Shown here: piece by piece, positions 1 through 64,000 of the stretch
How positions within the stretch are numbered: position 1 is the stretch's first letter
Layout: each line of letters begins with the position of its first letter
Origin: Thermogladius calderae 1633
GTDB taxonomy: Archaea; Thermoproteota; Thermoprotei_A; Sulfolobales; Desulfurococcaceae
Assembly: GCF_000264495.1 (NCBI RefSeq)
Contig: NC_017954.1
Location: 620,001-684,000 of the forward strand
Length of the DNA: 64,000 bases
Direction: 5' to 3'
Notes under the pieces: generated by a model
Databases searched by the model: none
What the model was told of the DNA's origin: nothing
Seen by the model: the letters and a program-made list of their open reading frames with translations, nothing else
Position numbers and translations under genes: made by a program

Positions 1-462
1 GCCATGCCGACCTTAATGCGGTCAAACGCCGGTCTCCGGGTCGCTCTAGAAGCCATGTCAAGTGTTGACTTTGAAGAGGTCGTCAAGGAGGAGAGAGCGC
101 GAAGTCTCTTGGAGGCATATAACCTGTTACTAATGTCGCTCAAGAGGGAGAGGAACATCATAATAATCGCGACGGTCGTCGACTCCCAAGAGTACTACGA
201 GACCCTCGTTAAAGTGGTCAAGGAGCTCGCTGGTTTAAAGAACATCGTTTATGTGGTGAACCCCGTCATCACGTCCTATGACATGATCGGCATCCCAATG
301 TGGGCCCGTGGCCTCTACTCTCTGAAGACGCACGAGTTGTTAACCAAGCAGTTGAACTACTCGAAACTGTTGAGGAAGAGCGGTGTTAACACTGTTGTGG
401 TCACTTCGCTGGACGCCCCTATGAAGATCGCCACGTTGATCGAACAGTACAGGTCTAGGTAG
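1..462 (+). CDS. C-terminal part of a DUF58-like protein (partial)
   Basis: The frame is open from the window edge, so the gene probably starts upstream; an ATG at 4 is the first start visible here. The region has a Rossmann/VWA-like pattern: a hydrophobic strand (IIIIATVVDS) followed by a helix, then a second strand (NIVYVVNPVI), and it ends with a VVVTS strand. This resembles the C-terminal half of DUF58 proteins, which usually pair with MoxR ATPases, but no partner is in view. No signal peptide or membrane segment is visible in this part. The family call is tentative. Confidence 0.45.
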   Translation, partial: AMPTLMRSNAGLRVALEAMSSVDFEEVVKEERARSLLEAYNLLLMSLKRERNIIIIATVVDSQEYYETLVKVVKELAGLKNIVYVVNPVITSYDMIGIPMWARGLYSLKTHELLTKQLNYSKLLRKSGVNTVVVTSLDAPMKIATLIEQYRSR

Positions 463-535
463 TCAGGTATTACCGTGCCCCGGAACTAAGCACTTATATC
501 CCATACCACTTATCCTAATTAACTCGGTGTATCCC

Positions 536-1648
536 ATGGTTGAACTTGGTAAGTTAAAGGAGGAAATGTACGGTTTGCTCCAAAAGCTGACAAGCGTCCA
601 CGCACCGAGCGGGTTTGAGTACTTGATTCACGACACCGTGATAAGCGAGCTGGAGAGACACGCTGACAAGGTGTGGGTGGACTCCTTGGGCAACGTGATC
701 GCGTTAAAGAAGGGAAGCAAGGGTGGGGCCAGCCTAATGCTCGCGGCCCACATGGACGAGATAGGGCTGTTCGTGTCCTATATAGAGGACGACGGTTTCC
801 TACGCGTCACCCCGATAGGCGGGGTTCTTGAGAGGACACTACTACACCAGCGCGTAGTCATAGTGACTAGAAGCGGGAGGACTGTGAAAGGCGTCATAGG
901 CTTAAAGCCCCCTCATGTAGTCAAGCCGGAGGAGGCCCAGAAGATACCTGAGATAAAAGAACTCTTCGTAGACATCGGGGCGTCATCGCGGGACGATGTG
1001 GAGAAAATGGGTGTAAGGGTTGGCGACGTAGCGGTGTTCGACAGGGCTATGGAGAGGTTGGCCGGGGATAGAGTCACAGGCAAGGCGTTTGACGATAGAG
1101 CAGGCCTCGCTGTGATGCTTAAAGCCTTCCAGCTGATCGAGAACAACGAGGCCGACGTGTACGCTGTGGCTACTGTCCAAGAGGAGGTCGGGCTCAAGGG
1201 TGCGAGGACTGCCGCCTTCGCTATCTCCCCCAGCGTGGCGATCGCCCTTGATGTCACTATTGCGAGCGACTTCCCCGGTGTAGCGAAGAGCGAGCAGTTC
1301 ACGAGGTTGGGTAGGGGCCCCGCGATCAAAATAGCCGACGGGAGGAACGCGTCAGGCCTCATCACACACCCCGAGATACTCAACTTCATGGTCAAGGTTG
1401 CCGAAGAGGAGAAGATACCCTATCAGCTAGAGGTCATACCTGGGGGGACTACTGACGCCTCGATAATAGCGTTGAACAAGGAGGGGGTACCGGCAGGCGT
1501 TGTCTCGGTGCCTGCGAGGTACATACACTCCCCCACGGAAGTAATAGACTTGAACGACCTCGCCTACGCGGTATTACTCACAGAAAAGATAGCCGAGAAA
1601 GCAGGTGTCGAGTGGCTCAACAGAATTAGGATGCGAGTCGTGAAGTAG
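536..1648 (+). CDS. M42 family metallopeptidase (TET-type aminopeptidase)
   Basis: M42 enzymes are cytoplasmic dinuclear-metal aminopeptidases that form large tetrahedral assemblies and trim peptides released by the proteasome. Visible hallmarks are the HAPSG motif near the N-terminus, the metal-binding AAHMDEIG, GKAFDDRAG, the catalytic EE in TVQEEVGLKGA, ALDVTIASDFPG, and the C-terminal PARYIHSPTEV that supplies the last metal ligand. The length (about 370 aa) is normal. The frame is open from a GTG at 527, but the ATG at 536 fits better, because a TATA-like cttatatc near 491-498 would put transcription start close to it. The gene is monocistronic. Confidence 0.93.
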   Translation: MVELGKLKEEMYGLLQKLTSVHAPSGFEYLIHDTVISELERHADKVWVDSLGNVIALKKGSKGGASLMLAAHMDEIGLFVSYIEDDGFLRVTPIGGVLERTLLHQRVVIVTRSGRTVKGVIGLKPPHVVKPEEAQKIPEIKELFVDIGASSRDDVEKMGVRVGDVAVFDRAMERLAGDRVTGKAFDDRAGLAVMLKAFQLIENNEADVYAVATVQEEVGLKGARTAAFAISPSVAIALDVTIASDFPGVAKSEQFTRLGRGPAIKIADGRNASGLITHPEILNFMVKVAEEEKIPYQLEVIPGGTTDASIIALNKEGVPAGVVSVPARYIHSPTEVIDLNDLAYAVLLTEKIAEKAGVEWLNRIRMRVVK

Positions 1649-1651
1649 CTC

Positions 1652-2164
1652 TCACAGACCGAAGAACATCTTTAACACCGTGGCCCCGGTCTCGACGACT
1701 GCTAAGACTATTAGAAAAGCCCCGAGCACGCCTAACTCGATACTGAGAACCCCCTTTCTAAGTTCCATACCCAGCACGTGCGCTACAAGCGCGCCAGTCC
1801 ACGCCCCGGTACCTGGTAGGGGTATCGCAACGAACACTGCTAGGCCGGCGAACTCAAGCCTCTCGTGCCCTCTCGCCTTCTTCCTAGCGTAGTCCACTAC
1901 TTTCCAGTAGAGTCTCTTCAGAAAACCGGGGGCTCTACTGTTGTTTACAATCTTCCTCTCAGCGAACCTCAAGGCGAGAACGGCTATGGGGGCCACCGCT
2001 AGATTACCCAATAAACCTGCGGCCAGTGCCACCATGTAGAGCGACTGGTCCTGTCTGAAGAAGTAGTACGCAAGCGGTATGGCCCCTCGTATCTCAGCCA
2101 CGGGCGAGAACCCCATCAGAAAGACGAGTAGTAGCTCGTACGCTACACTGCCCACGTGGAACAC
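1652..2164 (-). CDS. Small multidrug-export-like membrane protein (COG2426)
   Basis: A 170-aa polytopic membrane protein with about four hydrophobic segments. The motif MGFSPVAEIRGAIPLAYYF near the N-terminus and PLPGTGAWTGAL in the second half are typical of the Sm_multidrug_ex family (COG2426). That name comes from weak similarity to drug exporters; the real substrate is unknown. The gene ends 3 bp from the convergent M42 peptidase gene. It starts with GTG and shares an AT-rich promoter region (2172-2183) with the divergent DUF998 gene. Confidence 0.8.
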   Translation of the reverse strand: MFHVGSVAYELLLVFLMGFSPVAEIRGAIPLAYYFFRQDQSLYMVALAAGLLGNLAVAPIAVLALRFAERKIVNNSRAPGFLKRLYWKVVDYARKKARGHERLEFAGLAVFVAIPLPGTGAWTGALVAHVLGMELRKGVLSIELGVLGAFLIVLAVVETGATVLKMFFGL

Positions 2165-2171
2165 CGCGCAC

Positions 2172-2183
2172 TACCTATTTAAG
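2172..2183. promoter_or_regulatory. Shared TATA element between divergent genes
   Basis: The sequence ctatttaagaga lies between two divergent start codons at 2164 (minus) and 2206 (plus). TATTTAAG read forward and CTTAAATA read in reverse both resemble archaeal TATA boxes. The plus-strand spacing of about 25 nt to the TTG at 2206 fits a leaderless transcript. The minus-strand spacing is shorter and less certain. Confidence 0.45.
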
Positions 2184-2205
2184 AGACCCGCGGTCGAATA
2201 AAAAC

Positions 2206-2763
2206 TTGGTGTCCTCGGTGGAAGCAAGACCCTTAATCCTCGTCTCACCCTTTATCGCGTCTCTCCTCTCTCTACTGCTCCTAGCCCTGTGCACCCCCTG
2301 GTTTAACATCTGGGAGAACGCATTCAGCGATCTTGGGAGAATCGAGAAAGGCCTGACAGCTGTGGTGTTTAACGGGTTGGTATCCACCACGGGGGCTATC
2401 CTGTTGGTATACGCGACCTCGGTAGCACGCCCCCTCGCCGCCCCCTACAGAGCCCTGCTCGTGTTAGGAGGCTACTCTCTGACCATGATAGGTGTTTACC
2501 CGGAGGACTACGGGAGGCTACACTTCTACGTCTCTCTCGCCTTCTTCTTGGCCTCAATAGCCTACATGGTGGTACACGCCATGGAGACCTCTGTCGAGGG
2601 GGCCGTGATTGCCGCCCTAGGGCTCGTCAATTTAGGGGTCTGGACAGCACACTTCACGTTCAACTTTCCTCCTGGCGCCGCCGTCCCCGAGCTAGTCTCG
2701 CTCGTATCGATGCTCGCCACACTGGCTAGAGACCTCGGGAAGACCGATTCAGGTCAGTCGTAA
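2206..2763 (+). CDS. DUF998 family membrane protein
   Basis: A 185-aa integral membrane protein with about six hydrophobic segments. The NAFSDLG motif after the first segment and GVYPEDYGRLHFYVS in the middle match the DUF998 family, which has no established function. The start is a TTG at 2206, with GTG alternatives at 2209 and 2218. The 3' end overlaps by 10 bp the severed 3' end of the radical SAM gene on the other strand, so the convergent pair was tightly packed before the 4.9-kb insertion. Confidence 0.8.
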   Translation: MVSSVEARPLILVSPFIASLLSLLLLALCTPWFNIWENAFSDLGRIEKGLTAVVFNGLVSTTGAILLVYATSVARPLAAPYRALLVLGGYSLTMIGVYPEDYGRLHFYVSLAFFLASIAYMVVHAMETSVEGAVIAALGLVNLGVWTAHFTFNFPPGAAVPELVSLVSMLATLARDLGKTDSGQS

Positions 2764-2864
2764 GCGTTTCCGAGGAGGAACGTGTTCCCCAAATAGACTC
2801 TTCTAAGCCCGTTCTCCTCCGCGATTTTCAACGCCCTCCTAGCGTGAGACCAACTCGTCCTAGG
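2754..2864 (-). pseudogene. Severed 3' end of the radical SAM gene whose 5' part is at 7746-8825
   Basis: Read on the minus strand from the CCTAGG at 2859-2864, this encodes Pro-Arg followed by 34 residues (beginning TSWSHARRALKIAEENG and ending VYLGNTFLLGNAYD) and a TGA stop at 2754-2756. It has no start codon. It looks like the C-terminus of PflA-like radical SAM proteins, where an ARRA.KIA helix leads into a final VYLGN strand. The 5' fragment at 7806-8825 ends with the same Pro-Arg codons (CCT AGG), and fusing the two restores a 374-codon protein. Confidence 0.85.
2859..2864. repeat. Left target-site duplication CCTAGG
   Basis: This 6-bp palindrome is also present at 7806-7811. The two copies flank the inserted segment, and only one is needed to rebuild the radical SAM reading frame. 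Whether a given copy belongs to the element or the host cannot be decided from one sequence. Confidence 0.75.
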
Positions 2865-2907
2865 AACCCAGCCGAAGGAGGGGGGTTCCCATCATGGTGT
2901 ACACCTT

Positions 2908-2931
2908 CCGATAACCCCCTCCTTCAGACCA
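2908..2931 (+). repeat. Left subterminal inverted repeat of the element
   Basis: CCGATAACCCCCTCC followed by TTCAGACCA. The reverse complement of 7762-7787 reads CCGATATGCCCCCCTCC followed by TTCAGACCA, so the two ends share 17 identical bases plus CCGATA, with a 2-nt length difference. The left copy lies about 43 bp inside the CCTAGG junction. Its CCCCCTCCTTC (2915-2925) can also pair with GAAGGAGGGGG just upstream (2874-2884), forming an 11-bp stem with a loop of about 30 nt. Confidence 0.7.
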
Positions 2932-2962
2932 GGGGAGGGATCCAAGATCCGCTCCCTCCCCT
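2931..2962. repeat. Perfect 10-bp hairpin at the left end of the element
   Basis: AGGGGAGGGA (2931-2940) is the exact reverse complement of TCCCTCCCCT (2953-2962), leaving a 12-nt loop. It directly abuts the left inverted repeat. Such stable GC-rich hairpins near element ends are typical of sites recognised as folded single strands, but could equally be a terminator. Confidence 0.6.
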
Positions 2963-3827
2963 AAATTCAAATGTTAGGATCTTAACGAGAGGGAGGACTA
3001 TGGAGGGGATTAGAGATTGAGAGTTGAATAGAGTGGGGAGCTAGGTGTCTAAGCTATGGATTCCACTCTATCCCCACACCCAAGCTAGGAGAGCTATCCA
3101 CAGGCGTAACGTTATCCGAGTGAGGTAAATGCCTAAAATGTTAAAGTGGGAGGGGAGCACACGAATCCACTCTTAGACCCCCCTCTAACTCGTGGAGCTC
3201 TTTATATCTCTCATTGACAGCTCCCTTACCTACACTTTGGAGGTTTCCTGGTTTTCTTTGGTTCCCCTTCTTTCCTCTCCACTTCTTTAACCCCCTGTTT
3301 ACTCAAGGGAGCTCACCACTATAGGTGTTATATTCTCGCATTCCTAATATAAGAAGGGTATACCTAAACGTTAAGTAGGAAACTCGAGTGTGTCCCAGGT
3401 AACCTTATAAAGTCTTTGCTCCAACAGCGTGATCTCATAATTTAGAGTTTACTAGATCATAGTATGTGGGACTTTACCTACACACTATACCCTTACCTAA
3501 AAACTCTCATGGTGCTTACCGGTTCCAAGTGATTTACATGTAGGATATTAGAGATTCTGATTATCGAAGCACATTATAGATGCTCCTAGAGAGTCTTGTT
3601 TGTTGATATTGTCACAGCCGACTTGTCACTAGAGTTCTAGACGGTAACCTCCCTCTCGTTTAAGTAACCTTACTTATTGTATGCTTCAAGTTTAGAGTTA
3701 TGGTGTTGTCCTTTAGGGGGTTGATACCGAAGTTAACATAGAGCTCCTGGAGGCTCGCTATCCATGTAAGAAGTGATTACGAGAATTTAAACTAGGGTTA
3801 AGCTCCTTCATATGAGGTGAATGGAGG
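2963..3827. other. Long non-coding left arm of the element
   Basis: About 865 bp with no convincing gene on either strand. It is AT-rich with many stop codons and short hairpins, for example atagagtgg (3028-3036) pairing with ccactctat (3063-3071). The sequence agttctagacgg near 3632-3643 recurs at about 7139-7150 in the right arm. A TATA-like gaatttaaac near 3782-3791 and the Shine-Dalgarno-like gaggtgaatggagg just before 3828 belong to the glycosylase gene. Confidence 0.5.
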
Positions 3828-4715
3828 TTGCCTAGAATACAGTTAAAGGAACTTTCTGAGAATGAGAGGAGAGAACTCCTTAAAAAGCTTGAGGAAATTG
3901 GTAAGAGTAATCTAAAGCAGGATCTAGAGCAAAGTCTACTATCTAAGCTGTCTCAGAGTGATAGATGGGATAAGGAGCTCTTATTAAGGTATCTCTTGTT
4001 AGCTTCTATTCTCGATCAACAAGCTGAATCGGTAAGTGCGAGGAATACAGTAATTAAACTCTATGAGGAGTTTGGGAGAGACTTTTTCATGAAACCCCAT
4101 GACTCGATAAATAGAATCCACGATATATTAGATAGAGTCCTCAAAGTCTATGAGCCTAAATCTAGGGTTATTAGGGTTTCGAAGGAGGGTGTATCTCTGA
4201 TGAGGGTTGGTGGTTTCCTCCTCGCACTACTCAGTCTATCCTCACAGTACGGCTCCCTACAACGTTACTTTAGTTCCTTTAGAGGACCAAGAGAGCTACT
4301 TAATAAGGGTATACTGGGTAACGTACTCCTTAAAGGACTCTTATACGAGAAGGCCGCTCGAATGTATGTAGGCTGGATTACCCACCCAGACTTACACATT
4401 GATATCTTCGAAGGACGCTGCGGGTATAACGAGATACCTATGCCTGTAAACGGTCACGTGTCCAAGGTTATGGCGAGAACAGGGTTCCTAAACTCTGTCC
4501 TAGTGGAGGAGGGTAGACCAATAGTGAAGGCTAACGAGGAAAGGAAGAGGATAGAGAATCTTGTTAAGAGATACTATCCTCGAGGCGACTTCTTCATGAT
4601 AGACTATGGTGCTTTCTACATAGGTTTCAAGTATTGTAGAGAGGAGAATCCAAATTGTAACGCATGTCCAATATCGAATTTATGTAAGAGGAACACTAAG
4701 GTGCGCGCCTTCTAG
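3828..4715 (+). CDS. HhH-GPD (EndoIII-like) DNA glycosylase with Fe-S cluster and Asp-to-Asn change
   Basis: The 295-aa protein ends with Cys270-x6-Cys277-x2-Cys280-x5-Cys286, the exact [4Fe-4S] spacing of endonuclease III/MutY-type glycosylases. The stretch 203-221 (IPMPVNGHVSKVMARTGFL) aligns with the family signature PVDTHVxRVxxRLG, which places Asn208 where the catalytic Asp normally is, followed by Gly209. Lys175 in LLYEKAARM sits where the Schiff-base Lys of bifunctional members lies; the hairpin glycines before it are poorly conserved. Such glycosylases next to methyltransferases, as in archaeal thymine-mismatch glycosylases, repair deaminated methylcytosine. The start is TTG after a strong gaggtgaatggagg site. 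Substrate and activity are inferred. Confidence 0.75.
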   Translation: MPRIQLKELSENERRELLKKLEEIGKSNLKQDLEQSLLSKLSQSDRWDKELLLRYLLLASILDQQAESVSARNTVIKLYEEFGRDFFMKPHDSINRIHDILDRVLKVYEPKSRVIRVSKEGVSLMRVGGFLLALLSLSSQYGSLQRYFSSFRGPRELLNKGILGNVLLKGLLYEKAARMYVGWITHPDLHIDIFEGRCGYNEIPMPVNGHVSKVMARTGFLNSVLVEEGRPIVKANEERKRIENLVKRYYPRGDFFMIDYGAFYIGFKYCREENPNCNACPISNLCKRNTKVRAF

Positions 4716-4803
4716 CCTTCCACGGTTAACGTTTAGATGGTAATACCAGGGGTTAAAGTTTAAAAGGCTACCCCATAATACATAGTATATAGGGGTATGG
4801 GGT

Positions 4804-5127
4804 ATGGGTATCGAGCTACCTATACCACCTGAACCTGAGGAGATAAAGAGGTTTATAAGGGAGCATAGGATGAGACTTCAATCAGAACCTGATATAGATC
4901 TCGATTCCCTAGCTGTATGGTATTTAAACAGGCTACCCTCATACCTATGGGGGGTTTGGAAGAAGGATCTTGAGGATAGAGGGTATACGTGGCAGAGGTT
5001 TGTGAAGATCCTGAGGTATGCTACGAGTGATGTGATCGAGTGGGCTTTATACGATAACCTTGAGTGGGAAGATCTAGTGTACAGGTTGATTAAGCTCCTT
5101 GAGAGATATGCTCCCATCAAGGGGTGA
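4804..5127 (+). CDS. 107-aa helical protein of the R-M cassette, unknown function
   Basis: A small protein predicted to be mostly helical and rich in Trp, Arg and Glu, with proline-rich beginning IPPEPEEIKRF and a central WGVWKKDLEDRGYTWQRF. No helix-turn-helix, zinc or nuclease motif is recognisable. It lies 6 bp upstream of the methyltransferase start, so the two are almost certainly co-transcribed. A TATA-like gtttaaaagg near 4758-4767 could serve both. By position it could be a controller, a methyltransferase subunit or a nuclease partner. I do not recognise the family. Confidence 0.65.
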   Translation: MGIELPIPPEPEEIKRFIREHRMRLQSEPDIDLDSLAVWYLNRLPSYLWGVWKKDLEDRGYTWQRFVKILRYATSDVIEWALYDNLEWEDLVYRLIKLLERYAPIKG

Positions 5128-5133
5128 TATGCT

Positions 5134-6060
5134 ATGGTCTTCGTTAAGGTGGTATTCGGAGATGCAAGGAACATGGGGGAGCTCCAGGACGGCTCAGTGC
5201 ACCTCGTTGTAACCTCCCCGCCGTACTACAATGCCCCCTTCGACTTCCCGGGCTTGTTCCCGAGCTACGGGGACTACCTGGATCTACTCCGGGGTGTTGG
5301 GAGGGAGATCTACAGGGTTCTAGCTCCTGGTAGGGTTGCCTGCTTCGTCACTCAGGATGTTAGGGTTGAGGGTAGACTCTACCCTATAGTCTCAGACCTC
5401 ATACACATCATGGTGTACGAGGTTGGGTTCGAGTACCAGGAGAAGATAGTGTGGAGGAAGCCTGAGGGTTACATTAGGATTAGTAGGAGAAGTGGTGTCC
5501 TAATACAACACCCATACCCCATGTACTACTACCCTGATAACATATACGAGGAGATAGTCGTCTTCAGGAAGCCGGGTGAATTCGATAGAACCAAGGTACC
5601 CGAGCATGTGAGGGAGAGGAGTAGGATCGATGTTAGGAGATTCCAAGTTGAGAAGTGGTACCTCTCAGTATGGGATATAAAGAACGTTCTACCAAGCGAG
5701 AAGTGGAGCAAGTACACGGCGGCGTTCCCGGAGGAGCTGGTGCAGAGGCTCGTGAGACTCTACAGCTACGTCGGGGAGACGGTTCTAGACCCGTTCCTCG
5801 GGACAGGGACAACATGCGCTGTAGCTAGGAGGCTTGAGAGGAACTGTGTAGGCTACGAGATAGACCTGGAGCTAAGAGAGGTGATAGAGGAGAGGCTGGG
5901 GATAGGGAAACCAAGCCTAACAGAGTACACTCGGGGAGCCGACGTTAAAGAGGTAGTGGTTAGAAACGATGCTAGGAGGTTGAGGACGACATTGAGAGAG
6001 AGAATAGAGAGGAGGTTGAATGAAAAGAACGAGAGATCCATGAGGGATAATCATAGTTAA
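5134..6060 (+). CDS. Beta-class DNA methyltransferase, probably N4-cytosine specific
   Basis: It transfers a methyl group from S-adenosylmethionine to an exocyclic amino group in DNA. Motif IV TSPPYYN is at residues 27-33, and the AdoMet-binding motif I DPFLGTGTT comes later at 219-227, followed by GYEID (240-244). The order IV before I defines the beta class. The Ser-Pro-Pro-Tyr form of motif IV is usual for N4-cytosine enzymes, with N6-adenine the alternative. Much of the gene is GC-richer than the other genes of the element, suggesting a separate origin. It is convergent with, and overlaps by 4 bp, the 340-aa gene, as modification and restriction genes often do. The recognition sequence cannot be read from the protein. 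Confidence 0.9.
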   Translation: MVFVKVVFGDARNMGELQDGSVHLVVTSPPYYNAPFDFPGLFPSYGDYLDLLRGVGREIYRVLAPGRVACFVTQDVRVEGRLYPIVSDLIHIMVYEVGFEYQEKIVWRKPEGYIRISRRSGVLIQHPYPMYYYPDNIYEEIVVFRKPGEFDRTKVPEHVRERSRIDVRRFQVEKWYLSVWDIKNVLPSEKWSKYTAAFPEELVQRLVRLYSYVGETVLDPFLGTGTTCAVARRLERNCVGYEIDLELREVIEERLGIGKPSLTEYTRGADVKEVVVRNDARRLRTTLRERIERRLNEKNERSMRDNHS

Positions 6061-7079
6061 CCCCCCACATCGCTAGGTAGTTTCTGTAAGTATGTCTTTG
6101 TAGCCTCAAGAGCGTAGTAGAGGAGCTCTCCGTTAACAACCATGTATTGATTACGATATTCATGATTACACTCAACTAGCTTACCTCTAGCTTTACCTTC
6201 TATCCTGGGTTTAAGGATCCCCCTGATGGATTTCGGTGTATTAGATGCGAGCTTAAACATTACCTGTGGTCTCTTCCCAGCTATCTTAGCGACACCTACC
6301 TTAACACCCGTTCTAACATTTGGATCAAATTCAATCCTAAGTCTTAACCTATCGACTATGGACTCGTTTAACCCGTTCTCACGTGCTTTGATACGTAGAT
6401 AGTCTAGAACCCTGTGGAAGCAACCCATACAGAAGCTGAAGTATCTCACTGGAATACCTACATCCCTCATATCCCCTATGTAAGCATAATAGGTTACCTC
6501 CTTACCCCCCTGCTGGATCTCACGTTCAACTTTAAGACTTCTAGAGGCTAAGATACCTGGTTTAACTACGTCCTTAAGTAGGTTTAGGAGCTTCTCTATT
6601 AAGTCGGCGTTTACATAGAACATAACCCAGTTGGTCCACTTTTCCGGGTTAACCCCTCTGATAGATGTCCTCTCGAGGTGATAACCTTTAACGTCGAGTT
6701 TTAGATGTATGTTACCGTTCTCGTCATAACCTACATCAACGTACACCTCGTCTGGTGGCATGTAGAACGCTGTCTTACCTCTAAAGGTGGTCTTCTCCCA
6801 TCCTAGAGACTTAGGATCTAGTTTAAGCCACTCTGGGGGTATTAATCTCTCTATCGTTATAGGGTTGGGTTTTCCAAGCCAGCCTCTGAAGTTAGAGTAG
6901 ATTATCGGTATAGGTGTCTTAACCCTCCCATCTCTACTACTGGGAACCTGAAATCCATTGTTAATAAGCTCCTCCTGAAGTTCTAGGGAAGCACTAAAGT
7001 ATATCTGTAGCGAATCAACCTCATACCTCTTAACCCATCTAACCTCCCCATCCAAACTCAGAACACACTCCCCACCCAA
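6057..7079 (-). CDS. Unknown 340-aa protein, candidate restriction endonuclease
   Basis: It is convergent with the methyltransferase and overlaps its stop by 4 bp, the place a cognate restriction enzyme would take. I recognise no family. Residues 110-131 contain several acidic residues followed by a hydrophobic strand ending LKLDVKG, compatible with a PD-(D/E)xK-type Asp-x-Lys (D129, K131), but this is weak. Four cysteines are scattered, without a zinc motif. Translation probably starts at the TTG at 7079, just after a good ggtgat site. A nuclease role is inferred from context only. Confidence 0.6.
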   Translation of the reverse strand: MGGECVLSLDGEVRWVKRYEVDSLQIYFSASLELQEELINNGFQVPSSRDGRVKTPIPIIYSNFRGWLGKPNPITIERLIPPEWLKLDPKSLGWEKTTFRGKTAFYMPPDEVYVDVGYDENGNIHLKLDVKGYHLERTSIRGVNPEKWTNWVMFYVNADLIEKLLNLLKDVVKPGILASRSLKVEREIQQGGKEVTYYAYIGDMRDVGIPVRYFSFCMGCFHRVLDYLRIKARENGLNESIVDRLRLRIEFDPNVRTGVKVGVAKIAGKRPQVMFKLASNTPKSIRGILKPRIEGKARGKLVECNHEYRNQYMVVNGELLYYALEATKTYLQKLPSDVGG

Positions 7080-7403
7080 ATCACCTTAAACTATTTTATC
7101 TTCTTCCTCGAATACACTCTACCCTTCACCCTTACCTAGTTCTAGACGGAGGTCGTTAGTAGCTCATAGCATAAAATACCACTAAATACACGGTAACCTC
7201 TAGGTTAGCTATTGAATCGGAGGGTTTAAAGCCGTAATTGCTATGTTACACAATGTTACCAAGGCTATACATCCTACACCTACACCCCACCTCCCCCTCC
7301 TCTCCGCACCTCTACATGAGGATTTATCCCTCTGTTAGCATACTACAATAACTTTTAATCCTACTGTTACCATGTTAGTAGAGTTTCATACCTATTCGTT
7401 CCT
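7080..7403. other. Non-coding right arm of the element, inner part
   Basis: AT-rich and without a plausible gene. It must contain the promoter of the minus-strand 340-aa gene, and the ggtgat site next to 7079 is visible. The short sequence agttctagacgg shared with the left arm lies at about 7139-7150. Nothing else is recognisable. Confidence 0.4.
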
Positions 7404-7640
7404 TGTTGAACGAGAGACATCAAGGAGGACTAGTAGCACATCGGTAGTACCCATGTGGTGGGACTCCATCGTAGGTGTACCTGGTGATGGTAACGATGGT
7501 CTGAAAAACCAGTAGCAAATCACTACGATGTACCATTAGGAGGGACTTGTAGAGAATGGGATGCTTGTGGAAGCCATCAGAGAAGTGAAGCTAGCATGGT
7601 AACGACGGTGTGGAATGTCCGTAGCAAATCATTGTCATAA
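7404..7640 (+). repeat. Three degenerate copies of an approximately 45-nt RNA-like unit
   Basis: Copies lie at about 7404-7450, 7486-7534 and 7594-7640. The shared core is (A/G)TGGTAACGA, a short variable hairpin, then (C)AGTAGCAAATCA; the first copy is the most diverged. In the middle copy CATCGTAG (7467-7474) pairs exactly with CTACGATG (7523-7530), and TGGT-CTGAAAA-ACCA (7497-7511) makes a 4-bp stem with a 7-nt loop. This looks like structured RNA, but the strand is assumed and the class is not recognised. Confidence 0.45.
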
Positions 7641-7642
7641 AA

Positions 7643-7702
7643 CGGGAAAAATCAAGTCCATGGAGGGGGATAAATCCCATGATCATGAGCGGGAAAAATC
7701 AA
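7643..7702. repeat. 13-bp direct repeat CGGGAAAAATCAA
   Basis: Exact copies are at 7643-7655 and 7690-7702, 47 bp apart, just inside the right end of the element. They could be binding sites for a mobility or control protein, or remnants of an older duplication. Confidence 0.55.
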
Positions 7703-7751
7703 CTCTCATCCGGCGGTGTACAGGATTCATGGTGATATCCCCCTCTCACGA

Positions 7752-7779
7752 CCCCCCTCCATGGTCTGAAGGAGGGGGG
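7752..7779. repeat. Perfect 9-bp hairpin at the right end of the element
   Basis: CCCCCCTCC (7752-7760) pairs with GGAGGGGGG (7771-7779) around a 10-nt loop. It overlaps the right subterminal inverted repeat and mirrors the GC-rich hairpins of the left end. Confidence 0.6.
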
Positions 7780-7787
7780 CATATCGG
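7762..7787 (-). repeat. Right subterminal inverted repeat of the element
   Basis: This is the inverted partner of 2908-2931. TGGTCTGAAGGAGGGGG is identical to the reverse complement of 2915-2931 and is followed by a matching ATCGG. It ends 18 bp inside the right CCTAGG. The foreign tail added to the truncated radical SAM protein is read from this repeat. Confidence 0.7.
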
Positions 7788-7805
7788 CTGAAGAGGGGGG
7801 AGCTC

Positions 7806-7811
7806 CCTAGG
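7806..7811. repeat. Right target-site duplication CCTAGG
   Basis: The second copy of the 6-bp palindrome found at 2859-2864. On the minus strand it encodes Pro339-Arg340 (CCT AGG), the last residues shared by the two halves of the interrupted gene. Confidence 0.75.
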
Positions 7812-8895
7812 GAGGTCGTTGAGGTAGAAGTCCGGGTGGAAGCCCAGAAAGACGACCGGTATGTCGGGGTTCAGGCCCGCGACAAACTTCGTGATACCGT
7901 CCAGCTCGTAGTCGTCTAGGTAGCCTGGTACGAGTAGTACCGATACGACTAGTAGCGGGGGCTCCCTCCTCCTTTCAAAGAGCTTCGCCGCTCTCTTCAC
8001 GTTCTCCCTGATCAGGTGAACGTGTTCGGGTCTCACCCCCGTCAACGCGCTGTAGACCTCTGGGCTCCATGCCTTCATGTCGACCTTAACTATGCCCCCT
8101 GTCTCGAGTGAGAGCTCGACCGCCTTCTCGAAGATCGCCGGGTTCCAGAGCCCGTTGGTCTCCCAACAGACCCTGAAAACCTTGAGTCCGACTTCTTTTG
8201 CCTTTTTAATCATCCTCCTTGCCGCGACGATGGCCGCGGTGGAGAACACAGACGGGTCTCCACCGAAGAAGCAGACGCAGGTGGTCCGCTCGTTTACAGC
8301 CTTCACAAGGTCATCGATAGTGAAGCGAGGTCTCTTCTTAACCGCTATGAAGTGGTGTTCCCAGTTCTGACAGAAGAGGCAATTCAGATTACAAGAGCCG
8401 AAGAATACAGCGATGTTGTAAAAGCCCGGCTCCCCGGTGGGGGTGAGAGCGTAGACCGGGTAGCCAACTCCTCTAGCTGCCGGGCATACCTCGACCGCTA
8501 CGCAGTTCGTCGGGTGGGGGTCGTAGTACACGTGGCCCAGCATAGTATCTGCTCTGAGAAAGCCGACGACCTTCCCAGCGGTCGAGTACCTGAGTCCACA
8601 ATAGCCGACCTCCCCATTACTGAGAGAGCAAGACCTACCGCACAGGGTACACTTCAAACCGTTGCCAGTAGGCTCCTGCTGTTTGCCCAGCTCTCTTCGG
8701 ACCTCTTCGTGGAGCTTCAATACGTGGTCGAGTGCGCTCTTGTTCCTCCTTAGACAGTCTACGCAAACTCCTAGAAAGGACGAGATCGTCCTCGAGGACC
8801 GTCCGCAAAAAGAGCACGTGCCCATATCTACAGCACTACTCCTGGCCTCCCCACTTTGATCTCGTGGTAAGAGGGGTTATAGGGATTAAACCCTG

Positions 8896-10041
8896 TCAAT
8901 CCCCACTTAACCTGAGCTTAGGGCACATCCTGAACTCGTGTAAGACAACCTCGGATACAAACGTAGGGTCGCAATTCACGCACTTCCCCCTAGCAATTAT
9001 TGTGGCCTCCCCCACCATCACCGAGGACGCTTTGAACCCTAGCCTCCCCAAGAGCGAGGCCACTTCGTCGACGCGGGGCTTTCTCATCCCGCTAACCTCG
9101 ACCCCGTACAGACTCATCCTCCAGCACTTCATTCCGTGGGTGTACAGGTTCGCCATGCAGGCTGAAGGGAAGAACAACAAGCCTTTCTTCAAAGCGTACT
9201 TTTGGATCCCGGACTTAATGTCGCCGGTATAGACATCGTACTGCACCCCGTTTCTCATCTTCTCGACTGGGACGTCTACCCTTTTCAAGACCTCCCTTAT
9301 ATCGACGCCCGACTCCTTCAAATTCTTTATGATGCTCTTCGTGACTCTCAAACCGCCCGCCACGACACCTACTGCCCCGTACTCGAGGGCTTGGTCAACG
9401 ATCTCCTTGTACTCACGCTCGGTCACGCCGGGTATTATAGGTCTGAGGAAGAGGAAGGGCTTTAGCCCTGCTTCCCTCAGGTTCTTTATAGTCTCGAGCC
9501 TGAGCTCGGGCTTCGGTGCCTGGGGTTCGAGTTCGCTCCACTTGTTCAAAGTGACGATCGTGACGAGCGGGGATATCAGCCCTCTGCTCGCATCGGCTAT
9601 TCTCGCGGCGTCTCCTCTATTGATGTATGCCTTGGTCGAGAACTGGACAGGGTTGCCCAAGTACGTGTAGAACGCCTGGACGTACTCGATCGTCCGCTCC
9701 TTTACTAGGGGGTGGAAAGGCTCCGACACGCTACCTACTGCGAGGTATGTCCCTTGCAGAGACGGTATGAAGTACTTGTTTGAGAGGAGGGCGTAGACTA
9801 CTTGGATACCGCTCAGCGGGTACGGGCTCGCCTTTGCTGGATACCCCATATCGTATATGTAGCAGTACCTACACTGGAAGAAGCAGCCAATCGAGGTGTG
9901 GATGGTCAGACCGCAAGGCCTAGGCCTCCTTTTAGCGTGGGAATCGTTCTCGGCTTGTCGGGCTTCCCTCTCGCTTAGTAGGCCTCGGACCTCCTCTCTG
10001 AGTTTCTCTTTTAGCTCCAGTAGCTTAACTACGTTGAACAA
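8896..10041 (-). CDS. SPL-type radical SAM protein (COG1533)
   Basis: A 381-aa protein with the cluster motif CFFQCRYCYIYD (C-x3-C-x2-C), followed by SVSEPFHPLVKE and TKAYINRGD, typical of the spore-photoproduct-lyase-like family COG1533. Archaeal members have no defined substrate. Further cysteines near the C-terminus (ARGKCVNCDPTF and FRMCPKL) could bind a second cluster or metal. It lies 70 bp upstream of the interrupted radical SAM gene on the same strand, so the two could share a transcript. The N-terminal 40 residues are a charged helix. Confidence 0.85.
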   Translation of the reverse strand: MFNVVKLLELKEKLREEVRGLLSEREARQAENDSHAKRRPRPCGLTIHTSIGCFFQCRYCYIYDMGYPAKASPYPLSGIQVVYALLSNKYFIPSLQGTYLAVGSVSEPFHPLVKERTIEYVQAFYTYLGNPVQFSTKAYINRGDAARIADASRGLISPLVTIVTLNKWSELEPQAPKPELRLETIKNLREAGLKPFLFLRPIIPGVTEREYKEIVDQALEYGAVGVVAGGLRVTKSIIKNLKESGVDIREVLKRVDVPVEKMRNGVQYDVYTGDIKSGIQKYALKKGLLFFPSACMANLYTHGMKCWRMSLYGVEVSGMRKPRVDEVASLLGRLGFKASSVMVGEATIIARGKCVNCDPTFVSEVVLHEFRMCPKLRLSGD

Positions 10042-10122
10042 ATAAGACCACTCAAAAGATGTTTAACGTGCTACGACCCTTTTACGCCTCCTCTAGAGTG
10101 AGAAGACAGAGGGCTAGCCAAG

Positions 10123-10971
10123 TTATATTCTCTTGAGTTCCTCTAGGTCTTCGCTTCCCATCCTCCAGCCCATGGATCCCATTATCTCCTTCACGTGTTC
10201 TATTTTTTCAGCCTTAGGGATGGGGATGACGTTGTCCTGGCTTATCAGGTAGTTCAAGGCGACCTGCACTGGTGTCCTCCCGTACTTGGAGGCGATCTTC
10301 TGAATCACCGGGTGAGTTGCTACGGCGCCTCTCTCAAGCGGCATGTACGCCTGGATCGCGATGTTGTTTGCACGGCAGAAAGGGAGGAGAGCCTCTTCAA
10401 CTTCTCCTTTATGTAGGACGCTGTAGTGGACTTGATTTACAACTATCCTCTCCCTCGAGAGGGCGTTTATTGCCCTCTTTAGTTCGGTGAGGTCGAAGTT
10501 GCTAACTCCTATGTACCTTGTCAGCCCCTCTTTTGCCACGATCTCGAAGTTCCTGACCTGCTCCTCTATACTTATAGACGTGTTAGGCCAGTGGATCAGG
10601 TACAAGTCCACGTAGTTTACCCCCAACCTCCTCAAGGCGGCTCTGGCGGCCTTGATAATGAGGTCTTTGTCGACGAGTCTGTCGGGCAACATCTTCGTCG
10701 TGATGAAAACGTTATCCCTACCGACGGCTTTGACTAGCTTGCCAACGAATTCTTCGGCCTTCCCGCCGTCGTACATCTCGGCTGTGTCGACGTTGTTGAC
10801 TCCGCTACTCAGAGCGTACAGGTAGGCCTCGTACGCCTTACCGTAGTCTCTGATAGCCCAGGTTCCTAGACCAACGGCGGAAACCTTGTCGCTGCCGATA
10901 ACCTTGAACTCGACTTGCGTAACTCCTCCCCTCCTAGTAGAGCCGCCGGCGGGACTTGAACCCGCGACCAC
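10123..10971 (-). CDS. Aldo/keto reductase (start codon unclear)
   Basis: An NADP-dependent oxidoreductase of the AKR superfamily. Numbered from the GTG at 10971, the tetrad is Asp62 and Tyr67 (NVDTAEMYDGG), Lys93 (ITTKML) and His127 (LYLIHWPN). GVSNFDLTEL and the C-terminal IPIPKAEKIEHV also fit. Family similarity begins about residue 20. The only canonical in-frame start upstream is a GTG inside the tRNA-Thr gene, so the true start is uncertain. A purine-rich ggaggggaggag (about 10924-10935) would be a ribosome-binding site, but the codons after it are GTT, ACG, CAA and GTC. Confidence 0.85.
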   Translation of the reverse strand: MVAGSSPAGGSTRRGGVTQVEFKVIGSDKVSAVGLGTWAIRDYGKAYEAYLYALSSGVNNVDTAEMYDGGKAEEFVGKLVKAVGRDNVFITTKMLPDRLVDKDLIIKAARAALRRLGVNYVDLYLIHWPNTSISIEEQVRNFEIVAKEGLTRYIGVSNFDLTELKRAINALSRERIVVNQVHYSVLHKGEVEEALLPFCRANNIAIQAYMPLERGAVATHPVIQKIASKYGRTPVQVALNYLISQDNVIPIPKAEKIEHVKEIMGSMGWRMGSEDLEELKRI

Positions 10972-11039
10972 CGGCTTTCCCGGGCCTTAGGAAAGGGGGC
11001 TTACAAGGCCGGCGCTCTACCCGGCTGAGCTACGGCGGC
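10941..11039 (-). tRNA. tRNA-Thr (anticodon TGT) with 25-nt intron
   Basis: Acceptor strands GCCGCCG and CGGCGGC pair fully, with discriminator T. The D arm is GCTC/GAGC, the anticodon stem CCGGC/GCCGG, and the T arm GCGGG-TTCAAGT-CCCGC. The anticodon loop reads CTTGTA, then the intron (10977-11001), then A, so the intron lies at the canonical 37/38 site and would be cut by the archaeal splicing endonuclease. Spliced length is 74 nt. CCA is not encoded. A TATA-like gtttataag lies upstream near 11072-11080. Confidence 0.93.
10977..11001 (-). other. tRNA-Thr intron (25 nt)
   Basis: Sequence between TGT-A of the anticodon loop and the A that opens the 3' exon. Removing it restores the anticodon stem CCGGC/GCCGG. 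Its GCCCCC and GGGC segments can fold with the exon ends into a bulge-helix-bulge-like shape. Confidence 0.85.
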
Positions 11040-11105
11040 TCTAGGATATAATTAAGAGTCCATGAGAGTCTTATAAACGTCGACCGTTGTTCCTCGGAGG
11101 ACGTG

Positions 11106-12059
11106 CTAAGAGAGGTCGAGTACCGCCTTCTTAATGTTAGCGAGCTTCTTCAACGCGACCTCGTAAGCATCCCTCCTAGAGCCCGAGGCTGTCGACAGCC
11201 CACCGAAACCACAATCAGCAGAGACCAGGTCGACTCTTCCTCTCGCCTTCGCGAGTAGCTCTCTCAGTAGACCCTTTATTTCCTCTACACTTTCTACTTC
11301 AGGTCTCTTGCTACTGGCCACACCTGGAGCCAGAACTTTGCCCTTAGACGATAGTATTTCGCCGTTTACAATATTCGTGTTTTCTGGAGAGTCGTGAAAC
11401 TCGAAATTTAGGAAATCTAACACGGGGACGCCCACTAACAGGTCGAACAGCCTCTTACTGACCCTGCCACAGACGTGGATCCCGTGGTACCCGCCTATTC
11501 CCTTGAAAACGGTCTCGATCACGTCTGCTATGTCCCCCTCTCCCCAGCCGAAGAGTAATCTCCGCGTGCCTACAATCACCCCTAGTATGGGCTCGTCTAT
11601 GAAGAGGTAGTTGTAGCCCAGTCTCTCCATGTACTTCAGGACGCTGTTAACGTACCTCGCCATGGTTCTCACTACGTCAGCGTTCGCTATGCCTGTGGAC
11701 TCGAGGCCGCCCCCCTCCGCGAGCAAAACCTCACTTGAGAGTGTGAAAGGCCCTGTAACCGGGGCTCTTAACCCCTTAAAGCCTAAACTCCGCGCGCGGT
11801 CTACGAAGACCTCTGCTTCCTCTATCCTACTTTCGAAAACTACGTCCTCGACCTGGAGGCTCTTGTTGAGGAAATAGCTCTCGCCTCTCAGGGCTACAAA
11901 GCCGCTGGCTACCAGGGGCTCCATGTATATTTCTACGAAGTTCCTCAACTGCGGGTAGGGGGGCACGTCAACGCCTATCTCTTGGAGGTCTCCCGCGATC
12001 AAGCCCACGTTCTCCAAGCTAAACTCCAACGGGAAGCTACCAACGTGGCTTGTCTTCAC
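11106..12059 (-). CDS. Core-MetE-like methionine synthase (methylcobalamin:homocysteine methyltransferase)
   Basis: A 317-aa protein matching only the C-terminal catalytic barrel of cobalamin-independent methionine synthase. It starts with SHVGSFP and has FIDEP (153-157), probable zinc ligands His195-x-Cys197 in GIHVCGRV, Glu220, and Cys283 in SADCGFGG. It lacks the N-terminal folate domain of full MetE (over 700 aa). Known core-MetE/Mes proteins take the methyl group from a methyl-corrinoid protein, and such a protein is encoded divergently next door with its activator. Promoters for both strands lie in 12060-12134. Confidence 0.85.
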   Translation of the reverse strand: MKTSHVGSFPLEFSLENVGLIAGDLQEIGVDVPPYPQLRNFVEIYMEPLVASGFVALRGESYFLNKSLQVEDVVFESRIEEAEVFVDRARSLGFKGLRAPVTGPFTLSSEVLLAEGGGLESTGIANADVVRTMARYVNSVLKYMERLGYNYLFIDEPILGVIVGTRRLLFGWGEGDIADVIETVFKGIGGYHGIHVCGRVSKRLFDLLVGVPVLDFLNFEFHDSPENTNIVNGEILSSKGKVLAPGVASSKRPEVESVEEIKGLLRELLAKARGRVDLVSADCGFGGLSTASGSRRDAYEVALKKLANIKKAVLDLS

Positions 12060-12134
12060 AGGCTAGCCACCTTCTAACGCTTAATTTATGCAAATGCTAT
12101 GTGAGGGATATAATATAACCGAGAGGGTAAGCAG

Positions 12135-12785
12135 TTGAGCCTCGAAGAGGCAAGGGAGTGCCTAGTGAATCTTGAGAAAGACTGTGTTTTGAGAAACGTG
12201 AAAGCTGCTCTAGACGAGGGTATACCCGCCTCCAGGATAATACTCGACTCTCTGAGTAAAGCAATGGAGGAGATCGGTAGGCTCTACGAGAGCGGGGACT
12301 ACTTCATAGCCGAACTGATCGAGGCCGCCAGCATCTTCAAGGAGGCTATGAAAATCCTCGAGCCTAGGTTGAGGGAAGAGGCCTCGAGAATGAAGACCGT
12401 GAAGAGGGCGAGGATCGTCATAGGGACTGTAAAGGGAGATGTGCACGACATAGGTAAGACACTGGTAGCTATCATGCTCCAGGCGGCTGGGCACGAGGTC
12501 ATAGACCTAGGCGTAGACGTCTCCGTAGAGAAGTTCATTGAAGCCGTCGAGGAATATAAGCCTGACATTGTTGGCATGAGCGCCCTGCTCACGACTACTG
12601 CCAGGTACATGAAAACCGTTATAGACGAGCTTACAAGACGTGGGTTAAGGAGTCGAGTGAAGGTTATCGTAGGCGGGGCCGCCACGACTCCAGAGTTTGC
12701 GAAAGAGATAGGGGCCGACGGCTGGGCCCCTAACGCGATAGAGGCCGTTAAACTAGTGGAGAAGTTGATGGGAGTTCAGGCTTGA
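12135..12785 (+). CDS. Corrinoid (cobalamin-binding) methyl-carrier protein
   Basis: An N-terminal helical cap domain of about 90 residues precedes a Rossmann B12-binding domain. DVHDIGK at 102-108 supplies the lower cobalt ligand His104, followed by MSALLTTT and VGGAATT, the hallmarks of MtbC/MtmC/MetH-type carriers. It probably receives a methyl group via the MtrH-like protein (14328-15245) and passes it to the core-MetE-like enzyme (11106-12059). The TTG start follows a ggatataatataacc promoter. Its stop overlaps the start of the activator gene in a TTGA. Confidence 0.92.
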   Translation: MSLEEARECLVNLEKDCVLRNVKAALDEGIPASRIILDSLSKAMEEIGRLYESGDYFIAELIEAASIFKEAMKILEPRLREEASRMKTVKRARIVIGTVKGDVHDIGKTLVAIMLQAAGHEVIDLGVDVSVEKFIEAVEEYKPDIVGMSALLTTTARYMKTVIDELTRRGLRSRVKVIVGGAATTPEFAKEIGADGWAPNAIEAVKLVEKLMGVQA

Positions 12786-14341
12786 GCGAGGTCGATATCG
12801 TAGTAGGTAACAGGGTACTGAGGGGGGCCAGTGGCGGGAATCTGGGCGAGATACTCGCAAAGAACGGCGTTATAGCGCTGCCGTGTGGAGGTAGGGGTCT
12901 ATGCGGCCTTTGCCGCGTTATCGTTAAGAAAGGCTCGACGTCTCCGCCTTCTAAGTACGAGAGAGTACTAGGCTATACGGGACCTGTAAGGCTTGCTTGC
13001 CAAACTAGAGTCCTGAGCGACGTTGAGGTAGAGCTATTCCCAGGGCTAGCAAAGCCCGTCAAAATAGACACCATTATCGTTAACCCTAGGAGGGTCGAGC
13101 CCGTTGTAACAAAAGTTGGACCTGGGCTATTCAGAGTACTAGACCGCGTGGTAGAGCTGAGCCCGAACCTTCAGCGGGCAGTCCTAGTAGACCTGGGGAC
13201 CACAAAAATAGCCTACCAGGTCGTGGACCTTGGGGGCGATGTACTGGCCGAGGACTCTGTATTCACCCCGCTTCAAGACTACGGTGCCGACATCATAACG
13301 AGGTTGACGAAGGCGCTGGAGGACAGGCGGTACATGGACGATATGACGATGAGACTACGTGGCTTAGTGTCCGAGATAGCTGACAAGCACAACGCGGGCC
13401 TAGTGCTACTAGCAGGGAACAGCGTAATGGAGTCGATCTTCTTCGGTCTAAAACTCGACAGCCTAGCTGAGTACCCTTACCGCCCTCCAACCAGCGACCT
13501 TATCTTAGACAACATTGGTGGTAAGCTTGTACTGGGCTTCCCGATGCTACACGGTTACCTCGGAGGCGACGCTTACGCGGACCTCGTTGCCTCCCTGGAG
13601 CTGAGATTAGAGACCCCCTACCTGCTGATCGATATCGGCACTAACACAGAGATCTTCCTCGTCAAGGAAGATGTGGTGTATGGGACTAGCACGCCGAGTG
13701 GTCCGGCTTTCGAGACAGGGGTCTCGAGAGGGTCCACTATAGTGCAAGGAGGTGTATACGAGGCGAGGATAGACAGGCTGGAGAACGGCAAGCCCGTGTT
13801 CCGCTACAAGTATCTAGTCTCGACCTCAGGCATACTAGGCCCAGCGCTTGTGAGTATAGTCGCTGACCTGAGACGGCACGGGTTAGTAGACGAGCACGGT
13901 AAGTTCACAAGCGGCTACGCGACCATTGCGGGAGGGCTGAAGGTATTCTACATTGACCCCTCCAAGGACCTCTACATATCCCAGCTAGACGTGAGGAACG
14001 TGCAGAAAGCCGTCGCGGCAGTGAAATCTGGCATTAGAATTCTCATGAGGGAGGCCGGGGTGTCGTCAAGCGACCTGAGACACGTTGTCGTCGCCGGCAA
14101 TTTCGGCGCGGCTCTGGACCTCGAGGACGCCATGGCTATAGGGCTGGTACCCAACGTTGACAGAGAAAGGGTATTGGCAGTAGGCAATCTGGTTCTCCCA
14201 GGGTTGAGAGTGGCGTTCTTGGACAGCAGGTACCTGGTCGACTTTAGGAGAGTCGCGGAAAGAATAGCCTTCGTCGACCTACCCAAGGTAGAGGACTACA
14301 TGAACGTGTGGATTGACAGCCTCCGGCTTAGCCCCTTGTGA
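12782..14341 (+). CDS. Reductive activator of corrinoid proteins (RACo/RamA-like, DUF4445)
   Basis: A 519-aa protein with an N-terminal plant-type [2Fe-2S] ferredoxin domain (Cys35-x5-Cys41-x2-Cys44-x28-Cys73), then an ASKHA-type ATPase fold with VDLGTTKIAYQV, LIDIGTNTE, GPAFETG and VVAGNFGA. Such proteins use ATP to reduce inactive Co(II) corrinoid back to Co(I). It is coupled to the carrier protein gene by a 4-nt TTGA overlap. It converges on the MtrH-like gene with a 14-bp overlap. Confidence 0.92.
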   Translation: MSEVDIVVGNRVLRGASGGNLGEILAKNGVIALPCGGRGLCGLCRVIVKKGSTSPPSKYERVLGYTGPVRLACQTRVLSDVEVELFPGLAKPVKIDTIIVNPRRVEPVVTKVGPGLFRVLDRVVELSPNLQRAVLVDLGTTKIAYQVVDLGGDVLAEDSVFTPLQDYGADIITRLTKALEDRRYMDDMTMRLRGLVSEIADKHNAGLVLLAGNSVMESIFFGLKLDSLAEYPYRPPTSDLILDNIGGKLVLGFPMLHGYLGGDAYADLVASLELRLETPYLLIDIGTNTEIFLVKEDVVYGTSTPSGPAFETGVSRGSTIVQGGVYEARIDRLENGKPVFRYKYLVSTSGILGPALVSIVADLRRHGLVDEHGKFTSGYATIAGGLKVFYIDPSKDLYISQLDVRNVQKAVAAVKSGIRILMREAGVSSSDLRHVVVAGNFGAALDLEDAMAIGLVPNVDRERVLAVGNLVLPGLRVAFLDSRYLVDFRRVAERIAFVDLPKVEDYMNVWIDSLRLSPL

Positions 14342-15245
14342 AAATCTGCTGTAACTCCTTTAACAGGGTCTTGACGGGGTGCCTACCCTCAATCCTTACA
14401 CCAGACCTCCTCAGCCCATAACCTAGAAGGGAGTCTACCATGGATACGACTGGGGCGACGTACTTTGCTCTAGAGACAGGACCGTACATCACGAAGTCTG
14501 CTCCCATCATCCTCAGAAAAGCCGCTGCACCTCCATGGACACCCACTGTCCCTTCTACGCCCAGCCTCTCTTTAGTAGCCCCGCCAAGCGCGTTGGCGGG
14601 TGCGCTTCCAGAAGGTAACTTGAGCTCGGATTTGATCCTGTGTATCGCTTCTCCACTCAGATAGATCGAGGAGGGGTCTAGAACCACAGTATCGACCAAC
14701 ACGTTCTTTACCCCCGTGTCTCTAGCCGCGTCGAGTAACCTTCTCACTATCTGGAGTCTCTTCTCCGGCTCTATGGACGTATAAGGGTCTTTGGGGTCGA
14801 ACGCCATGAGAACGCTGGTCTCAATCCCACTATTTCTCAACGCCTCTAGCTCCTCACGCGGACTGTCCACGTACAGGCCGTTCGCGATCGACAACTTCTT
14901 CAGACCCATCTCGGAAGCCCTTAGATACGCTTTAGCCCTCACTGCGGGGTCAGGGGAATCCAGGAACAACGGGATGTTGAATTCGCCTACGAAACTTAAG
15001 ATGTCGTCAACGAGCTCTTCTCGCGGAAAGACCACGTCGAGAGCTAGTACAAGCCCGTGCTTTTCACATACATTGATAGCCTCCTCTAACTTCTCGCGTG
15101 CCGACTTCTTGTCAATACCGCTGCTTGTGAGAAGCCTGTCCCCCATGTAGAATATGGAACCCACCAACCACGTTGGGCACTCGCCAAGTACCCCTCCAAT
15201 ACAGTAGTCGCCGACACGGTATTTACTCGCTTCGAGCCGGTTCAC
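14328..15245 (-). CDS. MtrH-like methyltransferase (methyl-tetrahydropterin:corrinoid)
   Basis: A 305-aa TIM-barrel protein of the MtrH/pterin-binding family: GGVLGECPTWLVGSIFYMGDRL near the N-terminus, FLDSPDP, LVDTVVLDPSS and a C-terminal ANALGGATK. In methanogens MtrH moves the methyl group of methyl-tetrahydromethanopterin to a corrinoid. Here there is no membrane Mtr complex, so it probably loads the soluble carrier at 12135-12785. It starts with GTG after ggtgatgaggtg. Confidence 0.87.
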   Translation of the reverse strand: MNRLEASKYRVGDYCIGGVLGECPTWLVGSIFYMGDRLLTSSGIDKKSAREKLEEAINVCEKHGLVLALDVVFPREELVDDILSFVGEFNIPLFLDSPDPAVRAKAYLRASEMGLKKLSIANGLYVDSPREELEALRNSGIETSVLMAFDPKDPYTSIEPEKRLQIVRRLLDAARDTGVKNVLVDTVVLDPSSIYLSGEAIHRIKSELKLPSGSAPANALGGATKERLGVEGTVGVHGGAAAFLRMMGADFVMYGPVSRAKYVAPVVSMVDSLLGYGLRRSGVRIEGRHPVKTLLKELQQIFTRG

Positions 15246-15383
15246 CTCATCACCACCGTGGGTTCTAACTCATAACGATAGCGCCGACCACATATTAAAG
15301 TGCTGACAGCTATTTGGGGCAGGAAACGTTTATACACCTACTGCTGGATACGAAGGCCATAAACCGAGACGTGGTGATGGAGT

Positions 15384-16088
15384 TTGGAGATCATAGTGGA
15401 GCTCCCCTCTTTCTCAAGAAAGGGGGTCGACAAATTAGCTCCCCGGCTCAAAGATCTTGGTTTCAGCGTCTTTCTCCCCGAGAACCCCGCGGGAATACCA
15501 GCACTATTGGCCGCGGCGGTTGGTGTCTACTTGAGGACGAAGTATGAGTTAGGGGTCTACATTAGCACTAGGCTTGTAGATGTGAACCTCCTCTACGCGT
15601 ACTCAACAGTTCTGACAGCGAAGGAGTTCGGCTTCAAGGGTGTAACCTTGCTAAGGGGTGACAAACCAGCCTTCGGTGAAACCCTGGAGACAAACTCCGA
15701 GGAAGCACTGGCTTTCATAAAAGAGAGAGTGAGAGGTGTTGACCTAGGGCTCATCGTGAGCATGAGGTTCTCCATGGACAACATACAAGCCCGCCTCTTA
15801 AAGAACCCCGACTACGTGATGGTCATACACTTCGGTCTAGGCAACATGGACAAGATGGTCGAGGTCTCTAAGGTTGCCAGAGAACGAGGAGTAAAGGTCT
15901 ACCCGTTTGTCTTGCTGTCCCTCGAGAAGAGTAAGGGCTTGTTCATGCAACTCGGGCAGCCCTTCGTCGAGACAAACCAATTAAGAGGTGTATGTGAGAG
16001 CCTCAAAAAAGTCGTTGACGGTATAGTGGTGTCCTCACCGCTAGACTTGGACACAGCTGTAGAGCAAGTCGCCCGGCTGTGTTTCTAG
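15384..16088 (+). CDS. MetF-like (methylene-tetrahydrofolate reductase-related) short protein
   Basis: A 234-aa single-domain barrel: TAKEFGFKGVTLLRGDKP matches the LRGDxP region of MetF-type reductases, and the start MEIIVELPSFS also fits. It is shorter than typical MetF (about 290 aa). With the neighbouring methyl-transfer genes, it may reduce the methylene-pterin to the methyl-pterin used by MtrH. The TTG start at 15384 lies a few bases after a ggtgatggag site. A longer frame from 15314 is a shadow in another register. Confidence 0.75.
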   Translation: MEIIVELPSFSRKGVDKLAPRLKDLGFSVFLPENPAGIPALLAAAVGVYLRTKYELGVYISTRLVDVNLLYAYSTVLTAKEFGFKGVTLLRGDKPAFGETLETNSEEALAFIKERVRGVDLGLIVSMRFSMDNIQARLLKNPDYVMVIHFGLGNMDKMVEVSKVARERGVKVYPFVLLSLEKSKGLFMQLGQPFVETNQLRGVCESLKKVVDGIVVSSPLDLDTAVEQVARLCF

Positions 16089-16330
16089 CCCCCGGACACC
16101 GGGGGAAGCAAGACCACCTCGTCCTCTTCCTTCAAGCTAACTGGCGCGGCAGGGTTGACCGAAACCCCGTTTACTAGGACGATCAGTTCTCCTCTTCGGT
16201 AGAGCTCATCTAAGACCCTGTACTTCGAGCTCAACGTGTTGACCAACTCCGATAGACTACCAGCGCTTATGAACTCTTCGGAGACCCCAGTCTTGTCTTT
16301 GAGCCAAAGCATGAACTTGACTCTAGGCAC
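16085..16330 (-). CDS. MoaD/ThiS-like sulfur-carrier protein
   Basis: An 81-aa ubiquitin-fold protein ending in Gly-Gly (VLLPPVSGG), the tail that is adenylated and thiocarboxylated for sulfur delivery to molybdopterin, thiamin or tRNA. The middle has the typical IVLVNGVSV and the late EEDEVVLLPPV. Its start overlaps the stop of the acetyltransferase gene by 1 bp, indicating co-translation. It converges on the MetF-like gene with a 4-bp overlap. Confidence 0.88.
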   Translation of the reverse strand: MPRVKFMLWLKDKTGVSEEFISAGSLSELVNTLSSKYRVLDELYRRGELIVLVNGVSVNPAAPVSLKEEDEVVLLPPVSGG

Positions 16331-16683
16331 TACTCACCCTCTTTGGATTTCTCCTCCTCGAGCCGCTTCTCGAACAGGCTCTTCAGTTCCTCATCGCTCA
16401 TACTCCTGTAGGGCTCGGCAAGCCACTCTCTCGCTTCTTTGTGCTTCAAGAAGTAGTAAATCGAGTAGCTGCATATCGGCTCTATTAGGTACCCTTTTTC
16501 CTTCGCCATGTTTACCGCGTACTCCATTAACTGGCCGGCTATCCCCTTACCCCTGTGTTGAGGTGGCGTGTACGTCTCAAGTAGCTTCATAACGTTGTTA
16601 TCGACCCTGTACCTGATAAAGGCTTTCGTATTGTCGGGTAGGGTCATATAGATCACAGTACTAGTGTGTCTAATGCCCTCCAA
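16330..16683 (-). CDS. Small GNAT-type N-acetyltransferase (COG2388-like)
   Basis: A 117-aa protein with the acetyl-CoA pyrophosphate loop PPQHRGKGIAGQLMEYA, then LIEPICSYSIYYFLKHKE, characteristic of short YjdJ/COG2388 acetyltransferases. The last 30 residues are a highly charged helix. The substrate is unknown. It leads a two-gene unit with the MoaD/ThiS-like gene. Confidence 0.85.
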   Translation of the reverse strand: MEGIRHTSTVIYMTLPDNTKAFIRYRVDNNVMKLLETYTPPQHRGKGIAGQLMEYAVNMAKEKGYLIEPICSYSIYYFLKHKEAREWLAEPYRSMSDEELKSLFEKRLEEEKSKEGE

Positions 16684-16753
16684 GCAACCACCTCGATCCT
16701 TTTAGGTTAAAGAAGTTGGAGTTTTAAATAGGTTGTTTAAAGGAGGAGTAGGT

Positions 16754-16790
16754 GGAACCGTTTTAAACACTTGCGACATTGTATTAAACC
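16754..16790 (+). promoter_or_regulatory. Promoter and possible operator of the 16801 gene
   Basis: GGAACCGTTTTAAA at 16754-16767 joins a GGAACCG box to a TATA-like TTTTAAA, 33 bp before the ATG at 16801. GGACCGTTTTAAAT at 22812-22825 is nearly the same, in the same orientation and similar position before the 22848 gene. A second AT-rich tattaaac and the palindrome AAACCGGTTT (16786-16795) follow. Confidence 0.45.
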
Positions 16791-16800
16791 GGTTTGAATC

Positions 16801-17898
16801 ATGGAGAGGCTTCTACTAGTAATACTACTAGCATGCGTATTAAGCCTCTCCCACACGGGCCTCTACGCGGAGCCTCAGACTAGAATCGCCCACACCACGA
16901 TTTACTACAACGGTCTTCTCGAAGTGGCTACTAGCGGGGAGTACACTCCGAGAAACTACGTAAACAGTGGTGTTAGTTCTTTCTACATGAGGGTCACATA
17001 CCTGGTCAGAGCCGACATAGAGATAGCCGTCGTGAACGGGGTAACTGTATATAGTGCGAACATAAGTAGGTGGATCGACTCGGTCTCCTCCACTCCACCA
17101 AACGTCGTCAACGTCACCGCGCTACAGGCCGAGAGCAACTTATCGTATGCTTCCATCGGTGTTTTCAACCCTCCTATAGTCCTCGCCTTCAACGAGAGCC
17201 TAGCCTGGGACGTCCTAGACTGGAGCGGGTTTAAAGAGAACATTGTCTTGTTCGACGTCGACCTCGTCCACAAGGGGGTCAAACAGGTTGAGAGCTACGA
17301 GAAGACTAATGTAATGCTGATCAAAGACCTGTACTATGAGCCGGTGACCATGATCCCCGTGTTCTATGCGTACACCTACTCTATTCAGTCGCCTAACGGA
17401 GATGTGATGGTGAGAGTCAGCCTGAACGGCCTTTTCTCCACACTGAACTTGACGTCAATTGTAAAGAGGGATGTGGTTTCGATTGGTGTCGGGAACGAAA
17501 CGGACATTGTAATAAGGGTCGACAGGCTAGTCCGCGACAGGTTCGGCGTGGAACAGGTCAACAGTACCTCGATCAGGCTCGTTTTCAACGATCTCACCCC
17601 CGTGTTTATCCAGGTAGAGATACCGCCGAACGTGGAGTTGAAGTCGAACATAGGTTTCACGAAGTTGAGTAGTGGTCCTACAGCGTACTACGTCTACGAG
17701 GGGGTTGTCTCGGGCGATGTCCTGTTTGATTTCGGCGAGAGGGTGTCCCTCTTGAACGGGAACCAGACCTCCTTAACCGGTGGTGTAGGACTCCCCATGA
17801 GTACTAATGTCGGCGACCTCGTCTTCACCGCCCTCGTGGTCTCCCTCTCCGTCTACGTTGCCTACCTCCTCGCGGACAAGATCTCTCGGTCTCTCTAG
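16801..17898 (+). CDS. Secreted, C-terminally membrane-anchored protein, unknown function
   Basis: A 365-aa protein with an N-terminal signal peptide (hydrophobic LLLVILLACVLSLS), a beta-rich extracellular region with several Asn-x-Ser/Thr glycosylation sites, and a C-terminal membrane helix (about 339-357) with a short basic tail. I recognise no domain. The last 126 bp overlap the 3' end of the primase gene on the opposite strand. Its promoter shares a GGAACCGTTTTAAA-type box with the 22848 locus. Confidence 0.8.
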   Translation: MERLLLVILLACVLSLSHTGLYAEPQTRIAHTTIYYNGLLEVATSGEYTPRNYVNSGVSSFYMRVTYLVRADIEIAVVNGVTVYSANISRWIDSVSSTPPNVVNVTALQAESNLSYASIGVFNPPIVLAFNESLAWDVLDWSGFKENIVLFDVDLVHKGVKQVESYEKTNVMLIKDLYYEPVTMIPVFYAYTYSIQSPNGDVMVRVSLNGLFSTLNLTSIVKRDVVSIGVGNETDIVIRVDRLVRDRFGVEQVNSTSIRLVFNDLTPVFIQVEIPPNVELKSNIGFTKLSSGPTAYYVYEGVVSGDVLFDFGERVSLLNGNQTSLTGGVGLPMSTNVGDLVFTALVVSLSVYVAYLLADKISRSL

Positions 17899-18984
17899 CG
17901 TGTCTGTCCCCCCTTTCTTAAGCTTCTTGTAGTAAACAGACAAGGGGTTCCTCCCGTCGCACCGGTCTAGAATAGGGCAGACCCCGAGAGCCTTTAGTTT
18001 GTCGCAACTATATGGCATGTACTTCTTCCTACCGCCTCTCAGGCCCGCCAAGTGCTCGACCTGGTAACGCGTGATCTTCTCGTTGAAGTCGGGTGCGTAG
18101 CTGAATAGTTCCACGACCTGGTCTACTTCGAGACCTATGTTAAGCAAGAAAGTAGCTATGAGGAACCTCTCGGCGTGGGAGACGTTCTCGCCCTGCCTTA
18201 AGCGCTCAATAGCCCTCTTAACGCAGGGAGGGAAGGCATCCTCCTTGACAACCTGTACTCCTTGCTCACTAGCGATGTCAGAGGACGCAGCCCCCTTCAC
18301 TTGGGCGATTTTCCGCGCCTCTTCCAGCAGTTTTTGGTCAACCCTCAACGGCTCCAAAGCCTCGAACGTCTTAAGCACGTGCTGGTATATCGCCTCCTCC
18401 AACACTCTCGTATAGGTCTCCTTGTCGAGGTAGACCCTTCCCTTGGACACGACGTTGCTGGATATGTGGTATTTCTTGTCCTGGGAGAGCCTTGCGGATA
18501 CTACCGCTAGGTAGGACTTCAAGCCCATAGAGAAGCTCAGGGCTCTGTACACCACAGTCCCCTTCTTCAAGTGGAGGGGGATCTTCTGGGGCTGGTTGTT
18601 CAGCTCGACGTCTAACCCGAGCTTCTGCCCTATACCGACCAGTGTCTCGTCGTCAAGCCCTTCTAGCAGACCACCCGCCTGCTTAGAGTACGCTACGGCG
18701 ATCTTCGTGTAAAGCCTTCTCTCGGCCAACGACTTCGCCAACATGGCGAGAGCGTAGTAAGCCGCGACCTCGTGTTCGAGGGGTAGGCTGGGCTCTGCTG
18801 GGATTCCCTCAGTTACGATCTTGTCGAGGTTATGGAGCACCTTCAAGCGTATAGGTGAGTCCTCTTGTTCCACGAGCTGCTCTAGGGGTGCGCCTCTTAG
18901 TAAGTCTGATAGCTCTTCTCGCTTTATTAGAAACGGGAACTGCCTGTAGTCGATAACCCGTCTCCTCGGCATGCCGCTCTTCAA
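17773..18984 (-). CDS. priL: DNA primase large subunit PriL
   Basis: It is the Fe-S regulatory subunit of archaeal/eukaryotic primase, which partners PriS to make RNA primers. The N-terminal helical domain has YALAMLAKSLAERRLYTKIAVAY. The C-terminal cluster domain has PPCVKRAIERLRQG, HAERFLIATFLLNIG and YSCDKLKALGVCPILDRC. The usual end of the family is near LSVYYKKL; here about 45 acidic residues follow, read antisense through the 3' end of the 16801 gene. The frame opens at a TTG at 18984; the ATG at 18972 (MPRRRVIDY) is the more likely start. Confidence 0.92.
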   Translation of the reverse strand: MKSGMPRRRVIDYRQFPFLIKREELSDLLRGAPLEQLVEQEDSPIRLKVLHNLDKIVTEGIPAEPSLPLEHEVAAYYALAMLAKSLAERRLYTKIAVAYSKQAGGLLEGLDDETLVGIGQKLGLDVELNNQPQKIPLHLKKGTVVYRALSFSMGLKSYLAVVSARLSQDKKYHISSNVVSKGRVYLDKETYTRVLEEAIYQHVLKTFEALEPLRVDQKLLEEARKIAQVKGAASSDIASEQGVQVVKEDAFPPCVKRAIERLRQGENVSHAERFLIATFLLNIGLEVDQVVELFSYAPDFNEKITRYQVEHLAGLRGGRKKYMPYSCDKLKALGVCPILDRCDGRNPLSVYYKKLKKGGTDTLERPRDLVREEVGNVDGEGDHEGGEDEVADISTHGESYTTG

Positions 18985-18992
18985 CTCGTAAT

Positions 18993-19082
18993 GAAGAGTT
19001 CAGCGCTTTGGCCCCACATCACAGTTCAGGAAGACCTCTTGTGAGGTCCCCTTACATCATCAATCTTACCTTCATACTCTTC
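18993..19082 (-). ncRNA. Possible structured or C/D-like RNA upstream of priL
   Basis: On the minus strand, GAAGAGT (19082-19076) pairs with ACTCTTC (18999-18993) to close a loop of about 76 nt. Inside are TTGATGA, a perfect GACCTC-ACAA-GAGGTC hairpin, CTGA, GTGATG and a final CTGA. The order C, D', C', D is as in archaeal C/D guides, but the spacer between the first C and D' is far too long. It could instead be a leader structure of the primase mRNA. Confidence 0.25.
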
Positions 19083-19134
19083 GAGAGTTATAACGTTTAG
19101 CGCCTCAGTGTTAATCACGATCAAACGGGCCACA

Positions 19135-19659
19135 CTACCTTAAGTCGAACACGATCTCCTCTCTCCCCGGCAATCTCGTCCCCCTCGCTACCGTGAACTT
19201 TACCCCCCGACCCTCGAGCACGACCTCGTATGGGGCGTTCAATGAGGCTCTAACGAACCTCGCATTCTCAGGGAAAACCCAGTATACCGTGTAGTCGTAC
19301 TCGGCGGTCTCCTCCTCGTACTCGTTCAAGTAGTGGTTTAGCCCCTTTCTCAGCTCGCCCTTGAACACGATCTTAAAGACGATGTATGCGAGGCTCTCCA
19401 GCCCAGCCACGCCAATGTCCACATCTTTCACTACTGGGTAAACTCTCTTGTTGTTGATGTACACTCGCTCCTCGTCGAGGAAATACTGCATGTTCCTGGC
19501 GAGGAGCTCTATCTCTCTACCACGTTTAACAGGGTCTTTGGAGATCTCGAGGTACAGTCTGCCTGGGTCGGAGTAGAGAAACACTATTGTTTGGTCCACG
19601 AGGCCCGAGTCGTGTACGTGGAAGAAGCCGTAGCCGTAGATTGGCTGGAGCTCGCTCAT
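19135..19659 (-). CDS. Unknown 174-aa protein co-transcribed with a membrane regulator
   Basis: A soluble, beta-rich protein with no signal peptide, starting MSELQPIYGYGFFHVHDSG. I recognise no family. Its ATG overlaps the stop of the upstream winged-helix membrane protein gene by 4 bp (ATGA), so the two are translationally coupled and probably act together. Confidence 0.7.
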   Translation of the reverse strand: MSELQPIYGYGFFHVHDSGLVDQTIVFLYSDPGRLYLEISKDPVKRGREIELLARNMQYFLDEERVYINNKRVYPVVKDVDIGVAGLESLAYIVFKIVFKGELRKGLNHYLNEYEEETAEYDYTVYWVFPENARFVRASLNAPYEVVLEGRGVKFTVARGTRLPGREEIVFDLR

Positions 19660-20627
19660 TTCTTCAACCTTTTGTAAAGAAGCTTACCTTTCTCGGTCAG
19701 CTTCAGGACGTTGTATTTCCCTACCCGCTCTACTTCGACATAGCCTTCTTCGAGCAACCTCTTGACCCTCCTACTGATACTGGACTTGGGCCTCTTCGTG
19801 ATCGAGACCAGCTCGCTCTGTCTAAGCCCCTCTTCGCCAGCGTCGCCTAGGGCCAAGACTATCTCTCTAACCACGTCATCCTCCTCGAGCCTCTTAGGCG
19901 GCAGGGTCTCCACCTCTAGCCGTCCCCGCCTCAGGTAGTACAGGAGGGTGGCAGCTACCGTGCCAGCTAGGAGAGCAGCTACTACCCAAACCCACCAGGG
20001 CGTTGACACGGCCTGTGCTCCGCTGGACGGCTGAGACACCTGGTTTATCGGTACTAGTAGTATTACGTGGTAGAGCCCGGGCGAGCTAAACGTTATCACT
20101 GTTGTGTTGGCGGAGTAAGAGGTAGATACAGCCTCAGTGGGGGAGTCGAACCTCCTAGCGATGACCTGGTAGACCCCCGGTATGGTAATTGTAGACGTAA
20201 ACGAAGTATTACGGAACATCGTGAAGTCTAGTACACCCTCGTACGAGCCCGGCGTTAGTTCCTGGAAGAGGTCGTAGAGCAAGAGGTAGACGTTAACGGT
20301 CGTCGACGAGTTGACGACGAAGTCGAGGATCCCCGTAGAGGAGTTGAACAAGGGAGGTACGAGCACAGCGGCGGGGTTTGAGAACGTCGCGTTCAAGAAA
20401 CTGGCGTTGGCGTAAGACGGGTTGACCAGCTGTATTGAGAACTGAGTCGCAGTATTGACGTCTATATTGAAGGTAATACTCGCGTAGCCGCTCCGTGCCA
20501 GCGGGTCGTACATTATGTAGTACGTCACATTGCTGATAAGGGGGCTTGAGCCGAGAGCTGGCGCAGCGGTCAGGAGGTTGGCTACAACCAAGAGAGCGGA
20601 GAGCACTGTGGCCGCCTTTCTCAGCAT
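19656..20627 (-). CDS. Membrane receptor-like protein with cytoplasmic winged-helix domain
   Basis: A 323-aa protein: signal peptide (1-27), beta-rich extracellular domain with several glycosylation sequons and YDPLARSGYASITF, one transmembrane helix (WWVWVVAALLAGTVAATLLYYL, about 216-237), then a cytoplasmic MarR-like winged helix with LRQSELVSITKRPKSSISRRVKRL and a basic C-terminus. The layout implies a one-component sensor that reads an external signal and contacts DNA at the membrane. The ectodomain is paralogous to that of the next gene (20677-21471). Confidence 0.82.
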   Translation of the reverse strand: MLRKAATVLSALLVVANLLTAAPALGSSPLISNVTYYIMYDPLARSGYASITFNIDVNTATQFSIQLVNPSYANASFLNATFSNPAAVLVPPLFNSSTGILDFVVNSSTTVNVYLLLYDLFQELTPGSYEGVLDFTMFRNTSFTSTITIPGVYQVIARRFDSPTEAVSTSYSANTTVITFSSPGLYHVILLVPINQVSQPSSGAQAVSTPWWVWVVAALLAGTVAATLLYYLRRGRLEVETLPPKRLEEDDVVREIVLALGDAGEEGLRQSELVSITKRPKSSISRRVKRLLEEGYVEVERVGKYNVLKLTEKGKLLYKRLKK

Positions 20628-20676
20628 GAAAGCCCCGTCTCCCTTTACGCTAAGTAAAAAAGTCGTGTAAGGAAAT

Positions 20677-21471
20677 TTAAGCCCTCTTCCTGGCCAGTAC
20701 TACGCCTATAACCCCGAGGACTACCAGGACGACCAGTATTACAACTACTAGCGCGGGGTAGGCCAACCGGGGGCCCTGCGTTATCGAAGGGGTAGTAGTT
20801 GCCGCTGGCGGCTGTGCTGGTGTTGTAGGGGCTGAAGTGGTGGTCTGAGGGCTTGTAGTTGTGGCAGTCATAGCAGGAGACGTCGTCGTAGGGGGTGTGG
20901 TGGGCGAAACCGCTCCCTGAGTGTAGACGGTGAGCGTGAGGATTAGTATTCCCCTCCCGTCAACGTGTATGTTTGTAGTGTTGGACGAGAAGTCCAGCCT
21001 AGTAGAGCAGGGGAGGCCTACACAGCTCACGTTGTAGAGGCCTGGGACGTAGATGTCTACGCTCACGCTGCCCGGCATTGCCGAGGTGTCGAGGGTCACG
21101 GAGTAGCTACCCGGCACCAGGGTTGTCATGAGGTCTCTTATACTGTAGGTCAGGGTGAAGCCGCTTGTGTTATTCAAGAGGACGGTGACCACGTTAGCCT
21201 GCTGGTCGTGGAAATATGGTAGTGGAGCGCCATTGCTACTCGTGACATTCAGTACTGTGATGTTACTTCCCGGCAACAAGCCTATAGTAAAGTTCACAGG
21301 TGTGGCTACTACACTACTGAAGACTATATTGTAGGTTACGACCCCTGCACCCGCGATAGGGTCGTACACTATTCGAATGCCTATGCTAGAGACCTGCTGT
21401 GATAAGGACATTCCCGGCAACAGTATAATTATTGTTAAAAAACTCAAGGCAAGTAACGACGAACTTTTCAC
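20677..21471 (-). CDS. Surface protein with Thr-rich stalk, paralogous to the neighbouring sensor ectodomain
   Basis: A 264-aa protein: signal peptide (1-24), ectodomain starting GIRIVYDPIAGAGVVTYNI and containing DLMTTLVPGSYSVTLDTS, a Thr/Pro/Ser-rich low-complexity stalk (about 188-230) likely to be heavily O-glycosylated, a C-terminal membrane helix, and the basic end ARKRA. YDP-A--G and DL---L-PGSY occur in the same order in the 19656-20627 product. It may be a shield, ligand carrier or adhesin that works with that sensor. Confidence 0.78.
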   Translation of the reverse strand: MKSSSLLALSFLTIIILLPGMSLSQQVSSIGIRIVYDPIAGAGVVTYNIVFSSVVATPVNFTIGLLPGSNITVLNVTSSNGAPLPYFHDQQANVVTVLLNNTSGFTLTYSIRDLMTTLVPGSYSVTLDTSAMPGSVSVDIYVPGLYNVSCVGLPCSTRLDFSSNTTNIHVDGRGILILTLTVYTQGAVSPTTPPTTTSPAMTATTTSPQTTTSAPTTPAQPPAATTTPSITQGPRLAYPALVVVILVVLVVLGVIGVVLARKRA

Positions 21472-21543
21472 CTTTAGTCACCTTGTTATAAGAAGGGGGA
21501 TTAGGGTAAAAAGATTTAAAAAATAGTATGTGTCAATCCGCAC

Positions 21544-22794
21544 TTAGTCCTCGTTTTCCAGTTCGTGTTCTACCTCAACGTGGACTTCGTGTATTTGGTT
21601 TTTGATCTCCATTTTTAGGTTGAACTTGCCATTGGTCAGGTTGCTAAGGTAGTTGGATATCTCGTCAATTATCTGCCCTAGTGTCTTGTTCTGGCTTAGC
21701 CCGCTCTGTATGATCTGGGCTATGGCGTTCCTGAACTCGTCCTCTCCTCCCTTAAACTTGATCTTTATCTCCTTCAACATGCTGCTCTGGTTAGTCGCGT
21801 TCATTACCATGTTTTGTACGAGGTTCTTAATGTACTCCTCGACCTCGCCCTTCACCTTGAGCTTCCACTGTAGCGCTATTTCTCTGACCACCTTAACTAC
21901 CTGCTCTGTCTCGTTGGCCTCGCCAATTTCGATCTTGGTTATCACGACCTCCTTAAGGCCCTCTGGCAACTTCTCGAACACTTTTACCAGCGTCTCCCTG
22001 CCGAACTTCTCTTTGAGGAGTAGCTCGTCTATGTGGTGAACTGTGGGTAGCTTTAGGTCCTGGGCGAAGACGCTGGTCACGAGCAGGCCGTAGGCCTTGA
22101 CGTAGGTGTGGTAGGCCTTAATAGCCAGCCTGAAGGCCAGCGAGATGTTACCCGCTGACAGGTTGGACTGAGCGTACGACAACAGTTTGTCGCCGAGCTC
22201 CGTCAGGTTGTTGAGCCCGGCGGGGACCGTCAGGTTCCTAGACTGGGCTGTCGAGACTGCCTGCGTGAGTATCGACTTCAGGTCTGAGGCCAGGTTTATG
22301 ACGGCAGTGGTCATTTGCTCGCTAGTAGCGTTCTGGTTAAAGAGGGCGTCGAGCGTCTTACCCAGTACTGGGTAGGCCAGCGGAACAGCGTGACCGTAGT
22401 GGATCGCGGCAACGATCGCCATCACAGCTGCCCTCTTGGTTAGGTTCTCGCTACTGAGGTTGAGGGTCCTCTCCAGGAACCTGTCACCGAGGTTGAGGGT
22501 CACGTTTGCAGCTGTCACGTTGTGTGATATCTCCCACTCGAACAGCGGGTAAGTCACGTTCCTTACGTCGTAGGCTAGCTTCAGGGCCTGCTCAAACGTT
22601 ATGTTGAACGCCGGTCTCACGGCGATTGTCCCGTTAGCGATCTCGACCTCAACCTCTTCCTCGTGGTTGTCGGGGGCTCTGTACTGGTCCTGTATTTGCG
22701 CGCTCGCGAACGGGATTGCCACTAGCCCTAGCAATATGCCTGCTAGTATTAGGAGACCGCCTAGGCTTACCAACCAGGCTTTCACACCTACCAC
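21544..22794 (-). CDS. Exported helical protein with many glycosylation sites, unknown
   Basis: A 416-aa protein with a signal peptide (to about SAQIQ at 32-35), then a mostly helical exterior with more than ten Asn-x-Ser/Thr sites. It has an acidic start (NHEEEVEVEI) and a matching acidic end (EVHVEVEHELENED), and no C-terminal anchor. I recognise no family. The GTG start at 22794 is about 25 bp from the TATA-like TTATTTAAAA on the minus strand, so the mRNA is probably leaderless, from the bidirectional promoter at 22811-22830. Confidence 0.78.
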   Translation of the reverse strand: MVGVKAWLVSLGGLLILAGILLGLVAIPFASAQIQDQYRAPDNHEEEVEVEIANGTIAVRPAFNITFEQALKLAYDVRNVTYPLFEWEISHNVTAANVTLNLGDRFLERTLNLSSENLTKRAAVMAIVAAIHYGHAVPLAYPVLGKTLDALFNQNATSEQMTTAVINLASDLKSILTQAVSTAQSRNLTVPAGLNNLTELGDKLLSYAQSNLSAGNISLAFRLAIKAYHTYVKAYGLLVTSVFAQDLKLPTVHHIDELLLKEKFGRETLVKVFEKLPEGLKEVVITKIEIGEANETEQVVKVVREIALQWKLKVKGEVEEYIKNLVQNMVMNATNQSSMLKEIKIKFKGGEDEFRNAIAQIIQSGLSQNKTLGQIIDEISNYLSNLTNGKFNLKMEIKNQIHEVHVEVEHELENED

Positions 22795-22810
22795 CTGGGC
22801 TCCACTTAGG

Positions 22811-22879
22811 GGGACCGTTTTAAATAACCCCTCCGCCCAAAATCTAATTGGAACCGTTCCACACTCAGCTGGAACGGTT
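22811..22879. promoter_or_regulatory. Bidirectional promoter with repeated GGAACCGTT boxes
   Basis: GGACCGTTTTAAATAA (22812-22827) contains an AT core usable as a TATA box in both directions, for 21544-22794 (minus) and 22848-23495 (plus). Downstream are GGAACCGTTCC (22850-22860, a near-palindrome) and GGAACGGTT (22871-22879). The same GGAACCG-TTTTAAA unit precedes the gene at 16801. This pattern suggests a shared repressor or activator binding site. Confidence 0.5.
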
Positions 22880-23495
22880 GATCACTTTGACCTGGAAGTA
22901 CGACGAACTCTATAGTTGCCCTCTGACCCTCCTACTGGACGAGTTCCCTGTAGGCCGGAGCAGAGCATACGTGGTGGTCCAGTCCTTGAACTACAGGGTC
23001 AACATCCTTAGGAGAGGCGGCTCTTACAGGGAGGTCTCCAACGTCCCCAAACTATTCGACGCGGAGCTTGTCCTCGAGGCTTGTAGGGCCGTCTCAAGAG
23101 GGATCGACCCCAAGTCGATAAGCGACCCGCTCGTGAGGGTCGTCGCGACCTCCTTCTTCTACGGCGGGTTCGGCGTGTTCGTTGACACTGCCGAGGGGGA
23201 GACTATCCCGCTACAGCTCGAGATGGTGTCTCCGCACTTCTACCTGTACTACGAGAGGTCGAGAGGCGATAGCTTGGACCTAGACACCTGGGTCAGAGTC
23301 GGAGCTCACCTAAGATCCGGCTTTGACAGCATCGTGTACGACCTCTGCGGTAGGAAGATGGAGTGCCGAGGGGGTACATACCTGGTCTGCGGCTCGCGTG
23401 GGTGTCTTGTTGTATCCCGGCAAGAGTTTCCAGGGGAAGACCGCCCGAGGATCTTCGTTGACAACGCCCCCATGCGTCACGTAGTTAAAATCTAG
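22848..23495 (+). CDS. Unknown 215-aa cytoplasmic protein
   Basis: No signal peptide or membrane helix. Four cysteines in the C-terminal third (DLCGRKMECRGG, LVCGSRGCLVV) suggest a metal or disulfide unit. I recognise no family. The first start is TTG at 22848; TTG at 22878 is an alternative that would leave the GGAACCGTT boxes in the leader. Its divergent placement opposite a secreted protein gene, with repeated boxes between, would suit a regulator, but no helix-turn-helix is evident. The NnrED gene follows after 20 bp. Confidence 0.65.
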   Translation: MEPFHTQLERLITLTWKYDELYSCPLTLLLDEFPVGRSRAYVVVQSLNYRVNILRRGGSYREVSNVPKLFDAELVLEACRAVSRGIDPKSISDPLVRVVATSFFYGGFGVFVDTAEGETIPLQLEMVSPHFYLYYERSRGDSLDLDTWVRVGAHLRSGFDSIVYDLCGRKMECRGGTYLVCGSRGCLVVSRQEFPGEDRPRIFVDNAPMRHVVKI

Positions 23496-23515
23496 GTTAA
23501 TAATGTAGATCTCTC

Positions 23516-25123
23516 GTGAGAGTGGCCTGTTTGAGGTCCTTTAAAGTCGTAAGCTCGAGGGAAGCGAGGGAGATCGACGAAAAGGCCAGTAACGAGTACG
23601 GCCTCGACAGCGAGTTGCTGATGGAGGACGCGGGTTCTGCCGTGTACGAGGTTGCTAGAAGGGAGTTCGGCTTGAATAACAGGTTCCTAGTTGTAGCGGG
23701 GACGGGGAACAACGGCGGGGACGCGCTGGTGGCTGCCCGGAGGTTGTACTCAGCCGGGGCCGAGGTGCGCGTACTGGTCGTTGGAGACCTAGCCAGGGCT
23801 GCAACGCTTACGTTAAAGAATCTGGAACGTGTGCGGAAGATGGGTGTTAAAGTCACGGTTGTGTCTAGTGAGAGAGACCTCGAGGTGGTGAGAGGCGAAA
23901 TAGAGTGGTCAACTGTATTGATCGTCGGGATTTTCGGTCTGGGGTTGAGAGGTGAGGTCAGGGACTACAGGCGGAGCGTGATCGAGGCGGTTAACAGCTC
24001 CGGTAAGCAAGTTGTAAGCGTTGACATACCCTCGGGGGTTAACCCTGACAACGGGAGGGTGGAGGGAGTTGCCGTGAAGAGCACTGTGACAGTGACGTTC
24101 GGGCTCCCCAAGTTCGGGAACGTCCTTCACCCTGGGGCCTACTACTCGGGGAAGCTCTACGTCTCGGCCCTCTCTTACCCTCCAGCCCTTCTCAACTCAC
24201 CTGATATCAAGGTAGAACTGAACTACCCGGTGAAAATTCCTGAGAGGCCTAGGTGGGGTCACAAAGGCACTTTCGGCAAGTATCTCCTTGTAGCAGGGTC
24301 GAAGTACTACTATGGAGCACCTTACTACGCCTCCGTGTCCTTCTACCAAACTGGAGGCGGTTACGCTAGGCTGGTGGCCCCGAAGTCTGTTGTTCCTGTA
24401 CTGGCAGCGAAGGCTAGCGGTGTGGTGTACATACCTGGAGAGGAGACAGAAGAGGGGTCCCTATCGTTGTCGAACCTCGAAAAAGTATTGACGATAGTTG
24501 ACGAGGCAGGGGTAGACGTAGTAGCAGTAGGTCCAGGTCTATCAACCAATAAGGAGACGATGGAGCTTGTCGCGAGGGTTGTCAGCGAGGTAAAGGTACC
24601 AGTTATAGTGGACGGAGACGGACTCACAGCACTGTCCGGTAGGCTGGATCTGCTCAAGTCTAGGACGAAGCCGTCGGTTCTAACCCCTCACCCCGGGGAG
24701 TTCTCGAGATTGACAGGTCTCTCTATTAAGGAGATAGAAGGCGACCCCGTGGGTCACGTAAGCAGGTTTGCAAGCGAGTACAATGTGTACGTCGTGTTGA
24801 AGACCGCCAGGAGTGTGATAGGCCTCCCCGACGGCAAGGTCTACATAAACTTGACGGGGAACCCAGGTATGGCCAAAGCCGGCATGGGTGACGTCCTCGT
24901 CGGGGTGATCGCTGGCATTTTCGGTCTCGGGCTTAGAGACGTCGGGCAGGCTCTGAGAGCAGGTGTACTAGTGCATGGGTTAGCCGGGGATATCGCTGCC
25001 GGCGAGGTGGGCGAGGACGGCGTCACACCCGACCTAGTCTTACAGACCCTCCCCCGGGCGGTCAAATTACTCAGAGAGAACCCTGAGGCGGTCGTTGACC
25101 GCTACTTCCCCATACAACTATAA
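23516..25123 (+). CDS. nnr: Bifunctional NAD(P)HX epimerase/ADP-dependent dehydratase
   Basis: It repairs hydrated NADH and NADPH, which form readily at high temperature. The N-terminal YjeF_N epimerase domain (about 1-215) has LMEDAGSAVYEV and AGTGNNGGDALVAARRL. The C-terminal ribokinase-like dehydratase domain has LVAGSKYYYGAPYYA, VVDGDGLTALSG-like residues, LTPHPGEFSRLTG and the ADP-site motif NPGMAKAGMGDVL. Its 535-aa length fits the fused form. It starts with GTG, 20 bp after the 22848 gene. Confidence 0.94.
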   Translation: MRVACLRSFKVVSSREAREIDEKASNEYGLDSELLMEDAGSAVYEVARREFGLNNRFLVVAGTGNNGGDALVAARRLYSAGAEVRVLVVGDLARAATLTLKNLERVRKMGVKVTVVSSERDLEVVRGEIEWSTVLIVGIFGLGLRGEVRDYRRSVIEAVNSSGKQVVSVDIPSGVNPDNGRVEGVAVKSTVTVTFGLPKFGNVLHPGAYYSGKLYVSALSYPPALLNSPDIKVELNYPVKIPERPRWGHKGTFGKYLLVAGSKYYYGAPYYASVSFYQTGGGYARLVAPKSVVPVLAAKASGVVYIPGEETEEGSLSLSNLEKVLTIVDEAGVDVVAVGPGLSTNKETMELVARVVSEVKVPVIVDGDGLTALSGRLDLLKSRTKPSVLTPHPGEFSRLTGLSIKEIEGDPVGHVSRFASEYNVYVVLKTARSVIGLPDGKVYINLTGNPGMAKAGMGDVLVGVIAGIFGLGLRDVGQALRAGVLVHGLAGDIAAGEVGEDGVTPDLVLQTLPRAVKLLRENPEAVVDRYFPIQL

Positions 25124-25162
25124 TCTGTTGTAACGAATTAGCTTACTTGAAGGCGAGAAGGG

Positions 25163-25321
25163 TTGCCGGGTGAGGGCAAGAAAGAAAGAAGGGCGCTCAA
25201 GGGCCTGATCGTCGACGAGGACGTCATCATACAGTACAGCCTGGGATCTCTTAGCGAGTCTTCATGCTCCTCCTGCCCTCTCAGGGGGTTCTGCCCTGTT
25301 AGGAAGTTTAAGAGAGGTTAG
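25163..25321 (+). CDS. Small cysteine-rich protein (52 aa)
   Basis: A TTG-initiated frame of 52 codons with a basic N-terminus (GEGKKERRALKG), LIVDEDVIIQYSLGS, and four cysteines at the C-terminus in CSSCPLRGFCPVRKF. The spacing C-x2-C-x5-C and the Cys-Pro pairs look like a metal or Fe-S ligand set. It ends 5 bp before the YkgJ-like gene, which encodes another cysteine cluster protein, so the two may work together. The codon usage and position support a real gene. Confidence 0.6.
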   Translation: MPGEGKKERRALKGLIVDEDVIIQYSLGSLSESSCSSCPLRGFCPVRKFKRG

Positions 25322-25326
25322 GATAG

Positions 25327-25896
25327 TTGTCCGACAGGCTTCTCAGGCCCGGAGACAAGATCCGGTTCAAGTGCGGGAGGAGCGGTGTCTGCTGCTCTAG
25401 CGGGCCCAACGTCTCTCTCACAGTGTACGACATTTGTCGCATATCCAAGTACCTGGGCGTCGATTGGAGAGAGCTAGCGGGTAAGCTGGTCTATGTGGTG
25501 GTAGCCGACTACGTGCCTATACCTGTCCTAAGGGGCTTGAACAACAAGTGCGTTTTCCTGGACTACAAGAACGGCGCTCCCACGTGCACCATTTACCCGG
25601 CTAGGCCTATGAGGTGCAGACTCTTCCCGTTCATCCCGGTATCCCCCGGGAATAAAAGTGTCGTAAGAGTCTCGAGTATATGCCCGAGCGTTGGGAAGGG
25701 TCCCCTAATAGAGCCGCCGTGGAGGTTATTGGAGCTCTACTACCAGGAGGTCAAGGCCCACTACAGTAAGGTCATGGAGCTAGTGATGAACGGTGGGCTG
25801 GACCCTGTCGAGGCTCTCGAAAAGGCCCTCGACGAGGTCTGCGAGAAGGGTGAGGACTGGCACTGGGACTTGAAAAAGCTGGAGGAGACATGGTGA
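25327..25896 (+). CDS. YkgJ-family CxxxxCC metal-binding protein
   Basis: A 189-aa protein with the family signature: CGRSGVCCSSGPNVSLT near the N-terminus, CVFLDYKNGAPTCTIYPARPMRCRLFPF in the middle and a later SICPSVGKG. YkgJ-type (UPF0153) proteins bind zinc or Fe-S; their function is poorly defined. The C-terminal third is helical and charged. It starts with TTG and is closely linked to the 52-aa cysteine-rich protein. Confidence 0.87.
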   Translation: MSDRLLRPGDKIRFKCGRSGVCCSSGPNVSLTVYDICRISKYLGVDWRELAGKLVYVVVADYVPIPVLRGLNNKCVFLDYKNGAPTCTIYPARPMRCRLFPFIPVSPGNKSVVRVSSICPSVGKGPLIEPPWRLLELYYQEVKAHYSKVMELVMNGGLDPVEALEKALDEVCEKGEDWHWDLKKLEETW

Positions 25897-25897
25897 C

Positions 25898-25956
25898 TCA
25901 GCCAGGGGTTCATACAACGGCATTGCGGCTGCTAACCAGCGGCAGGGCGTCATCAT
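25898..25956 (-). ncRNA. Weak C/D-box RNA candidate
   Basis: On the minus strand ATGATGA (25956-25950) is followed 48 nt later by CTGA (25901-25898). A CTGG sits 10 nt after the C box as a possible D' box, but the gap to a C'-like TATGA is too long, and flanking pairing is poor. It lies in the gap after the YkgJ-like gene. Confidence 0.2.
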
Positions 25957-26086
25957 CCCGTGTGACGATTAGTTTAAACGACGATATTAACCTATCTCTC
26001 CGGGACTGCATTGTGGGCTTGTTTCTCGTTTCCAATACTTGAAGACTAATAACTAGCCCCCTCTTTATTATTACTCGGTGTGTTGG

Positions 26087-27109
26087 TTGCCAATAGGGGT
26101 CATCAGCGAGGTCTACAAGGGAAGCCTAAACGCAGACCTCCACTACGTGTTCACAGAGGTCAATAAGGTGTTGACGACCGCAGAGGGCTCGAAGCTAAGC
26201 CACACCATAGACATCCCCAAACCAGTAGGAGTGGAGTCCCTATACGCGATGCTCGAACTACTAGTTGAGACAAGTTCGCCGTGGATCGACTGGAAAGTGA
26301 AGGTTAACGGTGTTAACGTCTCAAAGGAGTTCAAGCCGGCAGTCTCGATAAGACATGGAGGCAAGTTCGTACACAAGCTCATATACGACGTCAAAAGTGT
26401 GCTCAACACCCCCGAGTCCGTTAGTAAGGCCCGTGTTCACATGACCATCAGGCACGAAGGCGGTGGCGATGCCGTCTTGAAGTCTATAGGCTTTATTGTC
26501 GCGTACAGCCAGTCGGACGCATACACGACACTGAGGCAGTACTCGGGCTTGCTACTGTTGGACAAGGGGGAGAGGTTCAGGATGAGCGAGCTATGCGAAC
26601 ACGGAGGCTCGAAAGTTGATATAGTAGCCTACTCTCCAGCCCCGACATATGTTACCCTTAGCAACGGCTCCAGCTCGAGGAGGTTAACAGCTAAGGGGCT
26701 GATAAACACTCAGCTGGACAGCGAGTTCTGTGAGGTACTCGAGCTCTCCAATGAGGGTCTTAGCCCTCTTTTCGTGCTCAACGTGTTGTCGAGCAGCGTC
26801 CAAATTAAGAGAGCCTCTCTCAAAGTCACTAGGGTGGTTCCAGTCGTCACCGACAGGCATCTGGGCTTAAGAGTAGAGATCGCCAACGTGGGAGAGACGA
26901 TGCCTGATGAGGCGCTTCTGATAGTCCTTGATAAGGGTTTCGTGAGAGGTGTCAAGAAATTGACTCCCCCACCACCAGGCGGAACAGTTGAAGAGGTCGT
27001 CGGGATCCAGTCCGCTCAAAGACCCGAGTCAATGACTCTAAGGCTTGTCTGGAAAAAACTGGCTAGGACAGACTTCGAAGACGTACAAGTGAGCATACCG
27101 AGTGTTTAG
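26087..27109 (+). CDS. Unknown beta-rich protein of about 340 aa
   Basis: No signal peptide or membrane helix is visible. Long alternating hydrophobic/polar stretches suggest repeated beta-sandwich domains, with conserved-looking motifs such as SSPWIDWKVKVNGV and LRVEIANVGE. I recognise no family. The frame opens at a GTG at 26078, but the TATA-like tttattatta at about 26063-26072 favours the TTG at 26087. It ends just before the convergent DtdA gene. Confidence 0.65.
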   Translation: MPIGVISEVYKGSLNADLHYVFTEVNKVLTTAEGSKLSHTIDIPKPVGVESLYAMLELLVETSSPWIDWKVKVNGVNVSKEFKPAVSIRHGGKFVHKLIYDVKSVLNTPESVSKARVHMTIRHEGGGDAVLKSIGFIVAYSQSDAYTTLRQYSGLLLLDKGERFRMSELCEHGGSKVDIVAYSPAPTYVTLSNGSSSRRLTAKGLINTQLDSEFCEVLELSNEGLSPLFVLNVLSSSVQIKRASLKVTRVVPVVTDRHLGLRVEIANVGETMPDEALLIVLDKGFVRGVKKLTPPPPGGTVEEVVGIQSAQRPESMTLRLVWKKLARTDFEDVQVSIPSV

Positions 27110-27142
27110 ACAACAAGCTATCACCCGTGTACAGATCCCCGA

Positions 27143-27955
27143 TTATATGTATACGACCTCCAGTCCCCTACTGGTCGCAAACGACTCTATCATCATCCTG
27201 TGCTCCAGTCTAGTGCTCTTCTTCTCTACCACGATGAGCTTGACCGACCCATAGGTTCTCTTGATCATTCGTTCCAGTACCTCAGCTGACAAGTACTCAA
27301 TTGCGTACTTCGGCAAAAGGTGTCCGAAGCAGACATTCTCTCTAAGCGAGTACTCCGTGTGTTTCCACGGGTAGTGCCCGCCCCCGATCCCGATCGCAGG
27401 CCTGCACCCAACCGGCCCACTCTCGAGGAGGCTGGCCACACTCTCGGCTAATATCTCTTGGTTCACTTCGTCGACCCACTCGGTTAGCGAGCTACCGATC
27501 TCGACGAATGTCAGCGGCTTCTTCAGGCTGGTCGGTCCGTGGTGTGTAGCCTCGTAGCTAACCCTGTACTCGCCTAGTCTACCCTTCATCTCCGCTCTCT
27601 TTACCAGCTCCCTGAGGAGACCGAACGCCACCACTGGGTTAGCCATACCCAGCTCTCCAGGTCTACCCCCGTAGAGAGCTTCTCCGCCGAAGTTCCCTGT
27701 GTGGTGAACCGTGTAGCTCTTGACGCCGGCTTGTGAGGAGTGCCTAGACAGTACGATGAAGTACTCTGCCTCCGGCAGTGCATCGTCAAGGAAGTCGAAC
27801 TCTATTACGTCTTCATCGAAACCGGCGACCGTCACTCCGGGTCTAGACCAGCACTCTACAGCTCGGCACTCCGCTATCTTAAAGCCGAGGCGGACAAGTT
27901 TAGCAGCAGCCCCCGCACCTGCCGGGTCGTTGACGCTGTAAACAATGCCGATCAA
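27143..27955 (-). CDS. dtdA: D-aminoacyl-tRNA deacylase (archaeal DTD2 type)
   Basis: It removes D-amino acids from mischarged tRNA. Signature motifs are all visible: SRHSS, VHHTGNFGGEALYGG, SYEATHHGPTSLKKPLTFVEIGSS and IGIGGGHYPWKHTEYSL. The 270-aa length is normal for the archaeal and plant enzyme. It is convergent with the unknown gene at 26087 and divergent from the TYW3 gene. Confidence 0.95.
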   Translation of the reverse strand: MIGIVYSVNDPAGAGAAAKLVRLGFKIAECRAVECWSRPGVTVAGFDEDVIEFDFLDDALPEAEYFIVLSRHSSQAGVKSYTVHHTGNFGGEALYGGRPGELGMANPVVAFGLLRELVKRAEMKGRLGEYRVSYEATHHGPTSLKKPLTFVEIGSSLTEWVDEVNQEILAESVASLLESGPVGCRPAIGIGGGHYPWKHTEYSLRENVCFGHLLPKYAIEYLSAEVLERMIKRTYGSVKLIVVEKKSTRLEHRMMIESFATSRGLEVVYI

Positions 27956-28023
27956 GCCGTACGCCTCTTGTCGGTGGTTAATATCCTCTAGTAATTATTA
28001 TGTTGTTAAATAAGTGAGCGTAT

Positions 28024-28767
28024 TTGGTCGTCGACAGTAAGTCGTGGTACAAATTTAAGAGGCAGCTGTGGTCTAGGCTGTGGGAGGACTTGGAGATAGG
28101 GTACCTCGACAAGGACCTCCTACCAGTCCTCGTGTTGTTCAACCTCGACAGGGACGTCTACACTCTGAGTAGTTGCAGTGGGAGGATCGTTGTAAGCGAC
28201 TCTAAGTACCCGTGGAGCAGAGAGGAAAGCAACATCGTGCTCAAGAAACACGTGCCACTAGACTACTCGGATTTGGACGCCCTACTCAAGAAGCCGGTCG
28301 TCAGGAGGCTCTGGCTAAACGCGACCGGCCCCGTCATACACTTGTCCACGAGAGACCTTCGTACAGCGGCTTACGTCCTAAAGGTGGCGAGGCTTGCCGG
28401 GTACAAGCACAGTGGAGTGTTGAGCGTGAACAAGCACAAGGGCATTATCGTCGAGCTGACTACTGGGGTTCGCTTTAGTACTTTCCTAGCGGAGACCGGC
28501 AACTCTCTCGAGGGTGACGACGTGAGGAGGCTTGTGGAGAAGGCGAACGAGATACTGCTTTACGGGAAGCTCATGCTGAACAGGCTATACGAGGTCGCTA
28601 GAAGACACCTGCCGCGTGTTGTCGACGAAGAAGTGGAAAGGCAAGTGAAGGCGCGGGGAGGACTATTAGACAAGTCACCGGAGGAGATATTCATTGACAT
28701 GATGCGCCGGCTCAACCAGTTCAATTACATAGAGGCATACAAAAGAATCGCCTCTGGACTAAGCTAG
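28024..28767 (+). CDS. taw3: tRNA wybutosine-synthesising protein 3 (TYW3)
   Basis: It methylates the tricyclic wyosine precursor at position 37 of tRNA-Phe. It has the TYW3 hallmarks YTLSSCSGRIVVSD, PLDYSDLDAL, VIHLSTRDLRTAAYVLKVARLAGYKHSGV and LTTGVRFST. The start is a TTG at 28024, about 23 bp from a TATA-like gttaaataag, suggesting a leaderless message. It is followed closely by two other genes on the same strand. Confidence 0.92.
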   Translation: MVVDSKSWYKFKRQLWSRLWEDLEIGYLDKDLLPVLVLFNLDRDVYTLSSCSGRIVVSDSKYPWSREESNIVLKKHVPLDYSDLDALLKKPVVRRLWLNATGPVIHLSTRDLRTAAYVLKVARLAGYKHSGVLSVNKHKGIIVELTTGVRFSTFLAETGNSLEGDDVRRLVEKANEILLYGKLMLNRLYEVARRHLPRVVDEEVERQVKARGGLLDKSPEEIFIDMMRRLNQFNYIEAYKRIASGLS

Positions 28768-28822
28768 CAGTAGTTTAAAGGAGAGGGGAAGAGTATATAT
28801 CTCGAACCCTACATACATTCAC

Positions 28823-29164
28823 GTGGTGATCGGCTTGAGTAATGTGGTGGAGTACGAGGACTTCGCTAAACTAGACCTTAGGGTGGGGCTAGTGAAACAC
28901 GCCGAGAGGGTTCAGGGCAGCAAGAAGCTGATCAAGCTGGTCGTCGACCTCGGTGAGCTAGGCGAGAGGCAGTTGGTAGCAGGGCTAGCCGAGTTTTACA
29001 AGCCCGAAGAATTCGTAAACAAGTACGTGATCGTAGTCGCGAACTTGAAGCCGAAGAAGATCTTCGGGCTCGATAGTCAGGGTATGATCCTGGCAACAGA
29101 CACCGAGACACCCGTACTCTTAACTGTCGAAAAGCCCGTTAAGCCGGGTAGTCGTATCAGGTAA
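28823..29164 (+). CDS. Stand-alone tRNA-binding domain protein (Trbp111/MetRS C-terminal type)
   Basis: A 113-aa OB-fold protein: FAKLDLRVGLVKHAERVQGSKKLIKLVVDLGELGERQLVAGL and VANLKPKKIFGLDSQGMILA match the tRNA-binding domain found at the end of MetRS and in Trbp111. It probably acts as a separate dimeric tRNA-binding subunit. The frame opens at GTG 28823; a ggtgatc site just ahead of the TTG at 28835 suggests that later start. Confidence 0.9.
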   Translation: MVIGLSNVVEYEDFAKLDLRVGLVKHAERVQGSKKLIKLVVDLGELGERQLVAGLAEFYKPEEFVNKYVIVVANLKPKKIFGLDSQGMILATDTETPVLLTVEKPVKPGSRIR

Positions 29165-29197
29165 TGAGACGTCGACCGAGCCTAAGCCGGTGACAAA

Positions 29198-29917
29198 TTG
29201 CTTCAAGTCATGAGACTGGGCGACCTAGTGTGTTGCAGTATCATTAAAAGGACTACGAGGTTCACTGTCGAAGTCGAGGTCAGCGGTTCCTTAACTACCG
29301 CCTACACCAACAACACGGGGAGACTCCTAGGCTACCTGACGAGAGGTAGAGTCGGCTACTGCTTGAGAGCAAGAGGTGGCAAGCACCCGCTGAGGCTCGT
29401 GGCTGTCGAAGACGGCGAGTACGCAGCGCTCATAGACACGAGGCTTCAAGAAGAGGCTTTTGCGGAGACGGTGCGCCTAGGCTGGCTTCCGTGGCTTGCG
29501 GGTTGCTCTATTTTAAAGAGGAACCCCAGGGTTGGCAGCACAGTTTTAGACCTCATGCTGGACTGCCAGGGTAAGAGCACGTTCGTTGAGCTGAAGAGTG
29601 CCGTGATGAGGCTGGAGGAAGAGTTTGCCGCCTACCCCGACGCACCGACCGAGAGAGGTAGGTTGCAGATCGAACTTCTCGCCGAACTCGCGAAGCAGGG
29701 GTTTCGCTCAATCGTTGTCTTCATCGCAGGCATACCTCACGCCAGGGGCTTCAAGTTCTACTGCGAAGTAGATAGAGAGATCTGCAGAGCGGTCCGGAAA
29801 GCGCTAGAGGCCGGGGTGGAGTTCCGGGGCGTTAACTTGTTCATGGACGTTAAGGGCAACGCTATCGTTTTGGGGGATGCCGACCTTCCAGTGGACTTAT
29901 CGTGCTGCGTACAATAG
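29198..29917 (+). CDS. sfsA: SfsA-family putative nuclease
   Basis: A 239-aa protein with an N-terminal OB-like part (TTAYTNNTGRLLGYL) and a C-terminal PD-(D/E)xK-like nuclease part (STVLDLMLDCQGKSTFVELKSA). ERGRLQIELLAELAKQGFRSIVVFI is highly typical of SfsA. It was originally named for sugar fermentation stimulation; the real role is unsettled. The ATG at 29210 (MRLGDLV) may be the true start rather than the TTG at 29198. Confidence 0.9.
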   Translation: MLQVMRLGDLVCCSIIKRTTRFTVEVEVSGSLTTAYTNNTGRLLGYLTRGRVGYCLRARGGKHPLRLVAVEDGEYAALIDTRLQEEAFAETVRLGWLPWLAGCSILKRNPRVGSTVLDLMLDCQGKSTFVELKSAVMRLEEEFAAYPDAPTERGRLQIELLAELAKQGFRSIVVFIAGIPHARGFKFYCEVDREICRAVRKALEAGVEFRGVNLFMDVKGNAIVLGDADLPVDLSCCVQ

Positions 29918-30000
29918 TAAACGGCGAATAAGGAGCCGACAGGTATAGAACACGGCGGATAAGCAGACCGGTATCAGTTGAGAGAAACGGTAGAACAAGG

Positions 30001-31377
30001 CTAGGAAGCGCTGGCAAGCCTCTCCTTAAACTTCTTGTACTTCAACATCGCGGCTAGACTGCCCACAGCCCGCTCGGGGCTCGGGTAGGCTGGGATACCG
30101 TTTTTGTTCATCAACTTGATGGCCTTTGCTACGTCCTCTCCTCCAACAAAACCAGCTATCAACGGCTTCGTCATCGTCTTCCTCGCTTCAATCAACCTCT
30201 TCGCGAGGTCAACCGGGTCTAGGACGGCAGTCCTACAATACAGAACTATGATGTTGTCGACCTCGTCAGAGTTCTCGAGTATCTCTAACGCCTGTACGTA
30301 GTTGTCTGCTACAGCCCCTCCTGTTAGGTCGACCGGGTTCCTAGCACTTCCAAACCAGGGCATTGTCTTCTTCAGTTTCTCCTTGAGAGTGCTACTGGGG
30401 TCTACCAGGTGAACACTGTGGAACTCAGCGGCATCTGTGGCGAGAACACCTACACCCCCGCCGTTTGTGAGTATGATCGTTCGGTCGCCTCTGGGGAGGT
30501 CTAGTAGGGAGAACGCCCTCGCCCAGTCGAACATCTCCTCTATGGTTTCAGCCTCTAGTATCCCTGCCTGCTTGAAAGCCGCCTCGTACACTTTGCCACT
30601 ACCTGCCAGACTCCCAGTATGGCTAGCGACGGCTACCGACCCCCTAGCAGACTTCCCGGCTTTGATCAGAATCACCGGCTTCTTCATGATTACTTTCTTC
30701 ATCTCCTCAATGAAGACCTTTCCTGACCCTGGCTTCAGGCCCTCGAGGTAGATCGTGATAACTTTAGTGTTCTCGTCGTCTGCTAAGTACTTCGAGATCT
30801 CCACGATGTCCAAGTCGCTCATGTTACCGAGACTCACAAGGGCCGCCATGCCCAGCTCCTCCATTAGAGTCCAACCCATCAACGCGATACCGAGGGCCCC
30901 ACTCTGCGTCAGGAACGATATACCCCCGGGGGCTATCTCCTTCGGCCCGAAAGTGGCGTTGATCCTGTTGGGCGTGTAAGCGTACCCGAATATGTTGGGG
31001 CCGAGAACCCTCATGCCGTACCTCCTCGCGATCTCGACGAGCCTGCGTTCGCCCTCCTCGTTCCCTGCCTCGGAGAACCCGGACGTTATCACGACCAGGA
31101 ACTTCACGCCTTTCCTCCCACACTCTTCAGCTACTTGAAGGACCTTGTCAGCGGGTACTGTGATGATGGCCACGTCGACTTCGTCTTCTATCTCTAGAAC
31201 GCTCTTGTAGGCCTTTAAGCCCAGTATCTCCCCCGCCTCCGGGTTGACCGGGTACAGCTTGCCCTTAAACCCGTAATCGACGAGGTTCTTTAGGATGATG
31301 TGACCTATCTTCTCGGGGTGTCTACTGGCGCCTATCACGGCAATGCTCTCTGGGTTGAACAGCCTTCTCAGGCTCAA
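30001..31377 (-). CDS. ADP-forming acyl/acetyl-CoA synthetase, alpha subunit
   Basis: It converts acetyl-CoA or other acyl-CoA plus ADP and phosphate to the acid, CoA and ATP, the main energy-conserving step of peptide fermentation in archaea. It has an N-terminal CoA-binding Rossmann domain (ESIAVIGASRHPEKIGH), FLTQSGALG, and the region ARGSVAVASHTGSLAG that carries the phosphorylated His. Its 458-aa size fits a separate alpha subunit. No beta subunit is adjacent; the SucC-like gene at 39191 is of the succinyl-CoA synthetase type. Confidence 0.92.
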   Translation of the reverse strand: MSLRRLFNPESIAVIGASRHPEKIGHIILKNLVDYGFKGKLYPVNPEAGEILGLKAYKSVLEIEDEVDVAIITVPADKVLQVAEECGRKGVKFLVVITSGFSEAGNEEGERRLVEIARRYGMRVLGPNIFGYAYTPNRINATFGPKEIAPGGISFLTQSGALGIALMGWTLMEELGMAALVSLGNMSDLDIVEISKYLADDENTKVITIYLEGLKPGSGKVFIEEMKKVIMKKPVILIKAGKSARGSVAVASHTGSLAGSGKVYEAAFKQAGILEAETIEEMFDWARAFSLLDLPRGDRTIILTNGGGVGVLATDAAEFHSVHLVDPSSTLKEKLKKTMPWFGSARNPVDLTGGAVADNYVQALEILENSDEVDNIIVLYCRTAVLDPVDLAKRLIEARKTMTKPLIAGFVGGEDVAKAIKLMNKNGIPAYPSPERAVGSLAAMLKYKKFKERLASAS

Positions 31378-31436
31378 TACTTAAGCACCCGCAAAGCTCT
31401 TACGGTAACTCCTTACACAGATAGAGGATTATATAG

Positions 31437-32021
31437 TCATATTTGCGACCGTAAATGACTGTTCAAGTACGTACCGGTTACAATTACGGGCTCGGGTGGG
31501 CCTAGGTCGATGATCGCGTAGGACCCGCGCGAGGCGTCGCCCAGGCACACGAATTTGCCGAGGCGCCTGGTCTCTCTGCAACTCGTGATCAACACACCGC
31601 GAGGTCTAGTCCTCGCTACCAACCTGTCCACGAGCGGGCTGGTCAAAGCGAGCCCCGGTTGTACAGACTCGGGAGGGGCAAAGTATGTTACCAGTACGTC
31701 TACTTCCTCAGCATTACGAAGCCTCTCGAGCAGCGGGTTGTAACCGATGTTGAGCACTTTTTTACCCCCCAGTTTCACCACTACCGACTCAACGTACTCT
31801 CCATAGTCTTTGAAAGCCCTGACAACGCTCTCGTTGTCTAATCTACCAGCGAAACCCATCACTCTCAGACCACAGGACTCCGCGAGGTACCTGACTATAG
31901 TAGGGCTCTTCACGTCTCCGGCCAAGAGTGCGACGTCAACGCCCTCTTTCAGGGACACTAAGCACACGAGGCGTGCTAGCGCGTGGAGACCCCTGAGCCC
32001 GTGTACTACCAAGACCCGCAT
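31437..32021 (-). CDS. Metallophosphoesterase-like protein, probably degenerate
   Basis: MRVLVVHGLRG, LLAGDVKSPTI, VMGFAGRLDNESV, VLVTYFAPP and ARTRPRGVLITSCRET follow the order of strands in calcineurin-like phosphoesterases. However, the usual DxH, GNHD and GHTH metal motifs are replaced (HG, GRLDN, none), so catalysis is doubtful. The frame opens at 32039, but the ATG at 32021 follows the TGA of the upstream gene by 1 nt and is the likely coupled start. Confidence 0.6.
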   Translation of the reverse strand: MRVLVVHGLRGLHALARLVCLVSLKEGVDVALLAGDVKSPTIVRYLAESCGLRVMGFAGRLDNESVVRAFKDYGEYVESVVVKLGGKKVLNIGYNPLLERLRNAEEVDVLVTYFAPPESVQPGLALTSPLVDRLVARTRPRGVLITSCRETRRLGKFVCLGDASRGSYAIIDLGPPEPVIVTGTYLNSHLRSQI

Positions 32022-32022
32022 T

Positions 32023-33021
32023 TCAACCAACCCATACAACGCTCCCCCTATACTCGTGACCTCCGACTAGGACCCTACAGTAGCCGGCAGTATCACTGCA
32101 CTGTAGAAGTCCTCTCGCAACAGCCTTCCCCCCTTCGTAGAAGAGGGGAATATACGTGGCTTCGAAAGACACCACCTCGCGTATGTCCATTGGCGGCGCG
32201 GGCCCCTCCACTAGAATCCACCTGGTCACTCTACCGGTAGTAGGATAGTTGAGAGCGTCTAGACCCCCTTCGACGTCGACTTGAACCGCAACTATACCCA
32301 TGGTCTTGAAGGAAGGGAGGTTTAGGAGACTACCAGGTACCCCGGAGTTGTAGATAATAGAGTACTCTCTGCCATGGAAAACACCCCTCCTGTAATTCCG
32401 GTAGTATTTCAGAACCTCGTTTTTGGTTAGGCCCGTCGCCACCGCGTTCGCCTCAGCCCACAAGCGTAGTCTAGTGTCACTGAACGGTTGAAAGTAACTC
32501 TTGTTCTCCGACACGAACTCGATCACAGAGGCCGAGTCGCGCCAGCCGTAGACGATCATGTCAACGTCGCTCGTCTCAGGGTTGTGTATAGAGGGTAGCA
32601 CCGAGCCGGTAACACCGAGGCTGTTGAGGCTTGTTACCTGGAGTAAAGCGTGGATCATTGAGGCGGCAACTACTTCAAGCTTGTCCCTCACTCTAGTCAA
32701 TAGGTCGCGCGCTCTCAAGACGGGATTGTACACTCTCTCTATTTCGAGTTCTCCGACGTAGGGGACAGCCGAGTCATAGAACGGTACGAATACCTGCTTG
32801 AGAGCGTGCCTCCTGACCTCGACTGGGTCGTACTTGGTCACGACTCGCTCTAGGTGTGAGAAGCTGTCTCGCCAGGGGGTCTCCGCCGTACCCGGGCAGT
32901 ACTTCACGTAGGACAGTACAGCATACCTCTCGTGGTTGTTACCTACGACGACAGCGTAGCAGTTGTTCCTAAGCCTTAAATAGTAATGGTCTAATACCGT
33001 GTCGTATAGCAAGTGTGGCAC
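32023..33021 (-). CDS. Predicted nucleotidyltransferase (COG1665-like)
   Basis: A 332-aa protein whose middle contains SLGVTGSVLPSIHNPETSDVDMIVYGW, a minimal nucleotidyltransferase signature (GS followed by D-x-D). The flanking regions are unlike tRNA-CCA transferases. Its substrate is unknown. The start GTG at 33021 lies 3 bp from the start of the divergent HAD gene, so their promoters must lie within each other's coding sequences. It is translationally coupled to the downstream phosphoesterase-like gene. Confidence 0.7.
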   Translation of the reverse strand: MPHLLYDTVLDHYYLRLRNNCYAVVVGNNHERYAVLSYVKYCPGTAETPWRDSFSHLERVVTKYDPVEVRRHALKQVFVPFYDSAVPYVGELEIERVYNPVLRARDLLTRVRDKLEVVAASMIHALLQVTSLNSLGVTGSVLPSIHNPETSDVDMIVYGWRDSASVIEFVSENKSYFQPFSDTRLRLWAEANAVATGLTKNEVLKYYRNYRRGVFHGREYSIIYNSGVPGSLLNLPSFKTMGIVAVQVDVEGGLDALNYPTTGRVTRWILVEGPAPPMDIREVVSFEATYIPLFYEGGKAVARGLLQCSDTAGYCRVLVGGHEYRGSVVWVG

Positions 33022-33023
33022 CT

Positions 33024-33728
33024 ATGGATCCATCAAGTGTACTGCTGGCTTTAGACTATGACGGGGTCCTGGTAGACAGCTATAGGGGTGTACTCGATTT
33101 CTACATGAGGGATCTAAAGGAACTGATCGGTATTACAAGAGAGGAGGCAGAGTTCTTGTTGTACATGGAGTTCTTGGGCGAGGGGGTCGGGTTGATGAGA
33201 GAGGACTGGTGGTTTAAGTTCATACCACGCCTGACACAGGAGCTCTTCGACGACCTGATCACGAGGTACTGGGAGAGGAGGATCGAGAAGACGGTTGTCC
33301 TGCCAGGTGTTGTCGAGTCGCTGAAGAAGGCGAGAAGAGAGGGTGTCTTGATCGCCCACGTTGGCTATAGGGACGATATTTACGGCTTGAAGAGGGAGAG
33401 GCTAGCCTACGACGGGCTGATAGACCTCTTCGACGAGGTGGTGGTTGTCGGGGAGGACTACCCTACCAGGCACGATGCTATCGTCAACTTGATTGACAGG
33501 TACAGACCCGGGAGAGTCCTCTACGTGGACGACAAGGCACAGAACCTCTACGTTATGAGGAACCACCTCCCCCCAAACGTGGAGCTCTACAAGGTCTCGT
33601 TCACATCACTCTTCGACTTCCCCTGGAGGAACCCGGGAAGAGTCTTCAAGGAGTTCAAGAACATCTACGAGGTAGTCGAGTACGCGGTCGGAAAACGTGA
33701 ACGGGCCGGGAGACAGCCTTTAGCGTAG
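33024..33728 (+). CDS. HAD-superfamily hydrolase
   Basis: It starts MDPSSVLLALDYDGVLVDSYRG, containing the catalytic DxDG motif; AHVGYRDD follows for motif II, then a Lys/Arg region, and VLYVDDKAQNL is motif IV. The helical cap between residues 25 and 100 suggests a phosphatase of the phosphoglycolate phosphatase-like group. The substrate is unknown. The frame is open from a GTG at 33015, but ATG 33024 is preferred. Confidence 0.85.
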   Translation: MDPSSVLLALDYDGVLVDSYRGVLDFYMRDLKELIGITREEAEFLLYMEFLGEGVGLMREDWWFKFIPRLTQELFDDLITRYWERRIEKTVVLPGVVESLKKARREGVLIAHVGYRDDIYGLKRERLAYDGLIDLFDEVVVVGEDYPTRHDAIVNLIDRYRPGRVLYVDDKAQNLYVMRNHLPPNVELYKVSFTSLFDFPWRNPGRVFKEFKNIYEVVEYAVGKRERAGRQPLA

Positions 33729-33745
33729 CGCTCCTCCAAAGCCGC

Positions 33746-34930
33746 TTAGTTCAACACGGGCTCCGGGACTTCTCTGAGCTGTTCCAGCACGTAAGCCCTA
33801 ATCTCCTGCGGGGACGGGAGCTTGTCGACTAAGAGCCTCCCGTTCTCCGCGTACTTGACGAGCATTGGTTTGTACCCTTCAGGCGCCTCCCCGGACTCGA
33901 AGAGTAGTACCTTGTCGTCTAATCCGGGCCTCTTCCTGTAGAGTTGCTTCGCTCCCGGTAGCTTACCTCTCTTCGAAACCGGTTTCCATCTACCCTCCTC
34001 GTAGACCTCGACGATGTCGGCGCTTATGTCGACACTCGGTGGTACAGCCACACTGGTCCCGATCCCGAATGCGTCCACTATATCACGTAGAGCAACGATC
34101 TCCTTCTCGTCGATCCCGCCGCTCACAACGATCTTCACGTTCTTGAACCCGAGGATGTCGAGAGTCCACCTCACCTCTTCGACAATAGCCCTCATATTGC
34201 CTCTCCTCGAACTAGGGGTGTCGAGCCTGACACCGCTGAGCTTCTCACCTAGGAGCTTCGCGGCCTCGACGGCCTCGATCCTCTCGTCGTAGAAGGTGTC
34301 TACCAACATTATACGAGGCACACTCTTGTCGACCACCTCGTCGAAGGCTTTCCAGGCAGCCCTCTGTTCGCCGAAGGCGATAATTAGAGCGTGGGGCATC
34401 GTACCCTGAGGCTCTACCCCGAGATACTTCTTGCTCATAGCCCCCGAAACAGCGTCGAAGCCCCCTATGTACGCGGCCCTGTCGATCATCGGCGCTATGG
34501 CTGGGTGTGCCGCTCTCAGACCGAAGAAGAGGAGCGTTTTGTCCATGGCCAGCCTCTTCAGCCTAGCAGCCTTCGTCGATATGCTGGAGTAGTGCCTGAG
34601 GATGCCGAGTAGCGCGGTCTCGTAGAGGATGATGTCGTGTAGGTAGCCCTCGATGAGCATCAAGGGCTCGCCAGCCTTGAACAGAGTGCCCTCAGGTAAG
34701 CTGTAGACTGTGACCGGCATGTCTTTCAGTAGCCACAGAGCCTCCTCTAGTCCAGTGAAGACGGCCCACTCGTAGCCCCTGGGTAGCTTCATTACGTGGA
34801 ACTCTATTCTGACCTTCTTCTCAAGTTTTTTCGCCTCTAAAATCTGCTTGCTCCTGACGAAGTATATGTCGGTTATCTCCCCGGCCCGTATCTCTTCAGG
34901 GGACGCCGTGTAGAGCCTCAACTCACTCAC
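33746..34930 (-). CDS. pncB: Nicotinate phosphoribosyltransferase
   Basis: It makes nicotinate mononucleotide from nicotinate and PRPP in NAD salvage. Visible features are the N-terminal [74 protein letters not shown] and [10 protein letters not shown], in the order of archaeal NAPRTases. A nicotinamidase that would feed it lies at 55572-56132. Its start overlaps the stop of the UPF0047 gene by 8 bp. Confidence 0.94.
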
Positions 34931-35351
34931 CCATCACTGTGATTAGTATGCTCCTCTCTCTGCGGGGACCGTCCATCTCCACGAGGAATATGTTCTGCCA
35001 GGTACCTCTGACCAGCTTACCGTTGACGACAGGCAAAACCCTCTCTTGGCCGAAGAGAGCAGACCCTATGTGCGCGTGGGCGTTGTCGTCTATGATGTTG
35101 TGCCTCCACTTGCTGTGACCTGGCTCAGTGAACTCGACGATTTTCTGGATTATGTCCTCTATCAGCCCGGCCTCGCGCTCGTTTAAAACTACAGCGGCGG
35201 TGGCGTGGGGGGCGAAAATGAGGGCAAGCCCGTTTCTAACCCCGCTGTCCTCGACGACCCTCTCTACTTCACGGGTGATGTCAACGAGTTGAAACTTGCT
35301 AGACGTCGAGACCCTAAGCTGTTTTGTCACAATCTTCAAAGTGGCCCCCAT
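34923..35351 (-). CDS. UPF0047/YjbQ family protein
   Basis: A 142-aa protein with all the family motifs: [63 protein letters not shown]. Members have weak thiamine phosphate synthase activity, but the main role is unknown. A TATA-like ctatataagcg lies upstream on the minus strand (about 35373-35383), between this gene and the divergent heat-shock gene. Confidence 0.93.
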
Positions 35352-35404
35352 GAAGCCTTATCAAAGTGAACGCTTATATAGGATTCCTGGATTTGCTTGA
35401 GACA

Positions 35405-35416
35405 TAGGTATAAATC
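35405..35416 (+). promoter_or_regulatory. Promoter of the small heat-shock gene
   Basis: ataggtataaat (35405-35416) contains a good archaeal TATA box about 28 bp before the GTG at 35444. A short G-rich ribosome-binding site (ggggtg) overlaps the start. Confidence 0.5.
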
Positions 35417-35443
35417 TTCTCTAGAACACAAGTAGACAACGGG

Positions 35444-36019
35444 GTGACAGTTGTGACCGACGACTGGGATTACTGGCGTAGGAGGCGTAGGTTCTTCGAA
35501 GACCCCTTCAAGTACATTGAAGAGATGTTTGACGAGATGATGGAAGACATCGAGAGGATATTCAGGGAGTTTGAGCGAGCACCACTCGACACCAAGGAGC
35601 TGGAGAAGAGGGGGTTTAAACTCTACGGCCCCTACGTTTACGGCTTCAGGGTGACGATCGGCCCCGACGGTAAACCAGTGATTGAGGAGTTCGGTAACGT
35701 TAAGCGCGTTAAGGGGAGGCCGATGATCACCGAGGAGAGGGAACCGTTGGTGGACGTTTTCGAGAGCGACGATGAGGTCACGGTAGTATGCGAGCTCCCG
35801 GGCGTTGACAAGGACAATATCAGCGTTGAGGTTGGAGAGGACAAAAAGACACTCATAATAAAAGCGAGTGACACGAACAGGAAGTACTACAAGGAGGTCA
35901 ATTTACCCACTGAAGTAGACCCGGAGTCGGCGAAGGCCTCTTACAAGAACGGTATACTGGAGGTCAAACTGAAGAAGGCGAAGGTTGAGAAGAAGGGGTT
36001 CAAAGTCAAGATAGAGTAA
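35444..36019 (+). CDS. hsp20: Small heat-shock protein (Hsp20/alpha-crystallin)
   Basis: A 191-aa chaperone subunit with an N-terminal arm rich in Trp, Arg and Glu (DDWDYWRRRRRFFEDPF), a long linker, and a C-terminal alpha-crystallin domain: REPLVDVFESDDEVTVVCELPGVDKDNISVEV and ASYKNGILEVKLKKA. The C-terminus is short (KGFKVKIE) and has no clear I-x-I motif. It is expected to form oligomers that hold unfolding proteins. GTG 35453 is a possible later start. Confidence 0.94.
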   Translation: MTVVTDDWDYWRRRRRFFEDPFKYIEEMFDEMMEDIERIFREFERAPLDTKELEKRGFKLYGPYVYGFRVTIGPDGKPVIEEFGNVKRVKGRPMITEEREPLVDVFESDDEVTVVCELPGVDKDNISVEVGEDKKTLIIKASDTNRKYYKEVNLPTEVDPESAKASYKNGILEVKLKKAKVEKKGFKVKIE

Positions 36020-36065
36020 ATCGGACCTACTTTTTCCTCAATCAGAGTCCTCGCAGGGGACAGGC

Positions 36066-36593
36066 TTGAGAGTGGCAGTGGTTAGTGATACCCACGATAA
36101 CATACGGGCTATAAAGAGGGTCGCGGAGAGGATCACAGAGGACGGGGTCAAGACCGTTATCCACTTGGGCGACATCATATCACCTTTCGCGGTAAGGCTC
36201 CTCCGTGAGGTGTTGAGAGGTGTTAAGGTCATCGGGGTTCTGGGCAACAATGACGGCGACGTTCTACAGCTTGCAAAGCTCTTCTCCGAGGCCAGCTGGG
36301 AGTTGTACAGCGGGCCGAAGATAATAGAGTTAGGTGGCAGGAGAGTCCTTATTCTCCACGGTTACGGCAGTATAGCGGACACGGAGAGCCTGGTAACAAA
36401 CCTAGCTAAAAGCATGGAAGTAGACGCGGTGTTTTTCGGCCACACCCACAAGGTGATGGTGGAGAGGATCCAGGGCAGGCTAGTCCTGAACCCGGGGGAG
36501 GTCTGCGGCTACTTGACGGGGAAGTCTTCTTTCGCATTCGTAGACCTCGATACAATGGAGGCGAGCATCCAGGTAGAGGAGGCTGGGGTGTGA
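36066..36593 (+). CDS. YfcE/MJ0936-type phosphodiesterase
   Basis: A 175-aa metallophosphoesterase with intact metal motifs: VVSDTHDN, HLGDII, GNNDGD, ILHGYGS and FGHTHKVMVERI. Members hydrolyse phosphodiesters such as bis-pNPP; the natural substrate is unknown. It starts with TTG. The nucleoside phosphorylase gene follows within 10 bp, so they may be co-transcribed. Confidence 0.92.
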   Translation: MRVAVVSDTHDNIRAIKRVAERITEDGVKTVIHLGDIISPFAVRLLREVLRGVKVIGVLGNNDGDVLQLAKLFSEASWELYSGPKIIELGGRRVLILHGYGSIADTESLVTNLAKSMEVDAVFFGHTHKVMVERIQGRLVLNPGEVCGYLTGKSSFAFVDLDTMEASIQVEEAGV

Positions 36594-36603
36594 GGTGGGC
36601 TCT

Positions 36604-37470
36604 ATGACCGGTGAGAGATTGAGTTCCGCTAGCAGGCCTGTGAGTGCCGAGGGTAGGGTGTACCACCTAGCCGTGAAGCCAGGTGACGTATCCCGCTACG
36701 TCCTTTTACCGGGTGACCCCGAGAGAGTGCCGCGGATAGCCAAGTACTGGGAGAAGCACTGGCTTGTTGCGTCTCACAGGGAGTACGTGACTTACAGTGG
36801 TTACTACAAGGGGGTTTTTATCAGCGCTACTAGCACCGGGATCGGCGGTCCGGCCACAGCGATAGCCGTCGAAGAGCTGGCACAGGTAGGGGCCGACACG
36901 CTCATAAGGGTGGGCACTACCGGTGCCCTGACGAGAGAGGTCAAGGTGGGGGACTTAATCATATCCACGGGTGCCGTCAGGCTCGACGGCACAAGTAGGC
37001 AGTACGTGATACCAGAGTACCCCGCGGTAGCGTCTTTCGAAGTAGTACTGGCCCTCATAGGAGCAGCGGAGGAGCTGGGTGTAAGGTACCATGTCGGGTT
37101 GACCGCTAGTAGCGACAGCTTCTACGTCGGGCAGGAGAGACCTGGTTTCAGGGGCTACCTACCCCCATTCCAAAGGGGGCTAATAGAGTTCCTCAGGTCG
37201 GTGCGAGTCCTGAACTTCGAGATGGAGGCCGCGACTATATTCACGCTTTCAAACATCTACGGGCTTAGGTCTGGTGCAGTCTGTGCCGCGATAGCTAACA
37301 GGGAGACAGAGGAGTTCATTGTCGACGCGGGGGTCGAGGACGCGATAAAGGTCGCTAACGAGGCCGTCAAGATCCTGAGCGAGTGGGACAGCATCGCATC
37401 AAGCAGGAGGCGCGTGTTCGTGACCCCCTCGCTGATCGGTGAGTGGTTTGAAAAGAGGAGAAAAACATAG
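36604..37470 (+). CDS. Nucleoside phosphorylase (PNP/UDP family)
   Basis: It cleaves nucleosides with phosphate to give a base and ribose-1-phosphate. Family marks are YVLLPGDPERVPRIAKYW, TSTGIGGPATAIAVEEL, RVGTTGAL, SDSFYVGQERPGF, NFEMEAATIFTL and CAAIANRETEEF. It resembles uridine phosphorylase more than MTA phosphorylase. ATG 36604 after gaggtg is the likely start (the frame is open from GTG 36595). The PfkB kinase gene overlaps its 3' end by about 32 bp. Confidence 0.92.
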   Translation: MTGERLSSASRPVSAEGRVYHLAVKPGDVSRYVLLPGDPERVPRIAKYWEKHWLVASHREYVTYSGYYKGVFISATSTGIGGPATAIAVEELAQVGADTLIRVGTTGALTREVKVGDLIISTGAVRLDGTSRQYVIPEYPAVASFEVVLALIGAAEELGVRYHVGLTASSDSFYVGQERPGFRGYLPPFQRGLIEFLRSVRVLNFEMEAATIFTLSNIYGLRSGAVCAAIANRETEEFIVDAGVEDAIKVANEAVKILSEWDSIASSRRRVFVTPSLIGEWFEKRRKT

Positions 37471-38416
37471 CCTGAGGCCCGTCCACGTCAGCGTGGGCAA
37501 CGTAAACGTGGACATTCTGTTTTACGTAGACAAAATACCCGGCCCCGACGAGTCCATCTACGCTAGAGACTTGATCATAAGTCCGGGCGGGGCGGCGCTA
37601 AACTACGCGGTCGCCGCAACGTACTACGGGCACTACGCTTACCTCGTCGCGTCCGCGTCCAACCACGTTCTAGTCCAGAAGTTGCTCGAGGAAGTCAAGG
37701 AAATAGGGGTTGACACGAGGTACGTCAAGGTTGTCGACGAGCAACCAGGCGTCGTAGCAGTGTTTGTCACAGAGAAGGGTGAAAGGCACATGGTAAAGTT
37801 CAGAGGCGCCAACGAGTTCATGACGTTAAACGACATCCCTAGAAACCTCGTGAAGGACGCGAGCGTGGTACACCTAGCTTCTGTAGCCCCCGACATCGTA
37901 GAAGGGCTGGGAACAGTCGCGAAGTCTCACGGAGCAATTGTCGCTTACGACCCCGGACTTTACGCCCTCGAGACCCCAGAAGAGGTCGTTAGGCTGTCCA
38001 ACAAGATCAACGTCCTCTACCTGAACAGATCGGAGGCCAGGAGAATGGGGGTGTCCAATGTACTCCAGGCTCTACACAGGGGCGTAGACATGGTGGTCGT
38101 CAAGAGAGGGAGCGAGGGTGCCGTTGTAGTCACGGGTGGTATGAGAGTTCTCAGAGGCTACTCGGAACCTATTAGGAGAGTAATTAACGCAACGGGTGCA
38201 GGCGACGCTTTCGACGCCTTCTTTAACGCCGCTTACGTCGACTGGGGTGACCCCCTCAAGGCACTCCTCTACGCGCTTGCCGCGGGGGCCCTCAAGACTT
38301 ACTGCAGAGGTAGCACGCTATGCTGGGACAAACACCTCTTCGCGAAACAGCTCGAGAAGACTACCGTGGAGGATCAAGGTAGAGTTGACGAAAATAAAAT
38401 AGGAGACTTCATTTGA
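37439..38416 (+). CDS. PfkB-family sugar or nucleoside kinase
   Basis: A 325-aa ribokinase-type kinase: SVGNVNVDILFYVDKIPGPDES, PGGAALNYAVAATYYG, VVVKRGSEGAVV and the catalytic NATGAGDAFDAFFNAAY. The overlap with the nucleoside phosphorylase suggests it phosphorylates the released ribose-1-phosphate, as archaeal ribose-1-phosphate kinases of the pentose bisphosphate pathway do, or nucleosides directly. The start is uncertain (GTG 37439 or TTG 37448). The stop overlaps the next gene in a TTGA. Confidence 0.9.
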   Translation: MSGLKRGEKHSLRPVHVSVGNVNVDILFYVDKIPGPDESIYARDLIISPGGAALNYAVAATYYGHYAYLVASASNHVLVQKLLEEVKEIGVDTRYVKVVDEQPGVVAVFVTEKGERHMVKFRGANEFMTLNDIPRNLVKDASVVHLASVAPDIVEGLGTVAKSHGAIVAYDPGLYALETPEEVVRLSNKINVLYLNRSEARRMGVSNVLQALHRGVDMVVVKRGSEGAVVVTGGMRVLRGYSEPIRRVINATGAGDAFDAFFNAAYVDWGDPLKALLYALAAGALKTYCRGSTLCWDKHLFAKQLEKTTVEDQGRVDENKIGDFI

Positions 38417-39135
38417 CGGCACGCGCTCCCGAGACCTGTGTGGACAGGATTCTCGGCATAGTAGAGGCTAGTGGGCGAGCACTCCTAGTTACCCCGCCGC
38501 TTCTACTCGTCGAGGCAGAGAGGAGGGTCTTCGAGGCGCTCAGAGTAGTGGTTGAGAGAGCTGGGGTTAGAGTTCGAGGAGTCGTTATAGTTGTCGACGA
38601 TACTGTCGAGGAGACGAGTAAGTGCATCAGAGTACTGTGTTCCACGAACAAGGCCTTGGACGTCTTCGCGACATGTAGCGTACTGGAGTTAGTTGACAGG
38701 GTCAACCAGCTGGCCAGCTCTATGAGGGCCTTCCAGGAGGCTATATCCAAAGGCGCCGAGGAGCTCTACGACAAGTACGTTGAGTACGCGAGAGAGCTCG
38801 ATGACGTAACTGGGCGCATCACACGCTACTGGGTTGAAAGCCCCGACACCGTCGACGAGGTCATCCGCTTCTCCCAGTCGCCGGAGCTGTATGTGGTCTG
38901 CGATAGCACTGTCCTTACAGGTCTGATCAGCAGTAGATACTTTGCCTCGTCTAAAAGTGTAAGGGTTGTCCTGGTCTCGGAGATCGCTGGAGGCACGCAC
39001 GCGGACTACTCTGTGAGGACACAAGTCGTTCTGGAGAAGCTCGGGGTTGACGGCGACCTGGTCGTAGTCACTGACGAGTCCAAGTTGATCGCACTAGGAG
39101 CCCTTACTCACAGATACACAACTGTAGTATGTTGA
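38413..39135 (+). CDS. Unknown 240-aa protein coupled to a PfkB kinase
   Basis: An alpha/beta protein without signal peptide; strands such as ALLVTPPLLLV and VRGVVIVVDD alternate with helices. The C-terminal half has VVCDSTVLTGLISS and VVLVSEIAGG. I recognise no family. Its TTG start overlaps the kinase stop codon (TTGA), so it is translated with it and may take part in the same sugar-phosphate or nucleotide step. Confidence 0.65.
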   Translation: MTARAPETCVDRILGIVEASGRALLVTPPLLLVEAERRVFEALRVVVERAGVRVRGVVIVVDDTVEETSKCIRVLCSTNKALDVFATCSVLELVDRVNQLASSMRAFQEAISKGAEELYDKYVEYARELDDVTGRITRYWVESPDTVDEVIRFSQSPELYVVCDSTVLTGLISSRYFASSKSVRVVLVSEIAGGTHADYSVRTQVVLEKLGVDGDLVVVTDESKLIALGALTHRYTTVVC

Positions 39136-39143
39136 CGTACACG

Positions 39144-39156
39144 TTTTTTATATACC
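39144..39156 (+). promoter_or_regulatory. sucC promoter TATA box
   Basis: ttttttatatacc upstream of sucC. The spacing puts transcription start near 39180, which excludes the TTG at 39161 and supports the ATG at 39191. Confidence 0.5.
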
Positions 39157-39190
39157 GTGGTTGCGAGTTTATAGAATAACTGGTGACGTC

Positions 39191-40324
39191 ATGAGGCTAC
39201 TAGAGAACGAGGCTAAACAGGTCTTCAGGGAGTACGGTATCAAGACCCCCGAGGGCGTTCTCTGCCGCTCACCACAGGAGGTCAAGGAGGCCGTCGCGAG
39301 GCTTGGAGAGTCCGTTATTAAAGCCCAGGTTCCTGTAGGCGGTAGAGGTCTAGCCGGCGGGGTCAAGTTCACGGGCGACCCTGAGGAGGCCATGAGAGTA
39401 GCGTCTGAGCTTTTCGAGAGAGGAGTAAGGGGGTATAGAGTCGACGCGGTACTTGTGGAGAAGAAAGTGTGTGTAAAACGGGAGCTCTACCTATCAGTCA
39501 CGGTCGACAGGTCTGCGAAAAGCATTGTTTACCTGGCCTCGAGGTTAGGCGGGGTCGAAATAGAGGAGCTAGCCAAAAAGAGGCCCGAGGAGGTTCTGAA
39601 GATCAACCTAGACCCGTTCATAGGCTACTCCCCCTTCGTTGCCAGGACGATAGCATCGTTTATTGGTCTACCAGCGTCCGCCTGGGGCGAGCTCGAGAAG
39701 ATAGTCGTTGGTCTCTACAAGATCATGGTCGACTACGACGCGGAGCTTGTCGAGATAAACCCGCTAGCTATCGACTGTCAAGGCTCTCTCGTGGCATTAG
39801 ACGCCAAGATACTGGTAGACGACAACAGCCTGTACAGGCACCCAGCCCTGGCGGGACTGAAGAGCAGGGAGCTGACAGAAGAGGAGAGGAACGCCAGAGA
39901 GAAGGGCTTCACCTACGTGTCGCTCGACGGCTACATCGGTGTGATCGGAAACGGGGCGGGGTTGACGATGGCCACGATGGACTTGATCGAGTACTACGGT
40001 GGGAAACCAGCTAACTTTCTAGACGTCTGGTCGGGTGGAGGGGCTAGTAGAGACAGAGTAAGGGAGGCCGTGAAACTACTCCTCGAGAACCCTCGTGTCA
40101 AGGTGGTTTTGGTAAACATATTCGGTGGGATGACGAGGTGCGACGAGGTGGCCATGGGCGTTACACAGGCTCTCAAGGAGGCAGCGGTCAAAAAGCCAGT
40201 CGTGGTGAGGCTTATGGGGACCAACCAGGAGGAAGGCGCGAGAATACTCAGGGAGGTAGGGCTGGACGTCTACGAGGACGTCGACGAGGCCGTCCGTAAG
40301 GCCGTAGAGCTGGCGAGGAGGTGA
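39191..40324 (+). CDS. sucC: Succinyl-CoA synthetase (or related NDP-forming acyl-CoA synthetase), beta subunit
   Basis: It has an ATP-grasp domain ([32 protein letters not shown]), [10 protein letters not shown] and a CoA-ligase domain with [44 protein letters not shown] and [13 protein letters not shown]. It works with SucD (next gene, 4 bp on) in the succinate/succinyl-CoA step or in acid-forming ATP synthesis. The reading frame extends upstream to TTG 39161, but ATG 39191 fits the promoter and family start. Confidence 0.93.
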
Positions 40325-40328
40325 TACT

Positions 40329-41201
40329 GTGCTAGCGGACAGGAGTACTCGCGTCATTGTCCAGGGCATTACAGGCAAAGAGGGTAGTTTCCATACAAAG
40401 CTCATGCTAGAGTACGGAACCAGGATAGTTGCGGGCGTCACTCCCGGTAAAGGCGGCTCACAGGTCCATGGCGTGAGAGTCTACGACACGGTCAGAGAGG
40501 CGATTAGCGATGTAGGCCAGGTAGACGCGTCCGTGGTGTTCGTGCCCGCTAAGAACGCTTACGACGCTGTTTTGGAGTCTATCGAGAACGGAGTTAGGCT
40601 GGTAGTCGTGATAACCGAGGGTATACCGCTACACGAGGAGCTGAGGATGGTGAACTATGCCAAGTTACGTGGTGTTGTAGTCGTAGGCCCAAACACCCCC
40701 GGCCTGATCGTACCAGGCGAGACGAAGCTCGGTATTATGCCCGCGAACTACTACAAACCCGGAGTAGTGGGGGTTATGTCGAGGAGTGGTACTTTATCGT
40801 ATGAGGTGGCCTGGCAGCTGAGCAGGTCTGGACTAGGAGTATCCGTAGCAATCGGTATAGGAGGAGACCCCGTGACAGGCCTCGATTTCGTGGAGGTCTA
40901 CGACATGTTCTTGAAAGACCCGAGGACGAAGTACGTTGTCCTCGTCGGAGAGATCGGGGGCGACTACGAGGAGAGGTTCGCGAAGTACTACGCGGGCTTG
41001 AGTGAGAAGAAGCCCGTTGTAGCGTACATAGCCGGTAGAACAGCACCGAGGGAGAAGAGGATGGGGCACGCGGGCGCTATTATATCGATGGGTTTGGGCG
41101 ACTACGAGTCAAAGATCAAAGCCCTACAGGAGAGCGGCATACCCGTAGCTAGGAGAGTCAGCGAGATCCCCACCGTGATCCAGTCTATTGCAGGTAAATA
41201 A
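40329..41201 (+). CDS. sucD: Succinyl-CoA synthetase alpha subunit
   Basis: A 290-aa protein with a CoA-binding Rossmann domain ([36 protein letters not shown]), [42 protein letters not shown], and [10 protein letters not shown] carrying the phosphorylated His. It is immediately downstream of sucC, so they form one transcription unit. It starts with GTG. Confidence 0.95.
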
Positions 41202-41217
41202 TATTTTTAACTTTTAG
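41202..41217 (+). terminator. T-rich terminator candidate after sucD
   Basis: tatttttaactttta directly follows the sucD stop. Runs of T are sufficient for termination in many archaea. The next promoter element, gaattatat (about 41222-41230), follows at once. Confidence 0.35.
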
Positions 41218-41247
41218 CACTTGAATTATATCCTAGTGGTGTAAAAT

Positions 41248-41664
41248 ATGTCCATGATTGTCAGGGAGTTTAAATCTGTTGGGGAGCTAATTAAGTTTAT
41301 AGACGAGCAGATCAACAGCTACAGGGCTCTCCTAGCCGAGTTCCTGAGGAGGCTCGAAGACGTCCGCGTGAGATCCGAGCAGGAGAAGAAACTGAAGGAC
41401 CTCCTCAAGAATCTAGGTGTAGCCGAGACTAAGAAGTCTACTGTGATCGACCTGAAGGACTCTAAGCTGATAATAGACCCGTCTGCCGAGGAGGAGAGCA
41501 AAGTGATCGAAGAGACCGTGGAGAGGTTGAACAAAAACATCCAGGTACTCCAGTCAATTAGGAAGACACTTGACCCGCTGGCGAACCTGGACATAGAAGC
41601 CAAGATAACGGTAGTACTACGCGACGGTATCCCGGCAAGCGTACTGATCAAACTAGGTAGTTAA
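41248..41664 (+). CDS. Unknown 138-aa coiled-coil protein
   Basis: Helical in two parts (about 10-55 and 78-110) with heptad-like spacing, separated by STVIDLKDSKLIIDP and ending in a beta strand pair (IEAKITVVLRDGIPASVLIKL). I recognise no family, though it has the look of a conserved crenarchaeal protein. It stands between sucD and the pyrophosphatase gene on the same strand. Confidence 0.7.
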   Translation: MSMIVREFKSVGELIKFIDEQINSYRALLAEFLRRLEDVRVRSEQEKKLKDLLKNLGVAETKKSTVIDLKDSKLIIDPSAEEESKVIEETVERLNKNIQVLQSIRKTLDPLANLDIEAKITVVLRDGIPASVLIKLGS

Positions 41665-41718
41665 GGCCACAGGTCGAAGGCAGTAGTCAAGAGCACAGTA
41701 TCTTGATGGGGGAGAACT

Positions 41719-42249
41719 GTGAGTATATTTGACAAGATAGGGCCTGGGGACAAGGCCCCTGAGGTAGTCAACGTCGTTGTTGAGATTCCAATGAACAGTG
41801 GTGTCAAGTACGAGATCGACAAGGAGACTGGTATAGTGCAGGTGGACAGAGTCCTCTTCACGTCGATGGTCTACCCCTTCAACTACGGCTTCATACCAGG
41901 GACTCTCGAGGAGGACGGAGACCCCGTAGATGTCCTGGTCTTCATGTACGACACTCTTCTACCAGGGTCGATGATCAAGGTCAGACCCATAGGCGCCTTG
42001 GAGACGGAGGACGAGAAGGGCAGAGACATCAAGATAATAGCGGTACCATACGAGAAGATCGACGCAAGGTTCGAGAACATTAAGGACATCAACGATCTAC
42101 CGGAGATGGTCAGACAGAGAATAGCCCACTTCTTCGAGCACTACAAAGAGCTCGAAAAAGGCAAGTGGGTCAAGGTCGTTGGCTGGAAGAACAGGGAGGA
42201 GGCTCTACAAAGGATTCGGAACGCCATCGAGAGGGCTAAGAGGAAATAG
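41719..42249 (+). CDS. ppa: Inorganic pyrophosphatase (family I)
   Basis: It hydrolyses pyrophosphate to drive biosynthesis. Motifs are [48 protein letters not shown] (the signature with catalytic aspartates) and [15 protein letters not shown]. The 176-aa length is normal for the hexameric archaeal enzyme. It starts with GTG after a gggg-rich site. Confidence 0.96.
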
Positions 42250-42250
42250 C

Positions 42251-42304
42251 TCAGTTCGGCTCTTTCTCGTCACGGCTTACCTCTCGTCCGCGATTTATCA
42301 TCAC
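42251..42304 (-). ncRNA. C/D-box guide RNA candidate
   Basis: On the minus strand: box C GTGATGA (42304-42298), a 12-nt spacer, a weak D' (GAGA), box C' GTGACGA (42273-42267), a 12-nt guide GAAAGAGCCGAA, then box D CTGA (42254-42251). Its total of 54 nt and the 12-nt D guide match archaeal methylation guides. The guide can pair with TTCGGCTCTTTC-like RNA; TCGGCTCTT resembles a conserved stretch of archaeal 23S rRNA near the peptidyl-transferase region. It lies in the gap between ppa and a glycosyltransferase gene. D' and the terminal stem are poor. Confidence 0.45.
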
Positions 42305-42382
42305 TCAGTAAATTGATACTGGTAGAGCCTTTATAAAAACCAGCGTTTCAAACCGGGAGTCTTTCAAGCCATCTCAACGGGG

Positions 42383-43513
42383 TCATTTACTCTTCTTCAA
42401 GCCCACGACTCTCTCTATGACCCTCGATATTTCTTTGTGGTACCTGTACCTGCTAAAGCTTAAACTCCTGAGCCTGGAGTTAGTGCTCAAACGCTTCCAG
42501 AGCTCCTCGCTCCTCCCTAACCTGACTAGGTGGTCTGCGAGCTCATCAACCGAGGTGTAGGGGAGGCTTATCGAGGTGTCCTCGTTAGCTATGTCGAACC
42601 ACGCCCCGCTATTCCTCGGTATTATAGTCGGGGTACCCGCCGCCATGGACTCCACGATGGTTATCCCGAAGTGCTCCATAGGCGTGAGGTGTACGTAGAC
42701 TAGCGAGGTCTTGTAGAGTTTTACCAGCTCTGACCTCGAGATGTTCAACCTTAGGTCGACCAGCTCACTGAGACCGTTCTCCTCTATCTCCTCAACGAGC
42801 TTCTTCAAGTACCACCCGTTGTTCTCAGAGAAAGCACCTGCGAGCGTTATTCTCATGTCGATCCCCCTCTCCTTCAACGCCCTCCCGATACTAACCACCT
42901 TCTCCAGGTTCTTCTCGGGGGAAAACCTGGATATGACGAGGATCCTCCGCTCCCTGTCCCTGAACGGGAGCGGCTCCTCGCCAATGATGTCATCGATGTT
43001 CACTGGCGGGTAGACCACGACGGGGTTGATACCGTACACTTTGTTGAAGAACCACGCTGTGAGACTAGAGTTGGCTAGGAAGACCTTTGTGGACTTAATG
43101 TAGAACGGGAAGATCAGGTTGTTTAGGAGCGAGTACAAGTTGCCGAGGGTCTTCGCGAACCCCTTCACAGCAGGATAGTACGTGTTCACCTCTAGGAACG
43201 AGGGGAAATGGAGGTAGACTACATGGCTTTTCCCAGAGAGCACGTCTCCGCTCGTGTTAAAGACGATATCTGGGTCTTCTTGTGGATACCCTAGCCCTAC
43301 ACCCCGTAGCTCGTCGTGGTTTAGACCGTAGAACTCGCACAGAGAGTAAAGCTTGTCCGCGCTCCTCAAACCGAGGGAGTCTATGTAGACCTCGAAACCC
43401 GCCTTCTTCAGCGAGATGGCCGTCTCTATCGAGACGTACTCTGACCCTCCAGGGCCCATTAGGATGGAGCCGATCATGTGGTGCCTAACGAGTGCCAGCA
43501 ACCCAGTTTTCAC
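42383..43513 (-). CDS. GT4-type glycosyltransferase
   Basis: A 376-aa GT-B fold enzyme: MGPGGSEYVSIETAISLKKAG at the start, VYPPVNIDDI, ILVISRFSPEKNLEKVVSIGRAL and the C-terminal donor-site motif HFGITIVESMAAGTPTIIPRNSG. It probably adds sugars from nucleotide donors in glycolipid or glycoprotein assembly. It overlaps the upstream MBL-fold gene by 29 bp, suggesting coupling. Confidence 0.92.
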   Translation of the reverse strand: MKTGLLALVRHHMIGSILMGPGGSEYVSIETAISLKKAGFEVYIDSLGLRSADKLYSLCEFYGLNHDELRGVGLGYPQEDPDIVFNTSGDVLSGKSHVVYLHFPSFLEVNTYYPAVKGFAKTLGNLYSLLNNLIFPFYIKSTKVFLANSSLTAWFFNKVYGINPVVVYPPVNIDDIIGEEPLPFRDRERRILVISRFSPEKNLEKVVSIGRALKERGIDMRITLAGAFSENNGWYLKKLVEEIEENGLSELVDLRLNISRSELVKLYKTSLVYVHLTPMEHFGITIVESMAAGTPTIIPRNSGAWFDIANEDTSISLPYTSVDELADHLVRLGRSEELWKRLSTNSRLRSLSFSRYRYHKEISRVIERVVGLKKSK

Positions 43514-44552
43514 CTGTGCTAGGCATCACGAAAGTAACGTAGCCCCTGCGGAACAGCTCGCGGGCTAGCTCGTACGGCTCCCCGTTCCTGGACGCGTCTA
43601 CGACCACTACTCTCGGGCTCGACATCTCGACGTAAGCGACCAGGTCGTCGAAGTCCCCGTGGTCGCTCAGCGCGATAACCCAGGTATGTTCGTCCACCTG
43701 GCGTGCCGGGTTCTCGAACTCCCAACCCGTCATTACTATGTTGAGCGTGGAGCCGTCTATTCTGCGGTACTTCGCCTGGTTGAAGTGCCTGAAAACCACG
43801 TATCTCTCGAACCCGTCCCCATCCCTCTCCCTGTAGTACTCTCCTATCTTCACGCCGTGCTTCTCGAGTACTCTTGTAGCCCTGTAGACTCTCTCGGGCA
43901 TTAGAAAGGGCTCCTCTACCCCGTTTCTTCTCAAGAGGTGCATTGCTTCCTGGAGCTTGCCGTGGTAACCGTAGACGTGGACTCTCCCGTACTTCCTCAA
44001 ACCGTACCTCACAGTATCTACGAGTATCTCTTCGACGCTGTGCTTGAACGGCCTCCTGTACCTCGGTGAACCATAGGTTGACTCTATTACGAGGACGTCA
44101 AGGTCCCTCATTACTCGCGTGTTGTTGCCGAGCTTCACGTCTCCCGTGTAGCCTACACGGTGCCCCTCTAGCTCTATGAGAACAGAAGACGCCCCAAAAG
44201 TGTGGGCGTTCTCCACTAGAGTAATAGACGAACCCTGGTACTCTAGCTTCTCACCGTATCCCAGCGGCCTCCTCTTAGCCTTGAAGAGGCTGTGTAGACC
44301 GCTACCGTGGATCGCGAGCTCTTCAAGCAGGTCGAGAGTTAGAGGGGTACCTACAATATAGCTCGAGACTCTCAGGCTATCGGCCAAACCCACGGTGTGG
44401 TCGCTGTGTATGTGCGTGACAACGCGGATTGGTCGCGGAGAGTAACCGTCGATCGCGAAGTACTTCCCGACGGTGATGGCCCTCGTCTCCTTCTCGATTC
44501 CCACGTTCTTGAACAACCACTCGACAAGCTTTTCCTCCCTACCCGATGACAA
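43485..44552 (-). CDS. MBL-fold exonuclease (mRNA 3'-processing/SNM1-like)
   Basis: A 355-aa metallo-beta-lactamase-fold protein with HIHSDHTVGL (zinc motif), ENAHTFGASSVLIELEGHRVGYTGDVKLG and ESTYGSPRYRRP, matching COG1236-type nucleases. The beta-CASP insertion appears as the mid-part with VHVYGYHGKLQEAMHLL. A late ALSDHGDFDDLVAYV provides the final His. It probably trims or cuts RNA or DNA ends. Confidence 0.87.
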   Translation of the reverse strand: MSSGREEKLVEWLFKNVGIEKETRAITVGKYFAIDGYSPRPIRVVTHIHSDHTVGLADSLRVSSYIVGTPLTLDLLEELAIHGSGLHSLFKAKRRPLGYGEKLEYQGSSITLVENAHTFGASSVLIELEGHRVGYTGDVKLGNNTRVMRDLDVLVIESTYGSPRYRRPFKHSVEEILVDTVRYGLRKYGRVHVYGYHGKLQEAMHLLRRNGVEEPFLMPERVYRATRVLEKHGVKIGEYYRERDGDGFERYVVFRHFNQAKYRRIDGSTLNIVMTGWEFENPARQVDEHTWVIALSDHGDFDDLVAYVEMSSPRVVVVDASRNGEPYELARELFRRGYVTFVMPSTGENWVAGTR

Positions 44553-44557
44553 CTAAC

Positions 44558-45235
44558 TTACCCCGTCACATTAACGAGGTTTTTCCACTTCTTAGTGACC
44601 GGGTCGTATATCACCTGGTTGTCGTCTCTTAATTTAGTGAAGAGCATAAAACCCTTGTCGCCGAGAGCCCTGCGCAGTTCGTCCTCGTTGCTTGTCGCGA
44701 CTTTCTCAAACAGCCTAGTCTTGAAGTCCTCCCAGAAGTCGGGGTCTACGGCGATCCGCTCCTTGGACGTCTCTATAATAACTGCCCCCTCTCTCCGCAG
44801 GTAGTTAAAGAACGCGTCGCGGTTAAGCTTCTTGGGTAGACCGCTCTCAAAGACGACCTTCTCCTCCCTCAGCCTCTCAATACCCGTTTTTCTCTTCTCC
44901 CTCCTCCGCTCCGGGATCTCAGCGGCCCTCGACTTGATCTCCTCGACCACGCTGGTCAAGTAGTCGACTCTCTCGTACAGCTCGGCTACCTGTCTCCGCA
45001 GGTTCTCAATCACCTGTAGCTGCTTGTTCAACTCGTCTTGGACGATCCTAGCGATCCTGGCTTTCATACTGTCTTCTAAGCCTCCTTTCTCGACCCCCTC
45101 TACTCTTTCTCTGATAAGCTTCACGACGTAGTCCAGTATAGAAGGGTACCCCTCTTTCTCCGACAAAAATGCCAGAGCACTAAATAAGTCCTCGTCTAGG
45201 TAAACCGTGAGAGGCCTCTTTTTCTTCTCGCTCAA
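44558..45235 (-). CDS. Ribbon-helix-helix/coiled-coil protein, unknown
   Basis: The N-terminus (KKRPLTVYLDEDLFSALAFLSEKEGYPSILDYVVKL) looks like a CopG-type ribbon-helix-helix DNA-binding unit. Residues 60-115 form a long charged coiled coil, and the C-terminal domain has EAPKKLNRDAFFNYLRREG-like and DPDFWEDFKTRLFEKVA segments. It could be a small chromosomal or regulatory DNA-binding protein. It lies 5 bp upstream of the MBL-fold nuclease gene on the same strand. Confidence 0.65.
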   Translation of the reverse strand: MSEKKKRPLTVYLDEDLFSALAFLSEKEGYPSILDYVVKLIRERVEGVEKGGLEDSMKARIARIVQDELNKQLQVIENLRRQVAELYERVDYLTSVVEEIKSRAAEIPERRREKRKTGIERLREEKVVFESGLPKKLNRDAFFNYLRREGAVIIETSKERIAVDPDFWEDFKTRLFEKVATSNEDELRRALGDKGFMLFTKLRDDNQVIYDPVTKKWKNLVNVTG

Positions 45236-45295
45236 AACACTAGTCCCCGTTTTAAGCTCACTCTATTATTTCTTTGTTGACCAGGATATAAACGG

Positions 45296-46159
45296 ATGAG
45301 GAAAATGGGGAGACTACTGTTTAGCGATGCACACCTCCACCTCAACCCTGTGGGCGGTGTCGGCGCTAGGGGCGTCGTAGACAGACTTGTCAGAGAGGGG
45401 TTCTGGTTCGTTGGGCTGGTAGGCCTACCGCCCTACCACTACGGGTTCAACACCCCAACCCTCGACTCATTTGAAAAAGCACTCGACATACTAGTCACGC
45501 AAGCGAGGTTGCTGAGGGAGAGAGGCATCAAGGTGAAAGTCCTCGCAGGCTTCCACCCAGCCGAGGTAGACGCCTACAACAAGCAGGGGCTAGGGCTCGA
45601 GGAGGTCTACTCGCTTGCCGAGCGCGTGTTGAAGTTAATCGAGTTGAAGGTCAAAGAGGGGGTCATTGACGGGGTAGGGGAAGTCGGTAGGCAGCACTAC
45701 GGGACTTCCTACGGCAGAATATCTGTTTCGGAGGCAGTAATGATCAAGGCCCTCGAGCTCGCGAGAGATCTCGGGGCCGTAGTACACCTCCACTTAGACC
45801 AGTCCGGCTGGGCGACATGCCACTTGGTAGACATGTTGATTGGTCTGGTCAAAATAGATAGGTCTAAGGTGCTCGTCCACCACGCTAACGCGGCAACAGC
45901 GCAGGCCTGTATCCAACGCGGCTTACCCGTGTCCGTCCCCGTCAAGCAGGACCTGGACAGGGTCATCGGGTTCGGCGGCGAGGTACTAGTCGAGTCCGAC
46001 TTCATAGACGACAACCAGCGTCCAGGCGTATCAGCGTACCCGTGGGAAATAGCGAAAGTAGTGAACTCGCTGATCGCCTCGGGAAGGATAAGCGAGGAAA
46101 CGGCTTATAGGGTGATGGTCGACAACGTCGTGAAATTCTATGGAGTTGAACCCCCCTGA
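45296..46159 (+). CDS. TatD-family metal-dependent hydrolase
   Basis: A 287-aa TIM barrel: FSDAHLHLNPVGGVGARGVVDRL supplies the HxH pair, LAGFHPAEVD, VGEVGRQHYGT the glutamate, AVVHLHLDQSGWATC and LVHHAN the later histidines, and VESDFIDDNQRPGVSAYPWE the aspartate. TatD relatives are DNases or amidohydrolases. The archaeal COG1099 subgroup has an unknown substrate. The 3' end overlaps a small minus-strand gene by 22 bp. Confidence 0.88.
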   Translation: MRKMGRLLFSDAHLHLNPVGGVGARGVVDRLVREGFWFVGLVGLPPYHYGFNTPTLDSFEKALDILVTQARLLRERGIKVKVLAGFHPAEVDAYNKQGLGLEEVYSLAERVLKLIELKVKEGVIDGVGEVGRQHYGTSYGRISVSEAVMIKALELARDLGAVVHLHLDQSGWATCHLVDMLIGLVKIDRSKVLVHHANAATAQACIQRGLPVSVPVKQDLDRVIGFGGEVLVESDFIDDNQRPGVSAYPWEIAKVVNSLIASGRISEETAYRVMVDNVVKFYGVEPP

Positions 46160-46332
46160 CCATCTGTGCTCTGTAGGTCGACTTCCTCGATATAGACCTT
46201 TGATTGCGGGCACTCGTCTATTCCTAGAAGCAAGAGCTCGAAGAGCCTTCGTGGGTCCTCGTCTATGACGTCGAGGCACCCGACGACCTTTATTCTCAGC
46301 CTCATAAAGTCCTTCACCAATACTGCTTCCAC
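46138..46332 (-). CDS. Small unknown protein (64 aa)
   Basis: An alpha/beta protein starting MEAVLVKDFMRLRIKVVGCLDVIDEDPRRLFELLLLGIDECPQSKVYIEEVDLQ: two strands around a helix, with composition like real archaeal proteins. It overlaps the TatD gene by 22 bp. It is not recognised and could be a chance frame, but no longer frame competes for the region. Confidence 0.5.
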   Translation of the reverse strand: MEAVLVKDFMRLRIKVVGCLDVIDEDPRRLFELLLLGIDECPQSKVYIEEVDLQSTDGQGGSTP

Positions 46333-46383
46333 GTCTTAGATATTAGTTGGAGACACCAGGATATTTCCGTAAAGGTTGTAAAG

Positions 46384-46692
46384 ATGGCGTTTAAGACCAG
46401 GCTGTGCGATATATGCGAGTCAAGGCCCGCTGTGCTAAAATGCCCCTCTTGCGGTAGGTGGGTGTGCGAAGAGGACTTCGATTACTCGAAGAACCTATGC
46501 GTTGTCTGTGCTAGCACCTTATGCGAGATTTGCGGGCTCCGGCCCTCTATAGGGTACTGCCGCGTCTGTGGTAGGGTGGGTTGCGAGGAGTGTCTTATAC
46601 AGGAGTCCACGGTCTCCTACGTGTGTCGGGAGTGCGCCGAGAGGCTCGGGCTACGATTAAATTCTAAGAGGTATAGATTTAGGCTAAAGTGA
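46384..46692 (+). CDS. Small double zinc-ribbon/B-box-like protein
   Basis: A 102-aa protein with two similar cysteine blocks: CDICESRPAVLKCPSCGRWVCEEDF (about 8-32) and CEICGLRPSIGYCRVCGRVGCEECL (about 47-71), plus CVVCAS and a CREC pair, enough for three or four zinc ions in a B-box or cross-brace arrangement. The C-terminus is basic. It may be a nucleic-acid-binding or adaptor protein. It is followed after 18 bp by the AIR-synthase-like gene. Confidence 0.82.
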   Translation: MAFKTRLCDICESRPAVLKCPSCGRWVCEEDFDYSKNLCVVCASTLCEICGLRPSIGYCRVCGRVGCEECLIQESTVSYVCRECAERLGLRLNSKRYRFRLK

Positions 46693-46710
46693 CAGCCAGG
46701 GTGTCGTGTT

Positions 46711-47715
46711 TTGGCGGCTACTAAGGGAGGGAAGATATCCTGGGAGGAGCTAAGCAGGCTCATCAAATATCTACCCACCAACGACGTCGACTTGGTTATT
46801 GGGCCTAGACTAGGCGAGGACGCGGCGGTCATCAGATTAAAGGACGGCTTCCTAGTTGTACACAGCGACCCGATTACGACGGCCTTCTGGAGAATAGGCT
46901 GGTACGCCGTACACGTGGCTGCAAACGACATTGCTGTAAGGGGGGTTAAGCCAAAGTACTTCCTGCCAGTCGTTCTCCTCCCACCACGAATGGAGACTAG
47001 GGACATCGAAGAGATATTCCGAGATATGGGTGAGGCGGCCAGGGAGGTTTCGGGCGTGGTCATAGGCGGGCACACAGAATTGACGCCGTACCTCGAGAGA
47101 CCGATCATATCCATGACGGCTATAGGATACTCCGCGGGTAGGTTTGTCTCTACTTCGGGGGCTAGGCCAGGGGATTACCTGGTGATCGTGGGTAGGGTCG
47201 GCGGGGAGGGTGCCAGCGTCGTCGCGTGGGACTTCGAGGAAGAGCTAGCAGGTCGGGGCGTAGATAGAACCCTGATTAGCGAGGCCAAGAACTTCCTGCG
47301 AGAGATAAGCGTGGTGAAGACGGCTCTGTCCATAGCCCCGTACGTGGACTCGATGCACGACGCAACAGAGGGCGGGGTTATCCAGGCTATCAGGGAGGTC
47401 GCTGTCGCGAGCGGGGTGAACGTAAACGTAGACCTCGACAAGATCGGAGTAGATGTCGCCGTAAGAGAGATCAGTAGAGCAATGGGTCTCGACCCGTTGA
47501 AACTGTTGAGTAGTGGTTGTATAGTGGCGGCAGTCCCACCCAGCAAGCTCGACGTGCTCGAAGAGACTTTAAGGGGCTTGAACCAGGTCTACAGCGTAGC
47601 GGGTAGAGTCGGCGACTTCACTGACAAGCCCGTTGTAGAGTTGAGAGAGAAAGGTAGAGTGATCGGGGTCGTTGACAGAGACGTCGTTGATGAGATTTAT
47701 AAGCTCTTTGGTTGA
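46711..47715 (+). CDS. AIR-synthase/HypE-related ATP-binding protein
   Basis: A 334-aa member of the PurM/HypE/ThiL/SelD fold: IGPRLGEDAAVIRLKDGFLVVHSDPITT, GWYAVHVAANDIAVRGVKPKYF, VIGGHTELTPYL, DSMHDATEGGVIQAIREVAVASG and DPLKLLSSGCIVAAVPPSK. Fold members bind ATP and form an acyl-phosphate or iminophosphate. This archaeal subgroup has no assigned reaction. No hydrogenase-maturation genes are nearby. It starts with TTG and overlaps the next gene by 4 bp. Confidence 0.85.
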   Translation: MAATKGGKISWEELSRLIKYLPTNDVDLVIGPRLGEDAAVIRLKDGFLVVHSDPITTAFWRIGWYAVHVAANDIAVRGVKPKYFLPVVLLPPRMETRDIEEIFRDMGEAAREVSGVVIGGHTELTPYLERPIISMTAIGYSAGRFVSTSGARPGDYLVIVGRVGGEGASVVAWDFEEELAGRGVDRTLISEAKNFLREISVVKTALSIAPYVDSMHDATEGGVIQAIREVAVASGVNVNVDLDKIGVDVAVREISRAMGLDPLKLLSSGCIVAAVPPSKLDVLEETLRGLNQVYSVAGRVGDFTDKPVVELREKGRVIGVVDRDVVDEIYKLFG

Positions 47716-48263
47716 TTACGAGGCAGAGAGTGACTGGAATGCCCGAGCTTAACGTGTTGCTTGACCAAGCTGTCAAGGTGCTCAACAGAGTCAGGGAGCA
47801 GATCGAGTCGAACGTCTTGTCGAGGTCGAAGGAGCTAGACGCTAGGAAGGTCAGCCTGGCTGCCGGGATATCTAAATCTGTCGGCGAGATGGCGGACTTT
47901 CTCGAGACCCTCAAGAACAGGCTATCAAATGCCAAGCTGGGTGAAAGAGGTACCGTCGCGGTTGGCGAGAACACTTACCTAACCTTAGACGGGAACGTCT
48001 TCACTATATCTAAGCTGAGGCCGATACGGAGAATGGTGTCCTTCAACCCCGACTCGTCTACGCTCGTCGTAAAGTCGGGGGATAACCTCGTCGAGATCCA
48101 GCCAGGCGGTATAACAGTCAAGACTAGGGCTGGGGTATTCAAATTCAACCCAGCGGACTTAGAGGACTACGAGAATAGGTTTGATGAGCTGAAAGCGGCT
48201 AGTAAGGTAATCCAGAACAGTGTTTCGGACTGTGTAGGTATAATCGGTCAAAAAATCAGGTAA
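47712..48263 (+). CDS. Unknown 183-aa protein next to CdvB
   Basis: The N-terminal half is helical (LNVLLDQAVKVLNRVREQIESNVL); the C-terminal half is beta-rich (TVAVGENTYLTLDGNVFTISKLRPIRRMVSF). The ATG at 47739 (MPELNVLLDQ) is an alternative start. I recognise no family. It converges on the ESCRT-III-like gene 13 bp away, and the helical first half is reminiscent of, but not clearly related to, that family. Confidence 0.65.
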   Translation: MITRQRVTGMPELNVLLDQAVKVLNRVREQIESNVLSRSKELDARKVSLAAGISKSVGEMADFLETLKNRLSNAKLGERGTVAVGENTYLTLDGNVFTISKLRPIRRMVSFNPDSSTLVVKSGDNLVEIQPGGITVKTRAGVFKFNPADLEDYENRFDELKAASKVIQNSVSDCVGIIGQKIR

Positions 48264-48275
48264 GCGTAACGACCA

Positions 48276-48926
48276 TTAGGCTGTGGGTGAAGCCCTCCCC
48301 TGCTCGGTCTCTGGTACACCGATGGTCTTCGGCAGTTCCGCAAACCTCTCCTTGACCTTCTGCTCGGCTATTATTCTGGCCTCCTCGAATATCTTCCTGG
48401 CCTCGCTGTCTAGGCCGCTCTCGATGTCGGCAGATATGTCGACAATGCTCGAGCCCATGGCGGTCTCGAGCTCTCTAACGGCGTACTGTAGGTCGATCCA
48501 GATGTCCGGTGCGACGCTCTTCAGTATACCCAGCGCTTGCTTCATGACGCCTATTACAGGCCCGACCTCGTTGATGGCACCGCCGTAGATCAGGAACGTC
48601 TCTAGCTTCAGCGCGGCGTGCTCGAGCGCGTACTGTACTGTCAGTAGCTGTTTAGCGACCTTCCTTATCTCAGCGGTCTCCTTCGCGTAGATCTTAGCCC
48701 TCTTCTCGTCTCTCCTCATTAGCGCCTCGACAACGTTGTTGAAGAGCTCCCTGTCCCTCTCGTTCAGCTTCTCGACGTAGTTGTTTATCCTAGATATCGC
48801 TGTCTTCAGCCTGTACTGGGCCATTATAGCCTTCTTCTCGAGAGGCTCCCTGTCCGGGTTGAACCACTTCTTTATCTTGTCCGCAATGGACTCCTGCTCT
48901 TTATTCCAGTTCCAGTTCACGCCCAT
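48276..48926 (-). CDS. cdvB: ESCRT-III-like cell-division protein (CdvB family)
   Basis: A helical protein of about 216 aa: KIKKWFNPDREPLEKKAIMAQYRLKTAISRINNYVEKLNERDRELFNNVVEALMRRDEKRAKIYAKETAEIRKVAKQLL is the basic helical core of Snf7/CdvB proteins, which polymerise at the division site and cut membranes. The C-terminal tail (ELPKTIGVPETEQGR) is short, without an obvious winged helix, as in CdvB1/B2-type paralogues. The frame opens at 48944; ATG 48926 (MGVNWNWN) is preferred. CdvA and CdvC are not in the window. Confidence 0.9.
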   Translation of the reverse strand: MGVNWNWNKEQESIADKIKKWFNPDREPLEKKAIMAQYRLKTAISRINNYVEKLNERDRELFNNVVEALMRRDEKRAKIYAKETAEIRKVAKQLLTVQYALEHAALKLETFLIYGGAINEVGPVIGVMKQALGILKSVAPDIWIDLQYAVRELETAMGSSIVDISADIESGLDSEARKIFEEARIIAEQKVKERFAELPKTIGVPETEQGRASPTA

Positions 48927-49043
48927 ACGACACACCGATTCCAATCGTTGAGTCCAAGGTGGTTAGTTTATAAAGAGTCGGGTGTATCATTACGAGTACG
49001 TTTTTTATTGGGAGTGCTCATAGTTGTTTGCGAGGTGTAAGTT

Positions 49044-49328
49044 GTGTTGAGCGAGGTGATCAAGAACTACGTCACGTGTCGTAAGGGCTGTTCTCTTAGG
49101 GTCCTTGAGTCTCTCGCGATGTGGGGCTTGGCGACTAAGGCCGAGATCGAAAACTGCGATGACAAGAGGAGGTTCAAGAAGATCAGGATGGAGCTCGTCG
49201 ACGGTAGTTTTGTCGAGTCCGACTGCTTCTTAGACGAGGAGGTTTTCCAGAGCATTAGAATTATAAACGTGTACATAGGGCTTGCTAGGCAGAACAGGGC
49301 ACCTGAAAATATAAGGGTTGAGGGCTAA
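49044..49328 (+). CDS. Small unknown protein (94 aa)
   Basis: It starts at a TTG and has YVTCRKGCSLRVLESLAMWGLATKAEIENCDDKRRFKKIRMELVDG, with four cysteines and a basic middle helix. It could be a small winged-helix-like or metal-binding protein. I recognise no family. It stands alone, divergent from cdvB with a promoter region (ttttttattgg near 49001-49011) between. Confidence 0.6.
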   Translation: MLSEVIKNYVTCRKGCSLRVLESLAMWGLATKAEIENCDDKRRFKKIRMELVDGSFVESDCFLDEEVFQSIRIINVYIGLARQNRAPENIRVEG

Positions 49329-49395
49329 ATAATGCTAGTACAGTGATGAGTGGTATTACCGGCGAACCGATGAGCGGGCCCCAGAGCTGATTACC

Positions 49396-49719
49396 ATGAG
49401 GGGTGGTTGGGTAGTCGTCCTCACCACTGCGGCCACTCGCGAGGAAGCGGAGAGAATAGCGAGGGCTTTACTCGAGGAGAAGTTAGTGGCGTGTGTGAAC
49501 ATAGTTGACGCTGTCAAGAGCCTATACTGGTGGCGGGGAGCTATCGAGACCTCCAACGAAGTGCTACTTGTCGCGAAGACTAGAGCCGACAAGCTACCTG
49601 CTGTAGAGAGGACAGTGAAAACCCTCCACTCTTATGAGGTCCCCGAGATCATAGCACTACCGGTGGTCTCGGGTAGTGACGAGTACTTGGAGTGGCTAGA
49701 CCAATCGATCAGGGAGTAA
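49396..49719 (+). CDS. cutA: CutA-type divalent-cation tolerance protein
   Basis: A 107-aa trimeric ferredoxin-like-fold protein: ATREEAERIARALLEEKLVACVNIVDAVKSLYWWRGAIETSNEVLLVAKTRADKLPAVERTVKTLHSYEVPEIIALPVVSGSDEYLEWL is the complete CutA pattern. It is linked to copper and other metal tolerance, mechanism unclear. An ATG start. Confidence 0.95.
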   Translation: MRGGWVVVLTTAATREEAERIARALLEEKLVACVNIVDAVKSLYWWRGAIETSNEVLLVAKTRADKLPAVERTVKTLHSYEVPEIIALPVVSGSDEYLEWLDQSIRE

Positions 49720-49918
49720 GAGAAGTAGCCCGGCTAAGGGTGTAAGCACGGGTAACCTAACTGTTACAGTCCCGGAGGGCGTTACTGCCGAGAGCTACCT
49801 TTCACTCCTCGAGTTGTGTGTAGCTTGCGCGGTAGTCGCTATAGCCGTCTTCAGGATGTACAGGTTGGTGAAGGCCACGAGAAGGAGTCCAAACGAGTGC
49901 GGGCAGTCCCGAGGCTAG
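49695..49918 (+). pseudogene. Open frame with a membrane helix but no start codon
   Basis: After a TAG near 49692 the frame runs open to a TAG at 49916-49918, encoding GNLTVTVPEGVTAESYL, a hydrophobic helix (LLELCVACAVVAIAVF) and a basic juxtamembrane RMYRLVKATRR. This looks like the end of a type I membrane protein, but no ATG, GTG or TTG precedes the helix. It may be a remnant of a surface-protein gene, or a chance frame. Confidence 0.35.
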
Positions 49919-50520
49919 CCCGGCGGACGCGAAGAGGGCTTAACGGCTTCCCCAAGTGCACGGCAGAAATCGACGTGTGAGCCGACCATAACGTTGGGTA
50001 GACCAGCAAGCTCTATGAAGTACTCTACAACGTCTCGGGGCAGGACTCCCGCAATCCCCTCCCCTATCTCCAAGTAAATACCCCCGACCTGGACTACGAG
50101 GCTCTTCAAGTTGGAGGCTATTACATCTGAAAGGTACCTCTTCTCGAATGGCGAAGAGTTGGCGATGCTTTCAACAAACGCCGAGACCGGCAAGTAGACC
50201 AGGTTGTACTCGTCCACGGGTGACTCGTCAAAGTAGAAGCCGGTTCCCGTACTCGCTTTCACCCAAGCCAGGAGTTGGGCTGCGAGCGGTCTTGACCTAA
50301 CGACCGAAGCGAGGCTCGCACGCGGGTACCTAGACTTGATGGACTCGTATACTTGCTCGTGGTGTTCTCTGGGCCGACCTCCGGAGAACCAGATGTAGCT
50401 GGAACCCCACGTGTTGAAGACGCTCGGGCAGGGGTCACTTGTGAGGGAGGCTAAATAGTTCAGATACTCTGCCGCCGAGCCACGCGTCTCCTCCAAGCGT
50501 ATGATGGTCACTCTCGGCAT
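49915..50520 (-). CDS. Unknown 201-aa protein
   Basis: A soluble alpha/beta protein starting MPRVTIIRLEETRGSAAEYLNYLASL, with STGTGFYFDESPVDEYNLVYLPVSAF and VVQVGGIYLEIGEGIAGVLPRDVVEYFIEL. No motif is recognised. It is divergent from the TrpRS gene. Its stop abuts the start-less membrane frame on the other strand. Confidence 0.65.
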   Translation of the reverse strand: MPRVTIIRLEETRGSAAEYLNYLASLTSDPCPSVFNTWGSSYIWFSGGRPREHHEQVYESIKSRYPRASLASVVRSRPLAAQLLAWVKASTGTGFYFDESPVDEYNLVYLPVSAFVESIANSSPFEKRYLSDVIASNLKSLVVQVGGIYLEIGEGIAGVLPRDVVEYFIELAGLPNVMVGSHVDFCRALGEAVKPSSRPPG

Positions 50521-50620
50521 TTGGTTTCATCCATCGACTCATCGCGTGCTTCTCTACACTTTTAATTTAAAATCCACGGGGTAGATATAAAGACACCCGA
50601 AACCGTTTAACCCCCGAAAG

Positions 50621-51739
50621 GTGACCCCAATTGGAATGGGCGTGAGGATAGACCCGTGGGACTACAGGCTGGTACAGGAATATGACAAGCTGATCACGGT
50701 GTTCGGCATACAGCCCATAGACAACGTGGAGCACTATGAATTACTGAACCACCACTTCTTCAAGAGGCGGATCGTGTTCGGGCACAGAGATCTAGACAAG
50801 TGGCTTGAGGCCTTAAGGAAAGGCGAGAGAGTGGCTGTCTTAACCGGTTTCATGCCGTCCGGTACCCCCCACCTCGGGACTGCCATGGTCTTCGAGGAGC
50901 TCAAGTTCTTCCAGTCTATCGGAGCACACGTCAAAGTAGTCATAGCCGACGCCGAGGCGTACGCTGTGAGACGCGAAGACAGGGAGACGACGATTAAATG
51001 GGGGCTAGAGTTCATAAAGCACGCTATCGCCTGGGGCGTAGACCCGGAGAGAGCGGAGTTCTACTTCCAGACAGCCATGAGAGACTCTTACTACAGGCTG
51101 ATACAGATGTTCTCGAGGAAAGTTACCCTAGCTGAGATGGAGGCCATATACGGGGACTTGTCTCCAGCTAAAGTCATGTCGGCTTTGACTCAAGTAGCAG
51201 ACATCCTCCACTTGCAGTTGGACGAGTTCGGAGGGTACAGGTACGTGCTTGTACCTGTCGGCGTCGACCAGGACCCCCACATTAGGCTAGCACGCGACGT
51301 CGCGGACAGGTTCGAAGGAGAACTCGGGTTAAAGAGGCCTTCTTCGACTTACCACAAGCTCCTTAGAGGGCTGGACGGGAACAAGATGAGTAAGAGCCGT
51401 CCCGACTTCGCTATTTTCCTGGACGACGACGAGGACGTCGTCAAGAAGAAGATCGCCATGGCGCTGACTGGAGGTAGAGCTACAGCTGAGGAGCAGAGGA
51501 GGCTAGGGGGTGAACCCTGGAAGTGCATGGTGTACGAGCTGTACACATACTTCCTCCTAAGCGACGAAGAGCTAAAGGAGATTACTGAGAGCTGCGTTAA
51601 GGGGGGAATCCTATGCGGGGAGTGTAAGAGGCTAGCCTACAGTAAGTTGGTCGAGAAGTTACGTGAACACAAGAAGAGGTACAAGGAGGCCAGCGAGAAG
51701 ATCAACCTCGACAGCATCGTTAAGACGCCCTCCTTCTAG
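50621..51739 (+). CDS. trpS: Tryptophanyl-tRNA synthetase
   Basis: A class I synthetase of archaeal/eukaryotic type: IDPWDYRLVQEYDKLITVFGIQPI at the N-terminus, the HIGH-equivalent SGTPHLGTAMVFEE, GVDQDPHIRLARDVA and the KMSKS loop in LDGNKMSKSRPDFAIFL. The 372-aa length is typical. It starts at GTG 50621, with ATG 50636 as an alternative. Confidence 0.95.
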   Translation: MTPIGMGVRIDPWDYRLVQEYDKLITVFGIQPIDNVEHYELLNHHFFKRRIVFGHRDLDKWLEALRKGERVAVLTGFMPSGTPHLGTAMVFEELKFFQSIGAHVKVVIADAEAYAVRREDRETTIKWGLEFIKHAIAWGVDPERAEFYFQTAMRDSYYRLIQMFSRKVTLAEMEAIYGDLSPAKVMSALTQVADILHLQLDEFGGYRYVLVPVGVDQDPHIRLARDVADRFEGELGLKRPSSTYHKLLRGLDGNKMSKSRPDFAIFLDDDEDVVKKKIAMALTGGRATAEEQRRLGGEPWKCMVYELYTYFLLSDEELKEITESCVKGGILCGECKRLAYSKLVEKLREHKKRYKEASEKINLDSIVKTPSF

Positions 51740-51762
51740 CTCTACCCGTCGGCTCGCTAGCT

Positions 51763-52413
51763 TTATTTCGGGAGTTTTTCGAGGAAGTCTAAGACGGTCT
51801 TGACGGGGTTACTAGACCTGGTGATCGCACCCCCGACGACTATGACGTCCGGCTCGGCCTCTAGAAGCCTCTCAACGTCCTCCAACTTTATACCGCCCGC
51901 TATGCAGTACCTGCCGCCCGTCTCCCTCTTGAACCTGTATGCCTCCTTCACTAGCTCCACGGCCGATAAACCGCGGGCTCTCTGCACGTCGACGCCTATG
52001 TGGAACAAGACGTAGTCTGGGCCCATGCTATACACCTGGACCGCCCGCTCGTAAGGCCTCTGGACGCCTATGAGGTCCACGATCAACGTCTTTTGGTTTG
52101 CCTTCGCGAGCTCGACACCAGCCCTTATCGTAGAGTCGTCGGCTAAGCCGAGCACGGTAGCAGCGTCTGCCCCGCTCTTGAACGCCTCCCCTATTTCCAG
52201 CTCGGCAGCGTCGATGGTCTTGGTGTCGGCTACGACGAACATGTTAGTGGCTTCCTTTATTAACCGCACGGGAATGAGACCCCAGCTCTTAATCAGAGGA
52301 GTCCCAACTTCAAACCACACCCTTCCGTCTCTGACCTCTCTGAAGACTGCCATAACTAGGTCTAGCGCCTTCGTCATGCTGGTAAAGTCTAGGGCTATCT
52401 GCAAGTACGTCAA
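51763..52413 (-). CDS. 3-hexulose-6-phosphate synthase-like protein (OMP decarboxylase superfamily)
   Basis: A 216-aa barrel: LQIALDFTSMTKAL, WFEVGTPLIKSWG, VVADTKTIDAAELEIGEAFKSGADAATVLG, LIVDLIGVQRP and IAGGIKLEDVERLL...VIVVGGAITRSSNP match HPS/KGPDC enzymes. In archaea HPS runs in reverse of the methylotroph reaction, making ribulose-5-phosphate from hexulose-6-phosphate. No phosphohexuloisomerase lies beside it. Confidence 0.88.
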   Translation of the reverse strand: MTYLQIALDFTSMTKALDLVMAVFREVRDGRVWFEVGTPLIKSWGLIPVRLIKEATNMFVVADTKTIDAAELEIGEAFKSGADAATVLGLADDSTIRAGVELAKANQKTLIVDLIGVQRPYERAVQVYSMGPDYVLFHIGVDVQRARGLSAVELVKEAYRFKRETGGRYCIAGGIKLEDVERLLEAEPDVIVVGGAITRSSNPVKTVLDFLEKLPK

Positions 52414-52474
52414 GCAGAGCCCACCGCCCTACATTTATTTTCGCTCAAAAATTAAAACAAGGGGGTGTAGTCGG

Positions 52475-53554
52475 TTGGTCTCCGACCCTGTGTCAATCGC
52501 TAAGAGCGTCGTAGAGCAGGAGTTAAGCCGGCTCTTCGGAGAGGTGGAGTTCGCGGCGAAGCACACTTCTCCAAGGCTGTTCCATTTAACGTGGATAATA
52601 AGGGACTTCACGCTACGTGGTGGGAAGAGGTTTCGGGCCACGCTAGTACTCGCCGGCTTTTGGAGTAGGAGGTGGGGAAGGGAGCTTGACGACGACGTAA
52701 GAAAGGTCATGGCGTCCGTTGAGCTCCTCCAGAGCTACCTCCTCGTCCACGACGACATAATGGACAGAGACGAGATCCGCAGAGGAGGCCCGACAGCCCA
52801 CGCATGGTTCAGGGACGTGTGTGTTAAGGATGGCCTACTCGCAGACTGCCCACACTACGGTATTTCACAGGGAATAACCGCGGGCGACCTACTGGAGTCC
52901 CTCGCTGTGCGGCTCTTATCTTCGACGAGCCCAGACGTGGCGCGTCCTCTGGTTAACAGGTACACGGACGGGTTAATGAAAGTGGCCTTCGGGCAGTACT
53001 TAGATGTCCTTCTGGCGAGCCTCCCACTGGAACTGGTCAGCGAGCAAGACGTAATAACTGTACACACGTTGAAAACAGCTTCGTACACAGTTGAGCTCCC
53101 GCTTCACTTGGGGGCTATAGTCTCGCGCGAGTCGAGCACCAAGCTACTAAACGAGTTGTCGAGCTACGCGATACCGGCTGGCGTGGCATTCCAATTAAGA
53201 GACGACGTAATAGGCTTGTTCGGGAAGACCGAGGTGACGGGGAAGCCTGTTGGTAGTGACGTGGTCCAAAAGAAGAAGACGCTTCTCGTCGTGAAGGCCT
53301 ACGAGTTCGCCGGGGAGAGCGCGAAGGAGAGGCTCAGGGAGATCTACTCGACTGGGAAACAGCCGTCGGTCGACGACGTGAACTTTGTGGTAAGAACTGT
53401 CGAGGAGACGGGCGCGCTAGACTACACTCTGAGAGCCATAGACAGGTATGTGGCGGAAGCGAGTAAAGCGATAGAGGAGATGACCGAGACTTCTCCCGAG
53501 GCTAAGGAGTTCCTCAGGGAGCTGCTCCTTAAAATGGCCTACAGGGAGGTCTAA
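52475..53554 (+). CDS. Isoprenyl diphosphate synthase (GGPP/FGPP-type)
   Basis: It builds the C20/C25 chains of archaeal lipids. It has GGKRFRATLVLA, the first Asp-rich motif VHDDIMDRDEIRRGGPTAH and the second QLRDDVIGLFG; VGSDVVQKKKTLLVVKA follows. The real start is the TTG at 52475, about 20 bp after aaaattaaaac, giving 359 aa. The frame extends far upstream over the HPS-like gene, but that part is antisense shadow. A short insertion around SSTSPDVARPLVNRY varies from bacterial relatives. Confidence 0.92.
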   Translation: MVSDPVSIAKSVVEQELSRLFGEVEFAAKHTSPRLFHLTWIIRDFTLRGGKRFRATLVLAGFWSRRWGRELDDDVRKVMASVELLQSYLLVHDDIMDRDEIRRGGPTAHAWFRDVCVKDGLLADCPHYGISQGITAGDLLESLAVRLLSSTSPDVARPLVNRYTDGLMKVAFGQYLDVLLASLPLELVSEQDVITVHTLKTASYTVELPLHLGAIVSRESSTKLLNELSSYAIPAGVAFQLRDDVIGLFGKTEVTGKPVGSDVVQKKKTLLVVKAYEFAGESAKERLREIYSTGKQPSVDDVNFVVRTVEETGALDYTLRAIDRYVAEASKAIEEMTETSPEAKEFLRELLLKMAYREV

Positions 53555-53562
53555 CTCCGAGC

Positions 53563-53814
53563 CTAAGCCTCGCCCCGCCTCCTCTTACTCAGTATTTCGT
53601 ATATCTCTTCAGGCTTCAATGTCGGGGTTTTAACAAAAATGTAACCAACGTAGGCGACCGAGACCAGCACGAGCGTGACGATCACGTACACTGTTAGGTC
53701 GATCACCTTCGACCTTAATTCGAAAGGAGCGAAAAATACCAGGTATGTGTAAAACACGAACATTGTCACCGATGTAGCGATCATAAGCCAGCCTTGAAAA
53801 GCCCTCTTATTCAA
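53563..53814 (-). CDS. Small two-span membrane protein
   Basis: An 83-aa protein with two hydrophobic helices (WLMIATSVTMFVFYTYLVFF and LTVYVIVTLVLVSVAYVGYIF) and a basic cytoplasmic tail (LSKRRRGEA). No family is recognised. It starts with TTG and converges on the prenyl synthase gene with 8 bp between. Confidence 0.7.
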   Translation of the reverse strand: MNKRAFQGWLMIATSVTMFVFYTYLVFFAPFELRSKVIDLTVYVIVTLVLVSVAYVGYIFVKTPTLKPEEIYEILSKRRRGEA

Positions 53815-53890
53815 AACCCTTCCACCTAATCGTCAGGGAGACTTAATATAGACTACATTAATAAGTGTTAAGCGTGCGAAGTGTCAGGTA

Positions 53891-54139
53891 ATGGGACGAA
53901 GAAGAGGGGAGATAGAGGAGGTACTGCGAAGGGTCTTCTTCTCGGGTCATCGTAGTGAGTACATCGTATACATCCTGGATAGGACGCCTGAGGGCGAGAG
54001 CTTGAAGGCTATACCTGCCGACTCTATAGACGACGTGAGAGGAGGCTACATATATACTAAAGGGAATGTCATACCTTTCCACAGGGTTCTAGAAGTAAGG
54101 GATGTAAAGGGGAGGGTCATCTATACTCGGAAAAAATAA
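53891..54139 (+). CDS. UPF0248/DUF504 family protein
   Basis: An 82-aa protein with IEEVLRRVFF, YIVYILDRTPEGESLKAIPADSI, GGYIYTKGNVIPFHRVLEVRDVKGRVIYTR, the full DUF504 pattern. The function is unknown but it is widely conserved in archaea, often near RNA-processing genes. It starts with ATG. Confidence 0.9.
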   Translation: MGRRRGEIEEVLRRVFFSGHRSEYIVYILDRTPEGESLKAIPADSIDDVRGGYIYTKGNVIPFHRVLEVRDVKGRVIYTRKK

Positions 54140-54142
54140 GGC

Positions 54143-55420
54143 CTAGATCCAGCCTCTGAGCTTCATTGCCTTAACGACCCTGTCGACAGCGATCGCGTAG
54201 GCGGCAGTCCTCATCGGGTACTGTCTGTACTTCTTCTCCCACTCGTCGAACACCTTGTTGAAGTTCTGCGTCATCATCTTGTCAAGCCTCGCTAGCGCTT
54301 CGTCGTCCGTCAGCCAGCAGCCCATCCTGTTGTGACTCCACTCTATCCAGCTCATGACTACTCCTCCAGCGTTAGCCAGTACGTCGGGGACTACAATAAC
54401 ATCCTTCTTGTGGAGGATCTCGTCGGCTTCAGGAGTCGTAGGCCCGTTAGCGCCCTCGACAACAAGCTTTGCTTTAATGTTCGGCGCGTTCTCCCTCGTG
54501 ATCACGTTCTCGATGGCGGCGGGCACGATTATGTCTACTGGTAGCTCGAATATCGCCTTGTCGTTAGTGAACACCTTGACGTCGCCGCTCTTGTAGTCAA
54601 TAACTCTCCCGGTCTTCTCCTTGACCTCCATAACCTCTTTCACCTTCAGTCCTTTCGGGTCGTACACCACACCGCTAGTATCGCTCACGGCTACTACTGT
54701 GGCGCCCCACTGCGACAGGTACCTCGCCGCGTGACCACCCACGTTACCAAAGCCGTGGACTGCCACGGTCTTGCCCTCCAGTCCTCCAAGCCACTTCTTG
54801 GCCGCCTCCCTGACGCCGAGTGCCACGCCGTAGCCGGTGGACACTAACCTGACGGCTAGCCCTCCCAGCTCGGCCGGCTTCGCTGTTACGACCCCCCACG
54901 CATTGTACCCTACTAACTTACTGTACTCGTCGTAGTACCACGCCATGGTCTGGGGGTTAGTGTACACGTCTGGTGCCGGTATGTCGACGTCGGGGCCAAC
55001 CTCTTTAGCGATAGCCGCGAAGAACTTCCTGCTGAGCTCTTCCAACTCTCGCGCTGACAAGGTCTTGGGGTTGACCCGTACAGCGCCCTTGCCACCCCCG
55101 TACGGTATCCCCGCAAGGGCGTTCTTCCAAGTCATCCACATAGACAGCGCCACGGTCTCTCCGGCTGTGGCGTTTTCGCTGTACCTTATACCGCCTTTGT
55201 ACGGCCCTAGGGCGCTGTTGTGTTGGCTCCTCCACCCGATGAAGGACTCTACTTTCCCGTTATCTCTTTTGACGGTGATCCTGACCTGGACTAGCTTCTC
55301 GGGGTGTCTCAAGACCTCCACTATTTCCTCGGGGAGGCCGAGTATGGACGCGGACTGTTTCAGTTGCTGGACGGCTTGCTGGTACACGGGGTCGTTCTCG
55401 TATAGAGTCGCCAAGCTCAT
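54143..55420 (-). CDS. gdhA: Glutamate dehydrogenase
   Basis: A 425-aa hexameric enzyme that interconverts glutamate and 2-oxoglutarate plus ammonia, central to peptide catabolism. Motifs: GWRSQHNSALGPYKGGIRYSENAT, MTWKNALAGIPYGGGKGAVRVNPK (catalytic Lys), DIPAPDVYTNPQTMAW, VAVHGFGNVGGHAARYL (dinucleotide-binding) and VEGANGPTTPEAD. It starts with ATG, with the TATA-like tatttatat upstream (about 55457-55465). Confidence 0.96.
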   Translation of the reverse strand: MSLATLYENDPVYQQAVQQLKQSASILGLPEEIVEVLRHPEKLVQVRITVKRDNGKVESFIGWRSQHNSALGPYKGGIRYSENATAGETVALSMWMTWKNALAGIPYGGGKGAVRVNPKTLSARELEELSRKFFAAIAKEVGPDVDIPAPDVYTNPQTMAWYYDEYSKLVGYNAWGVVTAKPAELGGLAVRLVSTGYGVALGVREAAKKWLGGLEGKTVAVHGFGNVGGHAARYLSQWGATVVAVSDTSGVVYDPKGLKVKEVMEVKEKTGRVIDYKSGDVKVFTNDKAIFELPVDIIVPAAIENVITRENAPNIKAKLVVEGANGPTTPEADEILHKKDVIVVPDVLANAGGVVMSWIEWSHNRMGCWLTDDEALARLDKMMTQNFNKVFDEWEKKYRQYPMRTAAYAIAVDRVVKAMKLRGWI

Positions 55421-55488
55421 ATATAGGCACCTCGAAGTCGAATATAGCTGTCTTACATATAAATACTTTACATGTGCTTAGGCCGCGC

Positions 55489-55537
55489 TCAGCCCTCACA
55501 CGGTTCTTCACAAATCCGAACCGAAGTCGCTCATCAT
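55489..55537 (-). ncRNA. C/D-box guide RNA candidate
   Basis: On the minus strand: box C ATGATGA (55537-55531), 12-nt guide GCGACTTCGGTT, D' box CGGA, 3-nt spacer, C' box GTGAAGA (55511-55505), 12-nt guide ACCGTGTGAGGG and box D CTGA (55492-55489). Total 49 nt. Both 12-nt spacers match the strict geometry of archaeal C/D methylation guides. Targets would be CCCTCACACGGT and AACCGAAGTCGC, not identified. The terminal stem is poor. It lies between gdhA and the nicotinamidase gene. Confidence 0.5.
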
Positions 55538-55571
55538 CAAGGATATTTACTTACACAAGACTGTTATATTC

Positions 55572-56132
55572 GTGGTGGCGTTTTTGAAACCCGCCCTGGT
55601 AATAGTCGACATGGTACACGAGTTCGTGAGGGGTAGGCTGAGGAGCCCGCAGGCCGAGCAGATAGTCCCGGTTATAAGGAGACTGATCGAAGTTGCGAGG
55701 TCCTGTAAAGCGCCTGTCATACACGTCGTCGACAGACACCTACCTTTTGACCACGAGCTGAGGTTGTGGGGCCCCCACTCCCTTGTCGGCTCGCCGGAGT
55801 CGCGGATCGTGGAAGAGCTCCAGCCTATCGATGGGGAGTACGTGTTCGGGAAGAGGTTCTATAGCGGTTTCAGGGACACCGGGTTAGACAATGCTTTGAG
55901 AGACCTCGGAGTAGACACGCTAGTGGTGACGGGGATACACACCCACATCTGCGTGCTCCACACTGTAGGGGACGCCTTCTACCACGGCTACAACGTCTAC
56001 GTCGTCAGAGACGGTGTAGCCGCCTTCAGTGAGAGAGACCACGAGTACGCGCTAGAATACATGAAAAGCATATACGGTGCCAAGATCGTCGACTCGGCGA
56101 AAGCTGCGGATGTACTATGCGGGAGGCAGTAG
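55572..56132 (+). CDS. pncA: Nicotinamidase / isochorismatase-family hydrolase
   Basis: A 186-aa enzyme: LVIVDMVHEFVRG gives the catalytic Asp, HVVDRHLP the metal-site region, VFGKRFYSGF the catalytic Lys and VVTGIHTHICVLHT the nucleophilic Cys. It would convert nicotinamide to nicotinate for the phosphoribosyltransferase at 33746-34930. It starts with GTG. Its 3' end overlaps the next gene by 16 bp. Confidence 0.9.
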   Translation: MVAFLKPALVIVDMVHEFVRGRLRSPQAEQIVPVIRRLIEVARSCKAPVIHVVDRHLPFDHELRLWGPHSLVGSPESRIVEELQPIDGEYVFGKRFYSGFRDTGLDNALRDLGVDTLVVTGIHTHICVLHTVGDAFYHGYNVYVVRDGVAAFSERDHEYALEYMKSIYGAKIVDSAKAADVLCGRQ

Positions 56133-56716
56133 GAGAGATAGACTGCCAAGCCCTAATCGAACTCTACCGCTCGGTCAAGGAGCATTTTGATGAAGACCCC
56201 GCCATAGCTCTATCAACGATCGCTCTGTACAAGTTCGAGGGGGTAGGACGGGTCTACATATCGAAGTTCCTAAACGTGCCAGAGAGGAGGGTGAGGCGTG
56301 TCGTCGAATCGTTGTCAAAGCTAGGGGAGAAAGAGTACGAGGCTCTAATGAGGGTCTTGCACAGCATTAAAGTCGACAGGATGACTGTTGGTCACTACGA
56401 GGTGACTACGTTCCACCCGTTCAACCCGCGTCTCGTAGAGTGTGTCGCCGAGAAAGTCGTCTACTTCAGGGACCTCTTGGTCATAAACCTAGGGGATTTC
56501 AAGCGCCTTTTTATGATAGGAGTCAAAACCGGACGGTTGCTTTTCCCGCTCGTCCCTGACGAGATATCGAGGAGTTTCGTGGAGCCCCTAGAACCAGCTA
56601 CATCGCCTAATTCTATCGTAATCGTCTGGTCGTCCCCCCACTCATTGGTAGACGAAGCGTCCGTCTTGGTCAGTCTGTCAAACCTGTGTAAGGGTTACTG
56701 TGTCAAGACAGGGTAG
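56117..56716 (+). CDS. Unknown 199-aa protein with N-terminal helix-turn-helix-like region
   Basis: Residues 27-75 (AIALSTIALYKFEGVGRVYISKFLNVPERRVRRVVESLSKLG) read like a winged helix, and the C-terminal half is an alpha/beta domain with no recognised motif. This layout resembles DUF4443-type archaeal regulators. The start overlaps the nicotinamidase stop by 16 bp, so they are co-translated; it could be a regulator of NAD salvage. It converges on the ABC ATPase gene. Confidence 0.6.
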   Translation: MREAVGEIDCQALIELYRSVKEHFDEDPAIALSTIALYKFEGVGRVYISKFLNVPERRVRRVVESLSKLGEKEYEALMRVLHSIKVDRMTVGHYEVTTFHPFNPRLVECVAEKVVYFRDLLVINLGDFKRLFMIGVKTGRLLFPLVPDEISRSFVEPLEPATSPNSIVIVWSSPHSLVDEASVLVSLSNLCKGYCVKTG

Positions 56717-57476
56717 TCGAGTAGTCTGGTATTAACATGCTCCTACCCGAAAGGGTGGTCGCGACCAGCCGTGTCTTGAAAACTCTTTCGAGGGTACTTA
56801 CATGCTCGGTTAGTTCTTCGGCTTTGAAGTCTCTTAGTACGATACCCTTGTCGAGCAGTACAATCCTGTCGCACACTAGTGAGGCGAAGACTGGGTCGTG
56901 GGTAGACACGGTGACTAGTTTATCCACCGCGATACTCTTGACTAGTATGGATAGGCGGGACTTGTTGTAGAGGTCTAAATGAGTGTCTGGCTCGTCTAAG
57001 AGGACAACGAGAGGGTCTTTGACGAGGGCCATTGCCAGTAATACTTTTTGGAGCTCGCCGCTACTCAACTCGTTAAGTGCTCTGTCGAGCAGGTCTGTAA
57101 CACCTAATATCCGGCTCACCTTCTCGACATACTCGAAGTCTTTTTCGGTGTAGAAAAAGCCCGGCGAGCAGGGGTACCTCGCACTCAACAGAGCCTCTCT
57201 CACTCTTAGCTTTATGGAGCTTGGTCGAATGTCCGTGACGTAACTTACGAACCTGTGGATGTCCCGCTTATCGATCTTAACACCTCCCGCGGTGATCGAT
57301 ATGTTGCCCTTATAGTTCACGATGCCGGCGACAGCCCTCAACAGGCTGCTTTTGCCCGCCCCGTTTGGGCCTAGAACACAGTTAACCACACCGTTCTGGA
57401 ACCTCAGCTTGTCGACTTTCAGCGCGGTCACGCCACCGTATTCCACGGTGAGGCTTGTTACGTCGACTACTATCAT
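56703..57476 (-). CDS. ABC transporter ATPase (BtuD/FecE type)
   Basis: A 257-aa cytoplasmic ATPase: Walker A VLGPNGAGKSSLLRAVAG, signature LSSGELQKVLLAMAL, Walker B PLVVLLDEPDTHLDL and the switch VSTHDP. It overlaps the permease gene by 4 bp. The gene order (binding protein, permease, ATPase) is typical of cobalamin or iron-chelate uptake. The corrinoid enzymes at 11106-15245 make cobalamin a plausible cargo. Confidence 0.92.
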   Translation of the reverse strand: MIVVDVTSLTVEYGGVTALKVDKLRFQNGVVNCVLGPNGAGKSSLLRAVAGIVNYKGNISITAGGVKIDKRDIHRFVSYVTDIRPSSIKLRVREALLSARYPCSPGFFYTEKDFEYVEKVSRILGVTDLLDRALNELSSGELQKVLLAMALVKDPLVVLLDEPDTHLDLYNKSRLSILVKSIAVDKLVTVSTHDPVFASLVCDRIVLLDKGIVLRDFKAEELTEHVSTLERVFKTRLVATTLSGRSMLIPDYSTTLS

Positions 57477-58441
57477 CTCGAACCACGCACTTCACGGATC
57501 AGTAGCCCGAGGAAGAATAGCCCCCCTAGTGCCGAGACAACGCCCCCTGCTGGCACCTCGCCCACGCTGGCTACCAGAGCTTTCCTCGCGATCAGATCTG
57601 TTGCCAGAAGCAAAGTACCAGACGTCACTGACGAGTACATTATGACGACTCTGTTGTCGCTCGTCTTTGTCAAAAGCCTTGTGAGGTTCGGTGTTATAAG
57701 ACCCACGAACCCGATCGTACCGAAGAAACCGACAACAACACTGGCTACACCCCCCGCTATGAGGGTTGACAGGAGTCGAGTGATAGACGGCTCAACGCCG
57801 AGTTGCCTGGAGTAAATGTCGCCGAGTAGGAGCACGTTCAACCTCTTGGCGAGTAGAACATAGCTCACTAAAACGACCGCTGTTGCTGCTATCAGGTACG
57901 GCATGTACTCTCTTGAAGGGGTGACAAAGGAGCCCAATAGGAGTGCTTGAGCGTAGGGCTGTTTCTCAAGTATGTAGTATGACAACAGGAATGAAGCACC
58001 CGAGAAAACGCTTGCGACGCCTACTCCCGACAAAATGTAGGACACCTCGCTTCCTCCCAGGAGGTTCGCGATGCTTATAGAGAGCAGAAGACCGCTCAAC
58101 CCGCCCGCGAGGCTTGAGGCGGCAACCTCGGTTATGTCGACAACGCCCGCGACAGCTATGGTTAGATATGCGGCGAACAGAGACGTCGAGCCAACACCCA
58201 AAACGTAGTGGTCTACGAGCGGGTTCCTGAGGGATGCTTGAAGGACGCTACCGGCAAAGCCGAGTATAAACCCCGAGAGAAACGCGTAGAGGTCTCTGTG
58301 AAATCTGTAGTCCCTTAGAACCGCCGGGATGGGATTGACGAAATCTACCAGGTACACAATTAGAACAGTGGTGACCAGTATCAGGGTATTGACAAGGAGC
58401 GATCTCCAAAAAACGATTTTGTCATTGTAGACTCCGGTCAT
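57473..58441 (-). CDS. FecCD/BtuC-type ABC permease
   Basis: A 322-aa protein with about nine or ten membrane helices. FILGFAGSVLQASLRNPLVDHYVLGVGSTSLF, FIGLITPNLTRLL-like FVGLITPNLTRLLTKT and GEVPAGGVVSALGGLFFLGLL are the family signatures for B12 and siderophore importers. It sits between the substrate-binding protein and ATPase genes, 4 bp from each. Confidence 0.93.
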   Translation of the reverse strand: MTGVYNDKIVFWRSLLVNTLILVTTVLIVYLVDFVNPIPAVLRDYRFHRDLYAFLSGFILGFAGSVLQASLRNPLVDHYVLGVGSTSLFAAYLTIAVAGVVDITEVAASSLAGGLSGLLLSISIANLLGGSEVSYILSGVGVASVFSGASFLLSYYILEKQPYAQALLLGSFVTPSREYMPYLIAATAVVLVSYVLLAKRLNVLLLGDIYSRQLGVEPSITRLLSTLIAGGVASVVVGFFGTIGFVGLITPNLTRLLTKTSDNRVVIMYSSVTSGTLLLATDLIARKALVASVGEVPAGGVVSALGGLFFLGLLIREVRGSR

Positions 58442-58445
58442 AAAC

Positions 58446-59585
58446 TCAGCCTTTCTTGGTCCGCCTCCCCGTCAGCAACCCGGCTGCGAACGCTATGACG
58501 AGAGAAGACACTACTAACGCTAGGACCCAGCTGGACTGGTACGTTGTTTTCTCGATCGTAATAGTCATCGTGAAAGTCGACGTCTCGGTCTTAGTCTCCG
58601 TGTACGTCACTGTTGCCGTTTGTGGAGTAGTAGTCGTAGTAGGCAGTGGTACCGCTTTACTCAAGGCGTCGTAGAGTACGCTGGGTACTAGGGCTACTAG
58701 TGGTGAGGGCCTACTTAGTATGTCTGTCTCCGTGGAATTCAAGTAAACTACCTTGGCACCCAGGCTAGCTAGACCACTTTTTTCCACGTCTTCACGGGTG
58801 ACCCCCATAGAGGCCACGATGACCACGTCTGGTCTCCAAGCGGCAATATCCTCGATGCTCACAGCTCTCCATCCGTAGGATCCGGCGGCGTTCTTGAGTC
58901 CCAGCCTGGACACGAGGTCGTTGAAGTACGTTGACTTGCCAGCTACCCAAATACCCTGGTATATCCCCACTACGTACAAGACGCTTAACCCAGCGTATCC
59001 GCTTAGCAGTCTCTTACCTTCATTTAACTGGGCTTCTATGTTGTTTATTAGTTTGGTTGCCTCGCCCGTTCTGTTGAAGATCAGCCCTATCGTGTATATG
59101 TCCGAGTAGACGTCTTCGATACTGGTGGCACTACCTCCCTTTAAGTATACTACAGTGAGGTTGTACTCGACGAAGGTGTTCAGGAGTGGTCTGTGCGCAC
59201 CAGCGTCTGCTAGGACTAGGCCTGGCTGGAGTGACAGGATTTTCTCGATGCTTATCGCACTCCACCAGTAACCGCCTACATCGGTCACGTTTCTGGACTG
59301 GAACTGACTAGAGGCGTTCATAAACCAGTCGCTGTAGGAGTAGTGGTCTACGCCGACTATCTCGTTAGAGAGGTTCAACGCAAGTAGCGTCTCCGTGATA
59401 GACGGGGACAACGAGACTACTCTCTGTGGCGTACGCGTCAGGTTGACAACTCTGCCGAGCGCGTCGGTGATCGTCAGCGTACTCGCGTGCGATACGGCGG
59501 ATAACTCCGTTACGTGATAAAGCGCGAGGGCTGTGAACACCAGTAGCAGCAACGCCTTCTCTTGCTTGGACATTTCGTCCAACAC
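58446..59585 (-). CDS. Substrate-binding protein of a cobalamin/iron-chelate ABC importer
   Basis: A 379-aa protein with an N-terminal hydrophobic signal or anchor (ALLLLVFTALALYH), the periplasmic-binding fold of BtuF/FepB (TDALGRVVNLTRTPQRVVSLSPSITETLLAL, GVDHYSYS, VGGYWWSAISIEKILSLQPGLVLAD), then a Thr-rich stalk (TTTTTPQTATVTYTETKTETSTF) and a C-terminal membrane helix with the basic end GRRTKKG. Anchored, stalked binding proteins are typical of archaea. ATG 59573 is a likely start. Confidence 0.9.
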   Translation of the reverse strand: MLDEMSKQEKALLLLVFTALALYHVTELSAVSHASTLTITDALGRVVNLTRTPQRVVSLSPSITETLLALNLSNEIVGVDHYSYSDWFMNASSQFQSRNVTDVGGYWWSAISIEKILSLQPGLVLADAGAHRPLLNTFVEYNLTVVYLKGGSATSIEDVYSDIYTIGLIFNRTGEATKLINNIEAQLNEGKRLLSGYAGLSVLYVVGIYQGIWVAGKSTYFNDLVSRLGLKNAAGSYGWRAVSIEDIAAWRPDVVIVASMGVTREDVEKSGLASLGAKVVYLNSTETDILSRPSPLVALVPSVLYDALSKAVPLPTTTTTPQTATVTYTETKTETSTFTMTITIEKTTYQSSWVLALVVSSLVIAFAAGLLTGRRTKKG

Positions 59586-59647
59586 CCTGGCTAATTGAAA
59601 TACCCCCGGGACCTTAAAAGCGTTGACTCAGCTAGGCCATTGCGTCG

Positions 59648-60433
59648 CTAAAGACGCTTCACTAGCCTCTCGTACAGTTTCTCCGGTAGACCGCAGTTGT
59701 ACCTTAAGCTCTCCACCTCCATGAAGTGGAGGTCTCCCGTGACTATGAGGGAGTGCGGGGGGCCGGGGTACTCGTACCCCCCGAGGTTCGGGACTAGATC
59801 TGCCACCATGTACTCGTCGCTGAACCCCAACCTCGCTAGCCCCACACCGACTCTCCCGGCTAATAGCCCCTCCTTGTCCCCCTCCAGTAACATGCTTACA
59901 GCCTCCTGGACGGTCATCGCCTTCGACTCCTCAGCCCTCCAGTCGAGTAGTATAAGTGTGTGCAGACCTCTAGAGGTGTTGTCCTGTATAACTCTCAGCA
60001 CGTAGTCGACGGAGGAGGGGTCGTACGTCAGGGTCACAGTCCTGCCCAGCTTGTAGAAGTGAAGCCCACTCCTACTGAAGGCTAGAGAGACCACTGTTAG
60101 ACCGTTCACGACTTTCACTTCCACACCTCTTTTAGCGGCCTCTACTCTTATGGCCTCGTGGGTTGTGGCTATTAGCGGGTCGCCTGGTACAAGTATAGCT
60201 ACTTTCCTCCTCGCCGCTTCTTCGACGATCCTCTCAATGCCCACGCCTTCCAGGTCGCTACGCTTAGCGAGCCTGACCTCTTTGCGCCCGATCAGTTCTA
60301 TGATCCTGTTGATGTCCTCGTGGATGCTAGTGTACGTGTCGATGATTACGAGGTCGGCTGACTCGATCGCCTGGATCGCCTGTAGTGTTAGGTCCTCGTA
60401 CTTCATCCCTATACCCACTAGCAAGAGCAACAC
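59648..60433 (-). CDS. dphB: Diphthine synthase
   Basis: An AdoMet-dependent methyltransferase of the tetrapyrrole-methylase fold that acts on the modified His of elongation factor 2. MLLLLVGIGMKYEDLTLQAIQAIESADLVIIDTYTS, VAILVPGDPLIATTHEAIRVEA and FSRSGLHFYKLGRTVTL are typical. The 261-aa length is normal. It starts within a few bases of the membrane glycosyltransferase stop, on the same strand. Confidence 0.95.
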   Translation of the reverse strand: MLLLLVGIGMKYEDLTLQAIQAIESADLVIIDTYTSIHEDINRIIELIGRKEVRLAKRSDLEGVGIERIVEEAARRKVAILVPGDPLIATTHEAIRVEAAKRGVEVKVVNGLTVVSLAFSRSGLHFYKLGRTVTLTYDPSSVDYVLRVIQDNTSRGLHTLILLDWRAEESKAMTVQEAVSMLLEGDKEGLLAGRVGVGLARLGFSDEYMVADLVPNLGGYEYPGPPHSLIVTGDLHFMEVESLRYNCGLPEKLYERLVKRL

Positions 60434-61795
60434 TTACCACCCTATCGAGCGCCAGGCAACTCTCATTACGTAAATGATCGCAGCGTTGTAAACTAAGGTT
60501 ACCATGATTGAGGTGAGGGGCATAGCGTTGTAGAGGCTCCTGAAGATGAAGTAGGACGTGGGGCTGGACTTTAAGAACGAAATGACGACCGCCAGCGGGT
60601 TGTGGTACCCGTAGCTAGCGTAGAATATTCCCTCGGCAGGTTCCCAGCTAGAGTCCTCCACAATGTATATGTCCCCTCCGACGATCACCGCAGTGTAGAA
60701 CGTAAAAAACGGGTATATCGCGAGGCTCCACATGGGCAGGGCTACGCTCACCTTCCTTAGCTTAAGGCCTAGACCCCCTCCTAGTATGGCCGACATTGCT
60801 ATGAGAAGGGGGGTCAACCAGGTCAGGTAGTTGAGACCACCCACTTTGTTGAAGACCAATATTCCACTAACGACCAGAACGTAGTAGAACAGCGCTTTCT
60901 CCCTGTACACTCCCATGCGGATTAGCTTGTAGAAAAAGTAAGCCATGAACGCTACGAAGGGCACGACCCAAGCCCACGTAATGAACTCTGGTAAGAGCTG
61001 GACGTTGAACGATACCGCGTAGAGGGGTATCGCCCACAAACTCAGGTCTTGCGGGTAGCGGAAGCCGTGGAATAAGAGGCTTTTTGCGACGAAATCTACC
61101 GGGTCGTACAGTAGGAAGGGGAGCGAGAACAGTACGATAGGCGCGACGAAGTACACAAGAGCCTTTACGAGCGCCTTCTTGAGCCCGTGGCGTTTGAGTA
61201 TGTAGGCGAAGGGGATCAAGGCGATGAACACGAAAATCTGCTTAAGAAGAGTAACGAGAGACGCTACTAGCAGGCTTTTTTCCGCTTTACCCTCCTCGAG
61301 AAGTATCATGGACAACAGGATGAGCAAAGCTACGAGGAGATCGAACTGAAAGCCCGCCAAGGTTGAATATGCGCTCAGATTAATCAGCCACAGTAGGCCG
61401 GCCGCGTACCCGTACCTCCTCCGGAGGATGAGATAGATGAAGTTAAAGCTCAATATGAAAGGTATCTTGTCGACCAGGACTACTAAAGGGTTTAAGGGGC
61501 CTGCCTCGAACTTGAGTAGGTTTGCGAGACTTAGCCCTAGCCAGTGGAAGAGTAGGAACGTGTAGACTGTCAAAGGAAAGTAGGCTGTCTTCGAAGCTAG
61601 AGAATACGTTTTACTCAAGCCGTACTTGGTCGCTATATCGTACCACTGCTCGAAGTACCTGTAATCGTAGTAAGCGGTTGTGAAAGGCGCTGCAAACGCT
61701 ATGAAGATATTGGCCACTATTAACGGGATCCAAGACCTCTCCAGCCTCTCGACGAAACGATTGACGACAAAGCGCATGTACTTAAACCACCGCAC
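60434..61795 (-). CDS. Polytopic membrane glycosyltransferase-like protein
   Basis: A 453-aa protein with about ten membrane helices. The first extracytoplasmic loop contains TTAYYDYRYFEQWYDIATKYGLSKTYSLAS, with acidic and aromatic residues like the active-site loop of lipid-linked-sugar (GT-C) mannosyltransferases. HWLGLSLANLLKFEAGPL and DPVDFVAKSLLFHGFRYPQDLSLW follow. It probably uses dolichol-phosphate sugars for glycan assembly. The exact family is not certain. Confidence 0.75.
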   Translation of the reverse strand: MRWFKYMRFVVNRFVERLERSWIPLIVANIFIAFAAPFTTAYYDYRYFEQWYDIATKYGLSKTYSLASKTAYFPLTVYTFLLFHWLGLSLANLLKFEAGPLNPLVVLVDKIPFILSFNFIYLILRRRYGYAAGLLWLINLSAYSTLAGFQFDLLVALLILLSMILLEEGKAEKSLLVASLVTLLKQIFVFIALIPFAYILKRHGLKKALVKALVYFVAPIVLFSLPFLLYDPVDFVAKSLLFHGFRYPQDLSLWAIPLYAVSFNVQLLPEFITWAWVVPFVAFMAYFFYKLIRMGVYREKALFYYVLVVSGILVFNKVGGLNYLTWLTPLLIAMSAILGGGLGLKLRKVSVALPMWSLAIYPFFTFYTAVIVGGDIYIVEDSSWEPAEGIFYASYGYHNPLAVVISFLKSSPTSYFIFRSLYNAMPLTSIMVTLVYNAAIIYVMRVAWRSIGW

Positions 61796-61868
61796 GAGTT
61801 TTTAATCGCATTCAAAATCTAGATTAGGCGATCGAAGATAAAAATAGGCTAAGGGAAGATGAGCGGCG

Positions 61869-62675
61869 GTGAACCCCGCGGACCTAAGTGGACCTGTGGT
61901 CTACCTTAAAGCTGGAGGTAGCTTCCTGACGATCAAAGAAAAGCCTTTCAGCCTTAACTTCCGCGCTTTGAGTTCCCTAGCTAGGATCCTGAAGGGGGTT
62001 CCAGCCGAGTTACCTTTGGTTTTAGGTAACGGGGGCGGCAGCTTTGCCCACATAGTAGTAAAAGCCATGCGCGATAAATACGGCGCCAGGCCCCTGCTTG
62101 TAAGGTGTCAGTCAGCAACACGATGGCTGAACAAGCTGGTGGTCGACTACCTCGTGTCTGAGGGGGTCGATGCCACCTCTATTCAAACAAGCGCCATTAT
62201 CACTGGGGGGCCCGGTGGGTTCGTAGTCAACCACTTGCCGGTCGTTATGTCGATCAAGAGGGGTATTAGACCCGTGGTTTACGGGGAGTGCGTTTTCACC
62301 GAGGATGGCTACTCCGTGCTCTCCACAGAGGCGGTCTTCACACTGCTTGCGGAAAGGATTAGGCCGTCACTGTTCGTCTTCCTCATGGACGTGGAGGGGG
62401 TCTACACGTGCGACCCAAAGAAATGCGAGAAACCCGAGCTCGTCTCGAGGATCGACAGCAGTAATGCTACGAGGGTCCTGAAGAGTTTAGGAGATCGGTC
62501 AGCTGCCGACGCTACAGGCGGGATATCCGGCAAGGTCAGGTCGGCCATAGAGCTCTCTGCCAAGTTCAGGGTCCCAGTGCTCTTGATGAGCGGGTTCAAC
62601 ACTGATGACGCTGTCAAAGCTTTAACGGGACACCTCGAGGACGTTAGAGGAACTGTCGTCTATATCGAGCGTTAG
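61869..62675 (+). CDS. ipk: Isopentenyl phosphate kinase
   Basis: It makes isopentenyl diphosphate from isopentenyl phosphate in the archaeal mevalonate pathway. An amino-acid-kinase fold: VVYLKAGGSFLTIKEKPF, LVLGNGGGSFAHIVVKA (with the catalytic-site His), PVVYGECVFTEDGYSVLSTEAVFTLLAERI, FLMDVEGVYTCDPK and DATGGISGKVRSAIEL. The 268-aa length is normal. The loop reads GNGGGSFAH rather than the commoner GHGGGSFGH. Its product feeds the prenyl synthase at 52475. Confidence 0.9.
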   Translation: MNPADLSGPVVYLKAGGSFLTIKEKPFSLNFRALSSLARILKGVPAELPLVLGNGGGSFAHIVVKAMRDKYGARPLLVRCQSATRWLNKLVVDYLVSEGVDATSIQTSAIITGGPGGFVVNHLPVVMSIKRGIRPVVYGECVFTEDGYSVLSTEAVFTLLAERIRPSLFVFLMDVEGVYTCDPKKCEKPELVSRIDSSNATRVLKSLGDRSAADATGGISGKVRSAIELSAKFRVPVLLMSGFNTDDAVKALTGHLEDVRGTVVYIER

Positions 62676-63091
62676 ACTAGGTAGATAGCAAGAGTCCCTT
62701 GTGCTAGGTCAACGTAAGGCTCCCTCTTACGCGATACGACAATACACGAGATACGCCTGGTAATAATCAGGTAGTCGATCAAGCTCTCGCCCGGGGTGGT
62801 CACTGTCACGTACTCCTCGAACCCTAGGTCTACACTACTTACCACGTATTTTCCCAAGTCTAGCTCCTCGCTACAGTTCACCGCGCTCGCGGGCTTTAGC
62901 TCATCGTGTTCCACGTAGATGTACTTCTTTCTCTCGTCGCTCGCTACGCGATACGACTTGGCCTGCTCGAATACCACCCCTCTGGGCCTGACCTCTACGT
63001 TGAAGCTCCCCTCAATCGTTAAGGCGTCGTCCGCTAGTTTGACCAAGAGGCCTGACGAACCCCACTTCACGCACTTCCTCTTACTGCTCAA
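62672..63091 (-). CDS. Unknown 139-aa protein
   Basis: A beta-rich soluble protein (SFNVEVRPRGVVFEQAKSYRVASDERKKYIYVEHDEL) with three cysteines and no recognised motif. It overlaps the 3' end of the IPK gene by 4 bp on the other strand. A gene-like composition and an ATG start with TTTTTAAAG-like promoter sequence upstream (about 63105-63112) support it. Confidence 0.6.
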   Translation of the reverse strand: MSSKRKCVKWGSSGLLVKLADDALTIEGSFNVEVRPRGVVFEQAKSYRVASDERKKYIYVEHDELKPASAVNCSEELDLGKYVVSSVDLGFEEYVTVTTPGESLIDYLIITRRISCIVVSRKREPYVDLAQGTLAIYLV

Positions 63092-63152
63092 CGTCTCACT
63101 CTACCTTTTTAAAGAGCCCGAAATGGTTACTTAAATAGTAAGGGGGTTTCCC

Positions 63153-63365
63153 ATGCCGAGGAGCCCAGTCGTGATATTGCGAGAGGAGGCGAGAAAGAGG
63201 GGAGTAGAGGTCCTAGATGTATACTCGTTCAAGGAGGTAGACCTGGTTAGAGCTAGGGTGGGGGGCAAGGTCGTTGTTGTCGAGTCAGCTAAGAAGGTCT
63301 CGACTCTCACAACAAAGGACGAGGTCGTCAAGTTCGTAGAAGACCTCCTTAAAAAGTCGGCGTGA
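63153..63365 (+). CDS. Small unknown protein (70 aa)
   Basis: An alpha/beta mini-protein: VVILREEARKRGVEVLDVYSFKEVDLVRARVGGKVVVVESAKKVSTLTTKDEVVKFVEDLLKKSA. It is highly charged. ATG start with ttacttaaatag upstream as a promoter. The family is not recognised. Confidence 0.65.
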   Translation: MPRSPVVILREEARKRGVEVLDVYSFKEVDLVRARVGGKVVVVESAKKVSTLTTKDEVVKFVEDLLKKSA

Positions 63366-63388
63366 ATGCCAGCAGTGGACCTAAGAAG

Positions 63389-64000
63389 CTACTCTAGGAC
63401 TATATACACCACCGCTTTCTCGTCGGGGTTCATCAACTTAAACGAGACTATGTTGTCGTGACTGCTTAGGTCTACTCTGTTCCAGCCCTCAGAAATGGAA
63501 TAGCTACTAGTGTCGACAAGCCTCGGCGGTAAGCCTACATCGTACTCGCTCACCTTGAGAGTGTTGGGCTTGCTCGAGAATACCCTCAGGTGGGGCTCCT
63601 TGTACCCGGTTAATGGTACGCCGCCAAAGACCCTACTGCCCACAGTGGAGCCCTCGACCCTGAAAACGACGGGTGGTTGTCTACCCGTGAGGATGCTCTC
63701 CTCGCTTACGCTCAAGACCTCTCTCACCCCGATATCGACCTTGGTGGCGTCCCTTCCTCCCAGGTTGGGGGAGTTGTTCGTGCCGAGTAACACGTCGTTG
63801 CCTCTTTTGGTCATACTCGTGATCCTGGCGCCTGTTGCGAGGACTATTCTAGCAACTGGTGGAGTTATGTAGACGAGAACGGAGGGGCCCACGGTGTAGT
63901 TCAGAGTCTTGACCAGACTTTTCTTGGGCTCTGCAACGTGTAGGACTCCGTGAGAGTAGGCGTTGAACGCGGCTAGTACACCGCCTCCGATTACGAGGGC
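63389..64000 (-). CDS. Membrane-anchored beta-rich protein (5' end beyond the window)
   Basis: The frame is open to the window edge at 64000. Its first visible residues, ALVIGGGVLAAFNAYSHGVLHVAEP, are a membrane helix, after which comes a beta-rich region (VGPSVLVYITPPVARIVLATGARI, VVFRVEGSTVGSRVFGGVPLTGY) to the stop at 63389. A GTG at 63892 is only an internal candidate start. I recognise no family. Confidence 0.6.
   Translation of the reverse strand, partial: ALVIGGGVLAAFNAYSHGVLHVAEPKKSLVKTLNYTVGPSVLVYITPPVARIVLATGARITSMTKRGNDVLLGTNNSPNLGGRDATKVDIGVREVLSVSEESILTGRQPPVVFRVEGSTVGSRVFGGVPLTGYKEPHLRVFSSKPNTLKVSEYDVGLPPRLVDTSSYSISEGWNRVDLSSHDNIVSFKLMNPDEKAVVYIVLE

Follow-up and report, generated by a model that had tools for sequence, protein, structure and literature searches.

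A predicted Type II restriction-modification island inserted precisely into a radical SAM gene of the hyperthermophilic archaeon Thermogladius calderae

How did two parts of one radical SAM gene in Thermogladius calderae 1633 come to lie 4.9 kb apart, and by what route did the DNA between them arrive? The locus lies in a window of 64,000 nucleotides (G000:C1:620001-684000; all positions below are those of the window) from a host genome that consists of a single contig of 1,356,318 bp, and it was compared with the genomes of three other members of the genus.

The 5′ part of the radical SAM gene (7806-8825, minus strand) comprises 340 codons up to a Pro-Arg pair encoded by CCT AGG and matches Radical_SAM (PF04055, E = 2e-14); the ORF as it stands runs for 19 further codons into the intervening DNA and stops at 7746. 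The 3′ remnant (2754-2864, minus strand) begins with Pro-Arg, followed by 34 C-terminal codons (TSWSHARRAL...NAYD) and a stop, which occupy 2754-2858. CCTAGG is present at each junction, the left copy at 2859-2864 and the right copy at 7806-7811. The sister locus (L010), found in the genome of another species of the genus (G002), carries an uninterrupted gene of 374 aa, to which the 5′ part is 94% identical at the protein level. Alignment of the flanks to L010 (window 7806-10318 to 2520-5, and window 1359-2864 to 4020-2515) is contiguous save for an overlap of 6 bp, which falls on the two CCTAGG copies, and base-by-base comparison with the sister gives a direct repeat of exactly 6 bp. Both parts are still in frame, and when joined via one CCTAGG they yield 374 aa and a stop, equal to the sister length. 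The block is thereby shown to have been inserted precisely, its borders marked by a direct repeat of 6 bp. An earlier note on this DNA had taken the two parts for halves of one radical SAM gene, bordered on both sides by CCTAGG and restored to a 374-codon frame through a single copy; the intact gene and collinear flanks of G002 bear this out.

CCTAGG is this genome's form of a variable Pro codon. Since the sister has CCAAGG here, with a synonymous Pro codon, the target sequence before insertion is one that we infer. Fifteen more distant relatives read through the insertion point (Leu-[Pro/Ser]-X-Thr) into a similar C-terminal tail, and Pro-Arg is kept at this point in six of the 15; all have the tail, so the idea that relatives might end at residue 340 or lack a TSWSHARRAL-type terminus, which would have made two genes of the two parts, does not hold. 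That nothing was inserted at all, the split being an assembly artefact or an ancient two-gene arrangement, is highly improbable: we found no support for it, and it is opposed by the uninterrupted sister gene, by the preserved frame of both parts and by the island genes, which are coherent and open. Two further genomes of the genus, one of them 99% complete, gave weak matches only and lack the radical SAM ortholog, and for this reason the gene looks dispensable.

The inserted island proper spans 2865-7805 (4,941 bp) and is present in single copy; the size of 4.9 kb given in the earlier note stands, with the limits redrawn. Parts of the island have a GC content of 0.43-0.52, compared with about 0.55 in the flanks, and it is among the lowest-GC stretches of the whole genome, a foreign composition that supports its reading as an island. 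In the non-coding left part (2865-3827) neither an ORF nor a domain relic was detected. The non-coding right part (7080-7805) contains CGGGAAAAATCAA repeats and a pair of 36-nt repeats (7487-7522 and 7596-7631, 81% identical). An Rfam scan of 2500-8900 gave no match, and Pfam found no domain in the scanned six of the 12 stop-read-through frames of these two parts.

The genes between them had been described as a glycosylase, a DNA methyltransferase and two unknown genes. The gene set stands, but one of the "unknown" genes (6057-7079, minus strand, 340 aa) is identified by profile as a Type II restriction enzyme (PADLOC PDLC03542 REase_II, 1.2e-104), with no match in Pfam or NCBIfam. It is convergent with the gene for a predicted beta-class N4/N6 DNA methyltransferase (5134-6060, plus strand, 308 aa; PF01555, 1.3e-48; PADLOC MTase_II, 6e-86), which carries the motifs SPPY and DPFLGTGTT. 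By these profiles the two proteins would complete a Type II restriction-modification (R-M) pair, and the PF01555, MTase_II and REase_II matches likewise support the earlier description of the set as complete. No Pfam model covers the family of the restriction enzyme, and a close solved structure was not found: the enzyme's predicted structure has a pLDDT of 63.5, with no Foldseek match at E ≤ 0.001 and a best VIA Z of 3.8, and no known restriction-enzyme fold (PD-(D/E)XK, HNH, half-pipe or others) was assigned to it with confidence. Neither a match in the three other genomes of the genus nor relatives in viral contigs, phages or plasmids were found, and site avoidance within the window, taken as a clue to specificity, gave no strong signal. 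Directly upstream of the methyltransferase lies a gene for a 107-aa protein with no assigned function (4804-5127, plus strand); it accompanies the methyltransferase in the same position in genome G006 and in Vulcanisaeta, where its homologues are 67% and 45% identical, respectively.

The glycosylase gene (3828-4715, plus strand) encodes a 295-aa HhH-GPD/MutY-EndoIII-like DNA glycosylase homologue with a C-X6-C-X2-C-X5-C cluster, which is matched weakly by PF00730 and best among NCBIfam models by mutY (TIGR01084, 1.8e-5, residues 201-289). In MutY the Asp at the (V/L)DG(H/N)V position is catalytic, and active glycosylases of the MutY/EndoIII type carry it; in the window protein residue 208 (4449-4451) is Asn, the motif reading PVNGHV versus IVDGHV in the homologue from genome G353. 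Because Asn takes the place of this Asp, the window protein has probably lost its catalytic residue and may be inactive, which the earlier gene list overlooked. The G353 protein is the sole clear relative among 300 genomes (34% identity), and none was found in plasmids. It retains the Asp, and its gene lies directly behind that of a methyltransferase 68% identical to the island enzyme in an apparent operon (L097, G353:C140), which is, on gene order, an independent link between the island types of glycosylase and methyltransferase. A homologue of the restriction enzyme did not turn up in the 93%-complete G353, whose contig ends near this operon. The most natural role for a glycosylase companion would be the repair of deaminated methylated bases at high temperature.

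The ends of the island carry two features that the earlier note did not mention. The first is a subterminal inverted repeat reading CCGATA..CCCCCTCCTTCAGACCAxGGxxGGG, with its left arm at 2908-2939 (plus strand; CCGATA..CCCCCTCCTTCAGACCAGGGGAGGG), beginning 43 nt inside the junction repeat, and its right arm at 7754-7787 (minus strand), beginning 18 nt inside. The best 25-nt match between the two ends is 22/25, a value attained by none of 300 random segments of equal length. Across 398 genomes of the phylum, exact occurrences of the motif CCCCCTCCTTCAGACCANGG are confined to the two island ends; matches with two mismatches in other genomes are single, except for one genome with two that lie 72 kb apart, and appear chance-like. 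The second feature is a set of hairpins: a GC-rich hairpin with a perfect 11-bp stem (2874-2925) and another with a 10-bp stem (2931-2962) at the left end, and one with a 9-bp stem, CCCCCCTCC/GGAGGGGGG, at the right end (7752-7779). GC-rich hairpins with a stem of at least 9 number 48 in the 1.36-Mb genome, and three of these 48 lie within about 150 nt at the island ends. The unique shared inverted repeat and the clustering of rare hairpins make the island ends special, yet they are not terminal as in a classical transposon.

Domain searches of the island ORFs matched no transposase or integrase, and no relic of either was present in the six read-through frames scanned, in agreement with the earlier statement that the block holds no transposase. 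When the island is compared with non-autonomous transposons of the DDE type, the short target-site duplication is there (6 bp, against the empty site of the sister), whereas terminal inverted repeats are not, the arms lying 43 and 18 nt inside. Nothing sharing these ends, whether a further copy or an autonomous relative, was found in the host genome, in 398 genomes searched with the motif or in 214 genomes searched with the end sequences, which returned weak short matches only; as a consequence no recombinase can be named. Three candidates were rejected: an IS200/IS605 or IS607 element, given the 6-bp repeat and the lack of TnpA/TnpB genes in the island; an integrase-borne integrated element, given the lack of an integrase domain and of a tRNA at the site; and an IS607-like element of the host as the mover, given that it and the island have unrelated ends. 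The host genome contains two TnpB-like ORFs of 453 aa (G000:C1:108030-109521 and 1354403-1355894), one of which adjoins an IS607-type serine recombinase; with about 91% DNA identity the pair is the longest highly similar repeat detected in this genome.

We consider it probable, with moderate confidence, that the island is a mobile Type II R-M unit that inserted into a dispensable Thermogladius radical SAM gene and was moved by a recombinase acting in trans. This reading is favored by the exact empty site, the conserved tail, the single copy, the low GC content, the conservation of the enzyme pair, the special ends and a parallel in Alkanophaga that is described below; against it stand the non-terminal position of the inverted repeat, the lack of a relative with the same ends and the sister site CCAAGG, and the activity of the enzymes is a prediction from sequence. 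The unit would be non-autonomous, with the recombinase provided in trans from a lost helper or a donor replicon and recognizing the hairpin or inverted-repeat ends, and the target would be cut with a 6-bp stagger so that CCTAGG is left on each side. Inside the host the R-M pair would restrict foreign DNA, while its own loss might be lethal through post-segregational killing, and the island would thus persist despite the broken gene; such killing has been published for Type II systems (PMC3031569, PMC10273834). The glycosylase homologue probably once accompanied the pair and cleared methylated sites of bases damaged (deaminated) by heat, though it may now be inactive.

The special ends speak for transposition in trans and the palindromic repeat speaks for joining at CCTAGG; both routes fit. 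Joining, which we regard as possible though unlikely, would involve a circular or linear R-M molecule linked to the chromosome at CCTAGG with no transposase and with the ends as incidental features, either through ligation of CTAG overhangs that a restriction enzyme, perhaps one encoded by the molecule itself, had produced or through illegitimate crossing-over where the two shared 6 bp. The hexamer at the junctions is perfectly palindromic, as expected of a restriction site and as would hold for about 1 in 64 random 6-bp targets, and neither a transposase among the island ORFs nor a relic in the six read-through frames scanned was found. Crossing-over of an R-M plasmid with a chromosome has moreover been observed where the two shared 1-3 bp (PMC3031569). 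Such joining leaves unexplained both the hairpins and the inverted repeat shared by the two ends, and CCTAGG is only mildly under-represented in the genome (377 versus 508 expected). A specificity for CTAG might be suggested by the island methyltransferase, which is 33% identical to that of plasmid pFZ1, whose neighbor is a MjaI-family endonuclease; MjaI and MthZI cut CTAG. Profile comparison of the island restriction enzyme with the MjaI-family endonuclease of pFZ1 gave no similarity, however, and a CTAG specificity is therefore unsupported. It is a long shot that movement of this kind is general, with an R-M unit entering genes without any transposase by means of its hairpin-bearing ends and the CCTAGG palindrome at the junction, which its own restriction enzyme might cut, and with related enzymes doing likewise behind other ends in other archaea.

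Convergent homologues of the methyltransferase and the restriction enzyme were found in Desulfurococcaceae archaeon AG1, G006, Vulcanisaeta sp. JCM 14467 and Ca. Alkanophaga volatiphilum. In the last of these (L056:9243-12577) the homologous pair (55% and 66% identity) lies inside the gene for another beta-class methyltransferase, whose left and right ORFs match PF01555 positions 1-171 and 178-220, respectively. Inverted repeats of 27 nt, GGTTCTGTTGAA.....GGGTGTTGCAA, lie at the junctions and do not recur in that genome, and no transposase is present. The Alkanophaga unit thus resembles that of the window in its enzymes, its position in a protein gene, its inverted repeats and its lack of a transposase, but it has unrelated terminal repeats and is without the glycosylase or the 107-aa gene. 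Because no target duplication is evident at this insert and no intact relatives of the split methyltransferase were found, the case is supportive but less well proven. For the AG1 homologue an empty site was not recoverable, relatives being without the neighboring lipB gene, and about 6 kb from the G006 copy is an IS607-family transposase-like ORF (L052:2627-3211).

The Vulcanisaeta copy lies behind a tRNA-Arg(CCG) and an interrupted, frameshifted ORF resembling the start of an integrase (L057:9050-9990), surroundings that suggest a decayed integrated element; Pfam gave no integrase match to this ORF, and crenarchaeal integrase is our reading of it. This neighborhood lends something to another explanation for the window, in which the island is the remnant of an integrated plasmid or satellite placed by site-specific recombination with a 6-bp overlap, the tyrosine recombinase acting in trans. 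Some tyrosine recombinases typically use a crossover region of 6 bp, the length of the repeat. Given that there is no integrase in or beside the island, that the island did not enter a tRNA gene and that there is no longer att identity, we hold this explanation to be quite improbable. Together with the separate glycosylase-methyltransferase operon of G353, the Alkanophaga homologue suggests that mobile R-M units of archaea form a small family, one worth surveying. For the mobile unit proposed here, the locus is an unusually clean case: the empty site in the sister is exact, the ends are defined, and the R-M pair, apparently intact, lies in a protein gene of a hyperthermophilic archaeon. It offers tangible material for studying how R-M systems move when they have no transposase, which is poorly explained so far.

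The earlier view that precise movement of an R-M set into a coding gene looks new was overstated. The mobility of R-M systems is the subject of several reports (PMC3031569, PMC10273834, PMC4615327), which describe the insertion of such pairs, with no transposase and at times with short junction repeats, in bacteria and archaea, and mobile units have been published that include one inserted in a member of the Desulfurococcaceae (PMC4615327, PMC10273834). The relevant parts of the latter two accounts concern PabI-family R-M systems of Staphylothermus hellenicus (the Desulfurococcaceae member), Campylobacter and Helicobacter, with insertions between sister genomes in which 62 bp were replaced in S. 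hellenicus and AGCT was replaced in Campylobacter, with TAAA at the boundary. Like the window island, these are methyltransferase-restriction enzyme pairs, arranged tail to tail in archaea and inserted without a transposase, in one case in the same archaeal family and in some cases with short junction repeats. They differ in having another restriction enzyme and methyltransferase and, in S. hellenicus, a 62-bp replacement rather than a 6-bp repeat, and hairpin ends are not described in these parts of the accounts. The pFZ1 system of Methanothermobacter (NC_001337) shares with the window a beta-class methyltransferase convergent with an endonuclease gene, but is plasmid-borne and has an endonuclease unrelated by profile comparison. 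Mismatch glycosylases of the Mig.MthI type, from the MutY/EndoIII superfamily, are also linked to R-M systems; they share with the window protein the superfamily and the linkage to a methyltransferase in a thermophile, at very low similarity and with Asn at the catalytic Asp position in the window protein. The PluTI element (Khan et al. 2010) and the units of Furuta et al. 2010 reportedly consist of R-M systems flanked by inverted repeats and a target duplication, and would thus resemble the window in that R-M genes are the cargo of transposon-like units that lack a transposase. Their repeats are said to be terminal, whereas those of the window are subterminal, hairpin-forming and unequally spaced, and the window unit, unlike theirs, has coding sequence of a hyperthermophile's gene as its target. 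The island is thus a very clean instance of an already described form of R-M mobility, unusual in its coding-sequence target, its palindromic junction repeat, its subterminal hairpin ends and its glycosylase companion.

What the first reader, a model, noticed from the sequence alone, without database searches (positions are those of the whole stretch)
3828..4715. EndoIII-like glycosylase with Asn-Gly in place of the catalytic Asp
The [4Fe-4S] motif (C270-x6-C277-x2-C280-x5-C286) and PVNGHVSKVMARTG identify a HhH-GPD protein, but the catalytic Asp of the PVDTHV signature is Asn208, followed by Gly209. Either it is a non-catalytic DNA-binding partner, or it is activated differently. Asn-Gly is the dipeptide most prone to deamidation to Asp/isoAsp, which is fast at hyperthermophile temperatures, so a self-maturing or heat-timed enzyme is conceivable. 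Lys175 remains where a lyase Lys would be.
Basis: partly seen in the sequence, partly recalled or inferred. Interest (0 to 1): 0.7.

Follow-up and report, generated by a model that had tools for sequence, protein, structure and literature searches.

The report
Restriction-linked glycosylase with altered catalytic residue
A heat-loving archaeon carries, beside a DNA-cutting defence system, a DNA-repair-type protein whose key catalytic residue has changed from aspartate to asparagine, so it probably binds DNA without removing bases; the self-activation by heat that was first suggested is not supported.

Summary
The 295-aa ORF has K175, N208-G209 and C270-x6-C277-x2-C280-x5-C286. N208 sits at the HhH-GPD catalytic Asp column: eight of nine aligned HhH-GPD/4Fe-4S proteins, including the three others of this genome, have Asp there; only this one has Asn. 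The only other intact member found (L004/L033, a Thermoprotei MAG) reads VDGHV.

The gene lies in a restriction-modification island: a methyltransferase 66-68% identical to one beside a SuaI-type (GGCC, m4C) enzyme, and a REase matching PADLOC PDLC03542. In L004 the Asp version follows a homologous methyltransferase by four bases, where related systems carry the REase. So this is a rare RM-linked HhH-GPD family.

Best reading: the window copy is a catalytically silenced member. The same change leaves human OGG1 inactive but able to recognise substrate (PMC4207560 passages). Heat-timed deamidation is not supported: the Gly is inherited from Asp-Gly forms, Asn-Gly is not depleted here (46 against 45.5 expected), and one base change suffices. 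Structure prediction failed (pLDDT 36.5), so K175 as lyase Lys is untested. What the family acts on is unknown.

The parts
3828..4715 (+). HhH-GPD/4Fe-4S protein, 295 aa, TTG start
   Evidence: by eye a TTTAAA box at 3786-3791 and GAGGTGA at 3814-3820 (sequence, not tested)
4449..4454 (+). codons of N208-G209 (AAC GGT), at the catalytic Asp column
4350..4352 (+). codon of K175, candidate lyase lysine (K181 in L004, same spacing of 33 to the Asp/Asn)
   Evidence: structure not tested
4635..4685 (+). 4Fe-4S cysteine cluster C270-C277-C280-C286
4804..5127 (+). 107-aa protein of unknown family; a homologue (45%) stands before the MTase in L081
5134..6060 (+). N6/N4 DNA methyltransferase with TSPPYYN; predicted GGCC m4C by homology to the S. 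acidocaldarius enzyme beside SuaI
   Evidence: PMC5809426
6057..7079 (-). Type II restriction endonuclease (PADLOC PDLC03542, E 1e-104), convergent with the MTase

Best explanation
The protein is a divergent HhH-GPD DNA glycosylase homologue with a 4Fe-4S cluster motif, belonging to a very rare archaeal family that travels with one clade of Type II (predicted GGCC, m4C) methyltransferases. The ancestral, Asp-bearing form was most likely a base-excising partner of the modification system, comparable in role to Mig in a GGCC system (recalled). In this genome one G-to-A change turned the Asp-Gly of the active site into Asn-Gly. By analogy with OGG1 D268N the window copy should still bind DNA and recognise its target, but should break the glycosidic bond very poorly or not at all. 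It is then either a retained DNA-binding accessory of the island or a recently silenced enzyme. Shown: gene, cysteine motif, Asn at the Asp column, linkage to the MTase in both intact cases, Asp in the homologue. Inferred: cluster assembly, target, loss of activity, retained binding.
For: Asp column: 8 of 9 aligned HhH-GPD/FeS proteins have Asp, only the window has Asn; Asp invariant in 6 of 6 Nth, 6 of 6 AGOG-like and 6 of 6 Pyrobaculum/Thermofilum-like sequences. Homologue L004 has VDGHV. Linkage: both intact members lie beside MTases 67% identical to each other. The MTase clade occurs in 24 of 398 genomes and the window's REase family in 7 of 398, all 7 among those 24. G081 carries the MTase directly before a PDLC03572 REase; among the 14 control genomes that family rings only in S. 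acidocaldarius, where SuaI/M.SuaI, GG-m4C-C, is said to appear to be the only RM system (PMC5809426 passages). OGG1 D268N: 'no catalytic activity', and for 268 Ala/Asn 'substrate recognition is retained' (PMC4207560 passages); called inactive also in PMC12318605 (passages). Not simply decaying: of columns invariant in four Pyrobaculum-type relatives, the window departs at 13 where L004 keeps the residue, L004 at 26 where the window keeps it, and both keep 32; the ORF and cysteines are intact.
Against: Only two intact members are known, so linkage and residue pattern rest on n = 2. No structure: AF2 pLDDT 36.5. No activity data. The same cassette (107-aa gene, MTase, REase) exists without the HhH gene in L081, and no ORF with the FeS Cys motif was seen in the 23 other fetched MTase loci (27 loci examined in all), so the gene is dispensable to the system. 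N208 comes from one genome; a sequencing error was not excluded. GGCC is a prediction by homology; GGCC is only mildly under-represented in the window (241 against 306.2 expected).
Confidence: 0.5

Rival explanations
1. Self-maturing enzyme: N208 deamidates at growth temperature to Asp or isoAsp and so switches the glycosylase on over time.
For: Asn-Gly is present in what is very probably a hyperthermophile (recalled identity); Asp is the family residue.
Against: The Gly is inherited: L004 has Asp-Gly, as has a MutY/Mig-like half gene of the same genome (VDGNV). Asn-Gly is at chance level in 64 window ORFs, 46 against 45.5, so the pair is unremarkable. The residue lies at a helix N-terminus in OGG1 (PMC4207560 passage). 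Deamidation of Asn-Gly gives mostly isoAsp (recalled). No precedent found in the searches.
Confidence: 0.06
2. Active without the Asp: the Lys (K175) or another acid such as E202 carries the reaction on a labile or modified base.
For: K175 is conserved with the same spacing in L004; E202 lies 6 residues before N208 and L004 has an Asp there. A remote DUF2400-type group has invariant Thr in this column, so superfamily members without the Asp exist.
Against: OGG1 D268N is inactive (PMC4207560, PMC12318605 passages). The acid at -6 is shared with the Asp-bearing L004, so it does not look compensatory. The DUF2400 alignment has only 68.6% probability and that group's activity is unknown.
Confidence: 0.12
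3. Non-functional relic or sequence error: the gene is on its way out, as truncated copies elsewhere show, or the base call is wrong.
For: Two N-terminal remnants with stop codons in one other archaeal genus (G388, G281). The gene is absent from the congeners listed, G149, G567 and G614. A dedicated REase is already present.
Against: The ORF is intact with all four Cys and a plausible start; fewer departures from conserved positions than L004 (13 against 26); the one-contig genome is 99.95% complete, which lowers but does not exclude a base error.
Confidence: 0.15
4. The family is a base-excision restriction partner: in L004 the Asp-bearing HhH protein itself attacks unmethylated GGCC, and in the window a REase has taken over while the HhH copy lost catalysis.
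For: L004: MTase then HhH gene 4 bases apart (MTase 1884-2861, HhH 953-1879, minus strand), the slot where L067 and related loci carry the SuaI-type REase. G292, 93% complete, shows neither PDLC03542 nor PDLC03572. Restriction glycosylases exist (R.PabI family, PMC10273834 passages).
Against: R.PabI has a different fold (recalled); a REase of another family may lie off the 3.4-kb contig, and an unidentified ORF of at least 184 aa follows the HhH gene; the MTase could be an orphan. Window HhH and REase have similar GC3, 0.45 each, which does not suggest that the HhH is an older relic.
Confidence: 0.17

Closest known systems
Endonuclease III (Nth) / MutY FeS branch of the HhH-GPD superfamily
   Same: Cys cluster of the Nth kind, V-D-x-H-V segment, QQAES helix resembling the SAQATD helix of Nth (recalled); hhalign 96.5% with archaeal Nth
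   Different: Asn for Asp; no canonical LPGVGxKTA hairpin; Lys-to-Asp/Asn spacing of 33 instead of 18 in Nth (K134-D152 of L014); 295 aa with a long middle part
AGOG (archaeal 8-oxoG glycosylase, PF09171) and AGOG-like FeS proteins
   Same: Lys-to-Asp spacing: 32 in AGOG (K140, D172; PMC3397491 passage) against 33 here; hhalign 97.3% with the AGOG-like FeS proteins over 86 columns
   Different: No PF09171 match for the window protein; Asn for Asp; linked to an RM system
   Same: Alignable over most of the length, 25-27% identity for the four Pyrobaculum-type sequences in A3; hhalign 96.3% over 229 columns
   Different: Asp in 6 of 6; no RM context seen in the short loci held (not searched further); no Lys aligned at 175
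Mig (T/G mismatch glycosylase of a GGCC RM plasmid in a methanogen; context recalled)
   Same: HhH-GPD FeS protein encoded beside a GGCC modification system
   Different: Mig keeps the catalytic Asp and pairs with an m5C MTase (recalled); here the MTase is predicted m4C
R.PabI family restriction glycosylases (PMC10273834, PMC4357717)
   Same: A glycosylase-type protein paired with a Type II MTase
   Different: Other fold (recalled); no HhH-GPD restriction enzyme is named in the passages read; the window has a separate REase

Membership tests
HhH-GPD superfamily (PF00730) | Profile match over cut-off | tested here: not met
   17.7 bits against cut-off 26.2; profile-profile comparisons do support homology
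HhH-GPD superfamily (PF00730) | Catalytic Asp at the end of the GPD segment | tested here: not met
   Asn208; Asp in 8 of 9 aligned proteins
Endonuclease III / MutY FeS branch | C-x6-C-x2-C-x5-C cluster | tested here: met
   C270, C277, C280, C286
Bifunctional glycosylase/lyase | Lys in the active site near the Asp | tested here: inconclusive
   K175 conserved 2 of 2, spacing 33; model too poor to place it
AGOG (PF09171) | Profile match | tested here: not met
   No PF09171 hit at E up to 1 for the window protein or L004
Type II RM system (island) | MTase and cognate REase side by side | tested here: met
   PADLOC MTase_II 6e-86 and REase_II 1e-104; all 7 genomes with the REase also hold the MTase
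SuaI-type GGCC m4C methyltransferase | Homology to M.SuaI; m4C at GGCC | tested here: inconclusive
   66-68% identity to the G081 MTase that lies before the PDLC03572 REase; no methylome data
R.PabI restriction glycosylases | R.PabI fold and excision of a base in the unmethylated site | not tested
   no search aimed at the R.PabI family was run; excision cannot be tested here

The most novel reading that the evidence does not exclude
HhH-GPD proteins have been drafted, independently of the R.PabI fold, as base-excision partners of a Type II GGCC methyltransferase (the MTase-HhH pair of L004), and the window holds a natural D-to-N version kept as a binder that reads methylated, unmethylated or mismatched GGCC without excising.
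Probability: 0.12. Interest if true: 0.75.

Novelty: new variant of a known kind. Interest (0 to 1): 0.36.

Why it matters
If the linkage holds, it gives a second kind of glycosylase gene carried by a GGCC modification system in hyperthermophiles, this time with an m4C methyltransferase, a mark often thought to avoid the m5C deamination problem (recalled). The natural Asp/Asn pair (L004 against window) would be a ready comparison of an active and a silenced HhH-GPD enzyme in one family.

Tried and rejected
Profile search of solved structures gave only weak hits; the best sequence, ROS1 in 7yho/7yhp, itself has PVN where the sister entry 7yhq has PVD and looks like an engineered inactive form, so it is no natural precedent.

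Searches for more members: 398 genomes by protein; 2, 3, 90, 197, 81 and 229 by alignment, with overlaps, all in one phylum; genome contigs found only L033; viral contigs, plasmids and phages none. The genome contigs and viral scans use two short peptide patterns and can miss members. Further viral scans with the Nth, AGOG-like and Pyrobaculum-type alignments were meant to deepen the alignment and gave only seven remote Nth-like loci, not used. In one search many more matches were listed (145 of 398 genomes had one), but apart from L004, the two remnants, the Pyrobaculum-type and the DUF2400-type proteins, those I looked at match mainly the C-terminal FeS part (ordinary Nth, MutY or AGOG-like).

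Rejected: deamidation as an adaptation (see rivals). Rejected: E202 as compensating acid, because L004 has an acid there too. Papers: searches found 0 papers; one search found one irrelevant paper; listings were seen. Read only as passages: PMC5809426, PMC10609329, PMC10273834, PMC3397491, PMC4207560, PMC12318605. PMC4357717: listing and start of abstract only.

Full report
What is there. The ORF at 3828-4715 is real and as described: 295 aa, TTG start, K175, N208-G209, C270-C277-C280-C286, codons 208-209 AAC GGT. Family libraries recognise it only weakly: HhH-GPD 17.7 bits, below cut-off, mutY E 1.8e-5, below cut-off.

The residue. In all three comparisons N208 falls on an Asp that is invariant in those sets, 6 of 6 each. 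In a joint alignment of nine proteins, including the three other HhH-GPD genes of this genome, eight have Asp and only the window protein has Asn. The only other intact family member, L004 (same contig as L033, QMRW01000140.1, a Thermoprotei MAG), is 36% identical and reads VDGHVGKVFARTG against VNGHVSKVMARTG. The change needs one base, GAC to AAC. K175 is matched by K181 of L004 with the same spacing of 33 to the Asp/Asn; AGOG has 32 (K140, D172; PMC3397491 passages). Whether K175 lies in the active site could not be tested: the model has pLDDT 36.5.

The surroundings. Downstream are a 107-aa protein of unknown family, an N6/N4 methyltransferase (PADLOC MTase_II, 6e-86) and a convergent Type II REase (PDLC03542, 1e-104). 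The MTase clade is in 24 of 398 genomes of the phylum, the REase family in 7 of 398, all 7 among the 24. In 6 of the 7 the two genes are on one contig within about 1 kb; in G142 they are on two contigs. In genome G081 the MTase (66-68% identical) stands directly before a PDLC03572 REase; among 14 control genomes that model rings only in S. acidocaldarius. There SuaI/M.SuaI, GGCC with m4C, is said to appear to be the only RM system (PMC5809426 passages; also HG15 in PMC10609329 passages). So the window MTase is predicted to make m4C at GGCC. GGCC is mildly scarce in the window, 241 against 306.2 expected.

Linkage. In L004 the Asp-bearing gene follows the MTase by four bases (HhH 953-1879, MTase 1884-2861 on the minus strand), the slot in which five other loci carry a SuaI-type REase cluster (L067, L068, L069, L076, L077; PADLOC tested on three of them). 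G292, the genome of L004, shows neither REase family. Thus both intact members sit beside the same MTase clade in distant genomes. A rough estimate (inference) is that a random gene has about 0.3% chance to lie within two genes of a given gene in a genome of about 1,500 genes, so two of two is very unlikely by chance. Against this: 23 other fetched MTase loci have no ORF with a matching Cys motif (27 loci examined in all; stretches of 4.9-15 kb), and L081 has the same 107-aa/MTase/REase cassette without the HhH gene.

Mechanism. OGG1 with Asn in this place is described as without catalytic activity, while 268 Ala/Asn variants retain substrate recognition; the same review also notes weaker DNA binding of D268N (PMC4207560 passages); PMC12318605 passages also call D268N inactive. 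The window protein is therefore most likely a DNA binder without, or almost without, base excision. It does not look like a generally decaying gene: at columns invariant in four Pyrobaculum-type relatives it departs at 13 where L004 keeps the residue, against 26 the other way, 32 kept by both; columns where both depart or that have gaps were not counted. GC3 is 0.45 for HhH and REase, 0.50 for the 107-aa gene, 0.65 for the MTase and 0.69-0.71 for two flanking genes, in line with a young, mixed island.

Deamidation. The proposal that Asn-Gly matures to Asp fails to gain support: Gly is inherited from Asp-Gly forms, Asn-Gly is at chance level in 64 window ORFs (46 against 45.5), and the residue is at a helix N-terminus in OGG1 (PMC4207560 passages). 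It is not excluded by experiment.

What the ancestral enzyme did is open. A Mig-like repair role next to GGCC modification (recalled precedent), or a base-excision restriction role as in the R.PabI family (PMC10273834 passages; the terms HhH and helix-hairpin-helix occur 0 times there), are both possible. Both rest on a single Asp-bearing member.

Verdict. New variant of a known kind, interest moderate.

Noticed in passing
G000:C1:1143942-1145751 (same genome, outside the window; L103, L104, L003): A MutY/Mig-like HhH-GPD gene appears split in two halves around a 382-aa ORF that looks TnpB-like by eye; the C-terminal half keeps VDGNV and the FeS cysteines.
   Followed up: partly
L007, L012, L016, L017, L019, L020: DUF2400/TIGR02757-type proteins of about 416-419 aa with invariant Thr at the catalytic Asp column and an extra C-terminal domain with a weak Phage_endo_I match (L007): another Asp-less branch, perhaps fused to a nuclease.
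   Followed up: partly
L008-L010, L013, L018, L023: An unnamed FeS HhH-like family in Pyrobaculum- and Thermofilum-like genomes with conserved Asp and no Pfam match over cut-off in the one tested (L008).
   Followed up: partly
L006, L015, L022, L026, L031, L032: AGOG-like proteins with a 4Fe-4S cysteine motif and PVDNH (PIDNH in L022); L006 just passes the AGOG cut-off (26.6 against 26.1 bits).
   Followed up: no
L081 (G367) 6936-7849: The MTase of a window-like cassette is broken into two overlapping frames while its REase is intact.
   Followed up: no
L091 9658-9897 and L092 9865-10059: N-terminal remnants of this HhH family (45% and 39% identity over 82 and 66 residues) in two genomes of one other genus, without the rest of the gene or an MTase nearby.
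   Followed up: partly
2764-3827: About 1 kb without a listed ORF of 80 aa or more before the HhH gene; no HhH remnant found in it by tblastn.
   Followed up: partly
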